Assembly (NCBI GenBank): GCA_029254025.1
Contig: JAQWYK010000004.1
Coordinates: forward strand, 1 to 35,777
Origin: Crocinitomicaceae bacterium
GTDB lineage: Bacteria > Bacteroidota > Bacteroidia > Flavobacteriales_D > Crocinitomicaceae
Direction: 5' to 3'
DNA: 35,777 nt
Shown: positions 1-35,777 of the stretch, in pieces
How positions within the stretch are numbered: the stretch's first letter is position 1
How the letters are laid out: the number at the start of each line of letters is the position of its first letter
Made by a program: the position numbers and the translations under genes
Notes under the pieces: generated by a model
Told to the model about the DNA's origin: nothing
Databases searched by the model: none
The model's input: the letters and a program-made list of their open reading frames with translations, nothing else

Positions 1-602
1 CCTTCAATGAACCAACCCTTTATAGGATCAAGAAGACTAATTTGATTGACCATCACGTAAGGGTAAAAATACAGAATGATGTAAAACGCTACTAAATAAA
101 CGAAGGTTACGATTCCTATCCAACCGCGATTTGTCGCTGTATTAAAATAAACGCCATTGTTTTTAATTCCTGCAGGACCGAGTAAAACAAGATCGGGAAG
201 AATATACATTAATGCTCCAATGATTCCCAATCCAAAAGTGAGTAAAAAATAAATCCATGTGGACTTTGTAACTCCACTTTCATTCGTTGCTTGTGCAATT
301 TTCATCGCAAAAGCGGAAGGTAGTGTCCACATCACTTTATCCCATAATTGATTGGCTTTTAGTTCTTCGTTTTTCGCCTCATAAATGGCGATAATTTCTT
401 GTGAAAGTCCTTTAGATGTTGTGAATTCCTTTCCACTAACAGTTGTTACCAGTTCTTCCCCAATATTTTTAAATTCTTGCGGCGTGAGCAAGGTTTCGAT
501 ATGAGATTGAGACACATTATACTTCCCAAAAAAGGGTAAAGACGTAAAAAACATCAACCCAAACAGAAATACAATTAAACCGATTTGTTTGATTTTCTTC
601 AT
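1..602 (-). CDS. Probable membrane-bound 4Fe-4S protein, N-terminal part (3' end outside window)
   Basis: Reading the minus strand from the ATG at 602 gives an open frame of about 200 residues that runs off the left edge. It starts MKKIKQIGLIVFLFGLMFF, a membrane segment or signal anchor. A soluble stretch of about 90 residues follows, then two further hydrophobic segments near residues 118-137 and 163-183. The end (ILYFYPYVMV, LLDPIKGWF) resembles, from memory, flavobacterial polytopic proteins whose cysteine-rich 4Fe-4S clusters lie further downstream; that part is not in the window, so no cluster ligand is visible. The start codon overlaps the stop of the upstream oxidoreductase gene in an ATGA arrangement, so translation is probably coupled and the two products may form an electron-transfer unit. 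Family assignment is tentative; the reading frame and membrane topology are seen directly. Confidence 0.6.
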   Translation of the reverse strand, partial: MKKIKQIGLIVFLFGLMFFTSLPFFGKYNVSQSHIETLLTPQEFKNIGEELVTTVSGKEFTTSKGLSQEIIAIYEAKNEELKANQLWDKVMWTLPSAFAMKIAQATNESGVTKSTWIYFLLTFGLGIIGALMYILPDLVLLGPAGIKNNGVYFNTATNRGWIGIVTFVYLVAFYIILYFYPYVMVNQISLLDPIKGWFIE

Positions 603-1930
603 GCTAGAATTCTTCTCCACCATTTTTTTGATGCCAATTGAATATGCTTATTGAATTGTTGGTTGTAAGCCGCAACAATTTCTTTTTCATAGGTGCTGAA
701 AAACTCAGGATCGAAATTGGCCCTTCTTAAGTTAGTCATTACCTCATCGATAGTCGCTGATTGATTTAACCAGTTATCAAACACCTCATGTCTTAAGCGA
801 ATACCAAAATTATTGATCCCTTTAAATGTCAGCGTGTCTTTATCAAATACAAAATGCATTAATATCTCTTTTTGGGGATGACGCCAAATAAACTCCTCTT
901 CATCCTCTTTGAGTTCATTCCAAACCCAGCCGTAAGTTTGATATTCTACGTCAAAAAACTTAGCAGAATTGAACCAGTGACCCGGAGAATAATTCGTAGG
1001 ATTACCACAAATAGTTTCAGCAACCGTTTCTCCCATCATTCTCCCTGTATACCAAACTTGTTCAATCGACCTGCGCATTCCATTAGATCTTTTAAATTGT
1101 GCGCAATCTCCAATTGCATAGACATTAGGTATGCTTGTGGAAAGATCAGGATTCACTAAAATTCCACGATCTATTTCAAGCGTTGTTCCTCTTAAGAAAT
1201 CAACATTCGGTGTCACACCGACTGTTAACCCCACAAACTGACAAGGAATTGTTTCGCCTGATTTGGTTGTGATGCTTTTTACGCGACCGTTATCATCCCC
1301 TTGAATAGCTTCTAGCTCAGTTTCTTTACATAAATCAAGTGCGTGATGTTGTGCCATTTGGCCTTCAATTAAATCGGCATCAGCTCGCGGTAAAATTCCG
1401 CCCCAAAAACGATCTTCACGCACTAAAAATTTCACAGGAATATCGCGCGAAAGGAGCATTTCTGCCATTTCGACTCCGATCAATCCTCCACCTACAATCA
1501 CCGCTTGTGTAACTCCTTTCGAATTCGCTTCCATTGCCTCGAGGTCCTGTTTGGAGTACAATCCTTGTACACCTTTTAAATCCTGACCCGGCCAACCAAA
1601 TGTGTTGGGCTTAGAACCTACGGCTAGAATAAGGTCATCATAGTGCAAGTCACTTTGCTGTTCCAATTTCAATGTTTTAGCATCAAAATCAATGGTTGTT
1701 ACACAATCATGAATGAGTTCGATACGATTTTTCTTCCAAAAATAAGGTTCATAAGGCTGCGTGTCCTCAAACCGCATGTGTCCCATATAAACATACATCA
1801 GTGCTGTACGGGAAAAGAAGTACTCAGATTCAGCTGAAACGACCGTAATTTTGTAGTCGGATTTCTTTCGAATATGACGAGCAGCCGTAATTCCAGCTAT
1901 TCCGTTCCCAACAATTACGATGTGCTTCAT
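599..1930 (-). CDS. NAD(P)/FAD-dependent oxidoreductase (Pyr_redox_2, NirB/rubredoxin-reductase type)
   Basis: This is a two-dinucleotide-fold flavoprotein of 443 residues. The FAD-binding Rossmann motif VGNGIAG lies at residues 7-13, the NAD(P)-binding motif VGGGLIGVEMAE at about 146-157, and the second FAD motif NVYAIGDCAQF at about 269-279. The order matches NADH-dependent reductases related to the flavoprotein part of NirB and to rubredoxin reductases. A C-terminal extension of roughly 140 residues follows the last FAD motif and has no redox-active cysteine pair that I can see. It probably passes electrons from NAD(P)H to a partner protein; the gene overlapping its stop codon, a probable membrane Fe-S protein, is the obvious candidate. 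The ATG at 1930 has no better in-frame alternative. The true electron acceptor cannot be read from the sequence. Confidence 0.85.
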   Translation of the reverse strand: MKHIVIVGNGIAGITAARHIRKKSDYKITVVSAESEYFFSRTALMYVYMGHMRFEDTQPYEPYFWKKNRIELIHDCVTTIDFDAKTLKLEQQSDLHYDDLILAVGSKPNTFGWPGQDLKGVQGLYSKQDLEAMEANSKGVTQAVIVGGGLIGVEMAEMLLSRDIPVKFLVREDRFWGGILPRADADLIEGQMAQHHALDLCKETELEAIQGDDNGRVKSITTKSGETIPCQFVGLTVGVTPNVDFLRGTTLEIDRGILVNPDLSTSIPNVYAIGDCAQFKRSNGMRRSIEQVWYTGRMMGETVAETICGNPTNYSPGHWFNSAKFFDVEYQTYGWVWNELKEDEEEFIWRHPQKEILMHFVFDKDTLTFKGINNFGIRLRHEVFDNWLNQSATIDEVMTNLRRANFDPEFFSTYEKEIVAAYNQQFNKHIQLASKKWWRRILA

Positions 1931-2022
1931 GTACCGGCGTTTTTTAACAACATTCCTTTCGACGGATGAAGTTAATGAAACTTACGAAAACAAAGGGTAT
2001 ATTGGTTTTTTAACTTTTAAGA

Positions 2023-2757
2023 TTAATTACTCTTGGAGGAACTTTCTTCCTGGTATATAGAAGTCCCTATCAAATAAAGAACTTTCCCTGGTCCGGACTT
2101 CACCTTCCCCACCTTCCAGTGAAATTGCTTTTCTGTATCAACATCGGCAATAAGTTGATTCATTTCTCGGATGGAATATGTTCTAAGGGAAGATACTACT
2201 CCGTCCCATAGTACGAATAACGGAACAAGAGGAATAAGATAGGTCAACAGTAATCGACCCCATGAAAAAGGTCGTATAAAAGGCGTCACTAAAAACACCG
2301 AAATTGGAGAAAAAAGCATCCCAAGAATACTGGCAACGCTTCTCTCCTGAGCTTCTACAATCGCAATTGAACTATTTGTATCGATTGCATTAAGAAGAAT
2401 TAATCGCGCATCGGAAGGTTTAAAATGATGCAGTGATAAAAACTGAGTGCGCAATCCTTTCAACTCTTGGCGAACATCCCGAGCATCAATCGACCTCGAA
2501 ACATACTCCATATTTCCCGTGAGATTTTTGGTGTATTCGAACGCTTTGACATTCGGATAAAAGTCCGTCAATACAATTTTCAACGATGGAACGCGATTTC
2601 TGAGTGATTCATTTAGTGCTTTTAGTCCACCACCGCCTCCAGAACCCAAATCAATAATAGTAGTTGTATTACTTTTAATCAGCGCTTCTTCAATTAAGGG
2701 CACTATTGGATTATACATTCCCGTTTTATTAGATAGGAACTGCAAAAAGTCCGTCAT
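2023..2757 (-). CDS. Class I SAM-dependent methyltransferase-like protein
   Basis: The protein has 244 residues. A glycine-rich loop following a hydrophobic strand (IIDLGSGGGGGLKAL, about residues 34-48) is the SAM-binding motif I of class I methyltransferases. An acidic residue at the end of the next strand (IVLTDFYPN, about 61-69) is in the usual place to hold the ribose. The middle part includes FLSLHHF, and the C-terminal half carries two hydrophobic stretches near 148-160 and 168-184, so the protein may associate with the membrane. It is separated by 92 bases from the oxidoreductase downstream and by 97 from the barrel gene upstream, so it may be a single transcription unit. The substrate is unknown; the family call rests on motif I and the general fold pattern only. 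Confidence 0.7.
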   Translation of the reverse strand: MTDFLQFLSNKTGMYNPIVPLIEEALIKSNTTTIIDLGSGGGGGLKALNESLRNRVPSLKIVLTDFYPNVKAFEYTKNLTGNMEYVSRSIDARDVRQELKGLRTQFLSLHHFKPSDARLILLNAIDTNSSIAIVEAQERSVASILGMLFSPISVFLVTPFIRPFSWGRLLLTYLIPLVPLFVLWDGVVSSLRTYSIREMNQLIADVDTEKQFHWKVGKVKSGPGKVLYLIGTSIYQEESSSKSN

Positions 2758-2854
2758 GTAATTCCGGAGAAAATCGGGAAACCATTTTTGATCTTAAAAC
2801 TCAAACAAATGAACTCTTGACGTAATACTTTTATATGGTCAGATTATCCGTACA

Positions 2855-3436
2855 TTATTTCAACACATCAATATTCCATCCCAAACCGAAGGAAATTCGA
2901 AACTCACTCAGCGATTGGGTATTTAATTGATTCACAAAACGACCTTGGATGTATTGCATATGAACGAATAAATGAAAGATTTTCGGAGCGTAGTAGTTGA
3001 ATCCTACATGTCCTGAAAGAACTGGTGACCAAGAAGTAACATTAGGAGAGATGGGAAGGGTTGTCACCAAACTTCCTAGTCGCGCGAAATTAATCCCTGG
3101 TTGCAATCCAACATAGGGATCAAACGCACCGCCATTACCAAGGTGATAACTCAACCCTGTAAATAACGAATGAGAAAAGTCAAAAGGTTTATTGGTTTTA
3201 TCTTGGCTATCCACAAAGTAAAATCCGTCCGCGCGAACTGAAACTTTGCTGTCTAGGTAGTAACTAAGATCCCCTTTGATATAAATCTGGGTGGCCTTTG
3301 ATTCTGTTAATCGTCCCACAGCAAAAGCCCCTTGTGCGCGCAAAATTCCAGAACTCAACTGAAAATTATCTTGTGCGGAGACATTGAAAAACGAATACAC
3401 AAATATAGAAATGAATAATACTACTTTCCTTTCCAT
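2855..3436 (-). CDS. Outer-membrane beta-barrel-type protein (hypothetical)
   Basis: The protein has 193 residues. The first 21 form a clear Sec signal peptide (VVLFISIFVYSFFNVSAQ, cleavage after AQ likely). The mature part alternates polar and hydrophobic residues in short stretches rich in Gly, Tyr and Phe (LFTGLSYHLGNGGAF, YVGLQPGINFARLG) and ends in a strand SFGLGWNIDVLK, as in small 8-stranded outer-membrane barrels. No enzymatic motif is visible. Its start codon lies inside the last codons of the upstream barrel-like gene (16-base overlap), so the two are co-expressed and may be partners or diverged duplicates. No close family is recognised. A function in the envelope is inferred from signal and composition only. 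Confidence 0.65.
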   Translation of the reverse strand: MERKVVLFISIFVYSFFNVSAQDNFQLSSGILRAQGAFAVGRLTESKATQIYIKGDLSYYLDSKVSVRADGFYFVDSQDKTNKPFDFSHSLFTGLSYHLGNGGAFDPYVGLQPGINFARLGSLVTTLPISPNVTSWSPVLSGHVGFNYYAPKIFHLFVHMQYIQGRFVNQLNTQSLSEFRISFGLGWNIDVLK

Positions 3437-4125
3437 AATCGTCCGATTTTCACATTAAAACTCAACATTGCTAGCACATGTCCTTCTAGAGAAGCGCCAT
3501 GACTGTGATCATTTAAGGTTAAGTAGCGCAATCCGTTTTCTTCCACAATTTCGGTATGGATATCATTCCCAAGGTGCGTCATGTATTGAACAGAAAGTGA
3601 AACATCCGACCATCTATTCAAGTTGTAATGTGTTCCAATCCCCATCTGAATTGCCGAACTCCATCGTTCTGAATTAATATTGGCTGGGAAAGGCACTCCA
3701 TAAGACGTCACTTTTGTGTAATCAAAACAATGTCCCGCCAACAAATAAGGGCTAAAACGTTTATTTGCCGATTTAAACGGGTAAAACATCACTGACCATC
3801 CAATGTGAGCATCTTCCCGTTTTCCCACACCTTCAATATCCGTTACGATATAATCCGCAAACCATTCAGAACCCATTTGTTGATGAAATCGAATTCGAAA
3901 TTGTCCGCCGGACCCTAAGCCGTGATTTCCAGCATCTCCGAAAAGACTCGCAGTGGAACGAACACCTAACTCGAACATTCCAGGAACTTGTGAAAAAGTT
4001 TTCGCTGTCGCAGGTTTTGTAGCACAGCGTGTAATCATTAAATTACTCTCGTGTACATCTTGTGACAAGGAGTCGTGCGAAACAGTAATGATTATAGCCA
4101 GTGTTAGAAGGAGTAGCTTTTTCAT
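3421..4125 (-). CDS. Secreted, probable outer-membrane protein (hypothetical)
   Basis: The open frame extends to 4146, but the ATG at 4125 gives the proper signal peptide MKKLLLLTLAIIITVSHDS followed by a likely cleavage at LSQ, so I place the start there (234 residues). The mature part has many Gly/aromatic strand-like segments (GIGTHYNLNRWSDVSLSVQ, AHIGWSVMFYPF) typical of outer-membrane barrels or lipid A deacylase-like barrels. No catalytic signature is certain. The stop codon overlaps the start of the next barrel gene. It lies 70 bases downstream of the SUI1 gene, so it could be the distal end of the large minus-strand operon or have its own weak promoter; I see no good -7 box in the gap. 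Function unknown. Confidence 0.65.
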   Translation of the reverse strand: MKKLLLLTLAIIITVSHDSLSQDVHESNLMITRCATKPATAKTFSQVPGMFELGVRSTASLFGDAGNHGLGSGGQFRIRFHQQMGSEWFADYIVTDIEGVGKREDAHIGWSVMFYPFKSANKRFSPYLLAGHCFDYTKVTSYGVPFPANINSERWSSAIQMGIGTHYNLNRWSDVSLSVQYMTHLGNDIHTEIVEENGLRYLTLNDHSHGASLEGHVLAMLSFNVKIGRLWKGK

Positions 4126-4195
4126 AGGATTAAGTATAACGAACAAACTTGCAACGATATTTCGTTGGATTTATTGTGTTTTATTGGGTATGCTT

Positions 4196-4540
4196 TTATC
4201 CCCCTTTTCGTTTTGTTTTATACCCTTTCTTCTCGAGCAACTCGATGACTTTATCACGAAAATTTCCTTGGATTAGGATTTCACCGTCTTTGGCAGTTCC
4301 TCCCACTCCGCAGGCTGATTTCAGTTCTTTTGCTAATTCTTTTAGGTCATCATCGAAACCAACAAAACCTTCCACAAGGGTCACGTCTTTACCCTTACGT
4401 TGCTTTCGGTCGATGGAGACATAGAGTAACTGCTGATTAGGAGCGAGTGTTTCTTGTGCTTCATTTTCCTCTATATTGTACTGAAAATCAGGGTTTGTAC
4501 TGTACACCACATCAATTTTATTAAACTTCTTTTTCGCCAT
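4196..4540 (-). CDS. yciH: SUI1/eIF1-family translation factor (YciH-like)
   Basis: At 114 residues this is the size of bacterial YciH proteins. The C-terminal half carries the SUI1 signature: basic stretch RKQRKGKDVTLVEGF (about residues 46-60), then KELKSACGVGGTAKDGEIL (about 70-88), then a last segment IQGNFRDKVIELLEKKGYK. YciH is the bacterial relative of eIF1, which monitors start-codon choice on the small ribosomal subunit; in bacteria its role is less settled. The N-terminal 30 residues are specific to this lineage. The gene starts 2 bases after the stop of the GDPD-like gene and closes a tight seven-gene run. A start-site proofreading factor is of interest here because some genes in the window appear to lack 5' leaders, but that link is inference. 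Confidence 0.9.
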   Translation of the reverse strand: MAKKKFNKIDVVYSTNPDFQYNIEENEAQETLAPNQQLLYVSIDRKQRKGKDVTLVEGFVGFDDDLKELAKELKSACGVGGTAKDGEILIQGNFRDKVIELLEKKGYKTKRKGG

Positions 4541-4542
4541 AC

Positions 4543-5352
4543 TTAATTATATTTTTCTACGATAGCAGACTTAACATCCTCTACCAACAAATAATCGGGA
4601 TGTTTTTCAAGTGCCTCACGGATTGTAAAAGGAGATCGAATTTCAAATAGAGCAACTGTTTTACCTAATAACTGAAGCGCTTCAACTTGATCTTTATCTA
4701 ATTGATAATGACGCAAATAGAATCCATCCACATCGTAATTCGCTAACATATTTAGTGCTCCGTCATAGGAAGTAACATCCCTATAAGTTGTATATCCTTC
4801 GTTCAGAAAAGCAGTGGTAAGAGAATCATAATTAGCGATATAGATGAATTCAACTCCAGGAGTATAGGCAGTTTGCAATGCGTCTATAGTGGTTTTCAAT
4901 CGATCAAATACATTGAAATCGGGAAGGCAATTGCCTAATTTGATATCTAAAAAAACCACTTTAGAACCTACTGCGCGTGAAAAATCAACTTCACTTAGCC
5001 GCGCAATGCCTTCTTTATTGATTGTCGTGTAGTGAATTTGAGAAAGTTCTTCCGAAGTGTGCTCACAAATAGCGCCAGATCCTGTAGTCTTTTCATCCAA
5101 TGTAGGATCATGAAAAAGCCATGCTTCCCCATCTTCACTAAGTTGAAGATCTAATTCTACTCCTGCTACTTCTGGGAATGACAGCACGTACTCCACTGCT
5201 TCCAAGGAATTCTCAGGAAAGAACTGATTCGGATTGTACAATCCAGAAGCTACATGTCCTAGAATCTGCACGTCATTATAATTTTGAGTAACCTTACTAC
5301 AAGACACCATAGTACCGACGCTGAGAAGTATATAAGCGATTCTAAAATACAT
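4543..5352 (-). CDS. GDPD-family (glycerophosphodiester phosphodiesterase-like) lipoprotein
   Basis: I choose the ATG at 5352 (269 residues) rather than a TTG two codons upstream, because it begins a compact lipoprotein signal ending at TMVSC with the lipidated Cys at residue 18. The GDPD TIM-barrel pattern follows: GH at 32-33, PENSLEAVEYV, the metal-binding GVELDLQLSEDG, and the second catalytic His in LFHDPTL near residue 80. The usual HRG is replaced by HVASG, so the arginine after the first histidine is missing. Both catalytic histidines and the E-x-D pair remain, so an active phosphodiesterase of a divergent subfamily is plausible. It would act in the periplasm or outer membrane on glycerophosphodiesters from lipid turnover. 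The start overlaps the end of the upstream barrel gene. Confidence 0.8.
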   Translation of the reverse strand: MYFRIAYILLSVGTMVSCSKVTQNYNDVQILGHVASGLYNPNQFFPENSLEAVEYVLSFPEVAGVELDLQLSEDGEAWLFHDPTLDEKTTGSGAICEHTSEELSQIHYTTINKEGIARLSEVDFSRAVGSKVVFLDIKLGNCLPDFNVFDRLKTTIDALQTAYTPGVEFIYIANYDSLTTAFLNEGYTTYRDVTSYDGALNMLANYDVDGFYLRHYQLDKDQVEALQLLGKTVALFEIRSPFTIREALEKHPDYLLVEDVKSAIVEKYN

Positions 5353-5836
5353 ATCCAATTCCTAAATTAACAGAATAAGTCCAGAATGATGCTAGCAGCT
5401 CATTGTTTTGGTTCCATTCCCCGCCTTTACCGAAAAAGGCACTATGAACTAAGATCACCCGTTCTCCATAGCTCAACGTATATCCTCCCATCCCCTCAAT
5501 GTAATTCAATCGCGTTTGAGGGGATAAGCGAAATCCACTTAAACGACTCATAACCATTGGAGATAATTGCAGTTTCTTTGACATCGAATGTAGAACATTA
5601 TAACCTAACCCAGCGGAAAACTGTGGGAATAATCGACCTTGCAAAAAAGTGGTTCTCAGTCCAACCCCCACCGAACTATCAAAAGTGGCTGCATTCCAAA
5701 ATTGACCGTTGACTTGAATAGAAGGAAAGGACTCCACTTTTGCCAGCTGATAGACAAAAGAAATAGACGTTTTTTTTCTTTCTTGAGAGAAAGAAAAGGC
5801 AGAGAACCAGCACAAAACGAAACCAATAATACGCAT
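5342..5836 (-). CDS. Small secreted beta-barrel-like protein (hypothetical)
   Basis: The open frame reaches 5881, but the first 15 codons would overlap the DUF389 gene. The ATG at 5836 follows that gene's stop by 13 bases and starts an ideal signal peptide (MRIIGFVLCWFSAFSFSQ), giving 164 residues. The mature part shows alternating strand-like segments with Gly and aromatics (SVGVGLRTTFLQGRLF, QFSAGLGYNVLHS) and ends SVNLGIGYVF with a terminal Phe, the usual last residue of outer-membrane barrel proteins. No enzyme motif is seen. The 3' end overlaps the lipoprotein gene downstream, so it is part of the same operon. It may be an envelope partner of the GDPD-like lipoprotein; this is inference from position. 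Confidence 0.65.
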   Translation of the reverse strand: MRIIGFVLCWFSAFSFSQERKKTSISFVYQLAKVESFPSIQVNGQFWNAATFDSSVGVGLRTTFLQGRLFPQFSAGLGYNVLHSMSKKLQLSPMVMSRLSGFRLSPQTRLNYIEGMGGYTLSYGERVILVHSAFFGKGGEWNQNNELLASFWTYSVNLGIGYVF

Positions 5837-5849
5837 GAAACGACAACTA

Positions 5850-7316
5850 TTAAAAATTGAAAACTTTAACCTTGCTTCCAACTAACAAGTCATGATCCTC
5901 AAGATATATAATAAGTTGACGGTATAACTTCTCATTCAATGCGTTTCGTTTTGATTCACGAATGTAAGGCTTGTACTTCACCGCTATAGAAAATACTGAA
6001 TCCATGATCTGATCGGGAACAGCGGCCACACCAGCATACACCTCAAATGTATCTATTTCAGGAAAGTGTAATTGTAAATTACGTCGTAGTGAGGTAATGT
6101 TCAATTGCCGTTTTTTTACTAATTCCACCTCTGTTTGGACAATTCGAAGCTCTTGCTCCAATAACTCTATACGATCTTGTTTTTGTTGAATGATATCAAA
6201 CCCTCCTGCACCAGCAGAGGATTCGAGGTCGCGTTTCATTTCTGCCAATTTAGTCTCCAAATCCTCACCTTGGATAACCATTAGGAATTCAGGTGACAAA
6301 TTAAAATTATTCATCTGCTGCTTCCACACCTCTATTACATCCTCAGAAACGACTCTATTCTTAAGTATCAATTCTATTTCGCTATCATTTCCGTTATACT
6401 CATATGAAAAATCCGCACGTAAATTTTCATCTACAAGAACGACATTACTTACAAATCTTTTGACATTTTCATTAAACACGGTCTCCTGAACCTTCAAATA
6501 GAATAAGTAAACTGACGGAATAACTACCAAGAAAAGTGAGACATAAGAATACCAGGTTACCTTTTTCTGAATGCGCGGATTAATGAATTGCCGAAGTGGA
6601 AATTTCAGATAGCGAACAACAATGATGGTGGACAAGCAAATAAATAACGTATTCAGCAGAAATAAATAGGATGCACCGAAGAAATAATTAAACTCTCCCA
6701 TTGCAAGTCCATACCCAGCTGTACACAATGGCGGCATTAGCGCTGTTGCAATTGCAACCCCAGGTATTACAGTACTATTATCCCCTCTGCTCGCTGCAAT
6801 GATCCCCGCCAAACCACCAAAAAAAGCGATAAATACATCCATCAAATTCGGACCAGTTCTTGCCTCTAACTCTGGAGTGAGTTCAGTGATGGGAGAAACT
6901 AAAAAGTAAACCCAAGCAGTAAAAAGTGAAATTCCCACCGCAATTCCGAAATTCTTGAACGACTCTACGATGAGTGCAATGTCGTTTGTACCTACCCCTA
7001 AACCGATTCCGCGAATTGGACCCATTAATGGTGAAATTAACATCGCACCAATTATGACGGCCGTTGAATTCGTATTTAAACCGACAGAAGCCACAATAAT
7101 TGAACAAATTAATACCCAAACGTTTGGTCCTTTAAAATCTATTCCTCTACGAATATTATCAATCGTTGCTCCTACGTCAACTCCTTCTTTAAATGAAACC
7201 GTCTCTTTGATAAATATAAAAATGTTACGAATATTATATCGCACACTTGGGTTGATCGATATTTTCGTTGGATCGTGCTCTTCAGATGAATTGGGATCGT
7301 CGCCGCTTTTAGACAT
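5850..7316 (-). CDS. DUF389 (TIGR00341-type) integral membrane protein
   Basis: The protein has 488 residues. After a soluble N-terminus of about 60 residues come several membrane segments with the family's conserved loops: NSTAVIIGAMLISPLMGPI (about residues 83-101), IAASRGDNSTVIPGVAIA and ATALMPPLCTAGYGLA (about 175-205), followed by two more transmembrane helices near 215-235 and 255-275. The C-terminal 210 residues are soluble and include a coiled-coil stretch (LEQELRIVQTEVELVKKR). This matches the DUF389 family of unknown function found in bacteria and archaea. The proline- and glycine-rich membrane loops suggest a channel or transporter, but no substrate is established. The stop lies 13 bases from the next start and the start 9 bases after the patatin stop, so it is in the operon. 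Confidence 0.85.
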   Translation of the reverse strand: MSKSGDDPNSSEEHDPTKISINPSVRYNIRNIFIFIKETVSFKEGVDVGATIDNIRRGIDFKGPNVWVLICSIIVASVGLNTNSTAVIIGAMLISPLMGPIRGIGLGVGTNDIALIVESFKNFGIAVGISLFTAWVYFLVSPITELTPELEARTGPNLMDVFIAFFGGLAGIIAASRGDNSTVIPGVAIATALMPPLCTAGYGLAMGEFNYFFGASYLFLLNTLFICLSTIIVVRYLKFPLRQFINPRIQKKVTWYSYVSLFLVVIPSVYLFYLKVQETVFNENVKRFVSNVVLVDENLRADFSYEYNGNDSEIELILKNRVVSEDVIEVWKQQMNNFNLSPEFLMVIQGEDLETKLAEMKRDLESSAGAGGFDIIQQKQDRIELLEQELRIVQTEVELVKKRQLNITSLRRNLQLHFPEIDTFEVYAGVAAVPDQIMDSVFSIAVKYKPYIRESKRNALNEKLYRQLIIYLEDHDLLVGSKVKVFNF

Positions 7317-7325
7317 ACCTTCGTT

Positions 7326-9590
7326 TTATTGATTTAGTAAATTTAATAAATTGATTATTGCTTTTTGATTTTCGAGGGAGTGAATTGAATTCAATATTTT
7401 CTTCTTCTCTTGTCGTGTTAAATGCCACGATAAAGAAATTTTATCGTTTGGAGTTTCACGTAAATTGAACGTAACCACCTCAACCATTCCATTTCGATAT
7501 AACGGAGAATTCATAATCAACTCATCTTGATTTAAATCCTGTACCCTCGGGAAGTTACCATACATATTCCCAAACGGGAGAAACAATTTATCAAACATTC
7601 CCACCTGTTTATATTCTTCCCCTAATAATTGTTTTTTTGAATCTCGTACTTTTACGATGACAACACCACTCGTATTCTCTTTAATCCAATCTTCCATGGC
7701 ATGAATAAATGCAATGGTCGTTTTGGTCCCATAGTTATCCCGAATCCCCGCATCCATGACCTGCATCCCAGGACTGGTAGGCATTGTTAACATAGGCATG
7801 ATATAAGGAAACGAAGCATTCATGCGAAGAACAGAAGTGAATCGAATATCATTCGGATTGGAATTTTTGAAGAATTTTTGAAATTCCACATTTTCCACTA
7901 TCGGACGAAGACCAGAAGAATCGTAAATCACATTCTCTTGAAGAAAAGCCATCTGTTGTGATGAAATCAATAATCTTCTTCCGTCATTTACAATAGTAGG
8001 CGTGAAAACCATCGTCGGAATAATGGCCTTCCGCTCTGGCTCGAAATACTCCCCTAATACCTTATCGAAGCTTCCGTTAACATTTTTAATCAACTGCTGT
8101 TCAAACGCATGCCCTCTATCCTTTGGATAGGATTGCCCGTTATACTCTACATCTTGCATTCTAAAAAAGATATCACTTGTAGAAATGGAAAAAGCGATGC
8201 GATTTAATAAATCCTTAGAAATATTGTCCAAATAGAAATTCATTTCGGTCGAAGCAATTCTATTTTCTGCTTGATCTAGGAGTAAATCACGGTAATAAGC
8301 CGCGCCGATCATTCCTCCCGATGCCCCAGAAATAAGGTGAAGTGCTTTCGAAAACTTGCCGTCAGATAGACTGTCAAGGTCGCGCATTACCTTAAACGTC
8401 CATAAAGCACTGCGCAAACCTCCCCCAGAAGTGTTTAGAATCACCAATTTGGGCTTATCTTCTTTTTGCTTTGACTTCCATGCATTCAACACCTCTAAAT
8501 AAGCTTCCTTATCAGCTGTGCAATCGGATGGTGAAACAAGTGCATTAATGGACGCGGGTGAATAAGGGACAATATCTTTTTCATGATAACTTAAGCCAAA
8601 TGCATTACTTTGGAATTGAAATAGAAAACTCGATTTGCTAAGGTTATTCATTCCCACTAATAGCAATAGTATTAACACATATGTCCATCGCTTGAACCAT
8701 GAAAAGAATGCACTGATTAGCATCAAAAGGATAGTCAGTAACATCATAATACTGACAGCAGCAGGCACCTGAAACACTTCGCTATCTCTGAATAGACCGA
8801 TAATAATGAAGGAAAGAATCAACACTACCTCAAAAAAGGTTGCGTTGGTGTAGTTTTGAACAAACACTTTGTTCAAAATAGCGATGTCGTAATGATGACT
8901 GCTGCGCGATTGCTTTATCTTTAATTTACTCCCAATGTAGGTAAAAGTATCATCCTTTCCTCTTCTGAAATGCTCAAACCAGCGTTGTTTCCTGTGAAAA
9001 GATGTCTTTATATTGCTTTCTGCTACAACATATTCTTCTGAACGCTTTCCAGTGAGTCTAAACAAATCTTTATTCGTTGGAAAAAAATAGATGAATGCAA
9101 TAACTATAAACAAAAACGCACCTACAATTAAGGAGGCGATAAACAAAAGTATATCGAACCCATCCAATAGCTCCTGAGATTGCTGAAAAGACCCAATTTT
9201 CCATGAAATATTCATCAAAAACAACAAGGGAATCGTTGAATTATTGACACAGAATTTAAAATATGGGCGAGAAAGAGTTGCTATAAATGGATAAAAGGGT
9301 CCTAGGCGAATGTAGGAATAGGTATGAAAAGCCATAATAAAACCACCTATGGAAAATCCTAACAATAGAAACGACATATAATTTGTATCCCCTATATATT
9401 CAGGTGATAAAAATAAAAATGGAACCCCGAAACTCGCACCAAAATATCCGTTGACAACCGCAAAAAGAAATCCCCAATAAAATAACACTACAATATTGAA
9501 TTTCACTTGAGAAACCAGCAGGTGAATAGGAAAGAAATCACGCAATGTATACCACGCTCTAATAAACTTATCTGGATGTTCGTGTTTCAT
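7326..9590 (-). CDS. Membrane-anchored patatin-like phospholipase
   Basis: The ATG at 9590 is preferred over a TTG three codons upstream; the product has 754 residues. The first 325 or so contain about seven hydrophobic segments, in two clusters separated by a basic cytoplasmic-looking stretch. The C-terminal part is a patatin domain: oxyanion loop SGGGLRSAL (about residue 390), nucleophile elbow LISGASGGMIGAAYY with the serine of GxSxG (about 424), and the catalytic Asp in VMDAGIRDNYG (about 612). Patatins form a Ser-Asp dyad and act as lipid acyl hydrolases. Joined to a membrane domain, it should act on membrane lipids from the inner-membrane surface. It lies between an arginase-family gene and a DUF389 gene with gaps of about 10 bases. 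The natural lipid substrate is unknown. Confidence 0.85.
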   Translation of the reverse strand: MKHEHPDKFIRAWYTLRDFFPIHLLVSQVKFNIVVLFYWGFLFAVVNGYFGASFGVPFLFLSPEYIGDTNYMSFLLLGFSIGGFIMAFHTYSYIRLGPFYPFIATLSRPYFKFCVNNSTIPLLFLMNISWKIGSFQQSQELLDGFDILLFIASLIVGAFLFIVIAFIYFFPTNKDLFRLTGKRSEEYVVAESNIKTSFHRKQRWFEHFRRGKDDTFTYIGSKLKIKQSRSSHHYDIAILNKVFVQNYTNATFFEVVLILSFIIIGLFRDSEVFQVPAAVSIMMLLTILLMLISAFFSWFKRWTYVLILLLLVGMNNLSKSSFLFQFQSNAFGLSYHEKDIVPYSPASINALVSPSDCTADKEAYLEVLNAWKSKQKEDKPKLVILNTSGGGLRSALWTFKVMRDLDSLSDGKFSKALHLISGASGGMIGAAYYRDLLLDQAENRIASTEMNFYLDNISKDLLNRIAFSISTSDIFFRMQDVEYNGQSYPKDRGHAFEQQLIKNVNGSFDKVLGEYFEPERKAIIPTMVFTPTIVNDGRRLLISSQQMAFLQENVIYDSSGLRPIVENVEFQKFFKNSNPNDIRFTSVLRMNASFPYIMPMLTMPTSPGMQVMDAGIRDNYGTKTTIAFIHAMEDWIKENTSGVVIVKVRDSKKQLLGEEYKQVGMFDKLFLPFGNMYGNFPRVQDLNQDELIMNSPLYRNGMVEVVTFNLRETPNDKISLSWHLTRQEKKKILNSIHSLENQKAIINLLNLLNQ

Positions 9591-9602
9591 AGTTCTCAAA
9601 CG

Positions 9603-10577
9603 TTAAAACTTTGATAAAAGATGGCACTCCATAAAATCCGTCACCAAATAGCTCAGTGCCTTGCCCACTTTATTTTTTTCTTCCGCAGTAAAAGGAGCTC
9701 CTTCCGGAAGATGCAAGTAAACACATTTTTCTGCCTTTACCATCTGTCGAACAAAATAGCGTGCCGCTGAAAAAGTCATTCCACTAGGACTGACTGCACT
9801 ACTTGGCATGTTTTCGATGGCATCCATATCCAACTCTATTCCAACAGGTATATTTTCTTCTCTTAAGGCTTCATGTTGTGCCATGACGTCATCTTCGAAT
9901 AAACGAACACGATCAATGTAATCCTCTAAAAACGTAAAAAAATGTCCATCACGTGTTAAGGCAGATAGAGTAACTTCATTGTTATATCGCTTATGAAGGC
10001 TAAACACTGAATAGTTCTGCAAAAACCCATCGCGGTAAGCATACGAGAATGGATTACCGCTGTGCCGACCTTCTATCGACCTGTAATCAGCATGAGCATC
10101 CAAATTTACTACGTGTAGAGGGCTTTTACACTGAATACTTCTCGACGCAATTATCGGATACGCGTTATTGTGCCCCCCTCCAATCACTATCAAAATCTGA
10201 TGAGGAAGAACTAGTAGATTGATAACATCCTTAACGAACTCATCCAACTCCCCTACCGAATCCCCATTTTGAGGAATATCTTTTCGCGTGGTACGTATCG
10301 CACCCAACCAACCCACTTTGTTCCCCGAAAAGGTGAAATTAGATTGCATGTTTAAAAATTTCCTACAAAAAGCTTCAAACGCATTTTCTGCACCCGAATT
10401 TCCCAAATTCGCATTTGGACCAATAGATTCCTCAATACCTAATATAACAAATGAGGCAGCTGAATAGGGAACATTCACTTCCCCGAGACGTGTTTCTCCC
10501 TCTCGGACAGTCAAAAATTGTTGATAAGGCAATTTCTCCCAAGGAACGAAAGTAAAGTTTTGACGTGCACTAACCAT
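9603..10577 (-). CDS. Arginase/agmatinase/formimidoylglutamase-family hydrolase
   Basis: The protein has 324 residues. The ureohydrolase metal ligands are all present: the His of GGGHNN (His136), the NLDAHAD motif (Asp160, His162, Asp164) and the later ELDMDAI pair (Asp250, Asp252), the last followed by SAVSPSGMTFSAARYF. This set binds a two-manganese centre that hydrolyses guanidino or formimino groups. Bacteroidetes homologues are often labelled formimidoylglutamase, but no other histidine-degradation genes lie nearby, so the substrate (arginine, agmatine, formimidoylglutamate or another amidine) is open. The N-terminal 80 residues are less typical of the family. The gene starts 16 bases after the thioesterase stop and is followed 12 bases later by the patatin, so it is in the operon. 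Confidence 0.85.
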   Translation of the reverse strand: MVSARQNFTFVPWEKLPYQQFLTVREGETRLGEVNVPYSAASFVILGIEESIGPNANLGNSGAENAFEAFCRKFLNMQSNFTFSGNKVGWLGAIRTTRKDIPQNGDSVGELDEFVKDVINLLVLPHQILIVIGGGHNNAYPIIASRSIQCKSPLHVVNLDAHADYRSIEGRHSGNPFSYAYRDGFLQNYSVFSLHKRYNNEVTLSALTRDGHFFTFLEDYIDRVRLFEDDVMAQHEALREENIPVGIELDMDAIENMPSSAVSPSGMTFSAARYFVRQMVKAEKCVYLHLPEGAPFTAEEKNKVGKALSYLVTDFMECHLLSKF

Positions 10578-10593
10578 CTTTCTATATCTCCGA

Positions 10594-11019
10594 TTAATCC
10601 TGTATAACTTGATATTTTTCTAAAATACGCAAAAAATTGTCAGGAGCACCTATAGGGCGCATAGTTTCCTTATTAACAAAAACAAGCACCGTGTGCGCCT
10701 TTGCTAAACACTTATTTTCTTCATTGAACAATTGATAATCAAAGCGAATGCGTGCCCCGCTAACATTTGTAATACTTGTTTCTACCGTGATTAAGTCATC
10801 GTATTGGGCCGAAGCCAAGTATTTGACTGAAAACTCACTCACGGGAAGCATGACTCCGCTTTCTTCCATACTTCGATATGTCATCCCAATTTCCCTCAAC
10901 GCTTCTACGCGTCCAACCTCAAAATATTGCGCATAATTCCCGTAATAAGCAACACCCATTTGATCCGTTTCCCCATAACGGACACGCATTTTCGCGGTTG
11001 ATTTAAAAACATAGTCCAT
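10594..11019 (-). CDS. YbgC-like acyl-CoA thioesterase (4HBT hotdog fold)
   Basis: The protein has 141 residues, the typical length of single hotdog-domain thioesterases. The N-terminal motif RYGETDQMGVAYYGNYAQYF (about residues 14-33) includes the active-site Asp19 in the TDQMGV context of the 4-hydroxybenzoyl-CoA thioesterase/YbgC family, followed by the long central helix with EVGRVEALREIG. It should cleave acyl-CoA or acyl-carrier thioesters in the cytoplasm. It is the first gene of the seven-gene minus-strand run and lies divergent to dnaA, a neighbourhood that I recall as common in flavobacteria. A candidate promoter sits immediately upstream, so the 5' leader would be only a few bases. 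The acyl substrate is not evident. Confidence 0.9.
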   Translation of the reverse strand: MDYVFKSTAKMRVRYGETDQMGVAYYGNYAQYFEVGRVEALREIGMTYRSMEESGVMLPVSEFSVKYLASAQYDDLITVETSITNVSGARIRFDYQLFNEENKCLAKAHTVLVFVNKETMRPIGAPDNFLRILEKYQVIQD

Positions 11020-11354
11020 AATTCAAAAAAAGTAAAAAAAATACTCAGGAAACAAATGTTTATAAAATTAGGATGCGTATATTCGAAGTCTAAAGAAGTT
11101 GTTGACGAAATTATTAACACTACTACAATTTTGTAGATAAATACATACTATTTGATCGACGAACATATTGACTGAAAAGATTGCACTTATTCCTGGTAAC
11201 AAAACTTTTCTAAAAGTCAATAGCAAATGAATTTTTTTTTAAACTATTTTATGTAAATATTTGCTGCACGATTGAGAGACACCTCGAGGCACTATTTTTC
11301 TAACCGAAATATGGCCCAACAAATAAATAATTAAATTAAAAATATACGACTTAG
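11020..11354. other. Divergent control region upstream of dnaA; DnaA-box-like sites
   Basis: This is a 335-base gene-free stretch between two divergent genes. It holds three 9-mers close to the DnaA box TTATCCACA: TTATAAACA (minus, 11057-11065), TTATTAACA (plus, 11111-11119) and TTATCTACA (minus, 11132-11140, eight of nine positions). There is also a small inverted repeat CTACAA-TT-TTGTAG at 11123-11136 and a long AT-rich run at about 11228-11262. Two weak dnaA promoter candidates exist: TTTT-N19-AATATTTG (11233-11263) and ATTG-N18-TATTTTTC (11271-11300). DnaA autoregulation, or part of an origin, is possible. In AT-rich DNA such 9-mers also occur by chance. Confidence 0.35.
11022..11056 (-). 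promoter_or_regulatory. Candidate promoter of the thioesterase operon
   Basis: On the minus strand, TTTG (11056-11053) is followed after 18 bases by TACTTTTT (11034-11027), which fits the Bacteroidetes TTTG / TAnnTTTG pattern with one mismatch in the -7 box. Transcription would start within about five bases of the ATG at 11019. The poly-T context makes a chance match possible. Confidence 0.35.
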
Positions 11355-12785
11355 ATGAGTACATTACACGAAAAGAAATGGGACGCTTGCCTAAGGATTA
11401 TTAAAGATAATATTCCTTTGCAAGCATTTAAGACGTGGTTTTCCCCAATAGTACCCGTAAAATTAGAAGAAGACGTTTTAACTATACAGGTTCCCTCACA
11501 TTTCTTTTACGAATGGTTAGAAGAGCACTACATTGGATTACTTAAAAAAGTAATCAAAAAGGAGCTTGGGCCAAATGGAAAATTAGAGTACAGTATTATC
11601 ATGGAGAAGAATATCTCCAACTCTACTCCTTACACTGTAAAAATACCTACCTCAAATAGGGGTTCATTAAGAAATCCTCCTGTTAATGTTCCACTCAGTG
11701 CGAACGAACAAGAGATAAGAAATCCTTTTATCATTCCGGGACTAAAGAAGGTGCATGTAGATTCCAATTTAAATCCTTCTTACTCTTTTGAAAATTTCGT
11801 AGAGGGAGATTGTAATCGCTTAGCGCGCTCAGCAGGATTTGCGGTTGCTAACAAACCTGGAGGAACTGCTTTTAATCCATTATTAATTTATGGCGGTGTA
11901 GGCTTAGGTAAAACACACTTAGCACATGCTATTGGTATTGGTATTAAAAATCAATCACCAAACAAAACCGTTCTTTATGTAGGTTCTGAAAAATTCGCTC
12001 ATCAATTCATTGATGCGATTAAAAACAAAACAACCAATGATTTCATCCATTTCTATCAAATGATGGATGTACTGATTATTGACGACGTACAGTTTTTCTC
12101 TGGCAAAGAGAAAACACAAGATATTTTCTTCCACATTTTCAATCATTTACACCAAATCGGAAAACAAATTATCCTCACTTCGGACAAACCACCTGTGGAA
12201 ATGCAGGGAATGGAACAAAGACTATTAAGTCGCTTCAAATGGGGGTTGTCTGCAGATCTTCAGTCACCGGACTTAGAAACGCGTATTGCTATTCTTGAAA
12301 AGAAAATGTATGGAAACGGTATTGACTTACCAAGAGAAGTAGTCGAGTACTTAGCGTATAGCATTAACACTAACATCCGCGAGATGGAAGGAGCTTTAAC
12401 CTCTTTGCTGGCTCAGGCATCGCTGAATAAAAAAGCCATTACGCTGGACCTAGCGAAACAAATGATTGACAAGTTCGTCAAAAATACTGCGCGCGAAGTT
12501 TCAATTGAATACATTCAAAAAGTGGTGTGTGATTACTTTGAACTTCCGATTGAGATTTTAAAGTCAAAAACGCGGAAACGAGAAGTTGTACAAGCGCGTC
12601 AAATAGCGATGTATTTCTCTAAAAAGATGACGAAATCATCACTTGCTAACATAGGTGCACATTGTGGTGGAAAGGACCACGCTACAGTTCTTCACGCTTG
12701 CCGAACAGTAAACAATCTATCAGAAACAGACAAGCAGTTCAAAGGTTATCTAGAAGATCTAGAAAAGAAATTATCTATACAATAA
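11355..12785 (+). CDS. dnaA: Chromosomal replication initiator protein DnaA
   Basis: DnaA binds DnaA boxes at the origin, oligomerises with ATP and opens the DNA for helicase loading. The 476-residue protein shows the four classic parts: an N-terminal interaction domain (residues 1-85), a short variable linker, the AAA+ ATPase with Walker A GGVGLGKTH at 180-188 and Walker B LIIDD at 240-244, and the C-terminal DNA-binding domain with the signature GGKDHATVLHACRT at about 438-451. A sensor/arginine segment (EQRLLSRFKWGL) is also in place. The ATG at 11355 is the natural start. The gene is followed by a strong hairpin terminator. It is divergent from the thioesterase operon, with DnaA-box-like 9-mers in between that could mediate autoregulation. 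The identification is secure. Confidence 0.98.
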   Translation: MSTLHEKKWDACLRIIKDNIPLQAFKTWFSPIVPVKLEEDVLTIQVPSHFFYEWLEEHYIGLLKKVIKKELGPNGKLEYSIIMEKNISNSTPYTVKIPTSNRGSLRNPPVNVPLSANEQEIRNPFIIPGLKKVHVDSNLNPSYSFENFVEGDCNRLARSAGFAVANKPGGTAFNPLLIYGGVGLGKTHLAHAIGIGIKNQSPNKTVLYVGSEKFAHQFIDAIKNKTTNDFIHFYQMMDVLIIDDVQFFSGKEKTQDIFFHIFNHLHQIGKQIILTSDKPPVEMQGMEQRLLSRFKWGLSADLQSPDLETRIAILEKKMYGNGIDLPREVVEYLAYSINTNIREMEGALTSLLAQASLNKKAITLDLAKQMIDKFVKNTAREVSIEYIQKVVCDYFELPIEILKSKTRKREVVQARQIAMYFSKKMTKSSLANIGAHCGGKDHATVLHACRTVNNLSETDKQFKGYLEDLEKKLSIQ

Positions 12786-12801
12786 GTTATCCAGCAAATT
12801 A

Positions 12802-12829
12802 AAAGAGTGTCTAAGGCACTCTTTTTTTT
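12802..12829 (+). terminator. Rho-independent terminator of dnaA, probably bidirectional
   Basis: Stem AAAGAGTG (12802-12809) pairs perfectly with CACTCTTT (12817-12824) around a 7-base loop and is followed by a run of T to 12829. On the minus strand the same hairpin is followed by TTTTAATTT, so it can also end transcripts of the converging MFS gene, which stops at 12845. Confidence 0.85.
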
Positions 12830-12844
12830 ATTACCTAACTCCTC

Positions 12845-14059
12845 CTACCTTATAGCCTTCGGCATACGAACTACAATAACAAGTGCCGATAAAAATGTTA
12901 ATACTGCAATGAATAAAATGGCGGCAACCAGACTTATGTTATCTGCGATGATACCTGTCAGAATCGCACCGATGGCGTACCCCAAATCTCTCCACAATCG
13001 AAAAACACCGATGCTCTTAGCACGATCTTGGGGATGCGTGTTTTCAGCAATAGAAGCTAAAAATGTTGGATAAACCATAGCCGTGCCCCAACCAAGCAAG
13101 CTTGACAATAATACATAATGCGTCATTGTAGTCGACCACGCAAAAAACATCAATGCAATAGCTTGAAGCAGCATTCCAAGAAACAATAAATTCTTTTTCG
13201 GGAAGTTATCCGCCATTTTACCCGTAAACAATTGACCAAGCCCCCAAACAGCAGGATAGACCGCTACGATAATACCTATTTGGTCCAAACTAAAACCCTT
13301 AGACGCTAACAAAATTGGAAAAAACCCCCAAGCCATACCATCGTTCAAGTTATTGATTAAACCCGCTTGAGAAACGGAACCTAAACTCCGGTCTCTCCAA
13401 GTAGTATCCCAAAAGATATTTTTTAGTTTCAGTACTTTATTCGACTTTGCTTCGGCAGCCACATGTCCACGTGTATCTTTAATGAAGAAAATACTCAATA
13501 GCAATCCTAAGCCAACAAGTAAAAAACCTAGATAAAATGGATATGGACGAATACCGAACTCTGTAGCAATCCATCCAGTTATGAAAGCGACTGCTGCAAC
13601 GGCGATATATCCTGCAAACTCATTTAAACCCATAGCAAAACCACGTTGCTTTTCACCTACCAAATCGATTTTCATCACCACCGTTGAACTCCAAGCCAAA
13701 CCTTGATTAATTCCGAGTAAGACATTTGCTGCAATTATCCAATTCCAGCTGTTTGCATACATGAGTATAAAAGGGATTGGAATTGCGAATAACCAACCAA
13801 TAATTAATAGATTCCTTCGGCCCAATTTATTGGCTAACGCACCAGCATAATAGTTGGTAATTGCTTTAACAATGCCGAAAACAACTATGAACGAAAGAAT
13901 CGCCGTTTTTGCTGCAATCCCAAATTCGAATTCAGCAATTTGCGGAAGAATAGAACGCTCTAATCCAACCATTCCGCCAACGAAAGCATTGACAAATACG
14001 AGTAAGGTAAACTGCTGCCAATTCTCCTTAAGACCAAGTTGAATAGTCTTTGAAATCAT
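12845..14059 (-). CDS. Major facilitator superfamily transporter
   Basis: This 404-residue protein is made almost entirely of about twelve hydrophobic helices in two six-helix halves, joined by a charged central loop of about 35 residues (DTRGHVAAEAKSNKVLKLKN). The loop between helices 2 and 3 carries the MFS motif A form GALANKLGRRNLLIIG (about residues 73-88), and the equivalent loop in the second half reads GKMADNFPKKNLLFLG. Conserved-looking segments such as NQGLAWSSTVVMKID and FRLWRDLGYAIGA may line the substrate path. It is in the inner membrane and probably works as a proton-coupled exporter or importer of a small molecule; the substrate cannot be deduced. The ATG at 14059 is the only sensible start. 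Neighbours give no functional hint. Confidence 0.9.
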   Translation of the reverse strand: MISKTIQLGLKENWQQFTLLVFVNAFVGGMVGLERSILPQIAEFEFGIAAKTAILSFIVVFGIVKAITNYYAGALANKLGRRNLLIIGWLFAIPIPFILMYANSWNWIIAANVLLGINQGLAWSSTVVMKIDLVGEKQRGFAMGLNEFAGYIAVAAVAFITGWIATEFGIRPYPFYLGFLLVGLGLLLSIFFIKDTRGHVAAEAKSNKVLKLKNIFWDTTWRDRSLGSVSQAGLINNLNDGMAWGFFPILLASKGFSLDQIGIIVAVYPAVWGLGQLFTGKMADNFPKKNLLFLGMLLQAIALMFFAWSTTMTHYVLLSSLLGWGTAMVYPTFLASIAENTHPQDRAKSIGVFRLWRDLGYAIGAILTGIIADNISLVAAILFIAVLTFLSALVIVVRMPKAIR

Positions 14060-14129
14060 ACTTAATTAGAGTGATTCTTTAATTTAAAGTAAAGATGTAT
14101 TCCTGCCCCCTCTATTCTATCATTCATAA

Positions 14130-15488
14130 TTAAAGCTTTTCAGTTCTTATTCTTTTATAAGTAAAAACTGTTTTCGTCTTGACCACTCCATCCCGTGTTT
14201 CCATAACAGGATAGGCGAGAAAATTTATTGGTCCATAAGAAGGACCTGGTGAAAAAACTATATCTCTTCCTTTTGATAACTCCAATCGATTTGCTCCATG
14301 ATGACCAAAATAATAAGTCGACAATGCACTGTATTTATTTGCTTCGCTAATGTCTACTGGCCACCATTTACCATTCGCAAAAAATTCAGCCCAGCAGTGG
14401 TAGCCATCCATCCCTCCCTCATTTCTTTCCGAAGGAATAGCTGCTCCAATAGCAAAACGCGCTGGAATACCAACTGAGCGTGCCAAAGCAATGAAGTAAG
14501 AATGAAACTCACTGCAATTTCCACTTTTCGAATCACATGCATACATCGCATCACCTTCACCGTAGTAACCATCTTTGATATATTTCATATTTTCGATAAT
14601 ATAATCATATAGCGCTCGAGCTTGAATCAATTGATCCTCTTTAGATTTATTTCCAATGGCTTCCTTAGCTATTTTTTTGAATGCGTCATCCAAGGGAATC
14701 ATTTTGTCCTCGGCTAGGTAATTCGATAAATCTTCATCCGCTGAGGGTTCATAAGGACTTTTCTCTTTGCGCAAAACGCGATACACAATAGCGATTTCTT
14801 TATTACTTTGACTCGGTGTCAATTCCATGTAAAGAGCCTTATTCGAAAATTCATCCTCGGTAACATATTGATAATTTCCCGGCGCATCCAGTTTTAAGAC
14901 TTCAACTTTCTGAAAATCATCAGATTGAGCTACGGGAATCCAAATCCGTCCTGATTCTTTTATTTCCGGAAGTGTTACTGTGTAATAAAACTCAAACTCA
15001 TCTTGTCCTTCAATAACACCCAGTAAACTGTTGTCCGCATCCAAAACTGGAACGCGCTCCCAAGTATCTTCTTCTTTATTTTGCTTCCATGTATAAAACG
15101 GTTTTCCATTTAATTTATGAACCATAGTACCTGTAACATGCATATCACCTGGAGAGCCCTCTAAAAAGAAATCCACATCATATACATCACCTTTTTCATC
15201 CGCTAAATCAACGCAGGCAAAGTAACTCCTAGCACCGAGATTCGATAGATATTCAGTATGGACCCGAACTAATCTAAGACCAAGTGAAAGCGTATCATCA
15301 ATTATGTAAAACACTCCTTCTCCTTTGGCTGTCTCCCCCTCGATATAAGTTGTTATTCCGAGCTCAATCTCCTCCATCGTTGCTTTTTCAGGAATAACCT
15401 TCTCCAAAACATCTTCGCCACTTCCTCTATTACAGGCTGCTAGGATGATCAGTAAAAATACATTTAGACTTACTTTAAAACTATTCAT
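14130..15488 (-). CDS. Transglutaminase-like (cysteine-protease fold) lipoprotein
   Basis: The protein has 452 residues. It begins with a lipoprotein signal MNSFKVSLNVFLLIILAAC, so Cys19 is the likely lipid-attachment site. After a beta-rich region of about 250 residues comes a transglutaminase-like core with the full triad: Cys in GNCSEFHSYFIALARSVGIP (about residue 323), His in GYHCWAEFF (about 361) and Asp in WWPVDISEANK (about 377). Such domains act as peptidases or amide-bond transferases, and the periplasmic or outer-membrane location fits processing of envelope proteins or peptidoglycan; this role is inference. The -7 element TATATTTG ends four bases before the start codon, so the mRNA is predicted to be almost leaderless. 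The gene is divergent from the aminotransferase. Confidence 0.85.
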   Translation of the reverse strand: MNSFKVSLNVFLLIILAACNRGSGEDVLEKVIPEKATMEEIELGITTYIEGETAKGEGVFYIIDDTLSLGLRLVRVHTEYLSNLGARSYFACVDLADEKGDVYDVDFFLEGSPGDMHVTGTMVHKLNGKPFYTWKQNKEEDTWERVPVLDADNSLLGVIEGQDEFEFYYTVTLPEIKESGRIWIPVAQSDDFQKVEVLKLDAPGNYQYVTEDEFSNKALYMELTPSQSNKEIAIVYRVLRKEKSPYEPSADEDLSNYLAEDKMIPLDDAFKKIAKEAIGNKSKEDQLIQARALYDYIIENMKYIKDGYYGEGDAMYACDSKSGNCSEFHSYFIALARSVGIPARFAIGAAIPSERNEGGMDGYHCWAEFFANGKWWPVDISEANKYSALSTYYFGHHGANRLELSKGRDIVFSPGPSYGPINFLAYPVMETRDGVVKTKTVFTYKRIRTEKL

Positions 15489-15492
15489 TTAG

Positions 15493-15500
15493 CAAATATA
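15493..15500 (-). promoter_or_regulatory. -7 promoter element abutting the transglutaminase-like gene
   Basis: The minus strand reads TATATTTG, an exact match to the Bacteroidetes TAnnTTTG element, four bases before the ATG (TTTGCTAAATG). No convincing -33 TTTG lies at the usual 17-23 base distance. If used, the transcript would begin at or next to the start codon. Confidence 0.5.
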
Positions 15501-15677
15501 CGAAATTGAAAACCCTCTAGAGCACATTACAAATCAACTGACTCATGTTACCTTAAGAGAGTACAGCGAATAATGGTCTTGTCCTAGTCATTTTTCACGA
15601 TAAAAGAAGTGTATTTTATGAGAATAGATATTTACTTCCATAAGAATTGTATTTTTACCGCACAAAAATTCAAAGTT

Positions 15678-16877
15678 ATGCCAAGACTATCTGACAAAGC
15701 GGTACATATGCCAGCTTCCCCAATTCGTAAATTGGTTCCTTTTGCTGAAACAGCTAAAAAACAAGGTAAAACGGTAATTCACCTAAATATTGGTCAACCT
15801 GACATCGAAACACCGGAAGTAGCGCGCGAAGCAATTAAAAATGCAGATATTCAAGTATTAGCATATTCTCATTCGGCAGGATTTGAATCTTACCGTAAGG
15901 GGTTAGCTGCTTATTATGTAAAAAATGGAATCAATGTTACATTTGAGGATATCTTGGTAACCACTGGAGGTTCTGAAGCTTTGATATTTGGATTCATGTC
16001 ATGCTTAAACCCTGGTGACGAAATCATTATCCCAGAGCCTTTTTACGCGAACTACAATGGTTTTGCCGTTACTGCAGGTGTGAAAATTGTTCCTGTAACA
16101 GCCAATATATCTGATGGATTTGCGTTGCCTCCTGTTGAAGAATTCGAAAAGAAAATTACTTCAAAAACGAAAGCTATTCTTATATGTAACCCGGGAAATC
16201 CTACAGGTTATTTATATTCAAAAGAAGAACTTGAAAAGCTGAGTGGAATAGTTAAAAAGCATGATCTATTCTTGTTTGCAGACGAAGTTTACCGCGAATT
16301 TTGTTACGATGGCGCACAACCATTCTCTGTAATGAACTTGGAGGGACTATCGAAAAATGCCATTCTTATCGATTCTGTCTCTAAACGTTACTCGATGTGT
16401 GGAGCGCGAATCGGTGCATTAATATCAAAAAACAAAGAGGTTATCCAATCTACCTTGAAATTTGCACAAGCACGTTTATCTCCACCAACTTATGCGCAAG
16501 TAGCTTCAGAAGCAGCTCTCGCGACACCACAAAATTATTTCGATCAAGTTGTGGAAGAATACGTTCAACGTAGAGATATTATGGTGGATGGCCTCAATGC
16601 CATACCTGGTGTTCGTTGTCCAAAACCTAGAGGCGCATTTTATTGTGTGGCTGAATTCCCTGTTGATGACACAGAAAAGTTTTGTCAATGGTTACTTGAA
16701 TCGTTTGATTATCAAGGAAAAACAGTCATGATGGCGCCTTTAAGTGGATTCTACTCAACACCCAGGCTAGGAAAACAAGAAGCCCGAATTGCTTATGTTT
16801 TAGAACAAGGCCTACTTAAAGACGCTGTTAAATGTCTCGAAGAAGCACTCAAGGTATATCCAGGAACTACACGATAA
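15678..16877 (+). CDS. Class I/II pyridoxal-phosphate aminotransferase (aspartate aminotransferase-like)
   Basis: The open frame could begin at a GTG at 15609, but the ATG at 15678 (MPRLSDKAVHMPASPIRKL) gives the usual N-terminus and 400 residues. Family hallmarks are HLNIGQPDIETP near the start, the cofactor-contacting TTGGSEALIFG, the CNPGNPTGYLYSKEEL loop, ADEVYREFCYDG, and the PLP-binding lysine in DSVSKRYSMCGARIGAL (about Lys236). The substrate-carboxylate arginine is probably in the C-terminal segment EARIAYV. It transfers amino groups between an amino acid and a 2-oxo acid in the cytoplasm; the exact amino acid cannot be told. A TTGTATTTTTAC motif lies 18 bases upstream (15647-15658), also found upstream of the DnaE gene, and could be a -7 region. 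A 49-base palindrome begins 13 bases after the stop. Confidence 0.9.
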   Translation: MPRLSDKAVHMPASPIRKLVPFAETAKKQGKTVIHLNIGQPDIETPEVAREAIKNADIQVLAYSHSAGFESYRKGLAAYYVKNGINVTFEDILVTTGGSEALIFGFMSCLNPGDEIIIPEPFYANYNGFAVTAGVKIVPVTANISDGFALPPVEEFEKKITSKTKAILICNPGNPTGYLYSKEELEKLSGIVKKHDLFLFADEVYREFCYDGAQPFSVMNLEGLSKNAILIDSVSKRYSMCGARIGALISKNKEVIQSTLKFAQARLSPPTYAQVASEAALATPQNYFDQVVEEYVQRRDIMVDGLNAIPGVRCPKPRGAFYCVAEFPVDDTEKFCQWLLESFDYQGKTVMMAPLSGFYSTPRLGKQEARIAYVLEQGLLKDAVKCLEEALKVYPGTTR

Positions 16878-16890
16878 ATACTATTTCTTT

Positions 16891-16939
16891 AAAATGATTA
16901 TATATTAATCAATATATTTGATTAATATATGATCATTTT
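16891..16939. promoter_or_regulatory. 49-bp near-perfect palindrome, candidate operator (or attenuator/terminator)
   Basis: The left arm (16891-16912) and right arm (16918-16939) are 22 bases each, match as inverted repeats at 21 positions, and are separated by TATAT. The only mismatch is T16899 against G16931, which would still pair as U-G in RNA. The right half overlaps the -33 box of the DnaE promoter, the place expected for a repressor site. A hairpin terminator for the aminotransferase is an alternative, although the stem is almost all A and T. Confidence 0.6.
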
Positions 16940-16948
16940 GTATTTTTA
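16917..16948 (+). promoter_or_regulatory. Candidate promoter of the short dnaE gene
   Basis: TTTG (16917-16920) is followed after 20 bases by TATTTTTA (16941-16948), one mismatch from the TAnnTTTG -7 consensus. Transcription would start near 16955, leaving a leader of about 25 bases before the ATG at 16980. The -33 box is inside the palindrome. Confidence 0.5.
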
Positions 16949-16979
16949 CGAGCTCATGTAAACGTTAAATGATTTACAC

Positions 16980-19949
16980 ATGCTCAATATACACTCCAAA
17001 TTTAGTTTGCGGTTCGGCATCAAGAGCATTGAGTGGATTATTGATTGGTGGTGTTCCAGCGGATATCAATCGATTGCGCTTACCGACATTAACACAACTT
17101 CCGCAGCGCTTAGCTTCATACAACAAGCACAACAAAAAAAATTACGCCCTATAATTGGTGTTGATATTCGGAACGGAATCACTCAACAATACATCCTTCT
17201 TGCTAAAAACAATAGAGGTTTTCACGAAATGAATCACTTCTTATCGGAGCACCTCCACCATAAAAAAGATTTTGAACCATCACCGACTTTCTTACCCAAT
17301 TGTTTTGTGATCTACCCCTTTGGGAAAGCACCGAAAACACTACAGAATAATGAATACATCGGAATACATCCTAAAGACCTCCCATTCCTTCGTATTCATC
17401 CTGCTGCAAACCCCAATAAACTAGTGGCACTTCAAAGCATGACATTTGAAAGCAAAAGGGATTACAACGCCCATCGACTGTTGCGCGCTATTGACAAAAA
17501 TTGCCTTCTCTCAAAGCTTTCATCATCCTCTCAGGCGTTCGCAGAAGATCTTTTTACGTCATTTGACAAGTTCTCCGTACAGTATAATGAGTTCGACTAC
17601 CTTATCCAACAAACCGAAGCGATAATGCATGAATGTTCCATTCATTTTGATTTTGGAGAGCACGCAGAACATCAAAACTTAAAAACATACACCGGCAGTG
17701 AACTAAAAGACAAAGAATTAATTCAACTACTATGTAAAAAGGGGATTCAGCAACGTTATCCTGTATCCACTTCCGAAATAGAACAACGTATCGAGCGAGA
17801 AATTGATGTTATCGAACAGAAAGGATACTTGGCCTACTTCTTAGTTACCTGGGACATTATCAACTTCGCCAGTTCCAAAGGGTACTTCCATGTAGGAAGA
17901 GGAAGCGGCGCCAATAGCATTGTTGCTTACCTTTTAGGGATTACCGATGTCGACCCACTTGAACTTGACTTGTATTTCGAGCGGTTCATTAATCTTTATC
18001 GAAAAAATCCACCTGATTTTGACATCGACTTTTCCTGGACACAGCGCGATGAAGTTATCCGATATATTTTTGACCGCTTCGAACACACTGCGCTCTTGTG
18101 CACGTATAATACATTTCAATTTCGAGCAACATTACGGGAACTCGGTAAGGTATTCGGACTCCCCAAACACGAAATCGATGCACTAGCAGTAGGCAAACAA
18201 CTAACTGGACAGTTAGACGAATTAGGGAACTTAGTAGTAAAATATAGTCGCTACATAGAAGGACTTCCTTCTTACCTTAGTGTACATGCAGGAGGAATTG
18301 TCATAAGTGAAAAACCTTTGACGTGGTTTACAGCGACCTTCCTCCCACCAAAAGGGTTTCCCACTACACAGTTCTCTATGCTAGAAGCAGAAGATGTTGG
18401 TCTCTACAAATATGATATTTTAAGTCAGCGCGGCCTAAGTAAAATCCATGACTGTATAAAAATAGCTCAAAAGAATCAACCGAATAATGTTCCCCGAAAT
18501 ATTCGAGACATCAATTACTTTAAAACAGACGATCGGATTCGCAACTTACTACAGACAGGAAATGCGATGGGCTGTTTTTACGTTGAATCGCCAGCTATGC
18601 GGATGCTCATGAAGAAACTCGAAGTCCAAAACTACCTAGAGTTAGTTGCTGCCAGTTCCATCATTCGTCCAGGAGTCTCCTCTTCTGGTATGATGCGTGA
18701 ATACATCTTACGACATAAGGATCCAGAACGCAGAAAAACAGCTCATCCCACATTACTTGAAATCATGCCGGAAACCTATGGCGTGATGGTCTACCAGGAA
18801 GACGTTATAAAGGTAGCTCACTATTTTGCTGGACTCACCTTAGACGAATCTGACATCTTGCGGCGAGGAATGTCGGGAAAATATCGCTCCCGAGAAGAAT
18901 TTCAAGCCATACGTATTAAGTTTTTTGACAATTGTGTGCAAAAAGGCTATTCAGAACAGCTGACCCAAGAAATTTGGCGGCAAATAGAAAGTTTTGCTGG
19001 GTATGCTTTTTCAAAGGGACATTCTGCATCCTACGCTGTAGAAAGTTTCCAGAGTTTATATCTAAAGGCTTACTATCCCCTCGAATATATGGTAGCAACC
19101 ATTAACAATTATGGAGGATATTACCGCACAGAAATCTATATCCATGAAGCAAAAAAACAAGGCGCTCAAATAGAAGCCCCAGAAATTAATACGTGTCAAT
19201 GGGAAACTACCATCCAAGGAGAAATAATTTACTTAGGATTCCACCTCATCACTGGGGTGGAAGTTGAGGCCATAAAAAAACTACTTTTCTATAGGAATCA
19301 ACTCGGTAAATTCGACACATTCGAGCAGTTTTTAAATTCAGTAACGCTTTCACTAGAACAGGTACTCCTTCTTATTCGAATTGGCTCATTTAGACGTCTT
19401 GATGAAAAAAAGAAAAACCTCCTATGGAGAACACATCTCTATTACCGAAAAGAACACACTCCATTTCTTCAGTCGATGCTATTTAAAAAGCCCGCAAAGG
19501 AATATCTACTTCCAGAACTTGAAACGGCATATTTCGAACAGGCCTTTGAAGAAATGGAACTCTTGGGATTTCCTTTATGTAGTCCGTTCGAGCTCATAAG
19601 CGATACCCTTCAAGATTATATTTGCGCCAAGGATCTCGCACGTCATAACAAGCAGCAAGTCCGTTGTTACGGTTACCTCATCAGCGTGAAGAAAACAAAG
19701 ACGGCGCAGGGCGAAACCATGTTGTTTGGACATTTTTATGATATCCAGGGGGATCTGCTAGATACCGTGCACTTTCCTCCTTCAGCAAAACGCTATCCAT
19801 TTCATGGTGTTGGGGTGTACGAACTTCAAGGATGTGTCACGGAAGAGTTTGGCTACTTCACGTTAGAAGTAGCTTTTTTACGAAAAATAAATTACATCCC
19901 TGACGTACGGTATGAGGAAAGTTCTAAAAACAAAAAAGCCGCCTCCTAA
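16980..19949 (+). CDS. Short second DNA polymerase III alpha subunit (DnaE-type, degenerate PHP)
   Basis: This C-family DNA polymerase has 989 residues, far shorter than replicative DnaE proteins (about 1160 in E. coli, longer in many Bacteroidetes). The palm is intact: FHVGRGSGANSIVAYLLG (about residue 303), catalytic aspartates in PPDFDIDF (about 344) and the third in YKYDILSQRGLS (about 477). The finger and KGHSASYAVESF segments, a helix-hairpin-helix region and a C-terminal OB fold (from about 895) follow. The N-terminal PHP domain starts NIHSKFSLRFG and has LTDIN where active PHP domains have HxH and TDH, so metal-dependent proofreading is probably lost. It is likely a translesion or repair polymerase. 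No imuB/dinB-type partner lies next to it. Expression probably depends on the upstream palindrome. Confidence 0.9.
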   Translation: MLNIHSKFSLRFGIKSIEWIIDWWCSSGYQSIALTDINTTSAALSFIQQAQQKKLRPIIGVDIRNGITQQYILLAKNNRGFHEMNHFLSEHLHHKKDFEPSPTFLPNCFVIYPFGKAPKTLQNNEYIGIHPKDLPFLRIHPAANPNKLVALQSMTFESKRDYNAHRLLRAIDKNCLLSKLSSSSQAFAEDLFTSFDKFSVQYNEFDYLIQQTEAIMHECSIHFDFGEHAEHQNLKTYTGSELKDKELIQLLCKKGIQQRYPVSTSEIEQRIEREIDVIEQKGYLAYFLVTWDIINFASSKGYFHVGRGSGANSIVAYLLGITDVDPLELDLYFERFINLYRKNPPDFDIDFSWTQRDEVIRYIFDRFEHTALLCTYNTFQFRATLRELGKVFGLPKHEIDALAVGKQLTGQLDELGNLVVKYSRYIEGLPSYLSVHAGGIVISEKPLTWFTATFLPPKGFPTTQFSMLEAEDVGLYKYDILSQRGLSKIHDCIKIAQKNQPNNVPRNIRDINYFKTDDRIRNLLQTGNAMGCFYVESPAMRMLMKKLEVQNYLELVAASSIIRPGVSSSGMMREYILRHKDPERRKTAHPTLLEIMPETYGVMVYQEDVIKVAHYFAGLTLDESDILRRGMSGKYRSREEFQAIRIKFFDNCVQKGYSEQLTQEIWRQIESFAGYAFSKGHSASYAVESFQSLYLKAYYPLEYMVATINNYGGYYRTEIYIHEAKKQGAQIEAPEINTCQWETTIQGEIIYLGFHLITGVEVEAIKKLLFYRNQLGKFDTFEQFLNSVTLSLEQVLLLIRIGSFRRLDEKKKNLLWRTHLYYRKEHTPFLQSMLFKKPAKEYLLPELETAYFEQAFEEMELLGFPLCSPFELISDTLQDYICAKDLARHNKQQVRCYGYLISVKKTKTAQGETMLFGHFYDIQGDLLDTVHFPPSAKRYPFHGVGVYELQGCVTEEFGYFTLEVAFLRKINYIPDVRYEESSKNKKAAS

Positions 19950-19960
19950 GAGACGGCTTT
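19931..19960 (-). terminator. Bidirectional terminator overlapping the dnaE stop codon
   Basis: AAAGCCG (19935-19941) pairs with CGGCTTT (19954-19960); an inner CTC/GAG pair extends the stem past one mismatch. The hairpin includes the last codons and stop codon of the polymerase gene. The long T-run (TTTTTTGTTTTT) follows on the minus strand, so it mainly serves the converging gene that stops at 19980; on the plus strand only TTTC follows. Confidence 0.8.
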
Positions 19961-19979
19961 CTGAATATTTCAAAGAAAA

Positions 19980-20825
19980 TTATTTCTTAACGAAAGAATT
20001 TCTTAATACATTTCCTTTTTCAGTTTCAACAGTGTAGTAGTATACACCTGGAGACAATGCTACAACATTAAGAGTTGCAGTAGTACCAGAAACAGAAGAA
20101 GAAATTACTGTTCTACCATCCATACCAACAACAGTAACAGAATTCATAGGCTCTGCAACTGCGATATTCAATACTTCAGATGCTGGATTAGGGTATGAAT
20201 TTAAGTTGAGGTTAGCCTCTAAAACACCAGAAGTATTTTCTGTACCAGTCACAGTTATATCGTCAACAATAATAACAAACTGGTCAGTCACATCATGGTG
20301 ACGAATACCGATAAAAACAGAACCTTCACCATCTAAAGCACTAATATCTGCAGTCCGCACCAACCACTCATCACCAGTTTGGATAGTTTCAGTGTAAACT
20401 GGAGTAGCCGATTGAAAAGCAGTAACAGCAGCTGTTAAATCTGCAGCAGCAACTGCATAAACAGAGTAGTTCTCCGCAGGCCATGCAGGATCGGCAGCAG
20501 CTCTACCCCATGATAATTCTGCTGATGTAATGTTCGACAAATCAATCGCTGGAGATGCCCACCAATTATCAGGGGTTAAAGGAGCACCATTCCAAGATTC
20601 TGATAGCAGAACCTCACCTTGCGCATCATATGATGATCCGAAAGCCGTTCCTGCCCCGTCAGTATCAAGTAAATTGATTACAATCCATGCTGATGCATCC
20701 CCATCAACATCAATAACTGCTCCCGCTGCAAAATCCGCAGCAGTCGAAGCACTGTAAACAGTCGTTTGAGCGAGAGAAATTCCACCCATCATAAGCGTTA
20801 CCGCCAAAAAGTAAAGTTTTTTCAT
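19980..20825 (-). CDS. T9SS-secreted adhesin-like protein with type A C-terminal sorting domain
   Basis: The ATG at 20825 starts a clean signal peptide (MKKLYFLAVTLMMGGISLAQ), giving 281 residues; nine upstream codons in the same frame are not needed. The middle part (SWNGAPLTPDNWWASPAIDL, SVFIGIRHHDVTDQFVIIVD) resembles choice-of-anchor-J / cleaved-adhesin jelly-roll domains. The last 75 residues form a type A T9SS sorting domain: SYPNPASEVLNIAV, then VTVVGMDGRTV, then ALSPGVYYYTVETEKG and a basic VKK end. The protein should cross the inner membrane by Sec and the outer membrane by T9SS, then be released or attached to the surface after loss of the sorting domain. It has a well-placed promoter and a strong terminator, so it is a single-gene unit. 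The ligand is unknown. Confidence 0.9.
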   Translation of the reverse strand: MKKLYFLAVTLMMGGISLAQTTVYSASTAADFAAGAVIDVDGDASAWIVINLLDTDGAGTAFGSSYDAQGEVLLSESWNGAPLTPDNWWASPAIDLSNITSAELSWGRAAADPAWPAENYSVYAVAAADLTAAVTAFQSATPVYTETIQTGDEWLVRTADISALDGEGSVFIGIRHHDVTDQFVIIVDDITVTGTENTSGVLEANLNLNSYPNPASEVLNIAVAEPMNSVTVVGMDGRTVISSSVSGTTATLNVVALSPGVYYYTVETEKGNVLRNSFVKK

Positions 20826-20849
20826 AACAATTAATTTAATTAGTTTCAG

Positions 20850-20880
20850 CAAAGATAAGGAAAGTAGTACATAAATAAAA
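20850..20880 (-). promoter_or_regulatory. Promoter of the T9SS adhesin-like gene
   Basis: On the minus strand TATCTTTG (20857-20850) is an exact -7 match. It lies 19 bases after TTTT (20880-20877), one base off the TTTG -33 box. Transcription from about 20845 would give a leader of some 20 bases. Confidence 0.65.
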
Positions 20881-20955
20881 GTCTACAACCAATAATATTT
20901 TGTAAAAAAATAATATCCTGCACTGAGAGGCAAAAGAAACTACAGTTCTTTTGCC

Positions 20956-20963
20956 TAAATTTG
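20956..20963 (+). promoter_or_regulatory. -7 promoter element abutting the orphan lipoprotein gene
   Basis: TAAATTTG is an exact match to TAnnTTTG and lies four bases before the ATG (TTTGCTACATG). No good -33 box is seen at the expected distance. The arrangement is nearly identical to that of the transglutaminase-like gene and predicts a leaderless or nearly leaderless mRNA. Confidence 0.5.
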
Positions 20964-20967
20964 CTAC

Positions 20968-21753
20968 ATGAGAAATATAATTAAGACTTTAGCAGCAACT
21001 TACACCCTACTCATTTTATTTATCTCGTGCAAGGAAAACCAATTAACTACAGCCACAAAAAATGAAATTATATCTATAAATGACAACTTTGAAGTTTGGG
21101 TAAAGCGCGAAGTAGAGGCAATGCTAAAAATTAATGCCACCGAAAACTATACCCTCACTATTCAACGGGAGTACCTCGATAGGGATACACTCATAGATGC
21201 TGTAATTTTGGTAAACAGAGAGGAGTTTGCAAAAAAGAAAGCCGGCGAAGATGGAGATACTTCTTTTGAGGAACTAGTTGGGTACACCGGCCCATACAAC
21301 CATGTTTTCACATACATTAATGGAAGTAAAAAGCTCCACCAAGCTCCTCCCGTAGGATCCAGTGCTTCGCACCCCCTTACCGTGACGTTTGAAACAATTT
21401 CTAATCCATCACAAAAAGACTTTTACGTAGAATACCATGTTAAGAGCAGCGTGAACAGAAATTATTACACCCTGATTAACGGGAAAGTAGTACTCACCTT
21501 TTCTTGTCCCTTGTATGACTTTATGACACCCGAAACCCCAACAATCTATTACATCCAGCACGCTGAAAGCGATGTTCGAATAAGTAAGGACATAGCCCTT
21601 TATTACGGACAAATACAGAATTATAATCCAGCAGAAATAGAAGATTTCATGAATTACTACCCGCAAAACGTGACCGCTACAGAGGAGTTGTTCGTCTATT
21701 TCATATTTGATAAAAAACGAATGAAATATGTTACCCCTATGAAACCAAAATAG
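20968..21753 (+). CDS. Orphan lipoprotein of unknown function
   Basis: The protein has 261 residues and starts with a lipoprotein signal MRNIIKTLAATYTLLILFISC, lipidated Cys at residue 21. The mature part is soluble, rich in charged residues and aromatics, with no repeats and no motif I recognise. A segment YLDRDTLIDAVILVNREEFA could be read as one of the FG-GAP/EF-hand-like 'D-x-D-x-D' loops seen in proteins that describe energy or volume data, but this is weak. The gene is alone between a divergent promoter and a convergent terminator, so context does not help. Location is probably periplasmic, anchored in the inner or outer membrane. The function is unknown. Confidence 0.75.
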   Translation: MRNIIKTLAATYTLLILFISCKENQLTTATKNEIISINDNFEVWVKREVEAMLKINATENYTLTIQREYLDRDTLIDAVILVNREEFAKKKAGEDGDTSFEELVGYTGPYNHVFTYINGSKKLHQAPPVGSSASHPLTVTFETISNPSQKDFYVEYHVKSSVNRNYYTLINGKVVLTFSCPLYDFMTPETPTIYYIQHAESDVRISKDIALYYGQIQNYNPAEIEDFMNYYPQNVTATEELFVYFIFDKKRMKYVTPMKPK

Positions 21754-21778
21754 ATTAAATTTTAGAGAAAGAAAGGGT

Positions 21779-21812
21779 AAAAAAAATGCGCAGAATCCCA
21801 CGCATTTTTTTA
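21779..21812. terminator. Bidirectional terminator between the lipoprotein gene and mdh
   Basis: AAAAAATGCG (21781-21790) pairs perfectly with CGCATTTTTT (21801-21810) around a 10-base loop. A-runs on the left and T-runs on the right make it work in both directions for two converging genes. Confidence 0.85.
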
Positions 21813-21833
21813 ATAAAATTTAGTGTTGTAACC

Positions 21834-22772
21834 TTAAGATACAACATTCATATCATCCAAGACTTTCATTACACCTCGAACGGCAACTGCTGATTCTTCC
21901 AACAACACCTTCTCGTCTGCATTTAAGTCTAACTCAATAATTTTTTCAATTCCATTTTTCCCAAGAACAACTGGAACACCCAGATAAATATCTTTCATCC
22001 CATACTCACCTTGCAACCAAGCACAAACTGGGAAAATTCGTTTCTGATCACGAACAATCGCTTCAACCATTTGAGCAGCAGCAGCTCCTGGAGCATACCA
22101 AGCTGATGTTCCCAAAAGTTTTACAATCTCTCCACCACCGAATTTCGTTCTTTCGATGATTTCGTTCAATTTATCTTCAGAAATCAATTCAGTTACAGGA
22201 ATACCACCAACAGTCGTATAACGCGGAAGTGGAACCATAGTGTCTCCATGACCACCCATCAACACTGCCTGAATGTCTTTTGGTGATACATTTAATTCTA
22301 ATGCCAAAAATGAACGGTAACGCGCAGTATCTAAAACACCAGCCATACCAAACACCTTTGAGGAATCAACTTTCGCCGCTAAAAATGCACAGTAAGTCAT
22401 AACGTCTAACGGATTAGACACAATAACTATTTTCGCGTTAGGTGAATATTTAACCACTTGTTCAGTAACGGACTTAACAATTCCTGCATTCGTAGCGATT
22501 AAGTCATCACGAGACATACCTGGCTTTCTTGGTAAACCTGAAGTAATAACTACTACATCTGAATCTGCAGTTTTGGAATAATCATTTGTAGAACCAACAG
22601 TTCTTGAATCGTAAAGATTAATAGGAGAAGTCTCCCAAATATCAAGTGCTTTACCTTCTGCAAATCCTTCTTTAATGTCCAACAAAACAATTTCATTGGC
22701 AATCTCGCGCTGCGCCAATACATCCGCGCAAGTAGCACCTACGTTTCCGGCACCTACAACTGTTACTTTCAT
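21834..22772 (-). CDS. mdh: Malate dehydrogenase (NAD-dependent, LDH-like type)
   Basis: The enzyme oxidises malate to oxaloacetate in the TCA cycle. The ATG at 22772 starts the conserved N-terminus MKVTVVGAGNVGATCADVL with the NAD-binding GxGxxG at residues 7-12, so the frame upstream of it is not part of the gene; the product has 312 residues, the normal length. Substrate-binding arginines lie in GLPRKPGMSRDDL (about residues 78-90); NPLDVMTYCAF, the arginine in VLDTARYRSFLA and the catalytic His in MGGHGDTMVPL (about residue 174) complete the active site. The Arg in the LPRKPGM loop favours malate over lactate. It is transcribed alone, ends at a two-way hairpin and is divergent from the sigma-factor gene. 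The identification is secure. Confidence 0.97.
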   Translation of the reverse strand: MKVTVVGAGNVGATCADVLAQREIANEIVLLDIKEGFAEGKALDIWETSPINLYDSRTVGSTNDYSKTADSDVVVITSGLPRKPGMSRDDLIATNAGIVKSVTEQVVKYSPNAKIVIVSNPLDVMTYCAFLAAKVDSSKVFGMAGVLDTARYRSFLALELNVSPKDIQAVLMGGHGDTMVPLPRYTTVGGIPVTELISEDKLNEIIERTKFGGGEIVKLLGTSAWYAPGAAAAQMVEAIVRDQKRIFPVCAWLQGEYGMKDIYLGVPVVLGKNGIEKIIELDLNADEKVLLEESAVAVRGVMKVLDDMNVVS

Positions 22773-23092
22773 GTGTAAACTTTTAAATTGAGTATTAATT
22801 TCCGGGTCGAATTTAAGCATTTTACAACGACTTCCACTTCATTCACCTGATATTTTTTCATTCCGTTCAAGAAAGTTATAGCAAAATAAAAGAGAACGAC
22901 TTCTTTCCAATTATCCGTTTGAATTCGTCAACTACACTCAAAAGAAAAAGCCCTTCAAAAAGATTAATTGAACGGACAACTGTTCTAAGTAATAACGGAC
23001 AAAAAAGCGGTCGATTTTCCGTCTAATTGAAAAAAAAAACAAAACTTTGGCAACCGTTCGAATTGAACAGCGTCTTTAATCTGAAACAAAAC
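22773..23092. other. Divergent region between mdh and the sigma factor with repeated 9-mers
   Basis: This 320-base stretch has no convincing gene. TTGAACGGA occurs on the minus strand at 22862-22870 and on the plus strand at 22968-22976. ACGGACAA occurs at 22972-22979 and again at 22995-23002, 23 bases apart. A minus-strand TAACTTTC upstream of mdh (about 22874-22881) and a plus-strand AAACTTTG (23042-23049) are each one base from the -7 consensus. The repeats may be binding sites of a regulator serving both genes. Confidence 0.35.
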
Positions 23093-23662
23093 GTGAATAA
23101 CGATCGACTCAAAAAACTAATTAAGAAGTGTGCTCGCGGCGAGAAGCCAGCGCAAGAAAAACTTTTTAAACTGTTTTACGGGAAGATGATGGGAGTCTGT
23201 ATGCGTTATACGAAAGACCAAGACAGAGCCCAAGAAGTTGTTCAAGAAGGTTTTATAAAGGTCTTTGATAAGCTGAGTGAATTTGATTTTAAAGGTTCCT
23301 TTGAAGGATGGGTGAGAAGAATCATGGTGAATGCTTCAATTGATGCCATCCGAAAAAGAAATCGCGGACCATTTTCTACGGATGAAGATTTTATTTTCGA
23401 CAGTGCAAATCCACTGGAGGAAGTAGCTGATTTCGACGATGAGTTAACAAAACTAAAAGCTGAATATGCAATGCGAGCGATTCAATCGCTCTCTCCAGCT
23501 TACAGAACAGTATTTAACTTATACGTAATAGAAAATTATTCCCACAAAGAAATAGCGGAAATACTTTCAATATCTGAAGGTACATCTAAGTCAAACCTCG
23601 CAAAAGCAAAACAAAACCTTCGGGAAAAATTAAAAGAACAGTTTAAGAAATTAGACGTATGA
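23093..23662 (+). CDS. ECF-family RNA polymerase sigma factor
   Basis: The protein is a small sigma-70 family member with region 2 (QEKLFKLFYGKMMGVCMRY, then DRAQEVVQEGFIKVFDKLSE and WVRRIMVNASIDAIRKRNRG) and region 4 (LSPAYRTVFNLYVIENYSHK, EIAEILSISEGTSKSNLAKA), with no region 1 or 3, as in ECF factors. There is no ATG near the start. I choose the GTG at 23093 (189 residues, beginning NNDRLKKLIKKCARGEKPAQ), which gives the usual ECF N-terminus; a TTG at 23027 would add 22 unusual residues and lies upstream of the best -7-like box. The stop overlaps the next start as ATGA, so the sigma factor and its membrane partner are coupled, the normal layout for a sigma/anti-sigma pair. Target promoters are unknown. 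Confidence 0.9.
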   Translation: MNNDRLKKLIKKCARGEKPAQEKLFKLFYGKMMGVCMRYTKDQDRAQEVVQEGFIKVFDKLSEFDFKGSFEGWVRRIMVNASIDAIRKRNRGPFSTDEDFIFDSANPLEEVADFDDELTKLKAEYAMRAIQSLSPAYRTVFNLYVIENYSHKEIAEILSISEGTSKSNLAKAKQNLREKLKEQFKKLDV

Positions 23663-24927
23663 AAAAAGATAAATTAGAACAGTTTTTTAGCGATAAGCTT
23701 GAAAATTTTGAAGCACCTTACGATGCGAATGCATGGATGAGTGTTGCTTCAAAAATAGGTGAAGGCGGACCATCTTCAGGGCTGTCTCGCGCTGCCAAAA
23801 TTGGATTAATCTCCCTAGCGGCTGTCTTTGCAGGATTTGTTATCTACACATTTATTTTGGAAGAGAAGACAATTACTCACCAATCAATAGCTTCAATTGA
23901 AGAACCTGCAGAGGTAAAAGCTGTAGAGAGTTCTGTCAAAGAAATCAAGGAACAAACTCTTGTGACTCTATCTGAAAATAACGCAAACCTTGAATCAAAC
24001 AGTACGCCATCTGAATTAAATGAGGAGAATGCTCAGGAAGTAGAATTGAACTCTAGGACAATCGCTAACGAGACATCTCATCTATACAATGTGGAATCAG
24101 AGAGTTCTATCTCACATTCTAATCCTGTCATTACAAATGTGGTAACCAATTCAAAAAACAACTTTATTGCTGGACACGTCAGTACTCTACTATTGTGTAA
24201 AGGAGAAAATGTTACCATTTCTAATCTTGGTAAAGAGAAGGAAGTAGTCCGTTTCACAGTGAATGGAAAGACGATTCAATTGACAACTGGAAAGAAAACT
24301 TCATTAACCATACATGAACCAACAGAAATACGTTTTACAAATGATAAGAATGAATTAATTCGATTAGAAGACATTCAGATACTTGAGAATCCGCATCCGC
24401 ACTTCGATGTTGATGCAAACATTTACGAAGAAGGCCTCCCAGTTGCAAAATTCACATCTTACGGTAATTACAAGTCTATTTCATGGGATTTTGGCAATGA
24501 CCAAACAGCCTTAGGTCCAGAACCCACAGCCCATTACTTTGACAAAGGCGTCTTCCCAGTAACATTAACTGTAATCGGTGCCAATGGGTGTATTGGAACA
24601 GAAACAAAAAATGTTGAAATCTCAGACAAATACAATCTTCTAGCTACCAATTCTATTCGCCTGAATGATCCGAATCTTGAGACGCGAACATTTATGCCAT
24701 TTTGTTTGAAGGAACGTGAAACGAAATTCAATCTTACTATCATTGACCCGAAAGACAATTCGGTCGTATTCTCATCAAATGATACTTCCAAATCTTGGGA
24801 CGGAACAGATCAACGCACAGGAAGATTACTTCCAACATACAAGACGTTTATCTGGCAAGTGCAATTAGAAACGCCGATGCAAGGAGAAAGAGGAATTTAC
24901 AATGGTACAGTAACTATTGTCGAGTAA
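23659..24927 (+). CDS. Membrane-anchored probable anti-sigma protein with PKD and T9SS type B CTD-like domains
   Basis: The protein has 422 residues. The cytoplasmic N-terminus (LEQFFSDKLENFEAPYDANAW, about residues 6-26) resembles the short motif at the start of many Bacteroidetes anti-sigma-like proteins. A single membrane helix follows at about 47-67, then a low-complexity, Ser/Glu/Asn-rich linker to about 170. A PKD-like domain covers roughly 258-325 (PVAKFTSYGNYKSISWDFGN, GVFPVTLTVIGANGC). The last 80 residues (FNLTIIDPKDNSVVFSSND, SWDGTDQRTGRLLP, FIWQVQLE) resemble the gliding-motility-associated type B sorting domain but lack its FTPNGDG start. There is no cleavable signal peptide, so export through T9SS seems impossible; a sensor for envelope or T9SS state that holds the sigma factor is my inference. 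Confidence 0.8.
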   Translation: MKKDKLEQFFSDKLENFEAPYDANAWMSVASKIGEGGPSSGLSRAAKIGLISLAAVFAGFVIYTFILEEKTITHQSIASIEEPAEVKAVESSVKEIKEQTLVTLSENNANLESNSTPSELNEENAQEVELNSRTIANETSHLYNVESESSISHSNPVITNVVTNSKNNFIAGHVSTLLLCKGENVTISNLGKEKEVVRFTVNGKTIQLTTGKKTSLTIHEPTEIRFTNDKNELIRLEDIQILENPHPHFDVDANIYEEGLPVAKFTSYGNYKSISWDFGNDQTALGPEPTAHYFDKGVFPVTLTVIGANGCIGTETKNVEISDKYNLLATNSIRLNDPNLETRTFMPFCLKERETKFNLTIIDPKDNSVVFSSNDTSKSWDGTDQRTGRLLPTYKTFIWQVQLETPMQGERGIYNGTVTIVE

Positions 24928-24945
24928 CTTTAATTAGCATTCAAC

Positions 24946-24980
24946 AAAAAGACCTTGTTCATATGAACAGGGTCTTTTTT
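24946..24980 (+). terminator. Terminator of the sigma/anti-sigma operon
   Basis: A 15-base left arm (24946-24960) pairs with the right arm (24965-24979) around an ATAT loop, with one U-G pair, and ends in a T-run. It cleanly separates the operon from pyrG. Confidence 0.9.
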
Positions 24981-25026
24981 AGGGTTAATAAAAAAGTGAA
25001 AATTCTCTCAGATTACACGAGTATTC

Positions 25027-26673
<1,647 letters not shown>

Positions 26674-26693
26674 ACGAATTCGAATACACAAAA

Positions 26694-28688
26694 ATGGATA
26701 GAAATACATTAATTGGTTTAGGATTAATAGGAATTATACTAGCAGTTTTTACTTATATTAATCAACCTAGTCCTGAAGAGATTCAAGCACAGCAAAAGAA
26801 AGCGCAACAAGAACTAGAGCAACGTCGAATGCTCGAGCAGGAGCAACAAGCGGACGAAACTCCTCTAACCCTTAACATCCCTGAAAACCTTGTTGCAAAG
26901 CTTGACTCAACCGGCAACCAAGTAGTTGATTCTGTCGGGAGAATTGTATATACAGATACACTTGTTGCGCGTGACACAATTTTAATGGGTGCGACAGCCA
27001 GCAAGGAAGAAGTGCCTTTGGAAATAACGACAGCCAGCGACGACTTCAAAGGAGAGGTGATCACATTAGAAAATGATAAAATTTTCCTTGAAATTTCGAC
27101 AAAAGGCGGGGGTGTTGTAGGTTCTTACCTGAAAGAGCATCAAACCTACGACGATTTCGTGAAAAATGAACCAGGCACAATCACTCCGCTGAAATTATTT
27201 GATGATGAAAACGCTACAAATGAATTGAGCTTTACCATGAATGGTGAAGAAGTGCGTACTGGAAACAAAGCTTTTGAGATCGTTCAGCAAACGGAAGACT
27301 ATATTGAATTGCGTCACGTTTTTGACGCTAAGAAGTCTGTATCCTTCATCTATTCGATTCTTCCAGACAATCACCACGTCAACTATTCGATTAAAATGAA
27401 TGGTTTTGAAGGAGCCGTATTGCCAGAAAATGTTTTTCTCAACTGGCAAACAGATTTACTAAAAACCGAACGTTTGTTATCTGAGCAAAGAAGAACGTCA
27501 ACTGTGTTTTTCAAAGGTATGAATGATTCCTATGATTACCTCAGTGAATTTTCGGACGACGAATACACACCAGATTTAGATCTAGAATGGGTTGCTTTCA
27601 AACAAAGTTATTTTTCCTCGATTATGATGCCCGAAAATGGCTTCAAAAAGGATGGAACAGAATTTATCATCAAAAATTATGGTGAAGGACATGAAAAAGA
27701 TAGTTCTCATGTAAAGCTATACAGCGCAAAAATGAACCTTAATTTGACTGATACAGGCAACGGAATTGCATCCATGAATTGGTTTTTCGGGCCAAACGAC
27801 TACTACCTACTGGAACAGTATGGGAATGAGACGGAAGATATTATCAACTTAGGATGGGGGCTCTTTAGATGGGTTAATATCTATGCAATTCAACCTATAT
27901 TTACCTGGTTGTCTTCGTTTGGGTTTAACTTGGGATTAGCCATATTACTATTAACGTTTATCGTGAAGATGGCCTTAACGCCGATTCAATGGAAAATGTA
28001 TTCTTCTTCGGCAAAAATGAAAATACTAAAGCCTGAAATTGAAGAGTTAAACAAAAAGTATCCGAATAAAGAAGACGGAATGAAAAAGCAAATGGAGATG
28101 ATGTCCATGTATCGCGAGTCTGGAGCTTCACCGCTATCTGGTTGCGTTCCTATGTTGATTCAAATGCCAATCCTTTTCGCCGTATTCCGCTTCTTCCCAA
28201 GCTCGTTTGAACTTCGTCAAAAAAGTTTCTTGTGGGCTGAAGATCTCTCGAGCTATGATTCGATTTACGACTTCGGTTTCAATATTCCACTCTACGGAGA
28301 CCACATCAGTTTATTTACATTATTGATGGCAGGAACAACATTGGTTTACACCACGATGAATAGCGGAAACATGCAGCAACCTTCTCAACCAGGTATGCCC
28401 AACATGAAAATTATCATGTACATCTTCCCATTCATGATGATCTTTTTCTTTAATAACTTCTCCTCTGGATTGAGTTATTATTACTTCATCTCAACCTTAA
28501 TGTCTATCCTTACAATGCTCATGATCAAGCGATTCTTCGTGGATGAGGAGAAATTGAAAGCAAAAATGGCGGCGCGAAAGGCATCCGCTCAAACCAAAGG
28601 AGGTAAAACAGGTAAAAAATCGAAATTCCAAGAACGCTTAGAGCAAATGCAAAAAGCACAACAAGAAAAGTTGAAAGGTAAAAAGTAG
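26694..28688 (+). CDS. yidC: Membrane protein insertase YidC
   Basis: YidC helps membrane proteins enter and fold in the inner membrane, alone or with Sec. The 664-residue protein has the Gram-negative layout: an N-terminal membrane helix (LIGLGLIGIILAVFTYI, about residues 5-21), a charged linker, a large periplasmic beta-domain (about 110-375), and the conserved C-terminal five-helix insertase core starting near WGLFRWVNIYAIQPIFTWL (about 385-403). Within the core, AKMKILKPEIEELNKKYPNK and SGCVPMLIQMPILFAVFRFF are typical family blocks. The basic tail (KGGKTGKKSKFQERLEQ) could touch ribosomes. The gene follows pyrG by 20 bases and is followed after 4 bases by a hydrolase gene, so expression is shared. 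Confidence 0.97.
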   Translation: MDRNTLIGLGLIGIILAVFTYINQPSPEEIQAQQKKAQQELEQRRMLEQEQQADETPLTLNIPENLVAKLDSTGNQVVDSVGRIVYTDTLVARDTILMGATASKEEVPLEITTASDDFKGEVITLENDKIFLEISTKGGGVVGSYLKEHQTYDDFVKNEPGTITPLKLFDDENATNELSFTMNGEEVRTGNKAFEIVQQTEDYIELRHVFDAKKSVSFIYSILPDNHHVNYSIKMNGFEGAVLPENVFLNWQTDLLKTERLLSEQRRTSTVFFKGMNDSYDYLSEFSDDEYTPDLDLEWVAFKQSYFSSIMMPENGFKKDGTEFIIKNYGEGHEKDSSHVKLYSAKMNLNLTDTGNGIASMNWFFGPNDYYLLEQYGNETEDIINLGWGLFRWVNIYAIQPIFTWLSSFGFNLGLAILLLTFIVKMALTPIQWKMYSSSAKMKILKPEIEELNKKYPNKEDGMKKQMEMMSMYRESGASPLSGCVPMLIQMPILFAVFRFFPSSFELRQKSFLWAEDLSSYDSIYDFGFNIPLYGDHISLFTLLMAGTTLVYTTMNSGNMQQPSQPGMPNMKIIMYIFPFMMIFFFNNFSSGLSYYYFISTLMSILTMLMIKRFFVDEEKLKAKMAARKASAQTKGGKTGKKSKFQERLEQMQKAQQEKLKGKK

Positions 28689-28692
28689 TACC

Positions 28693-29553
28693 ATGAAAAT
28701 ATACCCACTGAATACCGGTAATTTTAAACTCGACGGTGGAGCTATGTTTGGTGTTGTTCCGAAGTCGCTTTGGTCCCGAACCAATTCTGCTGACGAAAAC
28801 AACATGTGTAGTTGGGCGATGCGTTGTTTGCTAATTGAAGATGAAGATCGGCTAATCTTGATCGACACAGGGATTGGCGATAAGCAAAGTGAAAAGTTCT
28901 TCTCTTATTATTATTTATTTGGAGAAGATTCACTTATTGGAAAACTAGGAAAACTAGGTTTTACTCCTGACGACATTACAGATGTTTTTCTAACACATTT
29001 ACATTTCGACCATTGCGGAGGTGCAATTGTTCAAACAGGAGAACACACTTACCAGCCTTTCTTTAAAAATGCAACATACTGGAGCACAGAACGTCATTGG
29101 AACTGGGCAATCAAACCCAATCCAAGAGAGAAAGCTTCCTTCTTAAAAGAAAACATCCTTCCCATTCAAGAAAGTGGTCAACTGAAGTTTATTGAGCGAT
29201 CAGGGGATTACGTGAAGAACGTTTTGCCCAATATCGATGTCTTCTTCGTTGATGGGCACACTGAAAGTCAAATGATTCCACACATTCATTACAAGGGAAA
29301 TACGCTTGTATTTATGGCGGACTTGCTGCCTTCTGTAGGACACATCCCGCTTCCTTACGTTATGGGTTACGACACGCGACCTTTATTAACGCTCACGGAG
29401 AAGGAACTTTTCTTGAACCAGGCAGCTCAAGAAGGTTATATTCTATTTCTTGAACACGATTACGTCAACGAATGCTGTACGTTGGAACAAACAGAAAAAG
29501 GTGTTCGATTAAAAGAGACGTTCGCCTTCAAAGATTTGTTCTCATCGCTCTAG
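28693..29553 (+). CDS. Metallo-beta-lactamase-fold hydrolase
   Basis: The protein has 286 residues. The zinc-binding signature THLHFDHCGG is present at about residues 99-108, followed by further likely ligands: the His of FVDGHTESQMIPHI (about 195), the Asp of VFMADLLPSVGHIPL (about 215) and the His of FLEHDY near the C-terminus. The upstream LIDTGIGDK is typical of the fold's first strand-loop. This set defines a two-zinc hydrolase of the lactonase/AHL-lactonase-like group. There is no signal peptide, so it is cytoplasmic. The substrate may be a lactone, thioester or phosphodiester; the sequence does not say. It is 4 bases behind yidC and so shares its transcript. Only a very weak hairpin follows. 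Confidence 0.9.
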   Translation: MKIYPLNTGNFKLDGGAMFGVVPKSLWSRTNSADENNMCSWAMRCLLIEDEDRLILIDTGIGDKQSEKFFSYYYLFGEDSLIGKLGKLGFTPDDITDVFLTHLHFDHCGGAIVQTGEHTYQPFFKNATYWSTERHWNWAIKPNPREKASFLKENILPIQESGQLKFIERSGDYVKNVLPNIDVFFVDGHTESQMIPHIHYKGNTLVFMADLLPSVGHIPLPYVMGYDTRPLLTLTEKELFLNQAAQEGYILFLEHDYVNECCTLEQTEKGVRLKETFAFKDLFSSL

Positions 29554-29599
29554 GACTACAAGCCTTTTTTTTCTTACTTTAGACCCGAATACGCGAATT

Positions 29600-30715
29600 A
29601 TGGATAAATTTTTAATCGAACTTCTTCAACTGAGCAATTCTGTCATTTTACCTGATTTCGGCGCCATTGTTATTGCCAACGAAAACACAGGAGACGTGAT
29701 GTTTGATGAAAACTTGAAATTCAATGACGGTAAACTGATTGCGTTAATCGTTGCGAATTCAACTATGGATGAACAAGATGCTACAAATATGGTAGCTAAA
29801 TATGTTCGTGACATTCAGATTCAACTCGATAAAGGCGATTCGTATGATATTTTTGGATTAGGAAGTTTCACCAAAAATCAAGACGGAAATATTGTGTTTA
29901 ATGGGAGTATTAAGACAGCAGAGAAAAGTGCCCCTCAAGAATTTATGGGACCATCACCTACTCCAGTTGCTCAAAGCGAAGAAAAGAAAGAAACTGCGCC
30001 ATTATCGAAACTAGAGGAGCCAAAGGAAGAAACGCCAGATAATGAGCGACCTGAACTGGACCTCTCCTCGGTAACCGCCTCGACGCAAGAGAGTTTAGCA
30101 CCTGCAAAAAAGACCTCAGCCCCATCAGTGAAACCTCCTATTCAAAAAGAAATAAAGAAACGCGGAGTCTTATTTTGGGTGTTAATTTTCTTTTTACTCG
30201 TACTTTCAGGAGGAGGGATTTTCGTTGGCATCAAGTATGAAGAAGTGAAAAACTATTTGGGTTGGAACGATTTCGAAGTTAATAACGATACTGAGACATC
30301 TCGAAAACTCGAAAATTCATCCGTTGATTTTGAAAAAATCCAAACTGAAGACCTTATCGAAACGGAGGTTTTCACTGAAGACACCATTTCAACTGAATTA
30401 GAGGACGAAGAAGTATTCGAAGAAGAAGAAGAAACAATCATAGAAGAGGAACCCATCGAAGAAACAATTGCAGAACAACCAACAAATGGAAATTCTTACC
30501 ATCTCATTGGAGGTAGTTTCTCAAGCGCTGAAAATGCGGAGAAATTCGCTAAAGAACTTCAATCCAATGGATTCCCTGCACGTGTATTGGGACAATTTAA
30601 CGGTTTATATATGGTAAGCGTTAAATCATTCAGCTCTCAAGGAGATGCGTTCGCTGAGCTTAAAAGCATTCAAGAGCAAGTTCCTGGCGCATGGTTATTC
30701 AAGAACCCTAAATAG
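29600..30715 (+). CDS. HU-like (CCDC81-type) domain protein with membrane helix and SPOR domain
   Basis: The protein has 371 residues. The first 105 (LLQLSNSVILPDFGAIV, then AKYVRDIQIQLDKGDSYDI, FGLGSFTKNQDGNIVFNG) match the tandem HU-fold type found in Bacteroidetes CCDC81-like proteins, a relative of the DNA-bending HU family. A Pro/Glu-rich linker follows, then one membrane helix (GVLFWVLIFFLLVLSGGGIF, about 189-208), an acidic low-complexity periplasmic stretch (about 250-290, runs of Glu) and a C-terminal SPOR domain (YHLIGGSFSSAENAEKFAKE, about 297-371), which binds denuded peptidoglycan at division sites. The protein thus spans cytoplasm to cell wall and may link nucleoid or a cytoplasmic partner to the septum; the linking role is inference. 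It starts 46 bases after the hydrolase and is 15 bases ahead of the acyltransferase. Confidence 0.85.
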   Translation: MDKFLIELLQLSNSVILPDFGAIVIANENTGDVMFDENLKFNDGKLIALIVANSTMDEQDATNMVAKYVRDIQIQLDKGDSYDIFGLGSFTKNQDGNIVFNGSIKTAEKSAPQEFMGPSPTPVAQSEEKKETAPLSKLEEPKEETPDNERPELDLSSVTASTQESLAPAKKTSAPSVKPPIQKEIKKRGVLFWVLIFFLLVLSGGGIFVGIKYEEVKNYLGWNDFEVNNDTETSRKLENSSVDFEKIQTEDLIETEVFTEDTISTELEDEEVFEEEEETIIEEEPIEETIAEQPTNGNSYHLIGGSFSSAENAEKFAKELQSNGFPARVLGQFNGLYMVSVKSFSSQGDAFAELKSIQEQVPGAWLFKNPK

Positions 30716-30730
30716 GTTGCGCTTTCGAAC

Positions 30731-31555
30731 ATGGACGAGCAAAAAAAGCTGATTAACATTAAAAAAGTGATTTCCGATAAGAATCCTAAACTTCTCAAAC
30801 GGACTCCTGGATTTGTCGTTCGCTATTTGCAGCGTATTTTGCATGAGAAGGATGTCAATCAGTTTATTCACGACCACAAAGAGGATAGCCCAATTGAGTT
30901 TTGTCTTTCTGTAATGAATAAATTCAACATCCACGTTACAACCCAGGGTATTGAAAATATTCCCAAAGAAGGAGGTGCCATTCTAGCCTGCAATCATCCT
31001 TTAGGAGGAATGGATGCCATGGCACTTGTCACTGTACTCCATGAGAAAAGACCAGATATAAAATTTATTGTTAATGACGTCCTGCTGCATTTGGAGAATT
31101 TAAAACCCATTTTTGTGGGCGTCAATAAATACGGCTCAAATGCTACTGACTCGCTTAAAAAAGTGGATGAGAGCTTCCAAGGGGAAGACTTACTCTGTAT
31201 TTTCCCCGCTGGTTTGGTGAGTCGAAAAACGAATGGAAAAGTCCAGGATCTTCAGTGGAAAAAAACGTTCATTTCCCGAGCTAAAAAATATGATAAACCC
31301 ATCATTCCAGTTTTTATAGATGGTGAACTTTCAAAGTTTTTCTATAACCTATATCGCCTCCGAAAAATAATCGGAATAAAAGCGAATATCGAAATGCTGT
31401 ATTTAGTAAATGAATTGTACAAGCAGCACGACAAGAAAATTGAAATTCACATGGGAAAACCTATATTTGCGGAGCAACTCGACGCATCTAAGAATTATCA
31501 AGAATGGGCTGAGCACATTCAAAAAGAAGTATATACATTAAAGTCAGACAAATGA
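30731..31555 (+). CDS. PlsC-like O-acyltransferase, probable glycine-lipid GlsA/OlsA type
   Basis: The protein has 274 residues. The acyltransferase block AILACNHPLGGMDAMAL (about residues 83-99) carries His89 and Asp95 in an NHPLGGMD motif, an HX5D spacing rather than the HX4D of classic PlsC but, to my knowledge, normal for this subfamily. The later CIFPAGLVSRK block equals the phosphate/acyl-binding motif. Such enzymes move an acyl group from acyl-ACP or acyl-CoA onto a hydroxyl. The stop overlaps the next start (ATGA) and the neighbour is a GNAT-fold OlsB-like acyltransferase, the same pairing as Bacteroides GlsA with GlsB, which make N-acyl-3-acyloxyacyl-glycine lipids. Production of glycine, serine-glycine or ornithine lipids is therefore likely; which amino acid is used is not decided by the sequence. 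Confidence 0.8.
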   Translation: MDEQKKLINIKKVISDKNPKLLKRTPGFVVRYLQRILHEKDVNQFIHDHKEDSPIEFCLSVMNKFNIHVTTQGIENIPKEGGAILACNHPLGGMDAMALVTVLHEKRPDIKFIVNDVLLHLENLKPIFVGVNKYGSNATDSLKKVDESFQGEDLLCIFPAGLVSRKTNGKVQDLQWKKTFISRAKKYDKPIIPVFIDGELSKFFYNLYRLRKIIGIKANIEMLYLVNELYKQHDKKIEIHMGKPIFAEQLDASKNYQEWAEHIQKEVYTLKSDK

Positions 31556-32496
31556 CCGGAAACGTAGAGCCAATAATTGACCCAATTGATCGATCGCGAC
31601 TCAAAAAAGAACTTTCTAAAGACCGTTTTGCACGCCATACACGCAAAGGAGAGAACGAAATTTACATCGTAAATCACCATAATGCACCAAATGTGGTTAG
31701 AGAAATTGGACGTCTTCGAGAGCTGTCTTTTCGAACTGCAGGTGGAGGCACTAAAAAATCATTGGACTTAGACGAATATGATACACGAGATTTGTGCTAC
31801 GAGCAACTCATCGTTTGGAGTCCTGAAGATGAGGAAATTATTGGAGGGTACCGATTTATTGATTGCGCGAAAGTGATTGAAAGCGGAATTTCTCCTCTCC
31901 CCATGAGCACAAGCCATTACTTTCACTTCTCAGATGACTTTGTAAAAAACTATCTTCCGAATACGATTGAATTAGGGCGGAGCTGGGTGCAACCGATGTT
32001 TCAACCCAGTTTGAATCCGCGGAAAGGATTGTTTGCGCTGGATAACATTTGGGATGGTCTCGGGGTATTAACCATCGTTTATCCCGAATTGAAATACTTC
32101 TTCGGAAAGGTAACCATGTATCCAGAGTACAATCGGGAATGTCGTGATTTCTTGCTTCAATTCATGCGTCATTATTTCCCCGATCACGAAAAGTTGGTAA
32201 CACCGATTCACCCACTTCAGCAAGATTATAATGAGCAAGAAATTCAAGCACTCATCGAAGGACTTGATTTCAAAGATGGATTTAAAGTATTGAACCAATA
32301 TGTGCGCACTCGTGGTGAAAATGTACCCCCATTAGTCAACATCTACATGCACCTATCACCTACGATGAAAACATTTGGAACTGCCGTCAATCCAGACTTT
32401 GGAGGGGTTGAAGAAACCGGAATTATGGTGACTATCGCGGATATTTTCGAAGACAAGAAGGAACGTCACATCGCTCCTTTGCTCGGGAACTCATAA
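31552..32496 (+). CDS. OlsB/GlsB-like N-acyltransferase (GNAT fold)
   Basis: The protein has 314 residues. The segment EIGRLRELSFRTAGGGT (about residues 49-65), then EEIIGGYRF and PNTIELGRSWVQPMFQP (about 133-149), follow the pattern of the hemolysin-type GNAT family that contains OlsB and GlsB. These enzymes join a 3-hydroxy fatty acid to the amino group of an amino acid, the first step in making amino lipids. The preceding gene is the matching O-acyltransferase and overlaps it by four bases, so together they could carry out both steps. The C-terminal part (from about 215) is less typical and includes NIYMHLSPTMKTFGTAVN. The enzyme is expected at the inner face of the membrane. The amino acid substrate (glycine in Bacteroides) is inferred only from lineage. 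Confidence 0.8.
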   Translation: MTGNVEPIIDPIDRSRLKKELSKDRFARHTRKGENEIYIVNHHNAPNVVREIGRLRELSFRTAGGGTKKSLDLDEYDTRDLCYEQLIVWSPEDEEIIGGYRFIDCAKVIESGISPLPMSTSHYFHFSDDFVKNYLPNTIELGRSWVQPMFQPSLNPRKGLFALDNIWDGLGVLTIVYPELKYFFGKVTMYPEYNRECRDFLLQFMRHYFPDHEKLVTPIHPLQQDYNEQEIQALIEGLDFKDGFKVLNQYVRTRGENVPPLVNIYMHLSPTMKTFGTAVNPDFGGVEETGIMVTIADIFEDKKERHIAPLLGNS

Positions 32497-32508
32497 CCAT
32501 CCTGAGCG

Positions 32509-33210
32509 ATGAACTTAGAGATTATTTACGAGGACGAATACCTAATAGCCATCAATAAACCCCATGGATTGCTTGTTCATCGTTCGTCGATTGCTACAAA
32601 TACTGATCTCTATGCACTCCAGCTGCTCCGTAATCAAGTAGGTTATCATGTATTTCCCGTACATCGCTTGGATCGAAAAACGGCAGGAGTTTTAGTATTT
32701 AGCAAAACTGCGGAATTTGTTGCGCCCATGCAGCAAACGTTACACGAGGAATCTACAGCAAAAAGATACCACGCCATTGTAAGAGGTTTTTTTCCGGAAG
32801 AAATCATTGTCGATTATGCACTCACGAACGACAAAGGAAAAACCCAAGAAGCCATCACCCTTTTCAAGTGTATTCAACGAACAGAATTACCGATTGCACT
32901 GGGAAAACATCAGACTTCGCGTTACTCGCTGATTGAAGCGTATCCAAAAACGGGGCGTATGCATCAAATTAGAAAACACTTGAATCACCTCAGACATCCC
33001 ATTATCGGAGATCGCCCTCATGGGTGTAATAAGCAAAATAAACTCTTTTTGGAAAAATGGCAGCTAAATACGATGTTACTTGACGCGAAAGAGTTGACAT
33101 TTATTCATCCAGCATCAAGAGAAACTATTCATATAAAAGCAGATTATTCGGAAGAGTTTGTTCGGATTTCTACTGCGTTATTTTTTACGAGTAATTTAGA
33201 AATAAATTGA
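32509..33210 (+). CDS. truC: RluA-family RNA pseudouridine synthase, TruC-like
   Basis: The enzyme turns a specific uridine into pseudouridine. The 233-residue protein has the catalytic block VHRLDRKTAGVLVFSKTAEF (about residues 51-70) with the essential Asp55 in HRLDR. EYLIAINKPHGLLVHRS at residues 10-26 is the usual first motif, and GRMHQIRKHLNHLRHPIIGD a later conserved segment. There is no S4 domain in front, and the short length agrees with TruC, which modifies U65 in certain tRNAs, rather than with the longer RluC/RluD; the exact target is therefore probable, not certain. It starts 12 bases after the amino-lipid acyltransferase and ends the run of genes starting at pyrG or at the HU-SPOR gene. 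No good terminator hairpin follows. Confidence 0.85.
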   Translation: MNLEIIYEDEYLIAINKPHGLLVHRSSIATNTDLYALQLLRNQVGYHVFPVHRLDRKTAGVLVFSKTAEFVAPMQQTLHEESTAKRYHAIVRGFFPEEIIVDYALTNDKGKTQEAITLFKCIQRTELPIALGKHQTSRYSLIEAYPKTGRMHQIRKHLNHLRHPIIGDRPHGCNKQNKLFLEKWQLNTMLLDAKELTFIHPASRETIHIKADYSEEFVRISTALFFTSNLEIN

Positions 33211-33340
33211 ACAAGGGTGAAGCATTCTACTACATGCATTAGAAAAAAGTTTATAAATGCCTAGTTAAAGAGTATTGCACCTCTAGCTTTTCAATTTTCC
33301 AATTAACAAAAAACTATTTTCACATTTTTCATTCTTTTTA

Positions 33341-33372
33341 CTTGCGGTTAGAATTGTAAAACTCTATTTTTG
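33341..33372 (+). promoter_or_regulatory. Promoter of sucD
   Basis: CTTG (33341-33344) is followed after 20 bases by TATTTTTG (33365-33372), an exact -7 match and the best promoter in the window. Transcription would start near 33379, giving a leader of roughly 28 bases. The rest of the gap between truC and sucD (33211-33340) is AT-rich with no other clear element. Confidence 0.75.
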
Positions 33373-33406
33373 ACAGGCAATTTAATATTTGATAAAATCT
33401 CGCAAC

Positions 33407-34285
33407 ATGAGCGTATTAGTAAATAATAATTCTAAAGTAATCGTACAAGGTTTCACGGGGAGTGAAGGAACTTTCCATGCTGGTCAAATGATGGAGTATG
33501 GAACAAATGTAGTTGGAGGGGTTACTCCAGGAAAAGGAGGGCAAACTCACCTTGACCGTCCTGTTTTTAACTCTGTACAAGACGCAGTAGATAAAACTGG
33601 TGCAGATGTAACTATCATTTTTGTTCCCCCAGCATTTGCTGCCGATGCAATTATGGAAGCTGCTAACGCTGGAATCAAAGTGATTGTATGTATTACAGAG
33701 GGTATTCCTGTGCGTGATATGACGGTGGTAAAAGACTACATCAAAGATTATGACTGTCGATTGATTGGTCCTAACTGTCCTGGAATCATCACTGCTGACG
33801 AAGCAAAAGTAGGTATTATGCCAGGTTTTGTTTTTAAGAAAGGGAAAATTGGAATTGTTTCTAAATCAGGAACATTAACATACGAAGCGGCAGACCAAGT
33901 AGCGAAAGCTGGATTAGGAATTACTACAGCAATCGGAATCGGTGGTGACCCAATTATTGGTACAACCACGAAAGAAGCAGTTGAACTATTAATGAACGAT
34001 CCTGAAACTGAAGGAATCGTGATGATTGGTGAAATTGGTGGTAACTTGGAAGCAATTGCTGCACGTTGGATTAAAGAAAATAGCACAAAACCTGTAGTAG
34101 GTTTTATCGCTGGTGAAACTGCACCAAAGGGAAGAACAATGGGGCATGCTGGTGCTATTGTTGGTGGAAGCGAAGACACTGCTGAAGCGAAGAAAGCAAT
34201 CATGCGTGAGTGCGGAATCCATGTGGTAGATTCTCCAGCACACATTGGTAAGAAAATGGCAGAAGTATTAGGCGTTACTGCTTAA
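33407..34285 (+). CDS. sucD: Succinate-CoA ligase subunit alpha
   Basis: With the beta subunit, this enzyme converts succinyl-CoA to succinate with formation of ATP or GTP in the TCA cycle. The ATG at 33407 starts [20 protein letters not shown] and gives 292 residues, the normal size; a TTG six codons upstream is not needed. The CoA-binding fold is seen in [19 protein letters not shown] and [14 protein letters not shown], further conserved blocks are [11 protein letters not shown] and [17 protein letters not shown], and the phosphohistidine lies in [10 protein letters not shown] (about His247). The beta-subunit gene sucC is not next to it, as is common in this phylum. It has its own promoter and terminator and thus forms a single unit; its pairing with mdh elsewhere in the window is metabolic rather than operonic. 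Confidence 0.97.
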
Positions 34286-34306
34286 TTCTTCAGTTAAAGC
34301 ATATTG

Positions 34307-34338
34307 AAAAGGCTGTCTAAAATTAGACAGCCTTTTTT
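34307..34338 (+). terminator. Terminator of sucD
   Basis: A perfect 13-base stem (AAAAGGCTGTCTA at 34307-34319 with its complement at 34324-34336) closes on a 4-base loop AAAT and ends in T-runs. The A-run on the left means it may also end transcripts of the converging hydrolase gene on the minus strand. Confidence 0.9.
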
Positions 34339-34386
34339 ACTTTCTATATCCCCAGCAGATTTATTCAGCTGATTTTGTTTTCAGTA

Positions 34387-35550
34387 TTATCGTTTAATCA
34401 CTTTGAATGAATTCTCGTTAACTTCCAAAAAGTATACACCGTTTGGAAGGTTGGTTACATTTATAGATTTGCTCCCTATTCCTTCAAAAACTAACACACC
34501 TAATGAATTTGTCAAGCGTACATTGTCTGAAGCGCGAATTCCGTTGATCGTGAGTTCATGTGCAACAGGATTCGGATAAATAGTAATTTGGGCAGCAGGC
34601 AGCTCACTTAACCCAGTGGTAGGTTCCTCACAATCGAATACGCATTGTGCATTCACCACCGTTCGAACATCATTCGCCTCCAAGGCATCTATCACTAATT
34701 TATCATCGCATTGATCCTTCAAATATATATTCAACCAAGGAATCATGTAGTCGCTGCTCGTTTCTTGCTGTTCTATTCGTGTTACCGTAATTCCACCTGC
34801 AGAAAATGCTTCTCCAGTATCACAATTAAAATTAGGGTTGGCAAAATAACAATGTGCTCCGCCGGTAATTGAGACATAGTATTTACACGTCGAAGTTAGA
34901 GCGTTAAAAATAGGTAAGTGATGATCAGCTTCAGGGGTCACACCATCCGCAGAACCTGACAAGACCAATGCAGGCAAAGAAACAGATGCAGCCGCAGTCA
35001 CAGCACTTGGATTAGTTTCAGCAGGAGCTAAACCAATTATCGTTTGGATATTGGTGGTTTCATTAGCGGCAATGAACGTAGCCCCCCCTCCCATTGAGTG
35101 GCCGCAAATAGCAGCCTTGCCTGAAAGTTTATTATTGAAAAGACTGGTCACATCATCGTTTAACACTAATAATTCATCCACGACCAATGCCAAGTCTTTT
35201 CCAAAATCTTCGTGAGAAGGTGAAAACCATCCTTCTGTTCTTGGAAACGCCACAATGTACCCATTGGCTACTAAATCGGTCCAGATATTTTCATACGCAT
35301 CCCAAGACATCACGAAACCATGCCCGAAAACAACAATTGGAAACTCCCCTTCCGATACAGGCACATCCGTTCCAGCAGTGGTGGCAGGATAATAAATCTC
35401 GGTTTGGATTTGTCGACCTGCGCCTCCTCCACTTCCAAACCCTCCTGTTCTGGAAGGATCATTAAACGTTATCGTTGTAGTTCCAACTTGTTGCGCGTGC
35501 ATCACAAAGCACGACCCCAAAATAATATATAAACTCGTCAATCTGCTCAT
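34387..35550 (-). CDS. T9SS-secreted alpha/beta hydrolase (chlorophyllase/dienelactone-hydrolase-like)
   Basis: I start the gene at the ATG at 35550, which begins a signal peptide (MSRLTSLYIILGSCFVMHAQ); 18 upstream codons in frame include the promoter. The product has 387 residues. The hydrolase core has the oxyanion-side HG in IVVFGHGFVMSWDAYENIW, the nucleophile elbow AAICGHSMGGGATF (Ser about 153), an acidic residue in LSGSADGVTPEA (about 200) and a His in ITGGAHCYF (about 231). The arrangement resembles lipase/chlorophyllase-like and PET-hydrolase-like families, but the substrate is open. The last 75 residues form a type A T9SS sorting domain (TIYPNPVAHELTINGI, ending LPNGVYFLEVNENSFKVIKR), so the enzyme should work outside the cell. 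Confidence 0.9.
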   Translation of the reverse strand: MSRLTSLYIILGSCFVMHAQQVGTTTITFNDPSRTGGFGSGGGAGRQIQTEIYYPATTAGTDVPVSEGEFPIVVFGHGFVMSWDAYENIWTDLVANGYIVAFPRTEGWFSPSHEDFGKDLALVVDELLVLNDDVTSLFNNKLSGKAAICGHSMGGGATFIAANETTNIQTIIGLAPAETNPSAVTAAASVSLPALVLSGSADGVTPEADHHLPIFNALTSTCKYYVSITGGAHCYFANPNFNCDTGEAFSAGGITVTRIEQQETSSDYMIPWLNIYLKDQCDDKLVIDALEANDVRTVVNAQCVFDCEEPTTGLSELPAAQITIYPNPVAHELTINGIRASDNVRLTNSLGVLVFEGIGSKSINVTNLPNGVYFLEVNENSFKVIKR

Positions 35551-35571
35551 AACACCATTCAATTGTTTGAC

Positions 35572-35604
35572 CAAATGTATGAAATAGTGTATTTTCATGC
35601 GCAA
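35572..35604 (-). promoter_or_regulatory. Promoter of the T9SS hydrolase gene
   Basis: On the minus strand TTG (35604-35602) is followed after 22 bases by TACATTTG (35579-35572), an exact -7 match with a slightly long spacer. Transcription from about 35567 would give a leader of about 17 bases. Confidence 0.6.
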
Positions 35605-35679
35605 CGAATTACATGAAAGGTATAAAATTGATGTTAAAAAAAGACCCGTTCAAATATTACCTTTCGGGATTTCTTCTTG

Positions 35680-35777
35680 TTAAAAAACAAGTTCATAATT
35701 CTCTTCTACGCGATTACCGCACGCATCCTCTAAACGCAATACTACCTCTTTCTTCCCTACGATGGATGCATCAGGGG
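35680..35777 (-). CDS. C-terminal fragment of an unidentified protein (5' part outside window)
   Basis: Reading in from the right edge on the minus strand, an open frame of 31 codons ends at TAA (35682-35680): it contains GKKEVVLRLEDACGNRVEE and ends NYELVF. The frame is clean, no other frame on either strand is as convincing, and the strand matches the neighbouring hydrolase. The fragment looks like the end of a beta-rich extracellular domain, perhaps Ig-like, but this is too short to name. The 129 bases between this stop and the hydrolase ATG hold the hydrolase promoter and a weak hairpin (CCCG/CGGG) followed by a T-run on the minus strand that could end this gene. Confidence 0.55.
   Translation of the reverse strand, partial: PDASIVGKKEVVLRLEDACGNRVEENYELVF

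Follow-up and report, generated by a model that had tools for sequence, protein, structure and literature searches.

The pair of overlapping genes at 23093-24927 of the window (the whole 35,777-nucleotide stretch of Crocinitomicaceae DNA that was analysed) encodes an ECF sigma factor, sig1, and an inner-membrane partner whose ectodomain ends in a homologue of the type B sorting domain (CTD) of the type IX secretion system (T9SS). A new observation is that the sigma factor's own promoter type also marks genes for secreted proteins. The sigma factor is likely to control T9SS cargo genes, presumably by using those sites, and there is an even chance that the pair is a secretion-coupled sigma/anti-sigma switch, in which an engaged CTD would free the sigma factor for T9SS cargo genes. 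This suggests that the cell adjusts its output of exported proteins to the capacity of its exporter.

The sig1 gene (23093-23662, + strand) encodes a protein of about 190 aa (189) that has regions 2 and 4 only, with family profile matches to Sigma70_r2 (PF04542, E 6.4e-16), Sigma70_r4_2 (PF08281, E 3.4e-16) and TIGR02937 (100.7 bits). Its start is best read as the GTG at 23093, since the conserved promoter lies just upstream, and orthologues place it there as well. The partner gene (23659-24927, + strand; 422 aa) begins with the ATG at 23659, before the sigma ORF ends at 23662, which bears out the ATGA overlap of the original prediction. The pair is found throughout the Crocinitomicaceae and in other Flavobacteriales, mostly adjoining mdh, which in the window is a divergent conserved neighbour (21834-22820, - strand) and serves as context only. 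The mdh gene lies near the pair in 22 of the 30 loci of the first set and in 45 of 51 named loci, some loci being too short for it to be visible. The sigma gene immediately precedes the partner in 29 of those 30 loci (the window counted among them), the exception, L012, having a sequence that starts within the partner. Upstream sequence is present for 47 of the 51 named loci, and 44 of these satisfy the adjacency rule for sigma factor and partner; the other three (L473, L483 and L493) have a sigma ORF there, with ORF limits beyond that rule. This adjacency across loci rules out the pair as a chance or local oddity. Two orthologues have the sigma factor and anti-sigma in frame, a natural read-through.

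The partner almost certainly consists of a two-helix module, one membrane helix, a tether, an Ig-like domain, a PKD domain and the CTD homologue, in that order, all encoded on the + strand. The cytoplasmic anti-sigma module (residues 1-35, 23659-23763) has two helices and a Trp26 that is invariant in the orthologue alignment, and the predicted structure (model m07f2a25658cc) places helices at residues 3-15, 23-34 and 44-67, the last, a hydrophobic stretch, being the predicted transmembrane helix (23788-23859). The tether (residues ~68-167, 23860-24159) is poorly conserved and appears disordered, with pLDDT <50 for residues 67-164 against ~95 for residues 170-422. Of the proteins that match the N-terminal module and no other part of the partner, 20 were retrieved, each of which adjoins an ECF sigma gene. 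The earlier description of an ECF sigma factor with an inner-membrane, anti-sigma-like partner is upheld. The partner very likely acts as an anti-sigma, and its inhibition of the sigma factor is expected by analogy with known ECF/anti-sigma pairs.

Some of the other ECF-adjacent proteins with this module end like outer-membrane barrels, as judged by eye, and five of ~240-267 aa (L149, L150, L153, L155 and L156, from one family of the class, f17) have no C-terminal CTD by eye. The Dma anti-sigmas, as far as they are described in the parts of PMC13088901 available, are alike in having an N-terminal anti-sigma domain, one membrane helix, a long disordered tether and a neighbouring ECF sigma gene, and the barrel-like ends matched by the module profile also recall Dma; this likeness rests on the descriptions of Dma, not on Dma sequence. 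The C-terminus of Dma is an outer-membrane beta-barrel, whereas that of the partner is a set of Ig, PKD and type B CTD beta-sandwiches, and the described Dma regulon comprises vesiculation genes and PULs, whereas the predicted regulon here is T9SS cargo. The partner is not filed as a Dma anti-sigma, nor as T9SS cargo.

The lack of a cleavable signal peptide had been noted before and agrees with the alignment and the model: residues 1-43 form a conserved hydrophilic module, and the sole strong N-terminal hydrophobic stretch starts at residue 44, unlike what is expected of T9SS cargo. The earlier statement that a fixed copy of a sorting domain cannot be cargo is an argument, and an ectodomain cut from its membrane stub could still be exported by the T9SS as a surface protein, with regulation secondary. 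The canonical CTD of a second partner in the same genome fits such shedding, but the position of the hydrophobic stretch, the conserved cytoplasmic module and the conserved association with a sigma gene make it highly improbable.

The Ig-like domain (residues ~168-242, 24160-24384) has a nearly invariant Cys180 in the alignment and model, and aligns with the tandem Ig domains of GhpA. The PKD-like domain that had been proposed (residues ~243-324, 24385-24630) is borne out by a PKD_4 match (PF18911, residues 267-319, E 4.5e-08) and a PKD match (PF00801), the only families found for the partner at curated cut-offs, and its model superposes on 6aem_A (Z 12.1, rmsd 1.8 over 79 residues).

The CTD homologue (residues ~325-422, 24631-24924) is real by sequence homology. 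The prediction of a type B domain stands for the family: PF13585 (CHU_C) is matched by 11 of 28 aligned orthologues and TIGR04131 by 5 of 28 (E <= 0.01). The window's own copy matches neither profile and lacks the TPNGDGIND motif. Partners from other families within the order keep TPN(G/A)DGIND...W(D/T)G. The earlier description is amended in that the window's clade has a degenerate CTD, whereas the second pair and the other families have a canonical one. In pairwise searches, the partner from residue ~228-272 to 421 matches the C-termini of ORFs of 800-2,500 aa. The many orthologues rule out a chance resemblance. Structure comparison is indecisive, since T9SS chains score no higher than streptococcal protease domains do. 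The CTD model (pLDDT 89.9) has the PorZ entry 5m11 as its top Foldseek row (E 0.0085; none reaches E <= 0.001), and VIA-align gives Z 7.2-8.3 for the T9SS chains 8glk_D, 5m11, 6za2_B and 8gl8_D and up to 9.5 for the protease domains. Against the sequences of solved structures, the window's CTD alone finds nothing significant (best E 0.93), profile A1, built from the 28 orthologues, finds PKD and Ig-type domains only, and profile A5 finds the GhpA C-terminus (E 1.4e-13).

The degenerate motif in the window's clade leaves room for a generic sensor, in which the Ig-PKD-CTD head was borrowed from cargo and now has glycans, peptidoglycan or an outer-membrane protein as its ligand, so that only the regulon ties the pair to the T9SS. 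PKD and Ig domains are often ligand-binding, and unrelated C-termini occur in further proteins that share the N-terminal module. We consider such a sensor fairly improbable, as the CTD is kept at the extreme C-terminus across families, its motif is canonical in the second partner and near-canonical in L029 and L032-L035, and the regulon is rich in cargo.

The predicted autoregulatory ECF promoter of sig1 (23049-23074, + strand), recognised by upstream conservation among sigma loci, consists of a -35 element GGCAACC (23049-23055), a 15-bp spacer and a -10 element CGTC (23071-23074), and ends 18 bases before the GTG start. The loose motif ([AG]GCAAC, spacing 14-16, CGT[CT]) precedes the sigma gene in 29 of 29 loci, with spacing 15 in 27 of them and the strict form RGCAACC-N15-CGTY in 24. 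Among the 45 named loci meeting the adjacency rule, 42 have the loose motif. The ATGA overlap and the conserved promoter fit co-transcription and autoregulation of the pair.

Across 34 genomes there are 96 non-self strict sites. Sigma adjacency is seen in 29 of these genomes, and the other five (G004, G026, G036, G039 and G044) have a partner match only, in G004 to the C-terminal half. Among the strict sites 69 of 96 lie outside coding sequence, compared with 13 of 77 control sites (p 1.8e-13), and 44 of 96 have the start of a signal-peptide-like gene within 120 bp downstream, at a median distance of 31 bp, compared with 1 of 77 controls (p 4.5e-13). The idea of a regulon came from the first 14 genomes, where 23 of 25 non-self N15 sites were examined; the two left out (C36:42636 and C43:1503 of G000) lie inside ORFs resembling recJ and xerC. 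In the 20 genomes searched afterwards, 33 of 73 sites precede a signal-peptide-like gene. Signal peptides were called by an ad hoc hydrophobicity rule, and some of the seven of 51 downstream ORFs that fall below it look like signal peptides by eye. Six of the 51 run off their contig or sequence fragment, and the C-termini of the remaining 45 were scanned: 22 have T9SS sorting domains, 15 matching TIGR04131 and 7 TIGR04183, a sum that assumes different proteins for type A and type B, as the C-terminal letters indicate by eye. The base rate of T9SS cargo was assumed to be 3%. One further downstream gene resembles PorP/SprF, with a score below the cut-off.

Fourteen genomes lacking a full-length partner have 40 sites, of which 30 were examined; no signal-peptide gene is found at these 30, and five of them lie outside coding sequence. 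A single genome accounts for 15 of the 40 sites, and two of the genomes (G079 and G083) have local cargo-type matches to A1. The other controls cover only sites with a locus, 17 of 35 at N14 (three chosen by hand) and 30 of 71 at N11-12. The 84 control ORFs include motif-chosen regions (L083 and L384), which biases them against the regulon reading. Raw counts of the motif and of its reversed pattern (53 and 63, 73 and 154, 88 and 79) give no clear excess, so the regulon signal lies only in the position of the sites and in the downstream genes. The pair could also be an ordinary ECF/anti-sigma pair, with the predicted regulon belonging to another ECF sigma factor that has the same promoter. The window's genome has 15 matches to sigma-70 region 2, promoters of the type GCAAC...GTC may be common to several ECF sigmas, and that of a second sigma factor, sig2, is close. 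This is quite unlikely, however, given that the motif is the sigma factor's own conserved promoter and that the association is not seen at the 30 of 40 sites examined in genomes without a full-length partner.

In the window's genome (G000) a strong sig1-type promoter precedes 3 of 22 type B cargo genes; the -35 element is GGCAACT in two of these, and the spacing is 16 in the third. The 22 are the upstream regions examined of 32 TIGR04131 places, the other 10 being at contig edges, in the second partner, in a frame with a stop or not fetched. Besides the sigma factor's own promoter, this genome has three strict N15 sites, of which two are in coding sequence and one precedes a signal-peptide gene. 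By similarity to the anti-sigma CTD, cargo CTDs with sig1 promoters rank 1, 3, 8 and 15 of 25, and it is suggestive only that the anti-sigma CTD may most resemble the cargo of its own regulon.

In the proposed switch, the two-helix domain of the anti-sigma would keep the ECF sigma factor at the inner membrane, while the disordered tether would span the periplasm and bear the Ig-PKD-CTD head. The head would mimic the C-terminus of type B T9SS cargo, so that the outer-membrane part of the T9SS, either a carrier of the PorP/SprF kind or the SprA channel, may engage it. Type B CTDs bind PorP-like proteins (PMC9143113), which makes these a likely ligand by analogy, and contact of the CTD with T9SS parts is somewhat better supported than an even bet. 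Engagement might pull the anti-sigma or expose it to proteolysis, so freeing the sigma factor, which would transcribe, besides its own operon, genes whose products are exported, many as T9SS cargo; real cargo occupying the carriers would displace the mimic, and the sigma factor would be held once more. That engagement of the CTD, rather than its absence, frees the sigma factor is a tentative choice, at slightly under even chances. With the opposite sign, an unengaged or displaced CTD would report a jammed T9SS and release the sigma factor for a stress response that supplies secreted proteins and envelope factors. RpoE-like ECF systems classically respond to damage, the architecture and regulon are equally compatible with such an alarm, and the small secreted-type proteins (~115-205 aa) that are frequent downstream of the sites might act in repair; NCBIfam gives no match for five of these or for a 184-aa one. 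An alarm is nevertheless unlikely, as a jammed exporter should not get more cargo, yet sorting domains are present in 22 of the 45 downstream genes.

Release upon engagement would extend to the T9SS the export-coupled transcription known from flagella, where the anti-sigma FlgM ties the state of flagellar export, via sigma28, to transcription of exported products. FlgM is soluble and wholly exported, whereas the anti-sigma here is membrane-anchored, and the likeness is one of description, not of sequence. To our knowledge, the matching of T9SS cargo synthesis to export capacity is an open question beyond PorXY-SigP. In Porphyromonas gingivalis, an ECF sigma factor governs T9SS genes, with the CTD protein PorA acting upstream and its CTD binding PorV, so that the two systems share an ECF sigma factor tied to the T9SS and a CTD-bearing protein upstream of it (PMC7712824). 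According to the parts of that account available, PorA is a surface protein that acts via a two-component system, and the genes driven by SigP are those of T9SS components, whereas the CTD of the present pair belongs to a membrane anti-sigma and cargo genes are the predicted targets; the pair also differs from sigP as described there in its conserved, overlapping, anti-sigma-like partner (PMC7712824). In the excerpted account of F. psychrophilum, SM6 (CGT-box) ECF promoters precede the T9SS genes GldN and PorU and also an ECF/anti-sigma operon, so the SM6 targets include T9SS parts whereas the predicted sig1 targets are cargo genes (PMC9723704).

The T9SS link that had been guessed is now backed by the predicted regulon at secreted and T9SS cargo genes. 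The survey of co-occurrence with the T9SS proposed alongside it agrees, with SprA_N in all but one of 59 genomes tested from the order (58 of 59, the single miss being in a genome 79% complete), but discriminates little because SprA is near universal there, and was dropped as strong proof. A sorting-domain homologue on an anti-sigma, with the sigma factor's promoter type at cargo genes, makes the link directly and cheaply testable. It also cautions that the name 'T9SS type B sorting domain-containing' can cover membrane regulators.

The window's genome has a second ECF sigma/anti-sigma pair of the same design, with a canonical CTD. The Ig-like domain, the conserved promoter and this pair had been overlooked in the original prediction. 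The sig2 promoter, TGCAACY-N16-NGTCT, differs from that of sig1 yet is close to it. Promoter motifs of this kind would offer a code by which the T9SS regulons of uncultured Flavobacteriales could be predicted. It is possible, though doubtful, that cargo-mimicking anti-sigmas serve as export licences in the Flavobacteriales, with two channels per cell (RGCAACC-N15-CGTY and TGCAACY-N16-NGTCT); the CTD type would match the cargo class of the sigma factor, and docking on the matching carrier would free it. The sig2 promoter has the same trend towards secreted-protein genes and is found at 2 of the 22 type B cargo genes, whose CTDs rank 2 and 20 of 25 by similarity to that of the sig2 anti-sigma.

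The ECF sigma factor gene sig1 (23093-23662) encodes regions 2 and 4 and overlaps the gene for its 422-residue partner (partner 1, 23659-24927) as ATGA. This coupling was part of the original prediction, and the pair is also conserved in relatives; a sigma factor paired with a partner bearing a homologue of the T9SS type B sorting domain (CTD) is a real, conserved feature, beyond what that prediction could show. In the structure model, two short helices of the partner (residues 3-15 and 23-34) precede a helix crossing the membrane (44-67), which leads into a tether of predicted disorder (67-164). The ectodomain beyond it is modelled with high confidence as an Ig-like domain, a PKD domain and a C-terminal beta-sandwich. 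The PKD domain is also a Pfam match, and structure comparison gives Z 12.1 to 6aem_A over 79 residues.

Position and overlap argue for partner 1 as a putative anti-sigma factor. In a sample of 296 genomes from the phylum, full-length matches, among those listed, are confined to the order of the window (its own genome, G000, together with G022 and G043), and the N-terminal module alone also matches other proteins of about 240-550 residues. For each of the 20 fetched proteins that match through this module alone, the gene immediately upstream encodes an ECF sigma factor, and several of these proteins appear by eye to end in an outer-membrane barrel. This layout is shared with the Dma anti-sigma factors, described in excerpts of PMC13088901 as spanning the periplasm via the barrel. 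At 1363-3179 of locus L079 (contig C24), the window's own genome has a third ECF sigma gene and, after it, the gene for a protein that is hydrophobic near its N-terminus and, by eye, barrel-like at its end. With this Dma-like arrangement, both designs seem to coexist in a single genome.

The C-terminus had been likened to type B CTDs, and homology is seen although the window copy by itself matches neither TIGR04131 nor PF13585 in the family profile search. Its C-terminal part (to residue 421) aligns pairwise with the C-termini of large, cargo-size ORFs, 11 of 28 partner orthologues match CHU_C (PF13585) and five match TIGR04131 (E <= 0.01), and direct alignment with cargo CTDs reveals a common core; together, these sequence comparisons show homology to the type B sorting domain. 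Within the window's clade, the motif TPNGDGIND has degenerated; orthologues in other families (L029, L032-L035) of the order retain YNLLAP..F.PN.DG.ND...W.G. The structural check is more equivocal. The CTD modelled alone has a pLDDT of 89.9 and a PorZ entry is its top Foldseek row, but the match is weak (E 0.0085), and chains from T9SS entries (8glk_D, 5m11, 6za2_B, 8gl8_D) reach Z 7.2-8.3, a level that unrelated beta-sandwiches equal or exceed (up to Z 9.5). Elsewhere, a C-terminal stretch (residues 5816-5888) of GhpA, the grappling hook protein of Aureispira (PDB 9flp), matches our type B CTD profile (E 1.4e-13). In the window's own genome, a type B CTD frame at C22:53515-53985 (L087) contains a TAA in frame and may be what is left of a cargo gene.

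The pair is widespread in Crocinitomicaceae and is also present in further families of Flavobacteriales. In 29 of the first 30 loci the sigma gene lies just upstream of the partner, with L012 starting within the partner. Among 51 named loci, including Brumimicrobium, Lishizhenia and Fluviicola, 44 of the 47 with upstream sequence pass the adjacency rule and the remaining three also show a sigma ORF there. In a survey of the order, SprA_N is found in 58 of 59 genomes, the single miss being 79% complete. The divergent neighbor is mdh (22/30 and 45/51 loci, respectively). At this position, with L008, L009, L019, L033 and L034 as examples, it exists in two versions, about 79-98% and about 48-59% identical to that of the window (21834-22820), as though the gene had been exchanged at its site repeatedly. 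CP034120.1 (L492), whose title names Glaciecola amylolytica, has this Flavobacteriales locus and ranks next to Fluviicola chungangensis; its organism name is probably wrong.

The motif [AG]GCAACN, a 14-16 base spacer and CGT[CT] precedes the sigma gene in 29/29 loci (spacer 15 in 27), 24 of them with the strict form RGCAACC-N15-CGTY; the predicted sig1 promoter is at 23049-23074. A search of the 34 genomes in which partner 1 has a match gave counts not clearly above those of the reversed pattern (73 versus 154 for spacings 14-15, 88 versus 79 for spacing 15); site location is therefore what carries the information. Among 98 non-self sites, 96 were examined: 69 are outside coding sequence, 51 of these lying no more than 120 bp from an ORF start (median distance 31 bp), and 44 of the 96 precede a signal-peptide-like N-terminus by our own rule. 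The idea arose from the first 14 genomes; in the separate set of 20 searched later, the fraction is 33/73. Control sites were at spacing 14 (17 of 35 examined, four noncoding, one signal-peptide-like, by eye a membrane protein resembling LspA), at spacing 11-12 (30 of 71, four noncoding, none signal-peptide-like) and in 14 genomes without a full-length partner (30 of 40, five noncoding, none signal-peptide-like, one just under the rule). Pooled, this is 44/96 versus 1/77 (p 4.5e-13).

The C-terminal stretches of 45 complete downstream ORFs match type B models (TIGR04131 in 15, PF13585 in 15) and type A models (TIGR04183 in seven, PF18962 in seven), so that about half are predicted T9SS cargo. 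One further gene is a PorP/SprF relative (E 2.4e-12, under the family cut-off), the remainder encode mainly small secreted-type proteins, and a few sites (L285, L307, L326, L337) are likely chance occurrences. Three look-alike secreted-type proteins of about 130 residues (L188, L202, L203), each behind a promoter of the sig1 type, are candidate regulon members; the family scan gives no NCBIfam match for L202, and no sorting-domain family match (TIGR04131, PF13585, TIGR04183, PF18962) is assignable to the other two.

A second ECF sigma gene, sig2, overlaps the gene for a 352-residue partner in the same genome (contig C36, L084, 2056-3667). Partner 2 combines a single hydrophobic stretch with a PKD-like domain and a CTD of canonical sequence (FTPNGDGSND...WDG; 37.5 bits, cut-off 35). 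A sig2-type sigma adjoins in 18 of 30 loci retrieved with it, its own included, the others being cargo-type ORFs or cut contigs. The conserved promoter site of sig2 differs from that of sig1 (by eye, TGCAACY-N16-NGTCT in 15 of 18 upstreams). In the window's genome, sig1-type promoters of at least 10 bits precede 3/22 type B cargo genes (L367, L381, L363) versus 1/84 other ORFs, that one (L083) from a region fetched for bearing the motif (rank test on scores, p 0.0098). In front of two other type B cargo genes (L375, L362), sig2-type promoters score 25.1 and 21.1 bits, the best of 77 controls being 8.8. A search of 12 genomes finds the sig2 pattern 18 times and its reverse six times. Of the 18 sites, eight are in front of sig2 itself, one is upstream of a sigma gene truncated by a contig end (L445), perhaps the sig2 of that genome, and nine precede genes with, by eye, a signal-peptide or lipoprotein-like start, one of them (L446) a type B cargo gene of G000 already scored. 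The window also encodes two type A cargo-like proteins, with tails judged by eye (19980-20852 and 34387-35604, both minus strand); neither has a sig1- or sig2-type site ahead of it in the scan, which for the second covered only 173 bases.

Type B CTDs bind PorP-like outer-membrane proteins, thought to be cargo-specific (excerpts of PMC9143113), so a tethered inner-membrane protein whose head is of type B could reach across the periplasm to a carrier and dock there, by analogy with Dma proteins and their barrel. As originally proposed, the partner is hypothesized to sense the state or load of the T9SS. Since the predicted targets are cargo-rich, the most economical reading is licensing through putative contact and release: with spare export capacity the mimic would dock, the docked anti-sigma would let the sigma factor go, and the cargo then produced would displace the mimic by outcompeting it. 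A response to docking of the opposite sign is possible. Among Bacteroidota ECF/anti-sigma systems, the pair represents a new form, predicted to be linked to T9SS cargo; a search of open-licence papers found no description of an anti-sigma factor bearing a T9SS sorting domain. Related cases are known: in P. gingivalis, where SigP drives T9SS genes, the PorXY-SigP system has the CTD protein PorA acting upstream of it (excerpts of PMC7712824), and in F. psychrophilum, ECF promoters with a CGT box precede T9SS genes (excerpts of PMC9723704).
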